39,108 nt of DNA from a virus, in the IMG/VR virus record IMGVR_UViG_3300024520_000202, positions 1-39,108 of that record, one strand, 5' to 3'. Position numbers and translations under genes: made by a program. Of the stretch, positions 1 through 39,108 are shown in pieces. Within the stretch, counting starts at the first letter, position 1; each line of letters opens with the position of its first letter. The notes below the pieces were generated by a model. That model was not told the DNA's origin. It did not search any database and saw nothing but the letters and a program-made list of their open reading frames with translations.

Positions 1-555
1 GACAGCTTATGGAAGCTACGTGAAGTACTTGAAGCACTTGGCCAAGATGTACCAGATGGAAAACTTAGCTTAGATCTTAAAGAGCTTGTTGACTGTGAAT
101 GTGGTGCTACTGTGTTCCATGAAATCTATGAAGGGAAGAAAAAAGCTAAGATTGCTGACTTCCTTCTTGCTGATGAAGTGGATGGTGGTTCTGATGAAGA
201 TGAGGAAGACGAAGAAGATGAGTCTGAAGGAGAAGATATCAGTTCAATGGATGAAGATGAACTTGAAGAGTTTATTGAAGAGCATGACCTAGAAGATGAG
301 GTTAACCTTGATGATTATTCTACCATTAAGAAAAAACGTAAAGCAGTCCAAGAAGCCTTTGATACTGAAGAAGAAGACGAGGATGAAGATGAGGACGAAG
401 ATGACGATGATGAGGTCTCTTACACAGAAGCCCAAATCAAGAAAATGAAGCTAGACCAACTTGAAGAGCTGAATGATGATCTTGATCTCGGTATCGATGA
501 TATTGATGAGATGAAAAAGCCAAAAGCTGTTCGTAGAGTGATTAAAGCACTTAAA
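1..555 (+). repeat. Imperfect terminal direct repeat, left copy
   Basis: Bases 1-122 are identical to 38578-38699, and 451-555 are identical to 39004-39108. The middle differs by substitutions and by a net 24 bases (in frame) in the acidic codon run. See the findings for interpretation as a circular contig overlap with sequence variation. Confidence 0.9.
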
Positions 556-579
556 GCTAATGACCTTTTTGAAGACTAA
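1..579 (+). CDS. ssDNA-binding protein, DUF669-like (C-terminal part, 5' truncated by window edge)
   Basis: The reading frame is open from base 1 to the stop at 577-579 and has no start inside the window. The first 40 codons match the centre of the gene at 38362-39108, which shows the missing N-terminus. The visible part has a CECGATVF strand, then a long Asp/Glu-rich low-complexity linker (about residues 60-135 of this fragment) and a conserved basic C-terminal segment (KKPKAVRRVIKALK) ending in LFED. An acidic tail fits a phage SSB that uses it to contact replication proteins. The family call rests on the N-terminus of the other copy and on the Sak4/nuclease neighbours. It is followed by a strong terminator. 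Most likely this is the 3' end of the same gene that begins at 38362 in a circular genome, but it differs from that copy in the acidic linker. Confidence 0.65.
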   Translation, partial: DSLWKLREVLEALGQDVPDGKLSLDLKELVDCECGATVFHEIYEGKKKAKIADFLLADEVDGGSDEDEEDEEDESEGEDISSMDEDELEEFIEEHDLEDEVNLDDYSTIKKKRKAVQEAFDTEEEDEDEDEDEDDDDEVSYTEAQIKKMKLDQLEELNDDLDLGIDDIDEMKKPKAVRRVIKALKANDLFED

Positions 580-604
580 GAACTCAACCACATATTAAAA
601 TGAG

Positions 605-645
605 AAAGGGCTAGGGGTTTACTTAATCTACTAGCCCTTTTTATT
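605..645 (+). terminator. Rho-independent terminator after the SSB gene
   Basis: A perfect 10-bp stem, AAAGGGCTAG (605-614) with CTAGCCCTTT (631-640), encloses a 16-nt loop and runs directly into a T-rich tract. It lies 25 bases after the SSB stop and just before the nuclease gene, so the downstream nuclease/helicase pair relies on read-through or on its own promoter. Confidence 0.85.
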
Positions 646-655
646 GGAGCACATT

Positions 656-1129
656 ATGGCACAACAAGAATTTAAGGTAGTAAAAGAGTTTCTAGATAGA
701 GCCCGAGCTGAGTTGGGTGGTTATTGGTGGAAGGTGCATGGCTCTATGTTTCAGATAACTGGTAACCCAGATGTATGTGGTTGTTTACGTGGACTGTATA
801 TAGCACCAGAATTTAAGGATGGTAAAGGTAAATTAAGTGGTGTTCAAAAAACACGTATAAAACAGATTAGAGAGTCTGGAGGTTTTGCTGGTGGATATTG
901 GTCAGCAGATGAAGCTATAAAGGATATAAAGAAACATGTTAAAAACTTCGCTCTACAAAAAGCAAAAGACAGCCGTAAGGTTGTTCGCAAAAAGAAGGCA
1001 GCTCGCATTATTCATGGAGCCAGGGACTGGGAAGACAATCACCGCTTTCGCAATGGTAGATCAAAAACAAAGAAAAAAAAGAAGGCATCTACTCGTACTA
1101 GTAGTCTGTCCAAAAAATCTAATAAGTAG
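656..1129 (+). CDS. VRR-NUC domain nuclease
   Basis: 157 aa. Residues 36-39 (GNPD), 52-54 (EFK) and Gln64 form the VRR-NUC pattern PD...(E)xK...Q of the PD-(D/E)XK nuclease fold, followed by a typical GG...SADEAI end of the domain near residue 90. The family acts on branched or recombining DNA and in phages often sits next to SNF2-type helicases, as here. ATG 656 is chosen because GGAG at 646-649 sits 6 bases upstream; the TTG at 644 overlaps that site. The domain is complete by about residue 95, yet the frame runs on for 64 lysine/arginine-rich codons that lie out of frame over the helicase start (936-1129). That tail may be a DNA-binding extension or merely tolerated overprinting. Confidence 0.75.
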   Translation: MAQQEFKVVKEFLDRARAELGGYWWKVHGSMFQITGNPDVCGCLRGLYIAPEFKDGKGKLSGVQKTRIKQIRESGGFAGGYWSADEAIKDIKKHVKNFALQKAKDSRKVVRKKKAARIIHGARDWEDNHRFRNGRSKTKKKKKASTRTSSLSKKSNK

Positions 1130-2561
1130 TTGGGAAGATGAACTCAAAGAGCATATGGACGACTACCAGTTCATGGGCTCACTAAAAGAGCTCAAAGAAA
1201 CTGAGGTTGATACCTCTAAAGCTTATACCTTTGTGGTAATTAATTATGAGCAAATGAGGATCCACATAGACTATCTTGTTAAACGGGGTTGGCACTTCGT
1301 TATTCCCGATGAGAGTCATAGAGCTAAGAACAGAAGAGCTAAGACCTCAAAAGCTTTATGGAGACTGGCCTTTGTCCCTTATAAATTGATACTCTCTGGT
1401 ACACCCATAACCAAAAATGAGATTGATCTATGGTCACAATTCAAATTTCTTATGCCCTCATTGTGGGGTACTAATTTTAAATTATTTGCTGAGAAAGCTC
1501 TTAGAGAGACAGACTTTGGTGACTATAAGAAATGGGTACCTCATAAGAAAAAAATAAAGCGTTTTATGAAGAAAGCCCAGAGGTTTACATACTATTTAAA
1601 ATTAGATGATATGACAGATATGCCTAGTAAACATGATATACCTATCAGAATAGTAATAAATAGGCAACACAGGAAAGCGTATAGGGAGCTAGAACAGAAC
1701 TTCCTTACTGAATATAAGGGCAAACGCTCTAGCATAGATCTAGGGATAACCAGCCTCCTTAGGTTACAACAGCTAACTGGGGGTCATTTAATATATGAGA
1801 ATGGAGATGCTACTCGCTTTAAAGATCAACCTAAACTATGGTGGATACTTGACAAGTTAGAAGACCTTGGTAAAGAGAAACTACTTATTATATGTAGATA
1901 TAGCTATGAGATTGATCTTATAAAGACAGCATTGAACAAGTTAAAATATAAGATTGATATAATGCAGGGAGGAATGAGTCAAAAGGAAGTAACCAAGGTT
2001 AGACACAGTTTCCAATCAGAAAAAGGCTGTCAAATACTTATTGGTCAAATATCAGTAGTAAAAGAAGGTAACAACTTCCAAAAATGCTGTAGAAACACTG
2101 TTTTCTATTCTAAATCATTGAGCTATGTTGATTTAGACCAATGTAAAAAAAGGACATGGAGAAACGGTCAGAAGAGAAAAGTTAAATATTACCACCTAAT
2201 AGTGGAGGAATCTATTGACGAGAGCATAGAAAAGCTTTTAGATAGAAAGACATTAGATATTAATAAAGCTTTAATAGAGCTAGTATACAATAAAAATATA
2301 AGGAGAAACAACATGGCTAAGAAAACTACTTCAAAGAAAACTACTGAAAAGAAAGCACCTGCTAAGAAAGCACCAGGTAAGCTAGAAATGCCAGAATTTG
2401 GTGTTGATGCAATTGCAAAGGGTTTGGGTGTTGATGCACGTACAGCTCGCTTAAAATTACGCAATGCTGGTGTTGAGAAGTCAGGAAGAACATATGACTT
2501 TAAAAACAAAACTGGTGTAGACAAAATGGTAAAACAACTATCTAAAAAATCTGCTGAGTAA
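936..2561 (+). CDS. SNF2-family (SF2) DNA helicase/translocase with C-terminal fused basic domain
   Basis: 541 aa. Helicase motifs appear in order: Q-like LYKKQ (6-10), Walker A GTGKT (30-34), DESH box (125-128), SGTP motif III (154-157) and motif VI QxxxRTWRNGQ (402-412), matching the QxxxRxxRxGQ signature of SNF2/Rad54-like translocases. Such phage proteins remodel replication forks or assist recombination and annealing. AAAGGA at 919-924 precedes the ATG by 11 bases. The first codons are already part of the conserved domain, so this start is needed despite a 194-base overlap with the nuclease gene. The helicase proper ends near residue 455. The frame then continues without a stop into an 82-aa Lys/Ala-rich protein that has its own ribosome site and start. 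Confidence 0.85.
   Translation: MLKTSLYKKQKTAVRLFAKRRQLALFMEPGTGKTITAFAMVDQKQRKKRRHLLVLVVCPKNLISSWEDELKEHMDDYQFMGSLKELKETEVDTSKAYTFVVINYEQMRIHIDYLVKRGWHFVIPDESHRAKNRRAKTSKALWRLAFVPYKLILSGTPITKNEIDLWSQFKFLMPSLWGTNFKLFAEKALRETDFGDYKKWVPHKKKIKRFMKKAQRFTYYLKLDDMTDMPSKHDIPIRIVINRQHRKAYRELEQNFLTEYKGKRSSIDLGITSLLRLQQLTGGHLIYENGDATRFKDQPKLWWILDKLEDLGKEKLLIICRYSYEIDLIKTALNKLKYKIDIMQGGMSQKEVTKVRHSFQSEKGCQILIGQISVVKEGNNFQKCCRNTVFYSKSLSYVDLDQCKKRTWRNGQKRKVKYYHLIVEESIDESIEKLLDRKTLDINKALIELVYNKNIRRNNMAKKTTSKKTTEKKAPAKKAPGKLEMPEFGVDAIAKGLGVDARTARLKLRNAGVEKSGRTYDFKNKTGVDKMVKQLSKKSAE
2313..2561 (+). CDS. Nested in-frame small basic HTH-like protein (internal start)
   Basis: 82 aa, in the same frame as the end of the helicase gene. 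AAGGAG at 2299-2304 lies 8 bases before ATG 2313, a better ribosome site than the helicase itself has. The protein has an AKKTTSKK/KKAPAKKAP tail like histone-like proteins, then a compact helical segment (about residues 28-78: GVDAIAKGLGVDARTARLKL...GRTYDF) resembling a short winged-helix DNA-binding domain. The same ARxxLR pattern recurs at the end of the protein at 28584-29231. It is probably made both alone and as the C-terminal domain of the helicase. Function unknown; DNA-binding or nucleoid-type role inferred. Confidence 0.65.
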   Translation: MAKKTTSKKTTEKKAPAKKAPGKLEMPEFGVDAIAKGLGVDARTARLKLRNAGVEKSGRTYDFKNKTGVDKMVKQLSKKSAE

Positions 2562-2597
2562 GTTCCCTCCCCCTTTCTTAACTCAAGTAGAAAATAG

Positions 2598-2637
2598 AAC
2601 TAGAGCTGGAACTCACACATTCTGGCTCTAGTTTTTT
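2598..2637 (+). terminator. Rho-independent terminator between converging gene blocks
   Basis: AACTAGAGC (2598-2606) pairs with GCTCTAGTT (2625-2633), a 9-bp stem, followed by a run of T. It ends the rightward nuclease/helicase unit where it meets the leftward lysis genes. The opposite strand has a less regular T-rich tract, so some bidirectional action is possible. Confidence 0.85.
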
Positions 2638-2899
2638 AGTTTTTAAGGAGCTCTTTACATTTTTTATTTTTTGGATGTAGAGGGCAATAGCACTGCTTTA
2701 ACCACACCGCATTATTCTGGTCTACTGTGAGCATTTGAAACTCACTGCCCATAGTCAATGTGGGTACGTAGTTGTATGAGGAACAGAAGCCTTTATTATG
2801 AGAAGAAGTCTCGCACCCTGTTACGGAACTTGCGATCACTAGCAACACGGTTAGAAGTGTCTTTTGCCTCAATATTTTTTTCCGTTTGGTCTTCTGCAT
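2636..2899 (-). CDS. Outer-membrane spanin lipoprotein (Rz1-like)
   Basis: 87 aa. A basic N-terminus (KTKRKKILRQK) is followed by a hydrophobic stretch (LLTVLLVIASS) and a lipobox-type VTGC, so Cys29 would be lipidated after signal peptidase II cleavage. The mature part is short and Cys-rich. The first 104 bases of the gene overlap the inner-membrane spanin gene (2796-2999) in another frame, the classic Rz/Rz1 arrangement. O-spanins bridge to the inner spanin and fuse the membranes in the last step of lysis, which implies a Gram-negative host. There is little homology to lean on; the call rests on architecture and context. Confidence 0.7.
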   Translation of the reverse strand: MQKTKRKKILRQKTLLTVLLVIASSVTGCETSSHNKGFCSSYNYVPTLTMGSEFQMLTVDQNNAVWLKQCYCPLHPKNKKCKELLKN

Positions 2900-2999
2900 T
2901 TTTTAATCTCTCAGTTTTTCTACCATTTAAGAAAGAAGAGACTTTTGCTACCCCCACTATTGCAGCGAGGATAGCAAGAAGTAGAGTGGCACTACTCAC
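2796..2999 (-). CDS. Inner-membrane spanin (Rz-like)
   Basis: 67 aa. A single N-terminal membrane segment (about residues 4-20, LLLAILAAIVGVAKV) is followed by a charged helical region (about 27-62) suited to a periplasmic coiled coil, as in i-spanins. It is short for Rz. The start is GTG at 2997-2999, which overlaps the stop of the preceding gene (GTGAGTAG), so translation is probably coupled. The o-spanin gene overlaps its 3' part. Function inferred from architecture plus position at the end of the lysis region. Confidence 0.65.
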   Translation of the reverse strand: MSSATLLLAILAAIVGVAKVSSFLNGRKTERLKNAEDQTEKNIEAKDTSNRVASDRKFRNRVRDFFS

Positions 3000-3165
3000 T
3001 GTCAGTATCCACTAGGATCTCATTGCCAGCAGCAACAAGGGCCTCTCCTACCATGACTATGGCAGTACCAACCACAGTATCTAAGATCTCACTTTCGAGT
3101 TGCTCATCAACTGCATCCCCAATTTTTTTGCCAAGATCTTCGGCCATTTTAGTAGTATCAAACAT
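2992..3165 (-). CDS. Small hypothetical protein of the lysis region
   Basis: 57 aa starting MFDTTKMAED. ATG 3165 is preceded by AAAGGA; an upstream start at 3186 has no better site. The N-terminal half is amphipathic; the second half (ILDTVVGTAIVMVGEALVAAG) is hydrophobic enough to lie on or in a membrane. It sits directly upstream of the spanins and overlaps the i-spanin start. A second holin or antiholin is possible, but nothing in the sequence proves it. Confidence 0.5.
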   Translation of the reverse strand: MFDTTKMAEDLGKKIGDAVDEQLESEILDTVVGTAIVMVGEALVAAGNEILVDTDSE

Positions 3166-3176
3166 ATTTAGTCCTT

Positions 3177-3572
3177 TCAAAAACAATTTTCTATAGTTAA
3201 CATAAATTCGTCAGGTAGCAAACCCTTCAGAAGTTTTAGGGTGTTTTTACTATCTGCTACCCCACGTCTTTCGCCAAAGTCAGCGAAATACTTACCAACA
3301 AGGATACACCCTGCAGTATCTAGTTCAGTGTTGCCTGTATGCATGAGTATATATACTCGTCCATCTACACCTTTGAGCTCCCACACATCCTTATATTTTG
3401 AGCTACTATATTTAACAACCTTATATACGCCTTCTGGAATACAGCTCTCATCTCTAATGTTATTAAGCCAGGTCTCTTCTAGAGTTACACAGATGGGCTC
3501 GTTCTCAATATGTAGTACTCCAAAACAGCCAGACTTATAACTATTACATGTTCTCTTAAGTAGTGCCTCCAT
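3177..3572 (-). CDS. DUF5675-family protein, candidate lysis/peptidoglycan enzyme
   Basis: 131 aa. The centre holds MHTGN...DTAGCILVG (about residues 76-92), the DUF5675 signature. Its His/Gly/Cys spacing is reminiscent of the HxG...SxGC active site of L,D-transpeptidases (YkuD type). ATG 3572 is chosen because AGGAGGGGAG lies just upstream; a longer frame to 3620 lacks such a site. It overlaps the end of the membrane-protein gene upstream by 17 bases and lies between that gene and the spanins, where an endolysin would be expected. No lysozyme, amidase or transglycosylase motif is seen elsewhere, so it may act on peptidoglycan. The DUF assignment is fairly confident; the enzymatic role is inference. 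Confidence 0.6.
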   Translation of the reverse strand: MEALLKRTCNSYKSGCFGVLHIENEPICVTLEETWLNNIRDESCIPEGVYKVVKYSSSKYKDVWELKGVDGRVYILMHTGNTELDTAGCILVGKYFADFGERRGVADSKNTLKLLKGLLPDEFMLTIENCF

Positions 3573-3888
3573 AGTCTCCCCTCCTACGTAAATAGATGCT
3601 ATCTGGTGATAAACTAGCATTAGTCTCTGCCATTACTTTAGTAAGGTCTCTTAGAACAGCATTACTCTCAGACTGTCTAATATCAAACCTATTCGAATGT
3701 GCTTCAAAGGCTGTCTTCCAATTATTATTACTTTCTTTTTGGTCAGAGCTCATTCTATCCACAATACCCCTTACTACTCCGGCATGTTGCTTCATTATGA
3801 ATACTAGTAATACAAAAAAGACCCCAAGGATTAATCCAGCTAATCCAAACTGTACGAAAGGGTCCCAATTAAAGTTAAAAAAGTCCAA
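3556..3888 (-). CDS. Single-pass membrane protein, holin candidate
   Basis: 110 aa. One strong transmembrane segment (about residues 12-32, VQFGLAGLILGVFFVLLVFIM) is followed by a hydrophilic helical domain (SSDQKESNNNWKT...). The start is TTG at 3886-3888 with AGGAG 9 bases upstream, close to the fibre gene stop. One-TM small proteins with a cytoplasmic coil occur among phage holins (class III or BhlA-like), and it heads the lysis block. It could equally be an antiholin or a membrane accessory protein. Confidence 0.5.
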   Translation of the reverse strand: MDFFNFNWDPFVQFGLAGLILGVFFVLLVFIMKQHAGVVRGIVDRMSSDQKESNNNWKTAFEAHSNRFDIRQSESNAVLRDLTKVMAETNASLSPDSIYLRRRGDYGGTT

Positions 3889-3900
3889 TGTTTATTACTC

Positions 3901-5907
3901 CTATTCATAGCTTATGTTTACGGCTCCGGCATTAAACGTATCAGTGCCTGACCTTGTTATACGTAATCTATCTAATTCACCACTTAGTGTCTTTATACCA
4001 GATGCAATACAAACACTAGTTAATGTTTTACCCATTGACGACATAAGCCACTTATTCCCCCCCATATGATCTAAAACAGCCACTGCGTCCCCCGGAAGAG
4101 TTTGGCGTAGCACTAAAAACCCAGAGGTGGATGTGGCTGTGCCCCCCGACTGTGGAGTGTCAACTTGGCTTGTATAGCCACTTGTCTCTAGGCCACCGCT
4201 ATCCCCCAACTGAACCATTATTTCATCCGAGCCAGTTAAATCTACACCATCAAACATGACAGTAATACGTTTTGTCCCTGAAGGTATAGAGGTAAAATCA
4301 AAAGCAGTTCCAGATGTTGTGGCTTGCTCTGTTTCTAGTGTAATACCTGTTACCAAATCATCTACTTCACTTTTATTATAAACATCCATAACGGCTCTGG
4401 CCTGAGCTGCAGTTAAATCTTCGGGGTCACCAGTACCAGCTGTTACTCGTCCTTTTATAGTGGAGGTTGCCATATCACTAAGTTTGGCATTTGTTACGCT
4501 ATTGTCTGCTATAGCTGCACTCTGTACAGTATCAATCCAAACACCAGTTGTACTATCACCTATAAGTACATGAGTCTCCCATTGAGAGGATAAAATAATA
4601 GAAGAAGAGCCTTCTATAGTATCAGAGCCACCAGCGTTGATAGTTAAGGTATTAGCATCGCCAGTTTCTTTTACAAAAGCGAACTTCATGTCTTCACCAT
4701 AGACAGAGAGCTCTGATAAATTTACAACTACATTACCCCCGGAAGTATCAACCTTAAATAAGTAACCTTCTTCAGATAGTAGGGGTATAAATGGGCTATC
4801 AGCAAAGGTCTTAGTTACCACCTCATTATATAAACCTTCAGCAGCACTAGAGGCAGCGGCGGCAGCACTTGCAGAAGCAGCACTTTCACTAGTGGCGGCA
4901 TTTGTTTCACTAGTGGCGGCATTTGTTTCACTAGTGGCGGCATTTGTTTCACTAGTGGCGGCATTTGTCTCTGACACAGCAGCGGCGGCAGCGGCGGCAC
5001 CAACAGCACCAAATAACAGAGAAGGTGCAAAGACCAATACATTCTTAGTACCTGATTGAGGAGCTATGTCTAAGGTAAGTGTAGTATTCTCAAGTGTATA
5101 CTCATCTGGTCTAAATACCTTACGTTGGGTAGAGTTCTCTCGTGTCAGACTTACATTATCAATATTACCAGTAAATGTAGTGCTGCCAGTAAAGGTGATA
5201 AGCTGAGTAGCACCAGCTACAATAGTCTCTATATGGGTGCCATTAGCAGTACGTCCAGTACCAGCAGTACCAGCCATGTTAGGTGTTATTGTACCAGCAG
5301 AGTAGTCAGATACAGTAAAGGTTAACGTATAACTTTCTCCCTCATGCATGAGTATAGCAGCACTTTGCTCTAGGTCTCCATCCGTAGCAGTAGCTTTAGC
5401 CACACCATCAGCAATGGTCCAACCCACACCTTTAGTCCAGTCCTCATCAGTACTAAAGCCACCATTAGTAGTAAACTCATCTAGTAAATCTGCGAAAACC
5501 ATGAGTGTCTTTTCATCTGTACCTAAATCTACAGATAAAGTAAACTCAGTAGTAGTACCATCACCTGAGAAAGACTGGAAGAAAGCATCATTCTCTACAT
5601 CAGCTATCTGGATATTGGGTACTGTCCATAGAGCACCACTATCGGCGTCAGCAGCAGCCTGGTTGGGGTATAGTGCCAAGTCATAATTCTCTTGAACGTG
5701 AGGTATAATAACATTACCCCCATAGACAGGGTAGCCATCCTCATTAAGTATTATGCTACTTGACAGAGTAGCACCAGTGTAATCAGTGGCTAGTGCTATT
5801 ACAGTGGAGGTACTTTCTTCATATGCTTTTAATACAGCACCAGAATAAGGTACACCTTCTCCATCATCATATTGGGGGGGTAAAAATGCAAGTGGATACC
5901 AAGTCAT
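3901..5907 (-). CDS. Tail fibre / receptor-binding protein
   Basis: 668 aa. The N-terminal about 100 residues (GVPYSGAVLKAYEE..., then NEDGYPVYGGNV) resemble the particle-anchoring domain of podoviral fibres and spikes. Residues about 140-260 look like a beta-sandwich carbohydrate-binding module (ESYTLTFTVSDYSAG...NIDNVSLT). Next comes an Ala/Ser/Thr-rich shaft with four SETNAAT heptads (about 310-345), then a variable distal region including AIADNSVTNAKLSDMA, a motif common in fibres. It lies after the ejection genes and before the lysis genes, a usual place for the receptor-binding gene. Good ribosome site (AAGGAG) before ATG 5907. No hydrolase motif was seen, so adhesion rather than degradation is inferred. 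Confidence 0.8.
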   Translation of the reverse strand: MTWYPLAFLPPQYDDGEGVPYSGAVLKAYEESTSTVIALATDYTGATLSSSIILNEDGYPVYGGNVIIPHVQENYDLALYPNQAAADADSGALWTVPNIQIADVENDAFFQSFSGDGTTTEFTLSVDLGTDEKTLMVFADLLDEFTTNGGFSTDEDWTKGVGWTIADGVAKATATDGDLEQSAAILMHEGESYTLTFTVSDYSAGTITPNMAGTAGTGRTANGTHIETIVAGATQLITFTGSTTFTGNIDNVSLTRENSTQRKVFRPDEYTLENTTLTLDIAPQSGTKNVLVFAPSLLFGAVGAAAAAAAVSETNAATSETNAATSETNAATSETNAATSESAASASAAAAASSAAEGLYNEVVTKTFADSPFIPLLSEEGYLFKVDTSGGNVVVNLSELSVYGEDMKFAFVKETGDANTLTINAGGSDTIEGSSSIILSSQWETHVLIGDSTTGVWIDTVQSAAIADNSVTNAKLSDMATSTIKGRVTAGTGDPEDLTAAQARAVMDVYNKSEVDDLVTGITLETEQATTSGTAFDFTSIPSGTKRITVMFDGVDLTGSDEIMVQLGDSGGLETSGYTSQVDTPQSGGTATSTSGFLVLRQTLPGDAVAVLDHMGGNKWLMSSMGKTLTSVCIASGIKTLSGELDRLRITRSGTDTFNAGAVNISYE
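4884..4974 (-). repeat. 21-bp tandem repeat in the fibre shaft (SETNAAT heptads)
   Basis: Units start at 4891, 4912, 4933 and 4954. The first three are identical and the last diverges at its end; a partial unit precedes them at 4884. Each encodes SETNAAT on the minus strand. Heptad repeats build a trimeric coiled-coil shaft, and identical DNA units allow length change by slippage or recombination. Confidence 0.9.
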
Positions 5908-5919
5908 TATATATTCTCC

Positions 5920-7533
5920 TTATTGGGCTACGACATTACCCTTAGCATCTACTATTATTGGCTTAGGGCCTCCAAGTAAACGCTGAGGTGTAGGTGAAAT
6001 AGGGCCACCTTCAACAGTAGCTTTATTTATATTACCTCTATTAAGTAAGGCTTGACTGATACCTATCTCTTTATCAGTCATTGGTAACCTACTTATATTC
6101 TCAGGTGAAGACAGTAACCGTTGGGCAACTGGCTCTGGTGTTGGTACCTCCACCTTACGTAACCCTGCCAGAGTATCCTCAACAATAGACTGTTGGACTC
6201 TAGCACCTCTTTTAGCCGTTACAGCTTCCTTGGCTCCTCTAGCAGCAACACCTAAGACATTAGCAGTGGCAGCACCTGGTAGATTACCAGTGCCTCCCAT
6301 AATTATAGCAGGAAGACGGCTAGCTACTAGATCAAGTATCTCTGTACCAGCATTAGGATTAGCTGCTTTCTCAAGCAACTCCTTAGCTTCATCTGGCCAA
6401 CCTCTAATACGTTTCTTATTAAGGAATAGGTTTTTATAGCCAGTCTGCATTACACTATGTGGGTTCTTAGATAAAGAAGCTCTCTCAGCGATAGCATCCA
6501 GGTCACGTATCATCGATCTAGCCTGCCAAAGCTTTCTACCATTTATAAGTGCATTATTACCTGCCACATCTGTAGTATCTACTATGTCTCTAAGCTCATT
6601 CTGTAGTAAATATAACTTCCTGCCATTAGCATCAAGGTCACCAGTTTTGGCATCAACCATCTTATTAATTTTTTGAGTAAGAGCCTCATCTAAGTCTTGT
6701 ACTTGATTTAGGGTCAAGCTCCTCCCCTTATTACCTGCCAATTCATCTAAATGCCCAGCCAACTCTTTAGCTTCACTAGTCATCTTTCCACTAGGTAAAG
6801 CTTTAGGCATACTCTCACTAAGTTTAGTCTCGAACTTATCAGCTACTTGATTAGGGTTAAAGGTAGCACCTATCTCATCTGCCTGTTGGTATGCTTCCTT
6901 AGCAAGATTATCAATCTCATCCATGCCTATAATATTAGCCTTGGCTGCTTGTTTAGCGGCAGACCTCTTAGCTTGTACAGCACCAGTAGTAGAAGTGTCT
7001 TTTAGGAACCTTTGTACCACAGGTCTACTAGCCACAACATTACCAGTAGCAGACAGAGCCTTACCAGTGCCTCCCAAGTTTAAAGCTTGACCAGCAGCAC
7101 GAACATTACGAGCAGTACGAGTATCACCCTCAGTAACAGTCTGTATATCTCTTGGTAACTCTTCAGCTAGGTTACCCTCACGTCCTGGTACTGGTAATCG
7201 CCCAATAGTCTGACCTGCTAGGTAAGTACCCACATCAGTAATAGTACCTAAGCCTTCTTTAACTATCTCAGGAGTAACTTGTTCTGCAGTGGTAGCTAAT
7301 ACGTCTGGTACATTAGAGGCAAAGGCTAGGCCTTGTTGTATAGCTGTCTCTGGCAATGATTGCTCCCCAGCCACAAAGGCATCTGCTGCCTGTTGCATCT
7401 GCTGAGTTCTGTTCTGGGCACCTTGTTGTAGCTTCTGAGTATAGCCCAAATCAGCAGGGGTAGCTCGTTGTCTCCAGGTATCATTACTACTAGGCTGCTG
7501 AACAGCAGTAGCTCTATCTCTCCATGTGGGCAT
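5920..7533 (-). CDS. Putative internal/ejection protein (P22 gp16-like position)
   Basis: 537 aa, Ala/Gln/Thr-rich. The N-terminus has a repeated WRDRAT/WRQRAT element and a Gln-rich helix. Residues about 180-340 are a helical coiled-coil region, and a weakly hydrophobic Gly/Ala stretch (about 400-440) could contact membranes. P22-type phages carry three consecutive ejection proteins after the tail genes, and this is the third and largest in that position. Such proteins leave the virion with the DNA and help it cross the envelope. I see no lytic transglycosylase motif. The call rests on position and composition. Confidence 0.6.
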   Translation of the reverse strand: MPTWRDRATAVQQPSSNDTWRQRATPADLGYTQKLQQGAQNRTQQMQQAADAFVAGEQSLPETAIQQGLAFASNVPDVLATTAEQVTPEIVKEGLGTITDVGTYLAGQTIGRLPVPGREGNLAEELPRDIQTVTEGDTRTARNVRAAGQALNLGGTGKALSATGNVVASRPVVQRFLKDTSTTGAVQAKRSAAKQAAKANIIGMDEIDNLAKEAYQQADEIGATFNPNQVADKFETKLSESMPKALPSGKMTSEAKELAGHLDELAGNKGRSLTLNQVQDLDEALTQKINKMVDAKTGDLDANGRKLYLLQNELRDIVDTTDVAGNNALINGRKLWQARSMIRDLDAIAERASLSKNPHSVMQTGYKNLFLNKKRIRGWPDEAKELLEKAANPNAGTEILDLVASRLPAIIMGGTGNLPGAATANVLGVAARGAKEAVTAKRGARVQQSIVEDTLAGLRKVEVPTPEPVAQRLLSSPENISRLPMTDKEIGISQALLNRGNINKATVEGGPISPTPQRLLGGPKPIIVDAKGNVVAQ

Positions 7534-7545
7534 CTTGGTCTTCCT

Positions 7546-8787
7546 TTATCTTAAAACATTAAAGCCTTCAGCTTGTGCCTCTTGTAGATCACTAGCATCA
7601 ATCTCAAAGGACTCTTGTCCATTACTTACAGTAACTCTCTGGTTACCACCAATAGCTGGACCTGTTGTTCCTTGAGGTGGGAAACTCTGGAAAGCTCCTT
7701 CGGGTATTGGTTGTTGAGCTTTAGCAGCCAGCGTATTAACATAATTCTTCCAGGAGTCAACACGTGCCTGAATAGCAGCCTTCTTCTCAATTGGCGAGGC
7801 ATTGACATCACCAAGAGTAGCAAGTAACCACTTACCTTCTTCTACTGAGAATTGACCCCCAAAGGTTGCTTTCAAGATAGGCAAGATTTCATCCCGTACC
7901 AAGTTCTGGTAGTAGGTTCTTGCTGCAGCATCATCCCCAGGGCTAAAACCTAGCTGACGTTGGAAGCTATCTGCCGCTTGACCTGTTAGGGTATACGTAG
8001 CTCTATCAGCAATGGCATATAGAGTATTAGCAGTATTTTCAAGAGCGGGCACTGAAGCCATGAAGTCTTGGTAGTCAGCTATATTACCTCCAAGTCTAGT
8101 ACCTTCAGCAGTTGCTTGTGAAGAAGCACCAGCTATCTGTGGTTGGTACTGTAGGTTAGCCTGTTGAGTGCCAGCTTGTGTGGCATAATTAGCAGCAGTA
8201 CCTGTACCAATATCAGCTATATTCCTACCCTGTTGACCTGCACCACCTTTAATAGCCTCAAGTGCTTGCATCTCAGTTAGCCCAGGATTAGCATCCATTA
8301 ATCTTGTTATAAGCTCACCAGTGGCACCTCCTATACTGCTTCCAGCACCAAGCCCTGATTGTCTATCTATTATACCATACACCTGACCAGCAGCAATAAG
8401 GCCATCTACATTATTCCTTAGCTCATCAATATTACCACTCTGTATCAGTTGTATAGCTGCATCCGTCTCTTGAGTATCTACCCCTTCACCAGTAGCCATT
8501 CGACCAGATAAAGTTTGTTTTCTATTCATCAGGAAGGACTCAGCACCTTTTATATCATCTTGATCGAGAAAGGTTTTTAACTGAGCCGCACCAGCTATAG
8601 TACTTGTTAAACGTGATCTTTCACGAGTATCAAGGTTCTCATAATGCTGTCCCAAGACCCTCTGAGTAGCTATAGCATTCTCATTCTGTTGAGACTGGTT
8701 TTGGTTCTGCTGCTGTTGGGCTTGATATACAGGCGTAGCGGTATCTACTGCCACACCTTTTAATGGGATATTACTGTCTATTGGCAT
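7546..8787 (-). CDS. Putative DNA ejection protein (P22 gp20-like position)
   Basis: 413 aa. The N-terminus is Gln/Asn-rich (PVYQAQQQQNQNQ), followed by a mostly helical region with an ejection-protein-like block ENLDTRERSRLTSTIAGAAQLK...FLMNRK (about 50-90), then Gly/Ala/Gln-rich segments and a structured C-terminal part. This matches phage DNA transfer proteins of the gp20 type, which form part of the periplasmic conduit. AAGGAG precedes ATG 8787. It lies 10 bases after the small Gly-rich ejection protein, as in P22. Confidence 0.7.
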   Translation of the reverse strand: MPIDSNIPLKGVAVDTATPVYQAQQQQNQNQSQQNENAIATQRVLGQHYENLDTRERSRLTSTIAGAAQLKTFLDQDDIKGAESFLMNRKQTLSGRMATGEGVDTQETDAAIQLIQSGNIDELRNNVDGLIAAGQVYGIIDRQSGLGAGSSIGGATGELITRLMDANPGLTEMQALEAIKGGAGQQGRNIADIGTGTAANYATQAGTQQANLQYQPQIAGASSQATAEGTRLGGNIADYQDFMASVPALENTANTLYAIADRATYTLTGQAADSFQRQLGFSPGDDAAARTYYQNLVRDEILPILKATFGGQFSVEEGKWLLATLGDVNASPIEKKAAIQARVDSWKNYVNTLAAKAQQPIPEGAFQSFPPQGTTGPAIGGNQRVTVSNGQESFEIDASDLQEAQAEGFNVLR

Positions 8788-8798
8788 TTATATTCTCC

Positions 8799-9764
8799 TT
8801 AAATATTTGCTGCTTGATATGTGGGCGAGCCTTGTAATGACTGTAGTGCTAACATGGTACTAAGTTGGTTCTGGTAACCAGAGGCAAGGGCATTACTAGA
8901 ACCTATTATACCAGCTGCCTCAGCATTACTAGCTTGAGTAGCTAAGTTAGAAGAACCAGTAGCAGAGGATAGACCTGTATTAACTTGTCCTTGTAGTGTA
9001 TTAACCTCTTGATTAACCAATCCACTACCAATACCCAATAATTCAGATTGTAGTGCGGATGCTGTACCTCCTGAGGCAATCTTACCCTTAGCTGCCTGGT
9101 TGGCCAACAGCCTTTGCTCAGCATCAGCAGCAAGTGTACCATATAGCTCATTACCTTGTATATAACCCGTTGGGTCTGCCTGTATATCTTGTATCTGTTG
9201 AGCAGCGGCGGTACCAAGCTTATTATAAGGTGACAGATAACCACTAATAGCTTGGTTGGCAGCATCCCTCTGGACACCTGCAGCCTCAGTAGCAGCCTCT
9301 GCTTGACCAGCAGCAATTAATTGGTTACCAACACCCAACAACTTACTAGGTTCACTTACTAGGTTCTTAGCACCTGCAACAAGTGAGTTACCTATGGTAC
9401 TACCTAAAGAGGAGCCAGCAGCAGTACTTATTGCTGGGGAGAAGCCGGGAGCAGCACCAGCACCAGCAGCAAGTAGTGCCTCTGATGTAGTACCCGCAGC
9501 AGTAGCAGCACCAGTACCAGCAGTGGTTGCAGCCCCTCCTGCACCTCCTGCACCTACATATCCACCAACACCACCCAGTGCTGCACTCTGTAAGACATTA
9601 CCTCCACTTATGGCACCTCCAGCAGCACCACCAAGGGCACCTCCAATAGCACCTAATGTCCCACTTGATAAGGTAGAACCTAGATAAGTACCAATACCTG
9701 GTGCTACAAGTGTACCAATAATCGGTAGTGCTACACTAGCAATCGTTTTAACTGCTTTACTCAT
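8799..9764 (-). CDS. Gly/Ala-rich DNA ejection protein (P22 gp7-like)
   Basis: 321 aa. The first about 120 residues are hydrophobic and glycine-zipper-like (VALPIIGTLVAPGIG, GAIGGALGGAAGGAISGG), suited to insertion in a membrane during ejection. The C-terminal half is an Ala/Gln-rich helical domain (QRDAANQAISGYLSPYNKLG) common in phage gp7-type injection proteins. The start overlaps the stop of the preceding gene by 4 bases. It is the first of three consecutive ejection-type genes. Confidence 0.7.
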   Translation of the reverse strand: MSKAVKTIASVALPIIGTLVAPGIGTYLGSTLSSGTLGAIGGALGGAAGGAISGGNVLQSAALGGVGGYVGAGGAGGAATTAGTGAATAAGTTSEALLAAGAGAAPGFSPAISTAAGSSLGSTIGNSLVAGAKNLVSEPSKLLGVGNQLIAAGQAEAATEAAGVQRDAANQAISGYLSPYNKLGTAAAQQIQDIQADPTGYIQGNELYGTLAADAEQRLLANQAAKGKIASGGTASALQSELLGIGSGLVNQEVNTLQGQVNTGLSSATGSSNLATQASNAEAAGIIGSSNALASGYQNQLSTMLALQSLQGSPTYQAANI

Positions 9765-10195
9765 TTCTTTTTCCTCTCATATTGATACATGTGGATTTCC
9801 TCGTGTATAGGTATATTTTTTAGGTGACCCACTTTACGTAAAACACCTCTTCTAACAAAATGCTCAAAAAAGCTTTTTTGGTCTTTCTCAACTATTAGCA
9901 TAACCTCTTTATCTTGTGATAAATGCTCCATAGCCCATTTAAAATTAGTAATGCAATTAGCTGGAGTAGTCCATGGGAACCAAGTTACATGAGGTTCTGC
10001 CATATAATCAGTACCAGCTACATCTACGATACAACATGGCCCATATCCATGCTTCGTATCACCATAACCAATATATCTTACCTTAGCACCTACCATAGGT
10101 GAGATATCTATTCCTTCTAATGCAGCTGCATATAAGATAGTATCATGTGCTTCATTATTATAGACCTCTAGATTATACTCCGACTGTGTAGGCAC
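9761..10195 (-). CDS. Virion-region protein, possible GNAT-fold (T7 gp13-like)
   Basis: 144 aa. Start is GTG at 10193-10195 with AAGGAG a few bases upstream. The middle and end (AEPHVTWFPWTTPANCI..., then FFEHFVRRGVLRKVGHLK) resemble small acetyltransferase-fold proteins that podoviruses keep beside their internal virion proteins, such as T7 gp13. Whether it is an enzyme is unclear. It overlaps both neighbours, so it is translated with the tail/ejection operon. Alternative: a purely structural assembly factor. Confidence 0.45.
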   Translation of the reverse strand: MPTQSEYNLEVYNNEAHDTILYAAALEGIDISPMVGAKVRYIGYGDTKHGYGPCCIVDVAGTDYMAEPHVTWFPWTTPANCITNFKWAMEHLSQDKEVMLIVEKDQKSFFEHFVRRGVLRKVGHLKNIPIHEEIHMYQYERKKK

Positions 10196-10643
10196 TTATG
10201 TCTCCTTCCCAGGCTATAGGAGTACCTGGAGCACCTATTACTGTTACTATAGCATAAGTGCCTGAAGAAGATAGACCAACATTCCAACCAGCCACATCTT
10301 CACCACTAATAATATTAGGTGAGCCTATACCAGTAAGGGTCCCACCTATATTCTTATAGGCACCTTTTAAACTATAAAAAGCGCTATCACCATTATCAGC
10401 TCTAGCAACTATGTTCGCATCAATCATAGTGGTAGTGCCGTCTTTCACTGAGATACGAAGCATTGAAGTCTGAGTGTTATCTGTAGTATTAACCTTAGCC
10501 GATACACCACTACTATACTCAGAAGTCCATAATTGGTAGATGGTGCTAATTAAACTATTAAAGAAGGCCGCCATCTGCTTGTCTTTAGTGAAGGACGCAG
10601 GTACTTGCATAGGTGGAGGTGAAGTAGTAGTTATATTACTCAT
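10173..10643 (-). CDS. Hypothetical tail-associated structural protein
   Basis: 156 aa, starting MSNITTTSPPPMQVP. ATG 10643 overlaps the previous stop (ATGA) and has GGAG 8 bases upstream. The N-terminal third has a Pro-rich lead and a helix (FFNSLISTIYQLWT); the rest is beta-rich with SGVSAKVNT, GDSAFYSLKG and a YAIVTVIG strand, as in small phage tail or fibre-attachment proteins. Position directly after the gp10-like protein suggests a tail plug or needle-equivalent or an adaptor. No specific family recognised. Confidence 0.5.
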   Translation of the reverse strand: MSNITTTSPPPMQVPASFTKDKQMAAFFNSLISTIYQLWTSEYSSGVSAKVNTTDNTQTSMLRISVKDGTTTMIDANIVARADNGDSAFYSLKGAYKNIGGTLTGIGSPNIISGEDVAGWNVGLSSSGTYAIVTVIGAPGTPIAWEGDISAYTVGV

Positions 10644-12049
10644 ATACAAAACTCCATCTCTGCCTTAGCACTAAAGATAGCCCAGAAGATGGGGTCACTT
10701 ACTTGTACTCTAATCACACAATAATCAAACCTACCTAAGTTCTTAACCACTACTTTAGTACGTTTACCCAATTCACCCACCTTAATAAATCGCTCTGTAC
10801 CAAAGGTTTTACCATCACGTGATATGGATATAATAATATGTGGATCAGAGCCTTGTCCCTCAAGTAAACCAACACCTGTTTCTAAGAAGAGCTGAAGTTC
10901 ACTAATCTCAAATGTTTTACCATCTTGTTGAAAGAGCCCTCCATGTATAGGAGCAGTGTCTCTAACACGTACAATGGTCTCATCCATATCAGTGTAAGTC
11001 TCGGAGTCTAGCTCATATATACTACCAGAGTCCACATCTCCTACAAGGTGTTTATCAAAGATATTTACATATGAATTAGCTCTAATACGTCCAGACTTAC
11101 CAGTACCCCACTCAAACCACTCACCTCCAACTGGGTAGACCCAAGTTATATCTTGAGTGGGGAAGGTAGCCACATAGAACCACTGGCCTTCTAATTCCAT
11201 GGTCCAACCTATGCAGTCCTTAGTTACAGAATACTTCTCTATTAATGCAGTTAATGCCGGAGGAGAGATAACAGTATCTACAGAAGAAGAGCCTGCAGTT
11301 AAAGTATGGAATTGCTTATCAGACCCAAGGAAGAAAATAAAATCGGGGCTATCAGCCACTGAGTAAATAGCATTTAAACCTAGATTAATTATTGAACCTT
11401 GTACCCTATCGAAAGGAGGATTACCAATACCAGAATTCCACCAGAGCTCAATGGTCTCAGCCCCAAAGAGGTATAGCATCTCTCTATAAGCATAGGGTAA
11501 TAATAGCTCGTCTGAGTAGCTCTCAGCAGCAGCAAAGTTTAGACCGTCTATGATAGAAGGCTTACCTACATCAGATACATCAAAGATCTGGCCAGACCCT
11601 CTATCATAGATAGCTTGACTATTAAGAACAGCCACACCTTTGGGTGATCCTAAATTTATACTAGTGTTTTGAGTTACTGTCTCTCCATCATATACATAGA
11701 TACGACCTCCACCATTAGCTATAACCAGTTGGTCACCCAAAGGGGAGATAATACACCTATTAGAGCCAGGTATAAAACCTAATTCAGTGTGGGTACCATC
11801 TTTGGATACCTCATATAAGGTAGTATCCGTTACTTTATATAGCTTACCTTGGTTTATTCTCATTCCACGACAATTAAAACCTGGGTGGTTGGTCCATTTT
11901 CTAAGCCCATAGAAGCACTGTAATATGTACCTACTAACTGCCTTTTCTGATGCTATGGGCTTGGGCCAAAAGTTACGAGTGAACTGATTAGTCAGCTCTC
12001 TTGCTTTCTCTTGGTAATTACCACCAGTTAAATTAAGGGGTACTAACAT
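10640..12049 (-). CDS. Packaged-DNA stabilisation / tail accessory protein, P22 gp10-like
   Basis: 469 aa, close to P22 gp10 length. Typical family features are an early CFYGLRKWTNHPGF-type segment (GLR...PG near residue 50) and repeated beta-propeller-like strands, e.g. RCIISPLGDQLVIAN, AYREMLYLFGAETIELWW and PDFIFFLGSDKQ. gp10 proteins cap the portal/gp4 complex and hold packaged DNA in the head. Its ATG overlaps the gp4-like stop as TAATG, so the two are translationally coupled, matching the P22 gp4-gp10 order. Confidence 0.8.
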   Translation of the reverse strand: MLVPLNLTGGNYQEKARELTNQFTRNFWPKPIASEKAVSRYILQCFYGLRKWTNHPGFNCRGMRINQGKLYKVTDTTLYEVSKDGTHTELGFIPGSNRCIISPLGDQLVIANGGGRIYVYDGETVTQNTSINLGSPKGVAVLNSQAIYDRGSGQIFDVSDVGKPSIIDGLNFAAAESYSDELLLPYAYREMLYLFGAETIELWWNSGIGNPPFDRVQGSIINLGLNAIYSVADSPDFIFFLGSDKQFHTLTAGSSSVDTVISPPALTALIEKYSVTKDCIGWTMELEGQWFYVATFPTQDITWVYPVGGEWFEWGTGKSGRIRANSYVNIFDKHLVGDVDSGSIYELDSETYTDMDETIVRVRDTAPIHGGLFQQDGKTFEISELQLFLETGVGLLEGQGSDPHIIISISRDGKTFGTERFIKVGELGKRTKVVVKNLGRFDYCVIRVQVSDPIFWAIFSAKAEMEFCI

Positions 12050-12411
12050 TAAAAGTCTACCTCATCTTCAGTGTCTTCATACATGGGAGTAGATACATCT
12101 GCGATACTTGCCAATGCAGTATCCCCATTAGGTCCTGCATTATTCATTATACGGATATAACGGCTCTCAGGTACAGAGTAAGACACAAGCAGTCTTTCTA
12201 ACATCATTAATATGTAAAAAGGTGCTATTTTGTCTGGTATATCAGCCGTGGAAGGCCATACAGCAATGTCTTTGCTTTTTATGTAGGAATACACTTCATT
12301 ATAAGTAGCGTCAATCCTTGCTTTATCCTGGTTTTCCAGAGACTGACCTATAGCAACAAGGCTAAGGTCTTCACCAACACGTTGTCTAATATCTGATTTA
12401 CTGAGAGCCAT
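12049..12411 (-). CDS. Head completion / tail adaptor protein, P22 gp4-like
   Basis: 120 aa. Mostly helical (KSDIRQRVGEDLS..., DATYNEVYSYIKSKDIAVWP, then FYILMMLERLLVSYSV) with an acidic end. Length, helical content and position immediately before the gp10-like gene fit the P22 gp4 class, which docks below the portal. ATG 12411 is preceded by GGAG. No enzymatic motif is seen. Family call by context and general pattern. Confidence 0.6.
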   Translation of the reverse strand: MALSKSDIRQRVGEDLSLVAIGQSLENQDKARIDATYNEVYSYIKSKDIAVWPSTADIPDKIAPFYILMMLERLLVSYSVPESRYIRIMNNAGPNGDTALASIADVSTPMYEDTEDEVDF

Positions 12412-12418
12412 TAGCTAA

Positions 12419-12916
12419 TTACTCCTTGCCACCATGTTGCTTTTTGAAGGCATCATCTGCAGCTTTATCTGCCTTACGGTTCTTAGCTGCTAGTTCAATA
12501 CCTTCATCTTCTATGTCTTGAAGGTCTTCAAGCTCAACTTCACCTCTAACAAAGCATTGGTTATTGACAACCTTAGCAAGTACAATAGGGTCAGTAACTT
12601 CAGTAGCACGTCCACGGATGAATGTTTGCTTACCCATAAAGTTGATCTTCACAGGAGAAGTCTCACCAGCACCAACATAGGTGAAGATATTTTCTTCGCT
12701 CTTAGGGTCAGTAGTTTTCTCTTCATCATCTTCATCAAAGAGTTCCACATAAACCTCTTCAAGCTCAGTGGCATTATCTTCACTTTCATTAGCAAAAGCT
12801 TCAATAGAAGTGAGTATCTCCTTATTAGTGGGCTTAGCCTTCTTGGACTTTACTTCTAATTCAAGTTCATCTGTAAGCTCTAGTAGCTCTTTTTTGGTTA
12901 AGTCTTTTAGTTTCAT
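12419..12916 (-). CDS. Hypothetical virion protein with SAP-like N-terminus
   Basis: 165 aa. It begins MKLKDLTKKELLELTDELEL, a helical SAP-like lead common in small phage head proteins. An acidic linker follows, then a beta segment (IFTYVGAGETSPVKINFMGKQ, FIRGRATEVTD) with the look of a head-tail or decoration protein, and a charged C-terminus. ATG 12916 is chosen because AAAGGAAG precedes it; a further start at 12940 has none. It lies between capsid and tail accessory genes. Function unknown, probably structural. Confidence 0.55.
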   Translation of the reverse strand: MKLKDLTKKELLELTDELELEVKSKKAKPTNKEILTSIEAFANESEDNATELEEVYVELFDEDDEEKTTDPKSEENIFTYVGAGETSPVKINFMGKQTFIRGRATEVTDPIVLAKVVNNQCFVRGEVELEDLQDIEDEGIELAAKNRKADKAADDAFKKQHGGKE

Positions 12917-12944
12917 AGTCTTCTTCCTTTGTATAGTCATTAAA

Positions 12945-13124
12945 TTAAAACTGAAAGTTCTTTAGTGTCTCTTCGACCAATTCAATATGAAGGTCTATTA
13001 GCTCTTGTGCTAAGTCATTATCAGTTACATCTAGCTTCTCTAACAGAGAGTCTAGTTTTTCTCTATGCTCATCGCTAAGGTCATAATCCTCAGGTAGCTC
13101 ATAGACAAAACCCTTTGGTACCAT
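12945..13124 (-). CDS. Small acidic hypothetical protein
   Basis: 59 aa starting MVPKGFVYELPEDY and almost entirely helical and acidic (LSDEHREKLDSLLEKLDVTD, AQELIDLHIELVEE). AAAAGGA sits 7 bases before ATG 13124. It follows a terminator and precedes the next head gene by 28 bases, so it is a real small gene in the structural operon. No family recognised; an assembly or regulatory helper is possible. Confidence 0.6.
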   Translation of the reverse strand: MVPKGFVYELPEDYDLSDEHREKLDSLLEKLDVTDNDLAQELIDLHIELVEETLKNFQF

Positions 13125-13142
13125 GTTCTTGTCCTTTTCTTG

Positions 13143-13178
13143 ATAAAAATAGAGGCCCTAAATCAATAGAGCCTCTAT
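13143..13178 (-). terminator. Terminator (or partial terminator) after the capsid genes
   Basis: Read leftward, ATAGAGGC (13178-13171) pairs with GCCTCTAT (13156-13149) and is followed by a T run (13149-13145). It lies 27 bases after the 13205-13696 stop and could set a high level of capsid mRNA relative to the tail genes beyond it. Confidence 0.75.
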
Positions 13179-13204
13179 GTTCTCATCTTATTTTACTGTT
13201 TAGC

Positions 13205-13696
13205 TTAGTCGAAGTAGTAACTAACTTCTGCAGTAACATCACCCGTTACATTCGTAGCGGCATCTACAAAAGATAGATAGATGTCGATCAGAATGCCAGG
13301 ATCTTCAGTTTCACCCATTAGTTCCCACAAAGGCTTACCATAGTTAGCATGATCAGCAAGCATGAGACCTGTTCCAGCAGCAGTCACATCGTGACCAGCA
13401 CTGAGAGCATCAGGATCGGCTGTGTAGTCATTGGCATAGTCACTAGCAGGTGCAAGACCAGCATCCATAGTAGGAGCCTCGGCAGATGCTAGATCGTCCC
13501 ATGACAGTTTACTAGTTCCAGCTAGACGAGCATTAGAAGGCAGAGTAATTACCTTCATAGTGTCGTTTTCAGTACGTGCAGTTACAGACTTTGTAGCTAC
13601 AAGATACTTTCCACTAGTACTTTCCCCAGTACCGGGGACGGCATCATACGCATTATTACGTGGTGTTGCCGCAAGTGTATAAGTTACTTCACTCAT
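13205..13696 (-). CDS. Putative capsid decoration/accessory protein
   Basis: 163 aa, Ala/Thr/Asp-rich and predicted mainly beta: VTYTLAATPRNNAYDAVPGTG at the start, KVITLPSNARL in the middle and GDVTAEVSYYFD at the end. It is encoded 38 bases after the major capsid gene with AAAGGA before ATG 13696, then comes a terminator, so it should be highly expressed together with the capsid protein. That pattern fits a decoration or cementing protein. No catalytic motif. Function inferred from context. Confidence 0.55.
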   Translation of the reverse strand: MSEVTYTLAATPRNNAYDAVPGTGESTSGKYLVATKSVTARTENDTMKVITLPSNARLAGTSKLSWDDLASAEAPTMDAGLAPASDYANDYTADPDALSAGHDVTAAGTGLMLADHANYGKPLWELMGETEDPGILIDIYLSFVDAATNVTGDVTAEVSYYFD

Positions 13697-13734
13697 ATCT
13701 TTAGTTTTCCTTTCGTGTTAGGAGTTAATGTTTC

Positions 13735-14895
13735 TTATGTATCAGCAGCAGCTGAGTGGTAGTGAGTAACCATACCATGTTGCTTACCATCATAGAAAGT
13801 TTTCTTGATATCATGCTTAGCGGCAATACCTACCCCAGCCATGAAGTCATAGTCATCTTCTTTACGACGTGCAAACTTGGAGTCTTTACCACGACCAAAT
13901 ACCACAGCTTGTGCACCACACAAGAAGCCTACACCAACACGAGAGCTTGAAGCACCACCAGTCAGTAAGCTATCACCAACAGCGTTAGCACCCCAGACAC
14001 CATCCCAAAGGCCAGTGCCAGTACTATCATCGATGAATTTGTCTTGGTCAGGGACTTCCTTAATGATAACACCATCCCATACCATATCACCAGGAGTGAA
14101 TAGTGGGTTGTCTTTACCACGTCCCATAGCTTCACGCATTGCAGTCTGCATAGCGGTAGACTCTTTCAAGTCACGGAAGGAATAGGAACCACAGAAATAC
14201 ACAAACCAAGGCTGATCGTCTTTAATCATCACTGGGCGGATAAGTGGATTACATTGACCGGCTATGCGTCTTAGCAATGAGATGGTAGATGTAGTCAGCT
14301 TATCATTAGTGGTATCGATAGTAGCCAATGAAGTGGTGTGGTCACCAGAAGTCAAGTTGCTCTTAGCAGAACCATAAAGAATACGATCTGTATTAGCAGC
14401 CTGCCATGTATCCATATTAGCCGCAGATGCTGCAGAGGACTTATTAGCCCCAGAAGCCATAGAACCACCATAGTTATAGTAGACTCCACTTGCTTCAATA
14501 GCACCCATTGCTTGAATAATCTGGTCACGTTTAGTCTCCATCATCCAATTCATAAGAGAAGGACGAGCTTCACTAAACAAGTCAAACTGTGATTTCTCCT
14601 CTTCTTCATTGTCAATGGTCACACCGTGTCTCAAGTGTGTTGGCTCAAAAGTCATATCAAAATTAGATAGTGGCTCTTCCTTACCAACCAACTGGGTAGA
14701 CCCACGAACACCAGCTTTACTTAGCTTACCAATCAGTGGTATGCTTTTCTTTCTTAGGTTCTTATTGGTTTGGATAATGGCGTTTTGTGTAGCGCCAATG
14801 TAAGGATTAAACACACCTCCACGAACATATGTCTTATTCGCTTTCTTCTGAAAATCGGTGACCTTATTGCCTTCCGAAATAATTGAAGTACCCAT
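13735..14895 (-). CDS. Major capsid protein, N4-gp56/P22-like HK97 fold
   Basis: 386 aa. The N-terminal part (TYVRGGVFNPYIG, then TQLVGKEEPLSNFDMTFEP) and the block EARPSLMNWMMETKRDQI match the N4-gp56-type major capsid family. The C-terminal third has the usual VGVGFLCGAQAVVFGRG and a final AAKHDIKKTFYDGKQHG. It self-assembles with the scaffold encoded just upstream into the procapsid. ATG 14895 is preceded by AAAGGA. Neighbours on both sides are head genes. Confidence 0.85.
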   Translation of the reverse strand: MGTSIISEGNKVTDFQKKANKTYVRGGVFNPYIGATQNAIIQTNKNLRKKSIPLIGKLSKAGVRGSTQLVGKEEPLSNFDMTFEPTHLRHGVTIDNEEEEKSQFDLFSEARPSLMNWMMETKRDQIIQAMGAIEASGVYYNYGGSMASGANKSSAASAANMDTWQAANTDRILYGSAKSNLTSGDHTTSLATIDTTNDKLTTSTISLLRRIAGQCNPLIRPVMIKDDQPWFVYFCGSYSFRDLKESTAMQTAMREAMGRGKDNPLFTPGDMVWDGVIIKEVPDQDKFIDDSTGTGLWDGVWGANAVGDSLLTGGASSSRVGVGFLCGAQAVVFGRGKDSKFARRKEDDYDFMAGVGIAAKHDIKKTFYDGKQHGMVTHYHSAAADT

Positions 14896-14918
14896 AACTT
14901 TTTCCTTTCATTAATGGG

Positions 14919-15668
14919 TTAGGCTTTGTCTATTCCAGCATCACCAAATAGATAATCATCATTAGATAATGAACTACCAGGCTTAGGCTTTGTAGACGTA
15001 GCACGATTTAAGTTTTTAGGCAAACTATCTGCCGCAGGTTCTTGAGAAGCTAAACTCTCTGCTACAGTCTCTGTCTTGGTTTCTGTCTTGTCAGACTTCT
15101 TCCATTCCTGAAACTCTTTCCATTCATCAGACCCTCGTGCCTCTGATAGTTCACGAATTTCCATGTCACGTTTAGCAAGGTCATAGGCAAACTTAGCGGG
15201 AAGCTCATTATCTTCCACCATTTTATTGAGAGAGGGGTTAGCCTCTGCCATTTCTTGGTAGTGTTTAATGGTCTCATCATAATCATCATTAAACTTACGC
15301 ATAAGGTCTCTAGACATATTTAAACGTAAATGCTTTTCATAACCATCAGGATCTTCACTACGATCTGGTGCAGGTGTAGCAGTTAGTTTAGCATTCTCTT
15401 CAAGAGATTGATCTAATTTAGATTGGACGTCCTTGATAGCAGCTTTAAATCTGCTTTCTGGTATCATCTTCTCTTCTTTAGTTTCTTCTTCCTTCTCTCC
15501 TTTGGGTTCAGTAGCATCAGCAGGGGTCTCCTCCACATCATCCTTAGGGTCTTCCTTTTCAGTTCCCTTGGGTTCTTCTTCAGGTTCTTCCTTCGGTGTG
15601 GGTTCTTCCTCTTCAGTGATTACCTCTTCTTCCTCAAAGGGATCAAAGTTAGTTTCTTCTTCAGCCAT
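14919..15668 (-). CDS. Scaffolding protein
   Basis: 249 aa. The first about 75 residues are almost all Glu, Lys, Pro and Thr (acidic). Helical coiled-coil stretches follow (SRFKAAIKDVQSKLDQSLEEN; RDLMRKFNDDYDETIKHYQ), then a short C-terminal tail with basic residues and NDDYLFGD. Acidic helical proteins placed directly before the capsid gene are scaffolds that guide procapsid assembly and are then released. AGGAG lies 8 bases before ATG 15668. Serine-rich open frames on the other strand here are shadows of the acidic codons. Confidence 0.8.
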   Translation of the reverse strand: MAEEETNFDPFEEEEVITEEEEPTPKEEPEEEPKGTEKEDPKDDVEETPADATEPKGEKEEETKEEKMIPESRFKAAIKDVQSKLDQSLEENAKLTATPAPDRSEDPDGYEKHLRLNMSRDLMRKFNDDYDETIKHYQEMAEANPSLNKMVEDNELPAKFAYDLAKRDMEIRELSEARGSDEWKEFQEWKKSDKTETKTETVAESLASQEPAADSLPKNLNRATSTKPKPGSSLSNDDYLFGDAGIDKA

Positions 15669-15785
15669 TAGATTAGTCTCCTATTCGCCCGATTAATATG
15701 CGGCGGCCATATGTTCGCCCGGATACCTCGGCGGCAGGTTTGTGTACCATTACACTGGGGATAGAGGCGGCCTATCCATTACGCC
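15669..15785 (-). other. GC-rich structured intergenic segment before the scaffold gene
   Basis: 117 bp without a gene, much richer in GC than its surroundings. It contains two copies of TTCGCCCG (15684-15691 and 15714-15721, 30 bp apart), several GGCGG/GCCGCC words and a 6-bp hairpin, GGATAG (15759-15764) with CTATCC (15772-15777). There is no T run, so it is not a simple terminator. It may be a structured leader, processing site or remnant of inserted DNA. Confidence 0.6.
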
Positions 15786-16607
15786 CTATAAACTTGTTGG
15801 TTGGCCAATTGCTTCCAAAAATTCTGGTGCCAATTGGTCTTCATCTACAATAAGCATATCAAGAGTGGCCCAAACCCCCATTGCTTCACTAACTGACTGA
15901 ACACATATCTCAATGTCCGTCAAGGCAGGTATGGGGTCTGGGAAGCTTCTCTTATCTTGAAAGACACTTGCTCCTGTTGTTATTAAAGATATACGCTTCT
16001 TAATCTTAAATATTTTACCATAACGTCGAGAACGGTAATCCACATTTGCGTATTCTGTTGCATTAGGTCCTGCAGTGAAGCTACATCCTACCTCACCTCT
16101 ATGTAGAAAACCTACTTTACCAAGAGGGACAGTATAAACTGCCATCAAGGTTTGATTGTTTCCATCATCAATAATCGCTCTAACCTCAGCATCTCCTACA
16201 CTTGGTACTGTTCCTGTACCTGTATAGCAGAAGACAGTACCTGCAAATTTAGTAGTACCCTCATTCTGCATACGATAGACACGATAGAGGGGGTAGAGTA
16301 ACGCAACTCTAGTATTACCTTCTAAGGGTACTGTTTGAATAACCTCTCTACCATCAGCCCCAATACCTTGTACTTTTAGGTCTTGAGTATCTGTATCATC
16401 GTTAGAAGCCACCGAAAGAATATCAGCCGTTGCAGAGTAGATATATATTCCTCCCCCTTCCCACACAGTCTCTGGGTCAGTATCAGGTGCGATAGCAGGG
16501 TTAAAACCAAACTTATCGACAGTACTATAGCCAAGTACTTTACCTTCTGCGACAGACTGTAACCATGGCTTACCTGCTGGAAGGCTTGGAAATCCACTCA
16601 TTGACAT
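15786..16607 (-). CDS. Structural (head-associated) protein of marine-phage type
   Basis: 273 aa. The segment WEGGGIYIYSATADILSVAS (about residues 48-67) followed by DLKVQGIGADGREVIQTVPLEG is a pattern I recognise from virion proteins in environmental podovirus genomes. The rest is beta-rich, with FKIKKRISLITTGASVF and a C-terminal domain. It lies between the fibre insert and the scaffold gene and is probably a capsid-surface or neck protein. Start ATG 16607 is preceded by AGGAG. The exact role is unknown. Confidence 0.6.
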   Translation of the reverse strand: MSMSGFPSLPAGKPWLQSVAEGKVLGYSTVDKFGFNPAIAPDTDPETVWEGGGIYIYSATADILSVASNDDTDTQDLKVQGIGADGREVIQTVPLEGNTRVALLYPLYRVYRMQNEGTTKFAGTVFCYTGTGTVPSVGDAEVRAIIDDGNNQTLMAVYTVPLGKVGFLHRGEVGCSFTAGPNATEYANVDYRSRRYGKIFKIKKRISLITTGASVFQDKRSFPDPIPALTDIEICVQSVSEAMGVWATLDMLIVDEDQLAPEFLEAIGQPTSL

Positions 16608-16608
16608 T

Positions 16609-17004
16609 TTATATCTCCTCTTCTATCTCCGGCCATCCGCCCCAATTATGTGGTATGTGGAATACAGGCTCATGCTCGGCTATTATGTTACCTGTCTCGT
16701 CATACTCGTACGTTGGCGGCAGGTAATTAAGCCAGTTGGCACGATCAAGCATAACAAGCTCTTTCATTTCATCGCCCACCCAAACCCATAAACCGAGTAT
16801 AGGCCAAGCAATACCGTAGTCTTTCATTTCATCTGGGTTGAACCCTTCAACCACAATGGCGTCAACAACCTGCTTGCCCTCGTAGGTGATAGTGCCTGTT
16901 TTATACTCACCCAACACAACGGCTATAGCCTCTTGCTGTTTCTCATCCAGCATATCAAAGGTCAAACCCTCGGGGATTAGTAGGAATACTCTTTTGTTCT
17001 TCAT
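16609..17004 (-). CDS. Hypothetical protein, probable partner of the lectin-like fibre
   Basis: 131 aa, acidic. N-terminal KNKRVFLLIPEGLTFDMLDEKQQ, middle GKQVVDAIVVEGFNPDEM, Trp-rich end (LWVWVGDEM, HNWGGWPEIEEE). Its ATG overlaps the stop of the fibre gene (ATGA), so it is made with that protein. Small genes coupled downstream of fibre genes often encode chaperones or attachment factors, which is the inferred role. Codon choice is somewhat richer in G/C than the neighbours. Confidence 0.5.
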   Translation of the reverse strand: MKNKRVFLLIPEGLTFDMLDEKQQEAIAVVLGEYKTGTITYEGKQVVDAIVVEGFNPDEMKDYGIAWPILGLWVWVGDEMKELVMLDRANWLNYLPPTYEYDETGNIIAEHEPVFHIPHNWGGWPEIEEEI

Positions 17005-18290
17005 GTTGTTAACTCCTCAATCTCTGAGTTAGTGAGGCGTGCAGGGTAATTCCTATGATCATGGAAAACCCCCGTATAAGTAAACGAACCGGTCTGATTA
17101 CCAATGCCAAATTCATCCACAGTTGGTATAGTAGCAGAATTATCAGTACTAAGAATAACGCCATTAAAGGCTAAAGCTATATCGTTTTCCTTCACGGCTA
17201 GAGCAAGCCTATTAAGATCTTGTATCGAGGCCGTTGCTATTGTGTATTGAAACTGGGTTGCTGAGGCAGTGGTTATGGTTACTCGTAAACCAGAACCGGT
17301 AAATTCAGCGACAATTCTATTAGCACTAGCGCCTGCTGTATCGAAGTAAGAGAATAAAATACCTGACGAGTTATTTGTTGGACTAAATTCCCAGAACGTT
17401 GTAAATTCTGGATTGTTAAACCAATCCGCAGTATCGATATTTTCTATCTTGTTCTTATCCACTGTGCGGCTTACTGAGCCGGCAGTCGCATTAGGAATAT
17501 GCGAGGTGATAAACCCACCCTCTTGAAGGTCGTAACCCCATATCTCTAATTCTTGGCCTATACTTAGTGGTTTAAAAGACCACCTTACCCTCGTATTTCC
17601 TGTGCTATTGTTCAGACCTGTAAAAGACACTCGCCAGAAATCACTATAATCCTCAACTTTGATATTTGTCGGTGTGCTACCTGCGAGAGATGCAACTCCA
17701 GTATTTGTGTTCAAATTTACTGTGTGTTGCACGTCCGTACCTGTGCCACCCAAAAACCACGCAGTTAGAGATATTTGGTTTGCGCCAGAATAGCCGCTTG
17801 TTTTTCTAACAAATAAAGCATTGGAATAACTATCATCTGTTGCTAACCCAGAAACCTCCTTGAAGTAGAAAGGAAAACTACTGACCCTCTCAATAAGCAA
17901 TGTTGTTTGCGTGCCATCAGGTGCAATCCCGTAATTCTCTGTAGTAGCACCTATTCCCCCAGCTTCAGTCAAAGAAGTAAGGCCAGTGCTATTCATATCA
18001 TTAGCACGCTCCTCCTCCATCAACAGCCCACGAGTACCCGTTGAGTAATCCAATCTAGGCTCGTCAATAGCTGCCAATGCTATAGCTGATACCGAGTTTG
18101 TATATGTAGCCGTGGTCGAGCGCGTGAATGTTTGAAGAGGGGAGAAGGGCACTGAAGCCTGATTAACAGCATAGCGGCTGTTTTCCCATTCAAGCCATAG
18201 GTCGGGGTTAACGCCACCTACTGCGCCTCGCCTATACCAGGGTGTAGCTCGTCCCCCTAGCTTATGTCTTAGTCTTAGTTTACCATACAT
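17001..18290 (-). CDS. Lectin-like (concanavalin-fold) fibre or head-spike protein
   Basis: 429 aa. Residues about 50-95 carry the phage fibre pattern of FTRSTTATYTN...PRLDYSTGTRGLLMEEE. Carbohydrate-binding beta-sandwich strands follow (SLTAWFLGGTG, WRVSFTGLNN), and the C-terminal part (TTFWEFSPTNNSSGILF ... VFHDHRNYPARLTNSEIEEL) is typical of the LamG/ConA-like fold. This class usually lies in the tail-fibre region; here it sits between the portal operon and the head genes. It may be a head-anchored spike or a second receptor-binding protein. The ribosome site is weak (CGGATG), so coupling to the previous gene is likely. Confidence 0.65.
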   Translation of the reverse strand: MYGKLRLRHKLGGRATPWYRRGAVGGVNPDLWLEWENSRYAVNQASVPFSPLQTFTRSTTATYTNSVSAIALAAIDEPRLDYSTGTRGLLMEEERANDMNSTGLTSLTEAGGIGATTENYGIAPDGTQTTLLIERVSSFPFYFKEVSGLATDDSYSNALFVRKTSGYSGANQISLTAWFLGGTGTDVQHTVNLNTNTGVASLAGSTPTNIKVEDYSDFWRVSFTGLNNSTGNTRVRWSFKPLSIGQELEIWGYDLQEGGFITSHIPNATAGSVSRTVDKNKIENIDTADWFNNPEFTTFWEFSPTNNSSGILFSYFDTAGASANRIVAEFTGSGLRVTITTASATQFQYTIATASIQDLNRLALAVKENDIALAFNGVILSTDNSATIPTVDEFGIGNQTGSFTYTGVFHDHRNYPARLTNSEIEELTT

Positions 18291-18292
18291 AT

Positions 18293-18583
18293 CTAAACAT
18301 CCGCAGCTGTATCAATATAAAGACCTTTAACATTATGGTCTACAAAATCACCAGGCTCGATCCAACTGTTATCATCAGTCTCAGCTACTGCACTTACAGT
18401 TGAGTCACCCATATTATACCAGACCCCAACACCTTTAACCCTTATACGTATATAGGTAGTCTGAGCGTCCAGTTTAGCGGATTTCTCTGCTACATCTAAT
18501 ACCTGAGTAGTTAGCCACTTGGTTGGTATCTGCTTCTCGGGATCAAAAGCTGCATACTCTTCTATAATAACTTTATTAGCCAT
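18293..18583 (-). CDS. Hypothetical protein downstream of portal
   Basis: 96 aa. N-terminal KVIIEEYAAFDPEKQIPTKW, centre TTYIRIRVKGVGVWYNMGDS, C-terminal EPGDFVDHNVKGLYIDTAADV: a small mostly beta protein. ATG 18583 is preceded by AAGGAG, 10 bases after the portal stop. Virion protein suspected because of its place in the head operon. No family recognised. Confidence 0.55.
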   Translation of the reverse strand: MANKVIIEEYAAFDPEKQIPTKWLTTQVLDVAEKSAKLDAQTTYIRIRVKGVGVWYNMGDSTVSAVAETDDNSWIEPGDFVDHNVKGLYIDTAADV

Positions 18584-18593
18584 TTACTTCTCC

Positions 18594-20489
18594 TTAAATA
18601 GTTACGCTTGCATTAGCTGCGTTCTGTTGCATGATCTGGGTCTCAGTCTGTGTATGTTCTGTTTCTGCCAACTTCTTCTGAGCATCTGCTTGGTCTTTAG
18701 CTGCCTGACCCTGAGCGAACAATGTTTGTGGGTCTGTCTGTCCCTGTTGTGCTTCAGCTTGTGCCTTACGTCTATTCTCAATACGTTCAATAAGCTGATC
18801 TTTATGTCGGATATTAGAGATCTCAAGTAAGTCGACAATATCAAATTGGTTCTGTGCACCAAACTTAAGTATAGCATCTAGCTGCTCTTCACTAGCATTA
18901 ATGAAGTCGAAGCTCTCACTAAGAATAATGTCCATATCCAGTTCTGCAGGTCTGTTCTTCACCTCAATTATCTCTTCAAGTGCTTGAGGATTCTGCCTTT
19001 CTAATGTAATCATCTTAGCGGAAGCACCAAGTCTCATTTCTCTTGGCTTACTCTCATCATCCATTATCTCCTGGAGAGCCTTACCCATAGTCATTGGTAC
19101 GTTGAAGCCTATCCATCGTAAGTCGTCCACATCATCAGTAACACGTACCCATTTCTCTTCATCCCAGAACTGACGTATCCTCCACCATATCTGTTTATAG
19201 ACACGAAGCTTAAGATCAGAGAACTGTTCGAACAATATATTAAGCTCAATAATGCCAGCAGTCTGTAGTCTCTTTAATGCAACCCCAGATAAGTCACCCA
19301 TCTGACGTTCACCTGCCATCTGGGCATTATATGATTGAGCATCTATCTCACCTTTAGCATCATTATACATCTCCATTTGCCCAACAGCCATATCACCCGT
19401 AGGCAAGATGCCGAAGTCTTTACCGAACTCACCAGCATTAACCTCTAGATGGCCATTAGCCTTAGCAAGTTCAGTCTTAGACTTCTTAACATCAGAGACA
19501 GCACCTTTATTACCATATGTCTGTCTCTGTGATAATAGGAAGAGAGCTTTACTACGTCGGTGATTAATCTCATCTTGTAGGTCCAGAAGGGATAAGAGCT
19601 CTCCATAGCGGTTATTGTCCCTATCTATATAAGCGTGCTCCAGTTCCAAAGGACAAGAAGGATCACCATCCTCATCTAGATAGGGACTCACCGCAGGGGC
19701 CTCTAGAAAGCCAGACCCCGTATAGACTGCATAATGCCACACATCTCCTACTAGGAAGTAATGAGTAGCAACTAAATAGCGTTTTCTTTTATCAGAGTTA
19801 TTAAACCATGGGGGCTTATCTTCGAAGAAGTCTTCTGTATTAGACTCATCTTGAGCCAGTGCTTCTTCATTCAGATCATCGCCATAGGTAGTACGTATAT
19901 CTTCTTCATCCATCCATACCTTGAAGCCTTTACCTCTAGCATCTGAGAAGTCTGGCTTACGTGAGTATGGGTCGAAGAATAGACGATCCCATTCTATATG
20001 TTCTACCTCTACATCAACAGTACCTTTCTTATTACGGGCAGCAGGTATATATATACCGCAATAACCCTCACAGAAATAGTTATCAGCACTAGAGCTAAAC
20101 ACAGAATTAAGTCTTGTTCTATCACCAACATATGTAAGACCATCAGTAGCAGCCTCAGCAGCACCAGTATCAGAGTCTACCTCATTACGTGGGTAGGCCT
20201 TAGGGTCTGTCTTCTTAAGAGCCATGATACCCAGTAAGCCATTATGCTTGACCTTGATACGGTTATTAACTACTGCTGCTTGTTTGCGTTTCTTAAGTGC
20301 ACGTTCCTGCTCTTCTGTCCACTGCTTACCATCTTTATAGTCACGACACTTCTCAGACGCAGCTCTTCCTTCTTCGGTGGAGGTAATAAAATCATCCACA
20401 CATTCCTTGAGATAATCCAGTGTTACTACACTAGACTCTCCAATCTGTGTCTCCTGTGTCTCCATCATTCTGTCCGTAGTCATCGCCAT
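18594..20489 (-). CDS. Portal protein, P22-like
   Basis: 631 aa, near the roughly 700-aa size of P22-type portals. Features are an N-terminal YKDGKQWTEEQERALKKR block, NNRIKVKHNGLLG (about residues 74-86), WDRLFFDPYSRKPDFSDA (about 168-185) and a Gln/Ala-rich helical C-terminus like the barrel of P22 gp1. The portal forms the dodecameric DNA gate at one capsid vertex and binds the terminase. The gene start overlaps the end of the large-terminase gene by 59 bases. The next gene follows after 10 bases. Confidence 0.88.
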   Translation of the reverse strand: MAMTTDRMMETQETQIGESSVVTLDYLKECVDDFITSTEEGRAASEKCRDYKDGKQWTEEQERALKKRKQAAVVNNRIKVKHNGLLGIMALKKTDPKAYPRNEVDSDTGAAEAATDGLTYVGDRTRLNSVFSSSADNYFCEGYCGIYIPAARNKKGTVDVEVEHIEWDRLFFDPYSRKPDFSDARGKGFKVWMDEEDIRTTYGDDLNEEALAQDESNTEDFFEDKPPWFNNSDKRKRYLVATHYFLVGDVWHYAVYTGSGFLEAPAVSPYLDEDGDPSCPLELEHAYIDRDNNRYGELLSLLDLQDEINHRRSKALFLLSQRQTYGNKGAVSDVKKSKTELAKANGHLEVNAGEFGKDFGILPTGDMAVGQMEMYNDAKGEIDAQSYNAQMAGERQMGDLSGVALKRLQTAGIIELNILFEQFSDLKLRVYKQIWWRIRQFWDEEKWVRVTDDVDDLRWIGFNVPMTMGKALQEIMDDESKPREMRLGASAKMITLERQNPQALEEIIEVKNRPAELDMDIILSESFDFINASEEQLDAILKFGAQNQFDIVDLLEISNIRHKDQLIERIENRRKAQAEAQQGQTDPQTLFAQGQAAKDQADAQKKLAETEHTQTETQIMQQNAANASVTI

Positions 20490-22059
20490 CTTTTACCTCT
20501 ATATTATCTTTATATTGACTGGGTCCAAAGGTTTGGTTTAAGGACCTACCGAATATTCCACATACATCAACCTTATCATCTCTGTTATCATCTTTACCAG
20601 TAAACTTAAGGAGTTGCTCAATCAGTTCGTCTCCCCAATCACCATATGGTATATGTACTCTACCCTGAGAACACATAGCTTGGAAAGCCTTAGCATTTAC
20701 TGCCTTAGACTTAGTAGCTGGGAAGTACTCAATCTTGAAGAACTGTCTCCTTCGTTTCTGTTCCTTCATTACAAAGGGCTCCATAGCTCTTCGTATAACT
20801 CCTTTCTCCATCATCCATAGTACTGGATCATGGTCGCCGAACAGTTGAAACATTCCATCTATTGATTGGTCTAAGAGTGACTGCTTACTCCACCAATCAA
20901 CAAACCAAAGATCTTCCTTAACATCAAAGCCACCGATAGCCTGTTCTGTCCAGTCCCCATCATCAGGTGTAACAGCATAGTCTCCAGCACCATAACTAAC
21001 TAATCTTGTTGGCTCTTGACCAAGCCTAAACCTTTTACCAGAAAACCACTCTCTCTTAAAGAACGTACCTTCCTCTGGGGTTGGGTCCTGCATATACTGA
21101 GACATAAAGACTGAGTGGTCAGCATCTCTTATCTTCTTCAACTCTTCCAGCGTTAGCTTCTGAGGCCATAGACTTCTTTCAGTATCCTTCTTGTAATCAA
21201 TGATAGCAGGTAGGTCCAAGTGATAGAATGTCTCACCCATACCCATATTCAGTACGAAGCCAGCCATATCCTCATCAGCAAGTCTCTGCATTATAATAAC
21301 AATGGGCGTGTTCCTACTGTTACGACGAGAAGCAATGGTGGTGTTAAGCCTTTTATTAACAATGTTTCTTTGGGACTCATTATCAGCGTCGTCCACTTTG
21401 ATCGGGTCGTCAATAATGATTGCTCCATAAAATAGGTCTGGATCAAGAGTTTCCTCCTCATCATCCTCTTCGAGCCAGGATACCCAATCATCTTCGTCTT
21501 CTTCCTCTGTTTCTATGTCGGCTAACGATCCAGCCCCAAAGCCAGTAACAGCACCACCAGCAGCAGTAGCATACATTCCTCCACCTTGTTTCGTGTACCA
21601 TTTCTTCTTACTGTCACTATCCTTTTTAAAAGATATCTTCCATAGGTTTTGATAGTCAGTAGAAGAAATGGTCTCACGACACTTAGCTGAGTTATCTAAT
21701 GCAAGTTCATCAGAATAACTCAGGTGTATAAACTTAGCTGCTGGGTTCTTGGCAATACAACGAGCAGGCCAATCAATAGAAACTATCTGAGTCTTACCAA
21801 AGCGAGGTGCAATAGTAATAAGTAGGTTGTTGCATTTATTACCTTCCTTATCATATAGCTCACCTCGTTCTAGTTTTAGTAGGCATTTCTCTATGTCCTT
21901 ATGATGAGGCCCAGATATAAACTTCTCTTTACGTTTACGGAAACACCATTTAGTGAATGCTACTTGACTTCCTTCTAGTCTTCTTCTTAATCTTACCTTT
22001 TTTACCAGTGGACTCAGCGGCGCTAATTGCCGTAAAGATTGTCTCGAGTTGTTCATCAT
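20431..22059 (-). CDS. terL: Terminase large subunit
   Basis: 542 aa. Walker A-type APRFGKT (about residues 84-90), Walker B IIIDD (about 214-218) and a coupling segment IVIIMQRLADED form the ATPase. A C-terminal nuclease domain begins at YGAGDYAVT (Asp360). It packages DNA into the procapsid with the small subunit. An acidic insert of about 25 residues (about 182-208) sits just before Walker B where relatives have a short loop. The start is ATG 22059 (22056 also possible), which overlaps the small-subunit gene by about 110 bases; no internal ATG, GTG or TTG lies nearer the conserved part. Confidence 0.9.
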   Translation of the reverse strand: MMNNSRQSLRQLAPLSPLVKKVRLRRRLEGSQVAFTKWCFRKRKEKFISGPHHKDIEKCLLKLERGELYDKEGNKCNNLLITIAPRFGKTQIVSIDWPARCIAKNPAAKFIHLSYSDELALDNSAKCRETISSTDYQNLWKISFKKDSDSKKKWYTKQGGGMYATAAGGAVTGFGAGSLADIETEEEDEDDWVSWLEEDDEEETLDPDLFYGAIIIDDPIKVDDADNESQRNIVNKRLNTTIASRRNSRNTPIVIIMQRLADEDMAGFVLNMGMGETFYHLDLPAIIDYKKDTERSLWPQKLTLEELKKIRDADHSVFMSQYMQDPTPEEGTFFKREWFSGKRFRLGQEPTRLVSYGAGDYAVTPDDGDWTEQAIGGFDVKEDLWFVDWWSKQSLLDQSIDGMFQLFGDHDPVLWMMEKGVIRRAMEPFVMKEQKRRRQFFKIEYFPATKSKAVNAKAFQAMCSQGRVHIPYGDWGDELIEQLLKFTGKDDNRDDKVDVCGIFGRSLNQTFGPSQYKDNIEVKDGDDYGQNDGDTGDTDWRV

Positions 22060-22396
22060 CAAATTTCTCTAGTAGCTTCTCAAGCTCTGCCTCGCTCGAC
22101 ATATTAATATTAAAGTCTTTAGGTAATAGACCAGCAGCTATTCTTACATATGCTACAGGATCCTTCTTCCTTGCTAACCTAATAGCCCTCTTTCCATATG
22201 TCTCCCAGTCTGCAAGAAAGTCTTTAAGAAACTTATCTGATATTCTGTTCCTACTACCTAATGGTCTTCCTTTTGGATTACCTGACTGACCAGGCTTAAA
22301 CTTATTCTTGATAACATTTGGGTGATTGGCTATCTTTTCATTACGACCAGTGCGAAGGCCAGTAATTTTAGACTTATCTCTCCCTTTTCTACTCAT
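21950..22396 (-). CDS. terS: Putative terminase small subunit, DUF5681-type
   Basis: 148 aa. Residues about 31-49 carry the DUF5681 signature FKPGQSGNPKGRPLGSRN, a DNA-binding lead found in proteins encoded next to TerL in podoviruses. A helical oligomerisation region follows (SEAELEKLLEKFDDEQLETIF), then a strongly basic tail (KKGKIKKKTRRKS) encoded in the overlap with the terL start. It would recognise the packaging site. ATG 22396 lies just after the upstream stop with AAGGA nearby. Confidence 0.7.
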   Translation of the reverse strand: MSRKGRDKSKITGLRTGRNEKIANHPNVIKNKFKPGQSGNPKGRPLGSRNRISDKFLKDFLADWETYGKRAIRLARKKDPVAYVRIAAGLLPKDFNINMSSEAELEKLLEKFDDEQLETIFTAISAAESTGKKGKIKKKTRRKSSSIH

Positions 22397-22703
22397 AATC
22401 AGTTATTCCTTCGCCATAATCTGTCGCTTTAACGATTATCCACACCTTCTTACTTTCTCCAGTCGTAGTAGTGACTCGACATGATATTACATTACGGCTT
22501 TCATATGAAAAGGTAAGGAGTGCTGATTGGTCTGTATCCACAATGGTAGCATTGCCAGACTCGACTAACCAATCAGTCTCAGATATAGTACCTTTATCTT
22601 CTAGCCAAGGAGCAAAGTCAAGGTTATATTCTACTGTATCGCCAACTGATACTCTATCTTCGAAACGATCTGGCTTACCTCTAGTTGTAACTACGTAGTC
22701 CAT
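22389..22703 (-). CDS. Ig-like fold protein, possible fibre adaptor or decoration protein
   Basis: 104 aa, almost entirely beta: VGDTVEYNLDFAPWLEDKGTI, ESGNATIVDTDQSALLTFSY, VISCRVTTTTGESKKVWII. The pattern of a polar strand, a W-L-D turn and a final V-x-C-x-V-T-T strand resembles small phage Ig-like fibre-tail adaptor proteins. It is the first gene behind the late promoter and overlaps the small terminase by 8 bases. Role inferred from fold only. Confidence 0.45.
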   Translation of the reverse strand: MDYVVTTRGKPDRFEDRVSVGDTVEYNLDFAPWLEDKGTISETDWLVESGNATIVDTDQSALLTFSYESRNVISCRVTTTTGESKKVWIIVKATDYGEGITDYE

Positions 22704-22712
22704 CGTGTGTTC

Positions 22713-22737
22713 CTGATAATTTATGGGATAATATCAG
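22713..22737. repeat. Inverted repeat at the late promoter start point
   Basis: CTGATA (22713-22718) and TATCAG (22732-22737) are perfect 6-bp arms, 13 bp apart, next to the -10 box of the leftward promoter. The interval also holds a 12-bp word (TATGGGATAATA, 22722-22733) that recurs at the early promoter (24988-24999). Possible operator. Confidence 0.5.
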
Positions 22738-22738
22738 A

Positions 22739-22768
22739 ATTATGCCCTAAATCAGGTACTTTCGTCAA
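22739..22768 (-). promoter_or_regulatory. Sigma70-like promoter for the terminase/structural genes
   Basis: On the minus strand TTGACG (22768-22763) and CATAAT (22744-22739) are separated by 18 bp; each matches 5 of 6 consensus bases. Initiation would fall near 22732, about 30 bases before the first gene (22703), which has AGGA upstream. The -35 box lies inside the end of the sigma4-like gene. Confidence 0.6.
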
Positions 22769-23120
22769 AGACTTTATTTAGTTTTTCGATAACTCGTTGA
22801 AATTCTTGCCTAAAAACTTCATGATGCTGGTCACTTTTCTTACCACATTTACGATAGCTAAGCAAATAACCTCTACCACACCTACATATTAATATCTTCC
22901 TATCCTCGATATTTAATTTCAGCATTATGTCAAATAAGAGTTTTTCTGCTAATGTAATGTCAGCAGTGGTGGGTTTCCATAGATTTACTTCCACCCTACT
23001 GTTCTCTCCAGGCTCCATCAATCTAGCCCACCATGGTGACTTAACACCCAAATAATAACCCTTGCCAGCAAATACTCTAAAACTGGTAGCTATATCGTGC
23101 TCATCAATACCCACATCCAA
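22752..23120 (-). CDS. DUF6362/sigma4-like HTH protein, candidate late regulator
   Basis: 122 aa. The second half (WKPTTADITLAEKLLFDIMLKL...EDRKILICRCGRG...SYRKCGKK...FRQEFQRVIEKLN) follows the DUF6362 pattern: a PTxADIxxAEE-like helix, then a region-4-type helix-turn-helix as in sigma factors and some antiterminators. Such genes usually sit right before the terminase genes, as here. It may activate or antiterminate late transcription from the promoter that begins inside its 3' end. The two Cys in CRCG and one in RKCG are not obviously metal-binding. Overlaps the previous gene by 31 bases. Confidence 0.5.
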   Translation of the reverse strand: MDVGIDEHDIATSFRVFAGKGYYLGVKSPWWARLMEPGENSRVEVNLWKPTTADITLAEKLLFDIMLKLNIEDRKILICRCGRGYLLSYRKCGKKSDQHHEVFRQEFQRVIEKLNKVFDEST

Positions 23121-23383
23121 CCCTTTCCCTTCCTATGTTCTACTCCCACTATCTCATCAAGATAATGTCTCCTGGCTATCTGTAGTGTCTGATACTTATA
23201 ACCTTGCTTATCACCAAGCTCATACAATCTCCTTACAGTGATCTCACCTCTATCACCCAATTGCTCCACTATCCAGTCAGCTACTTCATTTGATCGTTTC
23301 CTTCCACCTTTCTCAAGTAACTTTACTTTCTTCTCTAATGCTTTAACTCTATCAGCAAGTCTCATATTCTCTATCTTTCTCAT
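23090..23383 (-). CDS. Hypothetical protein with coiled coil and winged-helix-like end
   Basis: 97 aa. An N-terminal coiled coil (LADRVKALEKKVKLLEKGG) is followed by RSNEVADWIVEQLGDRGEITVRRL and YKYQTLQIARRHYLDEIVG, which looks like a winged-helix DNA-binding region. The start is 23383 or 23365; neither has a clear ribosome site, so coupling to the overlapping upstream gene is probable. Regulatory role inferred. Confidence 0.5.
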   Translation of the reverse strand: MRKIENMRLADRVKALEKKVKLLEKGGRKRSNEVADWIVEQLGDRGEITVRRLYELGDKQGYKYQTLQIARRHYLDEIVGVEHRKGKGWMWVLMSTI

Positions 23384-23597
23384 TAATTAACAACCTTAAT
23401 AACTTGAGGTCTCCAAAGGTATAATCTATTAGTACAAGAGCATAGACTACCTTATTATTCTTAAACCACCTATTATAGGTCTTTTTAGCTCTCTCATCAT
23501 AGGTGGTTATCTCCTTGTCTTTAAGAAGATCGGGCCTAATAATATCAGTAATAAGTATTTTTTGGTTCACCCTTTCAAGCTTAAGCACGGTTTTCAT
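23352..23597 (-). CDS. Hypothetical protein
   Basis: 81 aa, basic, starting MKTVLKLERVNQKILITD with AAAGGA before ATG 23597. The middle (YDERAKKTYNRWFKNNKVVYALVLID) mixes charged helix and a hydrophobic strand. No recognised family. It overlaps the next gene by 32 bases and belongs to the leftward run of small genes. Confidence 0.5.
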   Translation of the reverse strand: MKTVLKLERVNQKILITDIIRPDLLKDKEITTYDERAKKTYNRWFKNNKVVYALVLIDYTFGDLKLLRLLINEKDREYETC

Positions 23598-23626
23598 TTT
23601 TTCTATCCTTTCTATGTTTTACTCTA

Positions 23627-23887
23627 TCAGCAAGTCCCATACATTCCTCCTATCCACCTCATACAATACTTCTTATGATCTGACAATGTTATCATCTCCC
23701 TGTTCCTTAGCTCTTTCAGTAATACCATTATAAACTCCTTCTCATGTTGAAAAGGGTAAAAGATACCCATTTCAGCTAATCTCCTAGCTTCACTTATATA
23801 ATACCAGAAGAAGTTCTCTAAGCTCCTATCAGGTAAAATCTTAGGGTTACGATTAAAAAGATCTTTACCATCTATTACATTACTCAT
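23627..23887 (-). CDS. Hypothetical protein
   Basis: 86 aa. Contains DRSLENFFWYYISEARRLAEMG and a basic helical end (LLKELRNREMITLSDHKKYCMRW). The start overlaps the stop of the DUF551-like gene by 8 bases. No family recognised. Confidence 0.5.
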   Translation of the reverse strand: MSNVIDGKDLFNRNPKILPDRSLENFFWYYISEARRLAEMGIFYPFQHEKEFIMVLLKELRNREMITLSDHKKYCMRWIGGMYGTC

Positions 23888-24131
23888 CAGTCTTCTCCTT
23901 AACAGGTGGTGGTGGTAGAGGCATCCAGTGGGTACAGCACTCTAATGATATGCCACAACCCTCAGCTAATGTGCCATGACCACGCTCATTAAAATCAGCA
24001 GTATTGATAGTTGTTTTAATATACCATTTCTTGCGACCATTAACCTTATTCCAAGTAGATTGTGGGTAACAGACTAAAATTCTAGTCCCATCCCTTGGGG
24101 CTGTTTCTATTGGTTGCCATTCATTACTCAT
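23880..24131 (-). CDS. DUF551-like protein
   Basis: 83 aa. The opening EWQPIETAPRDGTRILVC and the end THWMPLPPPP are the two hallmarks of the DUF551 phage family (WxPIxTAPxDGxxxL ... THWMPLP). These small proteins are common in phage early regions; function unknown. ATG 24131 is preceded by GGAG and overlaps the upstream stop by 8 bases. Confidence 0.75.
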   Translation of the reverse strand: MSNEWQPIETAPRDGTRILVCYPQSTWNKVNGRKKWYIKTTINTADFNERGHGTLAEGCGISLECCTHWMPLPPPPVKEKTDE

Positions 24132-24348
24132 GTTCTCTCTCCATTAGATTTAAAATAACTTTAGCATTATTACGCACTTCTGGTAACTTACCAATACTTG
24201 CAAAATACTTGATAGAGTCCAGAGAACACTTCATGCCAATCTTATCTATTATCCCACTTATAATTAAATAAGCTAGAGCACTATCAGCTAGGTTACTTAT
24301 CTCATTAAAATCTTCAGACAGACTTATCTTCTTGAAGTAATCTTTCAT
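24124..24348 (-). CDS. Hypothetical protein
   Basis: 74 aa, helical: YFKKISLSEDFNEISNLADSAL, LIISGIIDKIGMKCSLDSIKY, KVILNLMEREHE. Overlaps its neighbours by 35 and 8 bases. No family recognised. Confidence 0.5.
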   Translation of the reverse strand: MKDYFKKISLSEDFNEISNLADSALAYLIISGIIDKIGMKCSLDSIKYFASIGKLPEVRNNAKVILNLMEREHE

Positions 24349-24577
24349 GTTCTACCCTCTTAATTGCTTCTTGTGCTATCTCGTATACCTCATCTAGGCT
24401 CCACGATTGCTTGATATGCTCCAAAACCTCAAGCAGTTCTTCAAGAATTATATCACGATGAGCCAATTCTGCAGCGATATCAGATTTAGTCCATAGTCCT
24501 TCATGTGTCATTGCCAAAATATGATTAGTGTAAGTTTTCCCCTGGCCCTCAATATCTCTTTCTTTATATAAACTCAT
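24314..24577 (-). CDS. Hypothetical acidic helical protein, first leftward gene
   Basis: 87 aa. A Gly/Tyr lead (ERDIEGQGKTYTNHIL) is followed by a strongly helical region (SDIAAELAHRDIILEELLEVLEHI). AAGGA lies upstream of ATG 24577. It is the first gene leftward from the central control region, so its expression should start early. No family recognised. Confidence 0.5.
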   Translation of the reverse strand: MSLYKERDIEGQGKTYTNHILAMTHEGLWTKSDIAAELAHRDIILEELLEVLEHIKQSWSLDEVYEIAQEAIKRVEHERLLQEDKSV

Positions 24578-24606
24578 CTCTCTTGTCCTTATGTTATGTG
24601 TTTATA

Positions 24607-24636
24607 GAGTAATAACATACATCCCTATTATTACTC
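24607..24636. repeat. 9-bp inverted repeat upstream of the leftward genes
   Basis: GAGTAATAA (24607-24615) and TTATTACTC (24628-24636) are perfect arms with a 12-bp spacer, start-to-start 21 bp, about two helical turns. It lies 30-60 bases before ATG 24577, where a leftward promoter must be. Suited to a dimeric repressor or to a leader hairpin. Confidence 0.6.
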
Positions 24637-24953
24637 CAGAAAATCATTACAATTAACTATACATGGCATCCCCCTTTCGTTCTCTTGGTCGTTCTCTTAA
24701 TATACAAAACAAATATATAACTAATTATACCTTCTAGCAATACATACACTTATATAAAAACATATACATATAATATACATATATATTTATTTATTTACTG
24801 GTATAAGCGTAGAACAAATATATAACTTCTTATCAGTTGTTTCTTTTCAATGACTTAGGATCGAAGCTCGTCCAATCTCTCTTGCGCGATTGAAAAACAT
24901 ATAATATATAATTTATACATATATGTTTTTTCGACTTACAAGCATCGCAGTTA

Positions 24954-24986
24954 TCTCTCGAGATTTCGATTTACTTCTCTCGAGAT
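24954..24986. promoter_or_regulatory. Paired 11-bp operator-like repeats at the early rightward promoter
   Basis: TCTCTCGAGAT occurs at 24954-24964 and 24976-24986, 22 bp start to start (two helical turns). Each contains the palindrome TCTCGAGA. One copy lies just upstream of the -35 box and the other fills part of the spacer, the geometry of a regulator controlling the promoter. Confidence 0.65.
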
Positions 24987-24998
24987 CTATGGGATAAT
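24970..24998 (+). promoter_or_regulatory. Extended -10 sigma70-like early promoter
   Basis: TTTACT (24970-24975) and GATAAT (24993-24998) lie 17 bp apart, with TGG directly before the -10 as an extended -10 element. Initiation near 25005 would give a short leader before the ribosome site CAGGAG and ATG 25030. Confidence 0.65.
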
Positions 24999-25029
24999 AG
25001 ACATGTAGATAACAAACAGGAGCTAACAA

Positions 25030-25245
25030 ATGGAACTAATAAGCTGCACAAAAATAAGTGAAAGACCTGATAGATATATGTTGAAGGTTTATATACATAA
25101 GATCTTTAGGGACTGTGAAACCCGGTTCTTTGTTGGTAACTGTACTGTCTTCCATGATAAAGAGACTTGGAAAAGGCCTGGTACAATGATGGAGAGCAAG
25201 CTATCAGTACTGTTAGAAGGATGGAAAAATGATAGAGAAAATTAA
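25030..25245 (+). CDS. Hypothetical early protein
   Basis: 71 aa, first rightward gene; AGGAG lies 7 bases before ATG 25030. Contains YMLKVYIHKIFRDCETRFFVG and a helical C-terminus. No family recognised. First-transcribed phage genes often act on the host, which is only a positional hint here. Overlaps the next gene by 17 bases. Confidence 0.55.
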   Translation: MELISCTKISERPDRYMLKVYIHKIFRDCETRFFVGNCTVFHDKETWKRPGTMMESKLSVLLEGWKNDREN

Positions 25246-25897
25246 AAAACTGTTAGCATTATCTGAGTCCTCCAACCCCCATGAAGCAGAGTTGGCATTG
25301 AGAAAAGCTAATGTCCTCATGCAGGAACACCAGATTACCCACATTGATCTTATACCTAAGCAAGAGGTAACTCATAGTGATATAGAAGAAGTAACACGCC
25401 AACACTATAGATGGGCAAGTACCCTAGCTAGTGCCTGTGCTCAGCTGTTTGATTGTATATCACTCAACACTACACACCCCAAAGGCTTTCGCTTTATTGG
25501 TAGTGAAGAGCATATAGTATGTGCCCACCAATTATTCTGGCACCTCTTCGAAGCATGGAAAGGCATGTGTAAGACTGATTACCAAGCAGATAGACCTTCT
25601 GATCGTAAAATGTATCGTAAGTCACATGGGCTGGGTTTTGCCAATACGATAGCTAAAAGAGTTCTCCTATTGAGAGATGAGAGGCATGATGCCATACTAA
25701 AAGCTACTGGTACTGATCTGGTAGTAGTTAAAGACCACAAAGTGAAGTCTTACATGTATGATACATTTAATATACAGACCCTCAAATCTAGGTCTCTTAT
25801 CACTAACAGCTCAGGTTATTCAAGGGGCCAAGTATCTGGCCAAAAAGTTAGTCTATCAACACCATTAGGAAAGAAGAAAGAAAATGATCGCATATAG
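25229..25897 (+). CDS. DUF2786-domain protein
   Basis: 222 aa. The first about 40 residues (KIKKLLALSESSNPHEAELALRKA...LMQEHQI) are the DUF2786 signature. The middle (ASTLASACAQLFDCIS, then HLFEAWKG) and C-terminal region with RSLITNSSGYSRG are like the companion domain seen in phage members. Function unknown; often in early regions of phages and in plasmids. GAAGGA before ATG 25229. Confidence 0.7.
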   Translation: MIEKIKKLLALSESSNPHEAELALRKANVLMQEHQITHIDLIPKQEVTHSDIEEVTRQHYRWASTLASACAQLFDCISLNTTHPKGFRFIGSEEHIVCAHQLFWHLFEAWKGMCKTDYQADRPSDRKMYRKSHGLGFANTIAKRVLLLRDERHDAILKATGTDLVVVKDHKVKSYMYDTFNIQTLKSRSLITNSSGYSRGQVSGQKVSLSTPLGKKKENDRI

Positions 25898-26276
25898 ACA
25901 TTGTATAAAACAGCTACCCATTGGCAAAGAAGACATTGAGAAAGGCAAGATTGTTAGTACCCCCAATAACATGAGTGTCTCCCAGCTATTTAGTAATGAT
26001 TACTACATCTATACAGATAACGCCAGGAACTATTACTACGTACCTAAAGACCTAAGAGAACAGTCTCACTTAGCAGGTACCTATGATAAGATAATGTCTA
26101 ATAGAAGGGACCCAGCCTTTAGAGAAGGTACTGATGAAGCTAAGGCCTATCATAAAGGGTATGGCTCTACCCATGTGGTAAGAGAGGGTATAATCTTTGG
26201 CCTATTTTTCTTCCTCCTACTCTTTGGTGCACCTTGGGCGTATTACTTCTTAACTGGTGACCCCATAGCCTTCTAA
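25884..26276 (+). CDS. Hypothetical protein with C-terminal membrane anchor
   Basis: 130 aa. A hydrophilic Tyr-rich domain (NDYYIYTDNARNYYYVPKDLRE) of about 100 residues is followed by a transmembrane helix (about 104-124, IIFGLFFFLLLFGAPWAYYF). Overlaps the DUF2786 gene by 14 bases. Topology suggests a cytoplasmic domain tethered to the inner membrane. No family recognised. Confidence 0.55.
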   Translation: MIAYRHCIKQLPIGKEDIEKGKIVSTPNNMSVSQLFSNDYYIYTDNARNYYYVPKDLREQSHLAGTYDKIMSNRRDPAFREGTDEAKAYHKGYGSTHVVREGIIFGLFFFLLLFGAPWAYYFLTGDPIAF

Positions 26277-26306
26277 TTGACAGGTTTATATCTTTAGTAA
26301 TATACT
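26277..26306 (+). promoter_or_regulatory. Sigma70-like promoter for the second early block
   Basis: A consensus -35 TTGACA (26277-26282), an 18-bp spacer and TATACT (26301-26306, 5 of 6 consensus). It lies in the only clear gap of this early region, 23 bases before ATG 26329. Confidence 0.7.
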
Positions 26307-26328
26307 ATTAAGAATAAAGGGCTTACAC

Positions 26329-26520
26329 ATGAGATTTAAAAACAAAGTATCAAGAGAACAGAAAATAGCGTTGAGCTTTATATGCTTGCACCTTGCTATG
26401 GCTAGTGCCTTTTGGATCTTGTTGGTTCACCCAAATGTGTGGGCATATATTACCATGCTCTGGGGCTTTGCCATGTTATTCGTTGTAGACTACACAGTAG
26501 GAGTGGATGAAGATGAGTAA
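26329..26520 (+). CDS. Small two-helix membrane protein
   Basis: 63 aa. Basic N-terminus, then two hydrophobic segments (about 15-32 and 37-54: LSFICLHLAMASAFWILL; AYITMLWGFAMLFVVDY) and an acidic end. AAAGGG upstream. Early membrane proteins of this size can alter the host membrane or exclude other phages; no direct evidence here. Confidence 0.55.
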   Translation: MRFKNKVSREQKIALSFICLHLAMASAFWILLVHPNVWAYITMLWGFAMLFVVDYTVGVDEDE

Positions 26521-26707
26521 GAAAGACAACTATAAAATAGACGTTCCAGAAGGCTGCGCTAAAATAGAAATAGAGTTTAGCCAAGCTGAAATGAGTAAGA
26601 AAGACAGTGCAGACATAGCCTTTTGTGCATGGATGATGATACTAGCAATTATCCTTGTTGGCAGTCTGTGGTGTCTTTGGGATATTATATGGGAGATGAG
26701 AAGATGA
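26513..26707 (+). CDS. Small membrane-anchored protein
   Basis: 64 aa. A soluble N-terminal half (KIDVPEGCAKIEIEFSQAEM) and a C-terminal transmembrane helix (about 38-60, IAFCAWMMILAIILVGSLWCLW). ATG 26513 is preferred over 26507 because GGAG lies 9 rather than 3 bases upstream. Both ends overlap neighbouring genes. Confidence 0.5.
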   Translation: MSKKDNYKIDVPEGCAKIEIEFSQAEMSKKDSADIAFCAWMMILAIILVGSLWCLWDIIWEMRR

Positions 26708-27057
26708 CTGAACAGGAAATGCCGGATGAGGTATGGGTGGCTAAAGCTAAAACAGGCTCACACTATTGGACAAAAGAAAAGCACGATGCTTTCGATAAAG
26801 ATAATTGTTTCGGCACACCACAGGTTCGCTACGTTCGTGCCGACCTACCGGGGAATACAGACACACCCAACACCCCAAAGAGTGAGACTAATGCTCAGTG
26901 TAAAGAATGCAACGATACTGGTAGTATATACTCCAATGAGCCTGATGGTTACTACTTCGCATGTAAATGTATACATGGTAAGCATTATGATCTTAATGAG
27001 AGACTGGAAGAAGTAGAAGAAGCAATAGCAAAAATGAGGGGGTTCTTAGTAATATGA
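26704..27057 (+). CDS. Hypothetical protein with Cys-rich zinc-finger-like motif
   Basis: 117 aa. After a WVAKAKTGSHYWTK lead comes CKECNDTGSIYSN...YYFACKC (about residues 65-88), a four-Cys arrangement like a small treble-clef or DnaJ-type zinc ribbon, then a coiled coil (NERLEEVEEAIAKM). ATG overlaps the previous stop (ATGA). Probably metal-binding; target unknown. Confidence 0.55.
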   Translation: MTEQEMPDEVWVAKAKTGSHYWTKEKHDAFDKDNCFGTPQVRYVRADLPGNTDTPNTPKSETNAQCKECNDTGSIYSNEPDGYYFACKCIHGKHYDLNERLEEVEEAIAKMRGFLVI

Positions 27058-27419
27058 TAGAGAACTTAAAGTGGAAGATACGAACCACCATACCAAGTGA
27101 AGCTGTAATAGAGCAAGAGGTTACTGACCCAGCAGGCCAAGTAACACGTACTATATGTGACTTAAAAGAGTCTCAACTAAAAGAAGCACTGATAAAAATG
27201 GGCTGGACACCTCCTGATCCACACAAGAATTATTATATGATCGAAAGAGAGCTCTTTGATGATATAAACTTCAACCACTTTATTGAGGTATACAATTCTC
27301 TACACGAAGACTTGAGAGAGTTACGTAGAATTATTACAGGTAAAGATAAAGAAGCTATTAATAGTTATCTACTAGATATAGCAACAACCGCAATGAAAGC
27401 AAGAGAGGATTTAATATAA
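27054..27419 (+). CDS. Hypothetical protein
   Basis: 121 aa. N-terminal beta segment (WKIRTTIPSEAVIEQEVTDPAG) then helices (FDDINFNHFIEVYNSLHEDLRELRR). Start overlaps the previous stop as ATGA, and its own stop overlaps the next start as TAATG. No family recognised. Confidence 0.5.
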   Translation: MIENLKWKIRTTIPSEAVIEQEVTDPAGQVTRTICDLKESQLKEALIKMGWTPPDPHKNYYMIERELFDDINFNHFIEVYNSLHEDLRELRRIITGKDKEAINSYLLDIATTAMKAREDLI

Positions 27420-27487
27420 TGTTTTGGACAGTTTTCTTTGGCGTAGTATGCGCAGCACTATTTTTAAAATGGGTAGGGATAATATAA
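27419..27487 (+). CDS. 22-aa membrane micropeptide
   Basis: ATG 27419 starts inside the previous stop (TAATG) and its TAA (27485-27487) overlaps the next ATG (TAATG again). The peptide, MFWTVFFGVVCAALFLKW then four residues, is one hydrophobic helix. The double coupling suggests it is translated, or at least that reading it links its neighbours. No function can be assigned. Confidence 0.5.
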   Translation: MFWTVFFGVVCAALFLKWVGII

Positions 27488-28278
27488 TGCACATACTAGA
27501 TACCAGCTTTACCTCTGCTAAAAAACATATTGTAGAGATGTTTAAGAACGATACCCGAACCATACATACTGAGAAATGGCAAGGTATTGATATTAGTAAG
27601 AAGCCTGAGGCAAGAATGCAGGAGTTTATTAACTATAGCTTCTCTGTTGCTCTTGGTCATGAGGACTTAGATACATATCGAAAGGATATTAAACCCAACT
27701 TGCCTTGGGCAGATGACCACTTCAAGGAGCGTGTTGGGGGTGAGCCTATAAACCCTGGGGAACAATGGAAGCATTGGCCATGGGGTAACTCTGCTGATAA
27801 CTTCAGAGATTTAGAAGGTAAGTTTAATCATAATTATATGGAGAGGTATTGGCCCAAACATGCTAATCAAGACCCTAAGGAGCTATTCATAAATGAAGGA
27901 ATACGATTTAACTACGGAGATATTAGAGATCTCATTCAGCTTCTTAGAAATGAACCACACACTAGGCAGGCCTACATACCTATCTTCTTTCCAGAGGACA
28001 CTGGAGCAGTACACGGTGGCAGAGTGCCCTGCTCTTTGGGATACCATTTTATTAAAAGAAACGGGGCTCTTCATATCAACTACTACCTCAGATCTTGCGA
28101 GGTATACAGGCATTTTAGGGACGATTGCTACCTTACAGTAAGACTACTGCTATGGGTACTTGATGAGCTAAGAAAGCTTGACTCAAGCTGGAATGAAGTG
28201 ACACCCGGCATATATACTATGCATATAACCAGTTTCCATTGTTTTGTAAATGATATGAGGTCCATTGATGAGTTGTAA
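27487..28278 (+). CDS. Thymidylate-synthase-family protein, likely (hydroxy)methylase of dCMP or dUMP
   Basis: 263 aa. The nucleophile loop VPC (Cys182), an Arg exactly 20 residues on (YLRSC, Arg202) and a subunit-crossing Arg (TRQAY, Arg160) align with E. coli thymidylate synthase Cys146, Arg166 and Arg126/127. Arg202+11 is Asp213, where thymidylate synthase has Asn177, the residue that reads the uracil face. Asp there is the mark of dCMP-acting members (T4 gp42 type). His246 in YTMHITS matches His207. ATG 27487 is chosen because it couples to the micropeptide stop; a longer frame from 27424 has no support. Alternative: dUMP hydroxymethylase or a divergent thymidylate synthase. Confidence 0.75.
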   Translation: MHILDTSFTSAKKHIVEMFKNDTRTIHTEKWQGIDISKKPEARMQEFINYSFSVALGHEDLDTYRKDIKPNLPWADDHFKERVGGEPINPGEQWKHWPWGNSADNFRDLEGKFNHNYMERYWPKHANQDPKELFINEGIRFNYGDIRDLIQLLRNEPHTRQAYIPIFFPEDTGAVHGGRVPCSLGYHFIKRNGALHINYYLRSCEVYRHFRDDCYLTVRLLLWVLDELRKLDSSWNEVTPGIYTMHITSFHCFVNDMRSIDEL

Positions 28279-28507
28279 AAGAAAGAATCCTTTTCTCCAG
28301 ATAAAAGATAAAACCAATAATAGCTTATTAATTATTTCAGATGTGGTAATGACCGATCCAGTAAAAGCCTCCTTCCTAGCACTAACACATTATAAGCTAC
28401 CCACTCGTTATGATAAGCGTCTACTAGAAATAGCACGTTATAATAATGGCCATATAATCCTCTATGATATGCATGAAATCCTAGCCTATACAATAATAAT
28501 GCAATAA
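28268..28507 (+). CDS. Hypothetical protein
   Basis: 79 aa starting MSCKRKNPFLQ; ATG overlaps the end of the TS-like gene. The mixed alpha/beta pattern (NSLLIISDVVM, RLLEIARYNNGHIILYD) is compatible with a small Rossmann-like or regulatory fold. No family recognised. Confidence 0.45.
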   Translation: MSCKRKNPFLQIKDKTNNSLLIISDVVMTDPVKASFLALTHYKLPTRYDKRLLEIARYNNGHIILYDMHEILAYTIIMQ

Positions 28508-28583
28508 TATTAGTTTCTCTATTTACTTCCTCTGTCAACTCGTTTAAGTTTAACAGTGACATAAGTTAAGAAAGGGAAAACTA

Positions 28584-29231
28584 ATGCAAGTAGCAACTCA
28601 TAAACATTCTGGTACAAGAGGCACTATCATGGGGTATCACTCAGGTAGGAAAGCCTATTTTATAAGGACAACCACTGGACAAGAACAGTATTGGACTGAA
28701 GACTCCACTATTAGAGGTATTGATATAATGACTAGTAAGATAAGGATTAAACTAACGGGTAAGAAGAAACATTGGTATAATACCATTGAGCGATATTTTG
28801 ATAGGGCCGAAGATGCTAGAAGTTATTTAAAAGAGATGAGTCTATTTAATGACATACGCAATTTTAGTAATGATAATAAACAGGCACTTCTCTCTAACGG
28901 CTGGAAGATAACCTCCACACATGACCTAAAAATATTATTAAAAGGTAAAGGCTCCAAAAGTAAACGCAGTCTAGATAAGATACTAAGGAGTAATAAGGCA
29001 GTAACTATCCCCAGTAATTATAAGAGCCCTGATGATATATCTAAGCCACGTAAGAAAAAGAAACCCACTGGTAAAGTTATCAAGCTACAAGAATTAACAG
29101 ATAACCCACGTAAAGCCAGAGTAATATTGAGAGGTCTTGTTAGACAGAAGAAAATTGAAAAGCCTGCTAGGTGGGAATGGGAGCCTGGTTCAGAAGACCT
29201 AAGTATTGTTAAGAAGGCTTTAGGTAAATAA
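28584..29231 (+). CDS. Hypothetical basic protein with C-terminal winged-helix-like segment
   Basis: 215 aa. A small N-terminal beta domain (HKHSGTRGTIMGYHSGRKA) like an SH3/KOW-type barrel, a helical middle, a Lys/Ser-rich linker, and a C-terminal block (ELTDNPRKARVILRGLVRQKK...RWEWEPG) that matches the ARxxLR...GRxxxW pattern of small phage DNA-binding domains, also seen in the protein nested at 2313-2561. AAAGGGA before the ATG. Its 3' end converges with the leftward gene at 29209, overlapping by 23 bases. Confidence 0.55.
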   Translation: MQVATHKHSGTRGTIMGYHSGRKAYFIRTTTGQEQYWTEDSTIRGIDIMTSKIRIKLTGKKKHWYNTIERYFDRAEDARSYLKEMSLFNDIRNFSNDNKQALLSNGWKITSTHDLKILLKGKGSKSKRSLDKILRSNKAVTIPSNYKSPDDISKPRKKKKPTGKVIKLQELTDNPRKARVILRGLVRQKKIEKPARWEWEPGSEDLSIVKKALGK

Positions 29232-29466
29232 CCACACAGTCATATAGAGCAAGACCCTTGGGAGTTATATAATAATCTGTATAGCTCCCACCTTTTTTGG
29301 CTTCAAGGTAACCATGCTTAGCCATTATACGTAAGGACCTATGGTGTGGCCATGTCTCTCTAAATTTCTTATTAATGCATCTAATACATTGAGCTTTACC
29401 TTCAACCATTCCTCTTGAGGAAGATATAAAATTAGATATCATTTTTCTATTAAGGTATTTACTCAT
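29209..29466 (-). CDS. Small winged-helix-like protein, third gene of leftward replication island
   Basis: 85 aa starting MSKYLNRK. ATG 29466 overlaps the primase-helicase stop (TAATG). The middle and end (HHRSLRIMAKHGYLEAKKGGSYTDYYITPKGLALY) are a typical winged helix with its beta wing, as in phage transcription or replication regulators. A longer frame to 29481 is less likely. Probably controls or assists replication initiation; inferred. Confidence 0.6.
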   Translation of the reverse strand: MSKYLNRKMISNFISSSRGMVEGKAQCIRCINKKFRETWPHHRSLRIMAKHGYLEAKKGGSYTDYYITPKGLALYDCVVIYLKPS

Positions 29467-31277
29467 TAATTTAGTACCCATCTGATTTTACCTTTACTCT
29501 TGATTTTTCTTATATCAAGTTTCTCCACTGCTTGTCTTAATTGTTTTCTACTTATACCAGTTGCCTCACCATCCCTATATAAAATCTCTTCTGTTTCTGA
29601 TCTCTTCTTAAGTCTTTCAACAAGGAATGCCTCAGCTTCTTCATTACTATCCTTAGTCATTTTGTCAGGGTTAGCTGTCATTACATCATCTACGGACAAA
29701 TCAGAGAAGCCCTCTATCCTGAAAGGTATTTTCCTATGTGCATCCAGGCTATATTCAATAGTGTCGCCCTTGGGAGCCAGATTGCTCTTAATATGACATA
29801 TACACCTGCTATTCATTTCCTCAGGGTGTGGCCCTATCATTAGAGCAGAACGTGCTGCTGCAGTAATATCAATAGAACCAACCCCCCGGTATATTGACTT
29901 ATCCTTGCCTCCCTTGGTTAAGTGACGTATGGCAAGTATTGCACAATTATGTCTCTCAGCCATTTGACTAAGTCCAGACATTATCTCTCGTGTTTCATTA
30001 GCTCTAAATAAATCTACCTTAGAGCCCATGTAAGCCACAATGGGGTCAATGATTACCAATGTGGGTTTTATCTTAGCTATCTGGTCATCCACTTCAGCAA
30101 AGCCATCCTCATCAAAAAACACAGGTTGGGCATAAGCATAGATATTTTTAACCTCTGCTCTCATGGAGTCTAGTCTAGGCCTAATGGTATCACCCAGCCC
30201 ATCTTCTGCAGACATTAATAGTACCTTGCCTTTTACCCTTCTCTTATTACCCAGTAATTTTTTACCCGTTGAGAGATAAGCAGCAAGTGCCATCGTTAGC
30301 CATGATTTACCCAGTCCTGGGTCACCCTCTAATAATGTCACTTTACATAGCGGTATATATGGATACCATAGCCACTCAACCTTTTCAGCTTCAACATTGG
30401 ACATACGTACAACTGTTGGGGACTCATCTTCTTCATCATCAAGAGAGAGTACATTGCTGGCTTCTACCTTTTCTATTTCACGCATTAGCTGAGAGTCTTC
30501 ATCATTACGACCAGTAAATTTATTCCACACAGACCCTTTAAGTAGGTTAAATCTCACATGAGCATTAATGCCCTGTTCGGCTAAATCATTATTAATCCTC
30601 CAGATAACGTCTGACCTTTTACCTTTGGTACATCTCTTTGCAGTCAGTAATCTTAATGTACTGGGTTTTATTTTACCCTTATACTTCTTCAGTATCTCTT
30701 TTGGGTCAAGATTCTGATAAACATGCTCAGGTAGTTCATCAATATTATATTCTACCTCCTCTTTAAACCATAGAGTCCTAACCCTTTGTGGTGGATCGTA
30801 TTTGTGGTTCATAGTGCCTGGTAATCTTAGTAATTGTGTTAAGTCCCATCCGCCTTTATCAGCACCAACACTATAAGACATTGCCTTATTACGTCGTTCT
30901 ATTATGTCAGCGGGATGAAACTTATCTAATATCCATAGACAAGCATAACGTTGATCTGAAGATTTCCATGCTATTTGAGGTTTAAATTCACAGCCCCTAG
31001 GGTTAACAGGGTCAAGGTCTGCCCACAGTAGTTTAGAGCCAATTACATAGGCTTTCTTTCTACGTGGGTTAATAAAAGGGGTGGGGCAGAAATAGACATT
31101 ATATTTATTATTATCATATTCATCCACAAAGTCTTCCAGTTCTTTCTTAGTTATTGGCCACTTAAAGAAGTGATCCTTTACTCTTTTACTAGACTTACTC
31201 AATGTGGTTATACAGAAATAATAGCCCTTCTTGGGCTCTTGGGTCTTCCATACTCTCATTATAAACTTGTAATTCAT
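29466..31277 (-). CDS. Fused primase (PrimPol-like) and RecA-fold replicative helicase
   Basis: 603 aa. N-terminal half: WADLDP (Asp87, Asp89), a WKSSDQRYACLWIL strand and DLTQLLRLPGTMNHKY (about 145-160), the pattern of archaeo-eukaryotic-type phage primases. C-terminal half: Walker A GDPGLGKS (318-325), SAEDG, Walker B LVIIDP (Asp411) and AILAIRHLTKGG, the RepA/AAA_25 hexameric helicase class, followed by a winged-helix end (ATGISRKQLRQAVEKL). It should prime and unwind the fork for the PolA-type polymerase. ATG overlaps the stop of the HTH peptide gene. It runs opposite to all other replication genes. Confidence 0.85.
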   Translation of the reverse strand: MNYKFIMRVWKTQEPKKGYYFCITTLSKSSKRVKDHFFKWPITKKELEDFVDEYDNNKYNVYFCPTPFINPRRKKAYVIGSKLLWADLDPVNPRGCEFKPQIAWKSSDQRYACLWILDKFHPADIIERRNKAMSYSVGADKGGWDLTQLLRLPGTMNHKYDPPQRVRTLWFKEEVEYNIDELPEHVYQNLDPKEILKKYKGKIKPSTLRLLTAKRCTKGKRSDVIWRINNDLAEQGINAHVRFNLLKGSVWNKFTGRNDEDSQLMREIEKVEASNVLSLDDEEDESPTVVRMSNVEAEKVEWLWYPYIPLCKVTLLEGDPGLGKSWLTMALAAYLSTGKKLLGNKRRVKGKVLLMSAEDGLGDTIRPRLDSMRAEVKNIYAYAQPVFFDEDGFAEVDDQIAKIKPTLVIIDPIVAYMGSKVDLFRANETREIMSGLSQMAERHNCAILAIRHLTKGGKDKSIYRGVGSIDITAAARSALMIGPHPEEMNSRCICHIKSNLAPKGDTIEYSLDAHRKIPFRIEGFSDLSVDDVMTANPDKMTKDSNEEAEAFLVERLKKRSETEEILYRDGEATGISRKQLRQAVEKLDIRKIKSKGKIRWVLN

Positions 31278-31429
31278 TATTTAACATCTCCTGCGGGTAT
31301 TACCCATCCATGTCCCACTTTATAAGCATTAGGGTAATAACCTTTTTTTACTCTCCTTATCATTGTATAATAAGGTACTCCTTCTTTATTAGCTAACTCA
31401 GTAATACTGTAATATGTTTCTTGTGCCAT
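31277..31429 (-). CDS. Small HTH protein (excisionase/AlpA-like)
   Basis: 50 aa: ETYYSITELANKEGVPYYTMIRRVKKG then WVIPAGDV, the pattern of a MerR/excisionase-type helix-turn-helix with its short wing. GGAG lies about 10 bases before ATG 31429, and its TAA overlaps the primase-helicase ATG (TAATG). Likely a DNA-binding regulator of the island or an origin-binding accessory. There is no integrase in the window, so true excisionase activity is unlikely. Confidence 0.65.
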   Translation of the reverse strand: MAQETYYSITELANKEGVPYYTMIRRVKKGYYPNAYKVGHGWVIPAGDVK

Positions 31430-31455
31430 TTTTAATATCTCCATTTACAGAATGA

Positions 31456-31484
31456 AACATATAACATATACTGGCTCCTGTCAA
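31456..31484 (-). promoter_or_regulatory. Leftward promoter of the primase-helicase island
   Basis: On the minus strand TTGACA (31484-31479) is followed after 17 bp by TATGTT (31461-31456), a consensus -35 with a fair -10. Initiation near 31449 is 20 bases before ATG 31429. Confidence 0.55.
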
Positions 31485-31497
31485 AGTCAACCAGGAG
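31475..31497. repeat. Inverted repeat over the divergent promoter and kinase ribosome site
   Basis: CTCCTG (31475-31480) and CAGGAG (31492-31497) are perfect 6-bp arms 11 bp apart. The right arm is the ribosome-binding site of the kinase gene (ATG 31505), and the left part overlaps the -35 of the leftward promoter. It could be an operator or an RNA hairpin hiding the ribosome site. Confidence 0.5.
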
Positions 31498-31504
31498 AGA
31501 TAAT

Positions 31505-32068
31505 ATGATTATTCTAGAAGGCCCTGATAGCTCAGGAAAAACCACTCTAGCACATGCCCTATCAGAGACACTAGGTATACCGGTACATCATTTTGGAGGT
31601 CCACCAGAGAGTGCTGCTGAATTAAGAGAACGCATAGATTTTATGTTCGACAATAAGGACTTCTTAATCTATGATCGTATACCTCTAATTAGTGAACAAG
31701 TTTTCTCTATATTAAGGAGACAAAATTATATGAATGTGCTTACTAACTCTAATGCCGATCATGTAAGACTACAAGAACTTAAACCTATACTTATATACTG
31801 TAGGCCTTCTGATGAGCTGCTAATGGCGTGTAATCATCAAGTAAGTGAACATGATACAGAAGACCACATTAAAGCAGTAGAAGCCCATAAAAAGGCCCTA
31901 CTAGAGAGATATGACCATGTGATGGGTAGTGATCTAATGCCTAGATACTGGAAATATGATTATACTAAAATGAATGTTGGGGGCCTCATAACTCGTGTGG
32001 AGTCCACCATAAAAGAAAGAAACCATTACCCACAATTTCACTTAGGAAAGAGAGACAATGACCAATAA
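31505..32068 (+). CDS. Deoxynucleoside monophosphate kinase-like P-loop protein
   Basis: 187 aa. Walker A GPDSSGKTT (6-14) at the N-terminus, a DR motif (YDRIPLI, about 58-64) and a helical lid region are typical of thymidylate/dNMP kinases. The substrate is probably a dNMP, perhaps a modified one, judging from the TS-like and MazG-like genes next door. The AGGAG ribosome site is 31493-31497. Overlaps the following gene by 11 bases. Phage DNA-base kinases that act on 5-hydroxymethyl-uracil share this fold and remain an alternative. Confidence 0.65.
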   Translation: MIILEGPDSSGKTTLAHALSETLGIPVHHFGGPPESAAELRERIDFMFDNKDFLIYDRIPLISEQVFSILRRQNYMNVLTNSNADHVRLQELKPILIYCRPSDELLMACNHQVSEHDTEDHIKAVEAHKKALLERYDHVMGSDLMPRYWKYDYTKMNVGGLITRVESTIKERNHYPQFHLGKRDNDQ

Positions 32069-32459
32069 CTATAACACTAACCCCACTAAAGACGTATATG
32101 AATTCCAGACCACAGTACTGGGTAATGAGTTCCCAGATAAGCCCATGCTACTAGATAAGACTATGCGGTATGATACCTTTAATTGTCTAAACGAAGAGAT
32201 GAAAGAATTAGCTGATGCTCGGACTCTTCCAGATCAAGCAGATGCTTTAGTTGATCTTATCTATTTTGCATTTGGTGCACTCCATAGAATGGGTGTGGAT
32301 GCTGATCGTGTATGGGCAGAAGTACAACGTGCTAACATGACCAAAGTAAGAGGCAGAACTAAACGCAATCAAGAGAATGATGCAGCTAAACCACAAGACT
32401 GGAAAGGGCCCGATCACTCATGGCTAGAAGTAAAAGAGACTGGTCTGACTTCTGCTTAG
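32058..32459 (+). CDS. MazG-like all-alpha NTP pyrophosphohydrolase
   Basis: 133 aa. Metal-binding helices carry NEEMKELADA (about 44-53) and DQADALVDLIYFAFG (about 59-73), the ExxxE...ExxD-like pair of the MazG/PRA-PH type, with the usual GVDADRVWAEVQRANMTK and final KPQDWKGPD. It hydrolyses (d)NTPs to NMPs and, beside a TS homologue and a kinase, would be the dCTPase or dUTPase of the pathway. Overlaps both neighbours. Confidence 0.7.
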   Translation: MTNNYNTNPTKDVYEFQTTVLGNEFPDKPMLLDKTMRYDTFNCLNEEMKELADARTLPDQADALVDLIYFAFGALHRMGVDADRVWAEVQRANMTKVRGRTKRNQENDAAKPQDWKGPDHSWLEVKETGLTSA

Positions 32460-33148
32460 AACTAGCACTGTCAGACGCTAACAACACTCATGGCATTAGG
32501 AAGATAATACCAGACATATTATTTAAGACCACCCTTGACGACTCTATAAAGCTTACAGGGGTGGGCTTTAAACCTAATGGTAGTAAGCTAACTATGCTAA
32601 AAAAGTACTACATGAATTGGGATAGTATTCATAAAGCCTTTGAGTCCCTGGAGATAATAAAAGTTAAAGGTAAGCATGGATCAGTTGCTTTCAGTACTAT
32701 CGGCCAAGAGAAGAAATTCACTCACCACATGCACTGTATCCAGTCTATAACAATTACCCATTACCCAGGTGGAGAGCTAAGATATACAGTATTATATAGA
32801 CAGGCTGAACTGATTAAAATCTTCACTGGAGACATGGTCTTTATACGTGACGTAATCATGCCAATTTTTGGTAAAGGCAAGGTAACTTTCTTCTTCTCGA
32901 ACGCAGTATTAAACGCAATGTATTGCCCCATTATGTTTATCCACCACCAAGACGACTGGCTAAACTTATTGAGAGAACTCTATAAAACTGATAAGTCTTT
33001 TTATAAGCGATTTTATAAATGGTGTGAAATGTATTTCTCAGAAGAACCCATAAACTACTCTTCTGCTGAAGTGATTAGAGAACATATACATTCTCACCTT
33101 AACAAGAAGACTCGGAAGAAGATATTAGATGCGTTTAAGAAAAGGTAA
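32420..33148 (+). CDS. Second TS-fold candidate protein (divergent)
   Basis: 242 aa. HMHCIQSITITHY...GELRYTVLYRQAELIKIFTGDM fits the core of thymidylate synthase: a Cys (106), a hairpin, Arg127 (21 residues on; 20 in the classic family), an acidic residue at +3 and Asp138 at +11, the position of Asn177. The later strand VTFFFSNAVLN sits where TS has the His/Tyr ribose site, but the His is absent. The order of secondary structure fits, overall similarity is low, and it lacks the VPC loop. It overlaps the MazG-like gene by 40 bases. It may be a nucleotide-modifying enzyme or a non-catalytic partner; a different fold cannot be excluded. Confidence 0.5.
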   Translation: MARSKRDWSDFCLELALSDANNTHGIRKIIPDILFKTTLDDSIKLTGVGFKPNGSKLTMLKKYYMNWDSIHKAFESLEIIKVKGKHGSVAFSTIGQEKKFTHHMHCIQSITITHYPGGELRYTVLYRQAELIKIFTGDMVFIRDVIMPIFGKGKVTFFFSNAVLNAMYCPIMFIHHQDDWLNLLRELYKTDKSFYKRFYKWCEMYFSEEPINYSSAEVIREHIHSHLNKKTRKKILDAFKKR

Positions 33149-33377
33149 GATATATCGACATAAACATGAGCAAACTGGCTATTTCATGGTAATGGCTTTT
33201 ACTAAAAATGAAGTAACTATAAGCCCATTGTTTGGCTACTATCGTATTGTATTTGATACCTGTAGAAGAAGCTACTGGGATAACGCACATAAAGAATATA
33301 AAGGTAAAAATAGTCTGGCACCTTTTATACAAGCTAGATATGACCATGAGAAGATGAGGAGGCTAAATAAACTATGA
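33129..33377 (+). CDS. Hypothetical basic protein
   Basis: 82 aa, basic, beta-rich N-terminal part (GKIYRHKHEQTGYFMVMAFT) like a small SH3-type barrel, with a charged helical end. Overlaps the upstream gene by 20 bases and the next by 4. No family recognised. Confidence 0.5.
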   Translation: MRLRKGKIYRHKHEQTGYFMVMAFTKNEVTISPLFGYYRIVFDTCRRSYWDNAHKEYKGKNSLAPFIQARYDHEKMRRLNKL

Positions 33378-33547
33378 GTAGGAACGCAAAAATAAACCTA
33401 GCACTAGCCTTTGTACTAATTGCTTTTATAAGCCAGACAGTTGTGGCTTTTTACCCAAGTTTACCTTTATTATTTTTGATGGTTTTTAGTTACGGGACGA
33501 TAATTTATTTAGACCATAATATAGATGGAGGATGCTGTAATGGCTAA
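33374..33547 (+). CDS. Small two-helix membrane protein
   Basis: 57 aa. ATG 33374 overlaps the previous stop (ATGA). Two hydrophobic helices (INLALAFVLIAFISQTVVAF and LPLLFLMVFSYGTIIYL) and a CC-containing end. Its last 8 bases overlap the next start. No family recognised. Confidence 0.5.
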   Translation: MSRNAKINLALAFVLIAFISQTVVAFYPSLPLLFLMVFSYGTIIYLDHNIDGGCCNG

Positions 33548-33740
33548 ATGTAATAGGACAGTTTGCCAGAATGAGGGTATTCATACACACCGCCATAATG
33601 GAAAGAAATACTGTTCAGAGTGTGTTTACTTAATAGAAGAGAATATCTTTTTATTTAATGATCCCCCTTGTTTTGACATTTGCCGAAATTCAGCAAAAGC
33701 AATGCGTAGAGATGATGTACTATATAAAGGAGCAAAATAA
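33540..33740 (+). CDS. Small Cys/His-rich, probably zinc-binding protein
   Basis: 66 aa: NRTVCQNEGIHTHRHNGKKYCSECV provides Cys, two His and a CxxC, a small zinc-ribbon pattern; further Cys lie at PCFDIC. GGAGG lies 8 bases before ATG 33540, chosen over the earlier ATG 33525. Directly precedes dCMP deaminase. Function unknown. Confidence 0.55.
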   Translation: MAKCNRTVCQNEGIHTHRHNGKKYCSECVYLIEENIFLFNDPPCFDICRNSAKAMRRDDVLYKGAK

Positions 33741-33743
33741 ACC

Positions 33744-34214
33744 ATGAGAATATCAAGACACCAAATGTTTATGGAGATGGCCCATGTTGCAGCTAAACGT
33801 GCCACTTGCTTTAGAGAGAATGTTGGCTGTATCATTGTAAGAGATAATAAAGTGATTAGCATTGGCTACAATGGTTCACCCTCTGGCAAAGAGCACTGCC
33901 TATACCATCCAGGAGGCCAATGTACTGAAGCTATTCATGCTGAGATAAATGCACTAAGCTATCTTAATGATGAGTGGTTCTCTGGTAAGTATTGCGATTT
34001 ATATGTCACCCACTTACCTTGTAAAGATTGTACTGATACTATAATAAGCTCAGGTATTATTAGAAGAGTATTTTTCAGCACTATGTATGGTGACTCTGAG
34101 CCTATCTACCAGGAACTAGACAAAGATCATATTAAATTATTGAGAGTAATGCCTTCTGGTGCTATAACTTCACATGACAGATCGGAGCTATATAATAATG
34201 TTAGAGATTATTGA
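33744..34214 (+). CDS. dCMP deaminase
   Basis: 156 aa. HAE (65-67) and PCKDC (92-96) are the zinc-site motifs of the cytidine/deoxycytidylate deaminase fold, and GYNGSPSG (41-48) is the substrate loop typical of dCMP deaminases. It converts dCMP to dUMP for dTTP, or for a modified uracil pathway. AAGGAG upstream of ATG 33744. Overlaps the polymerase start by 17 bases. A further Cys/His set near CLYHPGGQC (52-60) matches the second, structural zinc site seen in T4-type enzymes. Confidence 0.88.
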   Translation: MRISRHQMFMEMAHVAAKRATCFRENVGCIIVRDNKVISIGYNGSPSGKEHCLYHPGGQCTEAIHAEINALSYLNDEWFSGKYCDLYVTHLPCKDCTDTIISSGIIRRVFFSTMYGDSEPIYQELDKDHIKLLRVMPSGAITSHDRSELYNNVRDY

Positions 34215-36045
34215 GTCAAATGCTGATTTTAAGAGAGCTCTAAAAGAGATAGAAAAAGAGAGAGAATTCTCATTCGATGTGGAAACCTCTGGTCTTAACC
34301 CTTTTGCTGAAGGTGCTTACTTGGCTTCTATTGGAATAGGCACTACCACACATGAATGGACTTTCCCTTTTAATCATCATGAGGCTAAACTCTATAGGAA
34401 GCTAAAGCGACAAAGAGCTAGGATGAATGCTCTGCATAATGTATTAGGTAAGAAAAAGAAAGTAGCCCATAATGGTAAGTTCGATGCCTTATTCATCCAT
34501 ACTCTTTTTGGCCATTGGTGGCACCCCACTTTTGATACGATGCTAGCTCACTATAATCTAGATGAGAATGAAAAACATGGGCTAAAGTCTCTATCCATGA
34601 GATACTTTGGAGATGATGGCTATGATATACCTTTAGAATGGAAACAGGGTTTAGAGGGTCCATTAGAAGACCACTGTATTTACCTTGGTAAAGATGTTAA
34701 CTATACTAAGAGGCTGAAGAGGGTCTTCCTAAGACAATTTAAAGAAGAACCCAATGCCTATAAAATTTTTAAACACCTTACTATGCCACTATCTGTTTTC
34801 TATACACGTGTAGAGAGCAGGGGTGTACCAATAGATAATGATTTACTTGAGGATGGCAGAGACTATTGGCAAGAACAAGCTCAAGATAGTAAGAAACAGC
34901 TTGATAAATTATCTAAAGGTTGGGAGCCCCCAGCAAACAAGAAGGGCAAGGTACCAGCAATTAATTTTGGTAGCCCCACTCAGATGGTAGACCTATTATT
35001 CGATCATCTTGACCTACAGCCATTAGATAAGACACCAAAAGGTAAATGGTCAACTAGTGAGTCTGTGCTGAATAGGCTTGACCACCCAATAGGTAAAGAG
35101 ATACTAAGGAATAGAGAAGCACTTAAAAACCTTAGTACCTTCATTGAAAGCTGGAAGTCACGTATGGATAGCAAGGGTCGGATACATCCTTCCTTTAAAA
35201 TACACGGCACAGTTACTGGTAGACCTTCATGTGTGGAGCCCAACTTACAACAGACAGCAAGAGATACACGTATTAGAGCTATTATTAGATCTATAGAAAA
35301 AGGCTGGGTACTTGTAGAAGCTGACTACTCACAAGCAGAACTAAGGCTAGTTGCTGATGTGGCCAATGAGCAGACACTCTTAGATATTTATAAACAGAAT
35401 GGGGATGTCCACACCTTAACAGTTCAAAGAGTGATTGGTATCATGCACCCTACTAAGGATGAGAGAAAGAAAGGTAAGGCCATTAACTTTGGTTTTATCT
35501 ATGGTATGTGGTGGAAGAAATTCAAAGAATATGCTAGAGATAATTATGGTGTTGCCTTTAATGATAAAGAGGCCCAACTAATAAGGAAGAAGTTTTTTAA
35601 TACCTACCAATTGGATGACTGGCACAAAAAGCAAAAGGCTCTAGCAAGGTCTCAGGGTTATGTAATGAATAAGATAGGTAGAAAACGTAGATTACCTAAT
35701 GCCATGAGACAAGCAAGAGGGGGGTATGACTACAAGAAGAGTGAGGCAGAAAGACAAGCAATAAACAGTCCCATTCAATCATTAGCCTCGGACATAAATT
35801 TGATGGCTGGGATAGAGGTTGATAATACTATCAGTCATGATAAGTGCCAAGCAATTGGGACAGTACACGACGCTAATTTATTTCTAATAAGAGAGAAACA
35901 CCTAGATAGTACATTACGAGAGATAAAGGCTATTATGGAGAACCCCACTGCATTAAAGAAAATTTTTAAATGTAAACTTAACGTACCATTGGTAGCTGAT
36001 TTTAAAGTTGGACCATGGAGCAAAGGAGTAGAATATGAATTTTAA
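34198..36045 (+). CDS. polA: Family A DNA polymerase with 3'-5' exonuclease domain
   Basis: 615 aa. Exonuclease motif FDVETSGLNP (Asp27, Glu29) lies near the start. Polymerase motif A is DYSQAELR (from residue 376), motif B KAINFGFIYG (from 427) with Phe at the E. coli Phe762 position, and motif C TVHDA (His557, Asp558; the usual Glu after Asp is Ala). There is no 5' nuclease domain, as in T7-type replicative enzymes. GGAG lies upstream of ATG 34198; a start at 34174 is possible but lies further into the deaminase gene. It is the replicative polymerase working with the primase-helicase. Confidence 0.9.
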   Translation: MLEIIESNADFKRALKEIEKEREFSFDVETSGLNPFAEGAYLASIGIGTTTHEWTFPFNHHEAKLYRKLKRQRARMNALHNVLGKKKKVAHNGKFDALFIHTLFGHWWHPTFDTMLAHYNLDENEKHGLKSLSMRYFGDDGYDIPLEWKQGLEGPLEDHCIYLGKDVNYTKRLKRVFLRQFKEEPNAYKIFKHLTMPLSVFYTRVESRGVPIDNDLLEDGRDYWQEQAQDSKKQLDKLSKGWEPPANKKGKVPAINFGSPTQMVDLLFDHLDLQPLDKTPKGKWSTSESVLNRLDHPIGKEILRNREALKNLSTFIESWKSRMDSKGRIHPSFKIHGTVTGRPSCVEPNLQQTARDTRIRAIIRSIEKGWVLVEADYSQAELRLVADVANEQTLLDIYKQNGDVHTLTVQRVIGIMHPTKDERKKGKAINFGFIYGMWWKKFKEYARDNYGVAFNDKEAQLIRKKFFNTYQLDDWHKKQKALARSQGYVMNKIGRKRRLPNAMRQARGGYDYKKSEAERQAINSPIQSLASDINLMAGIEVDNTISHDKCQAIGTVHDANLFLIREKHLDSTLREIKAIMENPTALKKIFKCKLNVPLVADFKVGPWSKGVEYEF

Positions 36046-36062
36046 AGTAAAGGAGTTAGAGT

Positions 36063-36371
36063 ATGAGTAAAAATACAGAAGAGATGGACATTGAGGGTTT
36101 ATTAATTAACCTTATTGAAGAGGCCGCAGAGGTTGCTCAAATGGGTGCTAAATGCCTTCGTTTTGGTTTAGATGGCTACAACCCAAATGACCCAAAGAGG
36201 ACACCTAATCGTGTTTTGCTGGCACGTGAGATTGGTAATTTTACTTTTATAGGGGACAAGCTAATCACACAGGAAACATTGCCACTTATAGAAATGGTTA
36301 ATGGTATGCTTAGCAAAGAGGGGGGGCTTAAAAAATACCCTTTAATAATAAAAGGAAGAGAAAATGTTTAA
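36063..36371 (+). CDS. Second MazG-like helical protein
   Basis: 102 aa. LINLIEEAAEVAQMGAKCLRFGLDGYNP followed by VLLAREIGNFTFIGD is the pattern of short MazG-like nucleotide pyrophosphohydrolases; the second acidic motif is EIGN rather than EIGD. AAAGGAG before the ATG. Probably acts on dNTPs; which one is unknown. The changed Asp could mean altered or lost activity. Confidence 0.6.
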   Translation: MSKNTEEMDIEGLLINLIEEAAEVAQMGAKCLRFGLDGYNPNDPKRTPNRVLLAREIGNFTFIGDKLITQETLPLIEMVNGMLSKEGGLKKYPLIIKGRENV

Positions 36372-37329
36372 AGTATCACAGTCTAAAATAAATAGATGGC
36401 GTAGTTGTAGAAAGTCCTTCTATTATAAGTACATAATGAGGCTTATGAAAAAGAATAAGCCCATGCCTTTTATGCGAGGTGACATAGTACACCAGATGCT
36501 AGAGGCCCACTACTTAGGGAAAAAACCCTGGCCAGTATATGATAAATTAATAAAGAAGAATGAGAAGATACTCAGGATACATGCTGATGATTATGGTGAT
36601 TTACCTGGACATCTTAAGACACTAATGAAAGGTTATTTTAAGCATTATAAAAAAGAAAAAGTGAAAGCCATATCTGTTGAAGGTGAGTTCTCCACTGAGC
36701 TTACAAAAGGTATCAACCTAATTGGTAAGATGGATATGATAGCAGAGCACCAAAAACTAAAATGGATGGTAGAACACAAATGCCACAACATCATACCTAC
36801 TGGAGGAATGGTACCTTATAGTAATATGCAGAGTTCTTTATATATGTGGTCTTACGAGAAAGAAAATGATCTTAAACTAGATGGAGTGATGTGGAACTAC
36901 TTATTAGGTAAACCTCTGCCAAAACCCCAATTACTTAAAAGTGGTGAAATGAGTAGGAGAAGCAGCAGTACCACATGGGCAGTATATAGAGCAGCTTTGA
37001 AAGAGGCAGGACTAAAACCTAAAGACTATCTAGATATGAAGGCGCAGCTAACTGGTAATGAGGACCTAGTTTATCAGAGACTACTAATACCTCGTAATGA
37101 TACGCTTATACAATCCGTAGTAGAGGATACCATAACTACTGCTAAGGAGATAAAGAGACGAGGAGGCAAAGACCAGACTAGGAACCTTGGAAGGCATTGT
37201 GATTACTGCGAATTTAAGAATTTATGCTTTGCACAGTTGAAAGGTTTAGACGATAACTATATATTAAAAGCAGACTTCAAAGTAAGGGAAAAAAGAAATG
37301 AGCCACAAAAGAATAGCAAAAAAAATTAA
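36364..37329 (+). CDS. PD-(D/E)XK exonuclease, Cas4/RecB-like with four-Cys cluster
   Basis: 321 aa. NRWRSCRKSFYYKY at the start and HCDYCEFKNLC near residue 280 give the four cysteines of an Fe-S cluster fold seen in Cas4/AddB nucleases. GKMDMI and WMVEHK supply the Asp and E-x-K catalytic residues. Such phage nucleases resect DNA ends for single-strand annealing. AAGGAAGAG precedes ATG 36364. Overlaps the Sak4-like gene by 32 bases, matching the known exonuclease-Sak4-SSB cluster. Confidence 0.8.
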   Translation: MFKVSQSKINRWRSCRKSFYYKYIMRLMKKNKPMPFMRGDIVHQMLEAHYLGKKPWPVYDKLIKKNEKILRIHADDYGDLPGHLKTLMKGYFKHYKKEKVKAISVEGEFSTELTKGINLIGKMDMIAEHQKLKWMVEHKCHNIIPTGGMVPYSNMQSSLYMWSYEKENDLKLDGVMWNYLLGKPLPKPQLLKSGEMSRRSSSTTWAVYRAALKEAGLKPKDYLDMKAQLTGNEDLVYQRLLIPRNDTLIQSVVEDTITTAKEIKRRGGKDQTRNLGRHCDYCEFKNLCFAQLKGLDDNYILKADFKVREKRNEPQKNSKKN

Positions 37330-38101
37330 GTCTATCCCTCAAGAGGCAGAACCCATAACCTCAGTCCTTTATGGTAAAGCTGGTACTGGTAAGACTACGA
37401 TTTTAGGTACCTATCCACATGTACTTCATCTAGATATAAGAGAAGAAGGTAAAAAGGTACTTAAGAAAATAAAAGGTATCAAATCAGCTAATATAGATAA
37501 TTGGGACGATTTAGTATCTATGTACTGGTATCTTAAAAAAGAGAGCCATAAATTTGAGACTGTTGGTATTGACACTGCAGGCCAAGCCCAATTACTAGCA
37601 GTAGAGAAAGTGATGAAAAAGAACAATAAAAAAGGCAGGCCAGGTGATTGGGGTTCTATGTCTCAAAAGATGTGGGGTGAAGTAGCCTCCATGTGTAAAG
37701 AGCTATTCCTTAACTTCAGAGACTTAAAGAAAGAAGGTATTAATGTGGTCTTTATTGCTCACGATAGGGTATTTAAAGCAAATGAGGAAGAAGATGATGA
37801 AGGTAATGTCTCTCGTATAGCACCACATATGGGTCCAGCACTATCCCCTTCCATAGTCAGTACATTAAATGCCTCAGTAGATATTGTAGGTGAAGCCTTT
37901 ATTGGTGAAGAGTTTAAGATTGTAAAACATAAGAAGACACGGAAAAGAAAAGAAATAAGAAAGATAGAGTACTATTTACGGATAGGCCCCAATAGTTCAT
38001 ATATTACTAAGGTCAGGCGACCCAAGAGTAAGACTAAGTTACCTGATATGATTAAAAACCCATCTTACAAAAAACTAGTTAAAATAATGGAAGGCGACTA
38101 A
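37298..38101 (+). CDS. Sak4-like RecA-fold ATPase (single-strand annealing/recombinase)
   Basis: 267 aa. Walker A GKAGTGKTT (26-34), a TVGIDTAGQ Walker B (about 88-96) and INVVFIAHDRV (about 148-158) are the ordered motifs of the AAA_24/Sak4 family, minimal RecA relatives used by phages for recombination with their own SSB. Gene order nuclease, Sak4, small acidic protein, SSB supports this. The C-terminal part carries KKTRKRKEIRKI, probably DNA-contacting. AAGGG upstream. Confidence 0.8.
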   Translation: MSHKRIAKKIKSIPQEAEPITSVLYGKAGTGKTTILGTYPHVLHLDIREEGKKVLKKIKGIKSANIDNWDDLVSMYWYLKKESHKFETVGIDTAGQAQLLAVEKVMKKNNKKGRPGDWGSMSQKMWGEVASMCKELFLNFRDLKKEGINVVFIAHDRVFKANEEEDDEGNVSRIAPHMGPALSPSIVSTLNASVDIVGEAFIGEEFKIVKHKKTRKRKEIRKIEYYLRIGPNSSYITKVRRPKSKTKLPDMIKNPSYKKLVKIMEGD

Positions 38102-38102
38102 A

Positions 38103-38324
38103 ATGACACCAGAAGAAGAAGTATGTCCACAAGAAGAACAAGCTGAAGCACCTGCAGAACTTCAATCATTGCAGATTACTGAAGTAAGTAATGGCTTTAT
38201 TACTGAGCTGAGCCGCTCTAGTCAACCAGAAATGGATGACCAAGACCGTGTCCAAGTTCACCCAACGCTTGATGATCTTACCACTTATATAGGGAATATC
38301 TATAACCCAGGTGATAAGTCTTAA
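38103..38324 (+). CDS. Small acidic hypothetical protein
   Basis: 73 aa. The N-terminal third is almost all Glu/Pro/Ala (TPEEEVCPQEEQAEAPAE), the rest mixed helix and loop ending YIGNIYNPGDKS. It starts 1 base after the Sak4 stop and precedes the SSB gene; possibly a recombination accessory. No family recognised. Confidence 0.5.
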   Translation: MTPEEEVCPQEEQAEAPAELQSLQITEVSNGFITELSRSSQPEMDDQDRVQVHPTLDDLTTYIGNIYNPGDKS

Positions 38325-38361
38325 CTCTATTTAAACCCAACAGCCTAAAGGAGATATAACC

Positions 38362-39108
38362 ATGGCTAAACGAAAAACGAAGAAGAATGTAGTATCAGTT
38401 AATTTTAAGGGTGTTACTACCTTTAAAACACCTAGTGAAGGTGACTACCTACTAAGAGTAACTGAAGTAGAAAAGAAGACCAGCGCTGCTGATAATGAAA
38501 TGTTGTCTTGGGAATTTCAAATTGCAGAAGGTGATTTTGAAGGTTCTAAGTTGTTCTACAACACAGTACTTAACAAAGACAGCTTATGGAAGCTACGTGA
38601 AGTACTTGAAGCACTTGGCCAAGATGTACCAGATGGAAAACTTAGCTTAGATCTTAAAGAGCTTGTTGACTGTGAATGTGGTGCTACTGTGTTCCATGAC
38701 ATCTATGAAGGGAAGAAAAAAGCTAAGATTGCTGATTTCCTTCTTGCTGATGAAGTGGATGAGTCTGATGAAGACGAAGATGAGGACGAAGATGAGTCTG
38801 ATGAGGAAGACATCAGCTCAATGGATGAAGATGAACTCGAAGAGTTTATTGAAGACAATGGCCTTGATGTAGACCTGGATGATTTCTCAACTATTAAGAA
38901 AAAGCGTAAAGCAGTCCAAGAAGCCTTTGATACTGAAGATGAAGACGAGGATGAAGACGAGGATGAAGTCTCTTACTCAGAAGCTGATATCAAAAAACTA
39001 AAACTAGACCAACTTGAAGAGCTGAATGATGATCTTGATCTCGGTATCGATGATATTGATGAGATGAAAAAGCCAAAAGCTGTTCGTAGAGTGATTAAAG
39101 CACTTAAA
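38362..39108 (+). CDS. ssDNA-binding protein, DUF669-like (3' truncated by window edge)
   Basis: 249 codons up to the edge. N-terminal KNVVSVNFKGVTTFKTPSEGDYLLRV and SWEFQIAEGDFEGSKLFYNTVLN match the DUF669 family, a phage SSB-type OB-fold that pairs with Sak4. An acidic linker (about residues 120-210, Asp/Glu runs) and the conserved KKPKAVRRVIKALK end follow. AAAGGAGATATAACC is a very strong ribosome site, so the protein should be abundant, as an SSB is. From 38578 on it parallels the fragment at 1-555, but the acidic part differs. Confidence 0.75.
   Translation, partial: MAKRKTKKNVVSVNFKGVTTFKTPSEGDYLLRVTEVEKKTSAADNEMLSWEFQIAEGDFEGSKLFYNTVLNKDSLWKLREVLEALGQDVPDGKLSLDLKELVDCECGATVFHDIYEGKKKAKIADFLLADEVDESDEDEDEDEDESDEEDISSMDEDELEEFIEDNGLDVDLDDFSTIKKKRKAVQEAFDTEDEDEDEDEDEVSYSEADIKKLKLDQLEELNDDLDLGIDDIDEMKKPKAVRRVIKALK
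38578..39108 (+). repeat. Imperfect terminal direct repeat, right copy
   Basis: Partner of 1-555. 38578-38699 equals 1-122 and 39004-39108 equals 451-555; 24 bases shorter overall because of fewer acidic codons. Confidence 0.9.

Follow-up and report, generated by a model that had tools for sequence, protein, structure and literature searches.

The residue at position 177 of E. coli thymidylate synthase (TS) is Asn in ThyA and in SPO1 gp29, a dUMP hydroxymethylase, and Asp in T4 gp42. The N177D change in a TS confers a preference for dCMP, with 5-methyl-dCMP as the product, and a metagenome study has associated Asp177 TS proteins with modified-cytosine phage contigs, in which TS, PF01503 and PF00383 co-occur (PMC8670742). 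These are the Pfam families of a cassette in the stretch of viral DNA analysed here, which we refer to as the window (39,108 nt; IMGVR_UViG_3300024520_000202, positions 1 to 39,108). We propose that the cassette very probably supplies the phage with a chemically modified cytosine for its own DNA, and, with a probability of about 0.62, that the block to which it belongs encodes a cytosine-replacement pathway via 5-hydroxymethyl-dCTP.

An earlier note on this DNA had described a kinase, a MazG-like pyrophosphatase, a TS-fold candidate (here ORF4) and a dCMP deaminase lying close together before the DNA polymerase, the first three with overlapping ends, as well as a second TS homologue at 27487. 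All these ORFs were recovered (Table 1), the last beginning with an ATG and lying about 4 kb from the remaining cassette genes. In around 100 phage loci we observed a conserved block with the order primase-helicase, kinase, MazG, ORF4, TS-like, deaminase, PolA, Cas4-like and Sak4, with cultured carriers including Serbin, PMBT14, Strzyga, Fribs8, Zuko and Muddy. As dozens of contigs, and cultured phages too, show the same cassette gene order, the association is beyond chance. The window itself displays a P22-type portal family, an Hc3/gp10-type stabilisation protein and a large terminase, so that its description as P22-like holds at the level of modules. The cassette is, however, often found in small siphoviruses and in phages with contractile tails, with hosts among the proteobacteria and actinobacteria, and it occurs in another P22-like contig as well; hence, the idea that it is unusual for this type of phage is not supported. 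A Z-genome (PurZ/MazZ), considered on account of the MazG and PolA genes, was set aside as the ORF list, inspected by eye, contained no PurZ-like gene.

Table 1. Features of the cassette and its borders in the window.
Feature	Position	Strand	Basis
TS-like C5-modifying pyrimidine nucleotide enzyme, predicted dCMP hydroxymethylase	27487..28278	+	263 aa; phrog_160; active-site residues; AlphaFold2 model
Primase-helicase type AAA protein, cassette border	29466..31277	-	PF13481 105 bits; phrog_3123 E 3e-83; phrog_10514 DNA primase
P-loop nucleotide kinase, predicted (modified) dCMP kinase	31505..32068	+	phrog_761; P-loop; adjacency
MazG-like all-alpha NTP pyrophosphatase, predicted dCTPase/dUTPase	32058..32459	+	PF01503; DR2231
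ORF4, second divergent TS-fold protein (predicted)	32420..33148	+	AlphaFold2 model; structure matches; invariant residues
Small cassette ORF, overlaps ORF4	33129..33377	+	homologues in 4 loci
dCMP deaminase	33744..34214	+	PF00383; solved dCMP deaminases
Family A DNA polymerase with 3'-5' exonuclease domain (PolA)	34174..36045	+	PF00476 264 bits; PF01612 77 bits
Second small NTP pyrophosphohydrolase-like ORF	36063..36371	+	phrog_4856 E 6e-11
Cas4-like PD-(D/E)XK exonuclease, conserved downstream	36364..37329	+	PF12705 64 bits; phrog_1218
Sak4-like annealing ATPase, conserved downstream	37298..38101	+	phrog_124 E 5e-38

The TS-like protein matches phrog_160, labelled 'thymidylate synthase', with an E-value of 5e-27, and scores 19.9 bits against PF00303, under the cut-off of 24.3. 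The equivalent of Asn177 is Asp in all 85 non-redundant homologues (Asp213 in the window). Only 10 residues follow the H-x-F motif, as against 55 in ThyA, and thus the protein lacks the C-terminal tail typical of TS. Moreover, ThyX is also found within the block at seven loci, where the TS-like protein therefore need not make dTMP. Judged by this combination of sequence features, the protein is not a thymidylate synthase, and a plain TS identity was rejected. The catalytic Cys (Cys182 in the window) is likewise present in 85/85 homologues, the phosphate-binding Arg and the His207 equivalents are invariant, and an acid, Asp or Glu, lies opposite TS Glu58 in all 85, its equivalence to T4 Glu60 being taken from the sequence alignment. 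Given the Asp at position 177, and with the tail missing, the active site points to the cytosine (T4-like) rather than the uracil (SPO1-like) branch. The AlphaFold2 model (pLDDT 93.2), for which, as for the other structure model, alignments were built from IMG/VR loci, adopts the TS fold with VIA Z-scores of 19.4 to AfhB, 18.9 to MilA and 18.3 to T4 gp42, differences that lie within a tie; it matches 1b49 in Foldseek with an E-value of 3e-11 and superposes on T4 gp42 at 2.7 A over 215 residues.

The kinase recovers phrog_761, labelled 'thymidylate kinase' (E 4e-14), and T4-type dNMP kinase phrog_139 with an E-value of 0.089, with no Pfam family over its cut-off. It displays the P-loop GPDSSGKTT, and its gene is next to that of the TS-like protein in 98 of 133 loci. 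The MazG-like gene, found in 95/133 loci, codes for a PF01503 protein (52.5 bits; cut-off 21.3), whose nearest solved structure is DR2231 (E 9e-12). The window pyrophosphatase matches this family only and not PF08761, the family of T4 gp56; in Serbin, PF08761 occupies the MazG slot. The parallel drawn earlier with T4 gp1 and gp56 is thus best retained as one of function: the kinase and MazG-like protein are predicted functional counterparts of the T4 proteins, and were not recognised as their orthologues by the searches used. The deaminase (PF00383, 80.8 bits; motifs HAEINAL and PCKDC) matches T4 and other dCMP deaminases, with E-values of 2e-21 to solved structures.

From the gene content, conservation, predicted folds and active-site residues we infer the substrates, product and order of steps as follows. 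The TS-like enzyme would bind dCMP via Asp213 and convert it, using Cys182 and methylene-tetrahydrofolate, to 5-hydroxymethyl-dCMP, which the P-loop kinase would phosphorylate to the diphosphate and a host kinase to the triphosphate. The MazG-like pyrophosphatase(s) would destroy dCTP and dUTP, thereby keeping ordinary cytosine out and recycling dCMP as substrate, and the deaminase would convert some of the dCMP to dUMP to feed thymidylate synthesis. The phage PolA would then copy the genome with the modified dCTP, and the resulting base in the virion DNA might protect it against nucleases. ORF4, likewise of the TS fold, would be another nucleotide-binding protein in this scheme: it could serve as a partner subunit, regulate the pool or act on dCMP as a second enzyme.

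The main rival to this 5-hydroxymethyl-dCTP pathway is flavin-dependent 5-hydroxylation, in which the TS-like protein (or ORF4) would be a dCMP 5-hydroxylase like AfhB of phage HY126 and the genome would contain 5-hydroxycytosine or a derivative; we consider this unlikely, though deserving of weight. The arabinosylated cytosine of Mosigvirus is stated to depend on a TS-superfamily enzyme that synthesises 5-hydroxy-dCMP (PMC13390438). The top PDB profile matches of the TS-like protein are 9iqu/9iqc (E 2e-8), it is closer to AfhB than to T4 gp42 in BLASTP (E 7e-7 vs 0.01), both it and AfhB end shortly after H-x-F and share a D-x-YL motif, and AfhB is the best structural match for it and ORF4 alike, albeit within the tie in Z-scores. 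Nevertheless, on the folate side the family's residues resemble those of T4 gp42 rather than those of the flavin enzyme: R+3 is Asp in 97/98, R+8 Phe in 75/98 and R+9 Arg in 70/98 members, where AfhB has Asn, Met and Gln. T4 Arg177 contacts the folate tail (PMC6400193), and the window protein has Arg at the equivalent position; at the equivalent of the T4 Asp171 folate contact, it has Glu rather than Asp (1/85). Furthermore, the known 5-hydroxycytosine phages glycosylate the base, whereas among the window proteins scanned no sugar- (glycosyl-) or carbamoyl-transferase was recognised. That negative result also counts against our own reading, as do the Glu in the window protein and the 4 kb separating its gene from the other cassette genes.

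Far less probable is that the deaminase, dUTPase, TS and TMP kinase merely raise dTTP, leaving the DNA unmodified, as the annotators' labels (thymidylate kinase, dUTPase, thymidylate synthase, deaminase) and the Fribs8 report, in which no putative DNA modification enzymes were found (PMC13355239), would have it; the invariant Asp177, the missing tail, the ThyX within the same block and the absence of a canonical TS from the window speak against it. Marginally weaker still is the proposal that the TS-like protein methylates dCMP at C5, yielding a 5-methylcytosine genome like that of Xanthomonas phage XP12, whose DNA is a named 5mdC control (PMC8670742): the product of the N177D TS favours it, and the missing C-terminal tail speaks against it. 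Uracil-side modification of the SPO1 or ViI type (5-hydroxymethyluracil and derivatives) would also be expected to involve a kinase, deaminase and pyrophosphatase, and the family shares with SPO1 gp29 a Gln directly after the phosphate Arg, but the discriminating Asp177, Asn in gp29, makes it exceedingly improbable; of the two parallels originally offered, T4-like dNTP remodelling in its cytosine branch is supported and SPO1-like hydroxymethyluracil was rejected.

Within the proposed 5-hydroxymethyl-dCTP pathway, the divergent ORF4 has no sequence match in Pfam or PHROG. Comparing its profile with that of the TS-like family gave no significant result, one comparison being weak but in the expected register and another giving nothing, and one of 69 ORF4 members matches phrog_160, at 7e-4. 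As sequence-level proof failed, the relationship was settled by the fold. The AlphaFold2 model (pLDDT 94.5) has the TS fold, as the earlier note had anticipated; its best match is 9iqu (VIA Z 13.7, 3.2 A over 170 residues), and all its best 50 structure matches are of the TS superfamily. Y64, C106, R127, E130 and D138 are invariant, with the last four at TS catalytic spacing (equivalents of C146, R166, D169 and N177), including the R-to-D spacing of 11 seen in TS. By its modelled fold and these equivalents, ORF4 is a member of the TS superfamily, and the phage family hence carries two TS-fold proteins; ORF4 represents a new family of this fold in which the catalytic core has been kept. Its distance matrices track PolA (r 0.91), while those of the TS-like protein correlate at only 0.47-0.58 with all others; once PolA is accounted for, the partial correlation between ORF4 and the TS-like protein is -0.08, with TS distances possibly saturated, and an ORF4:TS heterodimer is therefore without co-evolution support. 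No role for ORF4 was found in the literature searched. We tentatively raise the possibility that it is an active enzyme or obligate partner whose invariant Cys and Asp act on dCMP or on its 5-hydroxymethyl form, the two TS-fold proteins making an undescribed cytosine derivative, or working as an undescribed two-component hydroxymethylase, with the derivative present in Muddy DNA.

If the proposed pathway is correct, cytosine replacement is far more frequent in small phages than present annotations imply, and the cassette has mostly been mislabelled as ordinary thymidine synthesis in many of them, including Muddy; indeed, the TS homologue in about 100 phage records is usually labelled thymidylate synthase or hypothetical. 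Muddy has been used clinically against Mycobacterium abscessus. The proposal would bear on phage engineering and library preparation, and on defence by restriction, CRISPR and modification-dependent (type IV) systems. As for CRISPR, the presumed host of a relative, Desulfofustis phage MD02, has spacers that match this phage (PMC10370329), and in the literature searched no restriction or base-composition data were found for P744, MD02 or Muddy.

Among known systems, SPO1 gp29 shares with the TS-like protein the superfamily and the Arg-Gln at the phosphate loop, and differs in its Asn at 177 and long C-terminal extension. MilA, the CMP 5-hydroxymethylase of mildiomycin, resembles it in the TS fold and Asp at 177, but acts on a ribonucleotide in antibiotic biosynthesis. 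AfhB (9iqu, 9iqc), in which dCMP is bound, shares the fold, Asp177, H-x-F and short C-terminus, and departs from it in the three folate-side residues and in gene neighbourhood. The MetaGPA modified-cytosine contigs, by the paper's description, likewise have an Asp177 TS with neighbouring PF01503 and PF00383 (PMC8670742); a point of difference is that no carbamoyltransferase was recognised among the window proteins scanned. The T4 pathway (gp42, gp56, gp1, cd) differs in the low identity of gp42 to the TS-like protein (about 19-21%), and the window in its PF01503 pyrophosphatase, family A polymerase, second TS-fold protein ORF4 and lack of a recognised glucosyltransferase; nevertheless, gp42 has the same TS fold, catalytic Cys (T4 Cys148), Asp177 (T4 Asp179), FR[DN]D motif and absence of the TS tail, and a kinase, a dCTPase-type pyrophosphatase and a dCMP deaminase are all in the window cassette.

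The kinase, MazG-like, TS-fold candidate (ORF4) and dCMP deaminase genes that the earlier note had named beside the DNA polymerase, and the TS homologue that it placed at 27487, are all present in the window, as judged from the ORF list and from Pfam and PHROG matches, and its P22 type is borne out for the structural genes (phrog_156 portal, phrog_578 Hc3 and phrog_38 terminase), with homologues of the stabilisation protein in Vibrio and Shewanella phages. The genes for the kinase, the MazG-like protein and ORF4 overlap, as do those for the deaminase and the polymerase, and a clear AGGAG ribosome-binding site precedes the kinase start; the gene-level reading of the cassette as a nucleotide-remodelling unit is well supported. 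The source is a single IMG/VR contig of 39,108 bp with ends that are 88.8% identical across about 555 bp and code for variants of one acidic protein, located between Sak4 and a SNF2 helicase. This overlap at 89% makes a complete or nearly complete genome probable. The contig most likely represents a full, circularly permuted genome whose assembly ran through two variants; alternatively, the gene is a tandem duplicate.

Coordinates of the cassette, its neighbours and the contig ends
Feature	Position	Strand
Contig ends	1-555 and 38579-39108	
DUF2786/DUF7168 protein (phrog_421), within early genes	25229-25897	
TS-like protein, 263 aa, ATG start at 27487	27487-28278	+
Primase-helicase	29466-31277	-
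Kinase	31505-32068	+
MazG-like	32058-32459	+
ORF4	32420-33148	+
dCMP deaminase	33744-34214	+
PolA	34174-36045	+
Second NTP-pyrophosphohydrolase-like ORF, very short (phrog_4856), with counterparts in only 3 loci	36063-36371	
Cas4-like	36364-37329	+
Sak4-like	37298-38101	+

The cassette is both real and conserved. The TS-like protein has homologues in 106 phage records, every one below 60% identity, as well as in no fewer than 325 IMG/VR stretches. Running the profile of every cassette member across all fetched loci, we recovered the exact order primase-helicase (-), kinase, MazG, ORF4, TS-like, deaminase, PolA, Cas4-like and Sak4 in 50 loci, and the same order with truncated ends or single losses in many more, some of the loci being duplicates of one contig. 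Among 133 TS-like loci, the deaminase is found in 119, PolA in 114, ORF4 in 106, the kinase in 98, MazG in 95 and ThyX in 7; conversely, 41 of 42 loci found via ORF4 carry the TS-like gene, the sole exception (L111) having the kinase, MazG and ORF4. Phages in culture that carry the cassette include Brevundimonas phage Strzyga, Serratia phage Serbin, Pseudomonas phages PMBT14 and Lebethron, Gordonia phages Fribs8 and Margaret, Streptomyces phage Zuko and Mycobacterium phage Muddy (gp49-gp42). Muddy has the complete cassette, with gp47 as its ORF4-like protein; its TS-like gp46, which is annotated as thymidylate synthase, has Asp177. The window's only unusual trait is its TS-like gene 4 kb upstream of the cassette, an arrangement seen in two loci: its nearest relative (L008), which shares the P22-type portal at 61% identity, likewise has this gene before the primase-helicase. 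In L008 the kinase and MazG form one fused ORF of 292 aa (4490-5368). Across all loci, distances of the TS-like protein correlate poorly with those of the other members (0.47-0.58, against 0.74-0.94 among the latter); hence, the TS-like gene may have been swapped between phages.

The model of the TS-like protein (pLDDT 93.2) adopts the TS fold in structure searches, and equivalents of E. coli TS Cys146, Arg126, Arg166 and His207 are invariant among 85 non-redundant members. All 85 have Asp at the equivalent of Asn177, as does T4 gp42, whereas ThyA and SPO1 gp29 have Asn. The N177D change turns the preference of TS from dUMP to dCMP, and on contigs that were selected for modified cytosine the TS proteins mostly carry Asp177, and TS, PF01503 and PF00383 co-occur (PMC8670742). 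In T4, selection of cytosine depends on Asp179 and the folate glutamate is contacted by Arg177, and dCMP hydroxymethylase does not have the C-terminal tail that typifies TS (PMC6400193); the window protein has FRDD against FRND of gp42 and ends 10 residues past H-x-F. Together these features make dCMP very probably the substrate of the predicted enzyme.

As to the product, we favour folate-dependent hydroxymethylation, at a probability of roughly two in three. TS-fold enzymes have a second chemistry: AfhB of phage HY126 was deposited as a flavin-dependent dCMP hydroxylase (titles of PDB 9iqu/9iqc), and the Mosigvirus 5-hydroxy-dCMP synthase is a further case (PMC13390438). Both by structure and by profile, the TS-like protein matches AfhB best, but the structural scores of AfhB are tied with those of MilA and TS. 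On the cofactor side AfhB has Asn at R+3, Met at R+8 and Gln at R+9, positions at which the TS-like family, resembling T4 gp42, shows mostly Asp (97/98), Phe (75/98) and Arg (70/98). As folate ring opening is not promoted by the equivalent D-to-N change in TS (title of PDB 1bjg), these residues argue for hydroxymethylation and leave flavin hydroxylation unlikely; the window's own Glu at R+3, unique among the 85, qualifies the folate reading.

Sequence searches of Pfam, PHROG and the PDB gave no match for ORF4 of the window, and most other members match only phrog_34294, of unknown function. Its AlphaFold2 model from 60 homologues (pLDDT 94.5, pTM 0.90) retrieved, in a VIA search, only TS superfamily members among the best 50 rows (top Z 13.7); the best viral model match is an uncharacterised PMBT14 protein (TM 0.85), itself a cassette neighbour. 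The invariant residues Y64, C106, R127, E130 and D138 coincide with TS Cys146, Arg166, Asp169 and Asn177, with the same Arg-to-Asp spacing of 11. The actinophage versions (Muddy gp47, Fribs8 gp43, Zuko gp75 and Margaret gp53) were matched weakly but significantly, and in them the Cys, Arg and Asp are retained. Judging by element order and length, ORF4 appears to be missing much of the TS stretch between the Glu58 helix and the Arg126 loop, and ordinary folate binding therefore looks doubtful. We found no description of its role in the literature searched, and co-evolution lends no support to an obligate complex; ORF4 could act as a partner subunit, as a regulator or as a second enzyme.

The MazG slot holds PF01503 in the window and PF08761, the Pfam family of T4 gp56, in Serbin; such filling of a single slot by non-orthologous families fits a role in dCTP/dUTP removal. 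The kinase is of the P-loop type, nearest to phrog_761. Pfam and PHROG scans of the larger early proteins recognised no glycosyl-, carbamoyl- or aminotransferase. A modified base, if present in the virion DNA, may protect it from nucleases. Of the earlier proposal that this virus may replace a normal base, cytosine is the branch that stands, whereas its supposed rarity gives way before the wider spread of the cassette, which we regard as a variant of the T4/MetaGPA kind, distinguished from it by an added TS-fold protein, ORF4.
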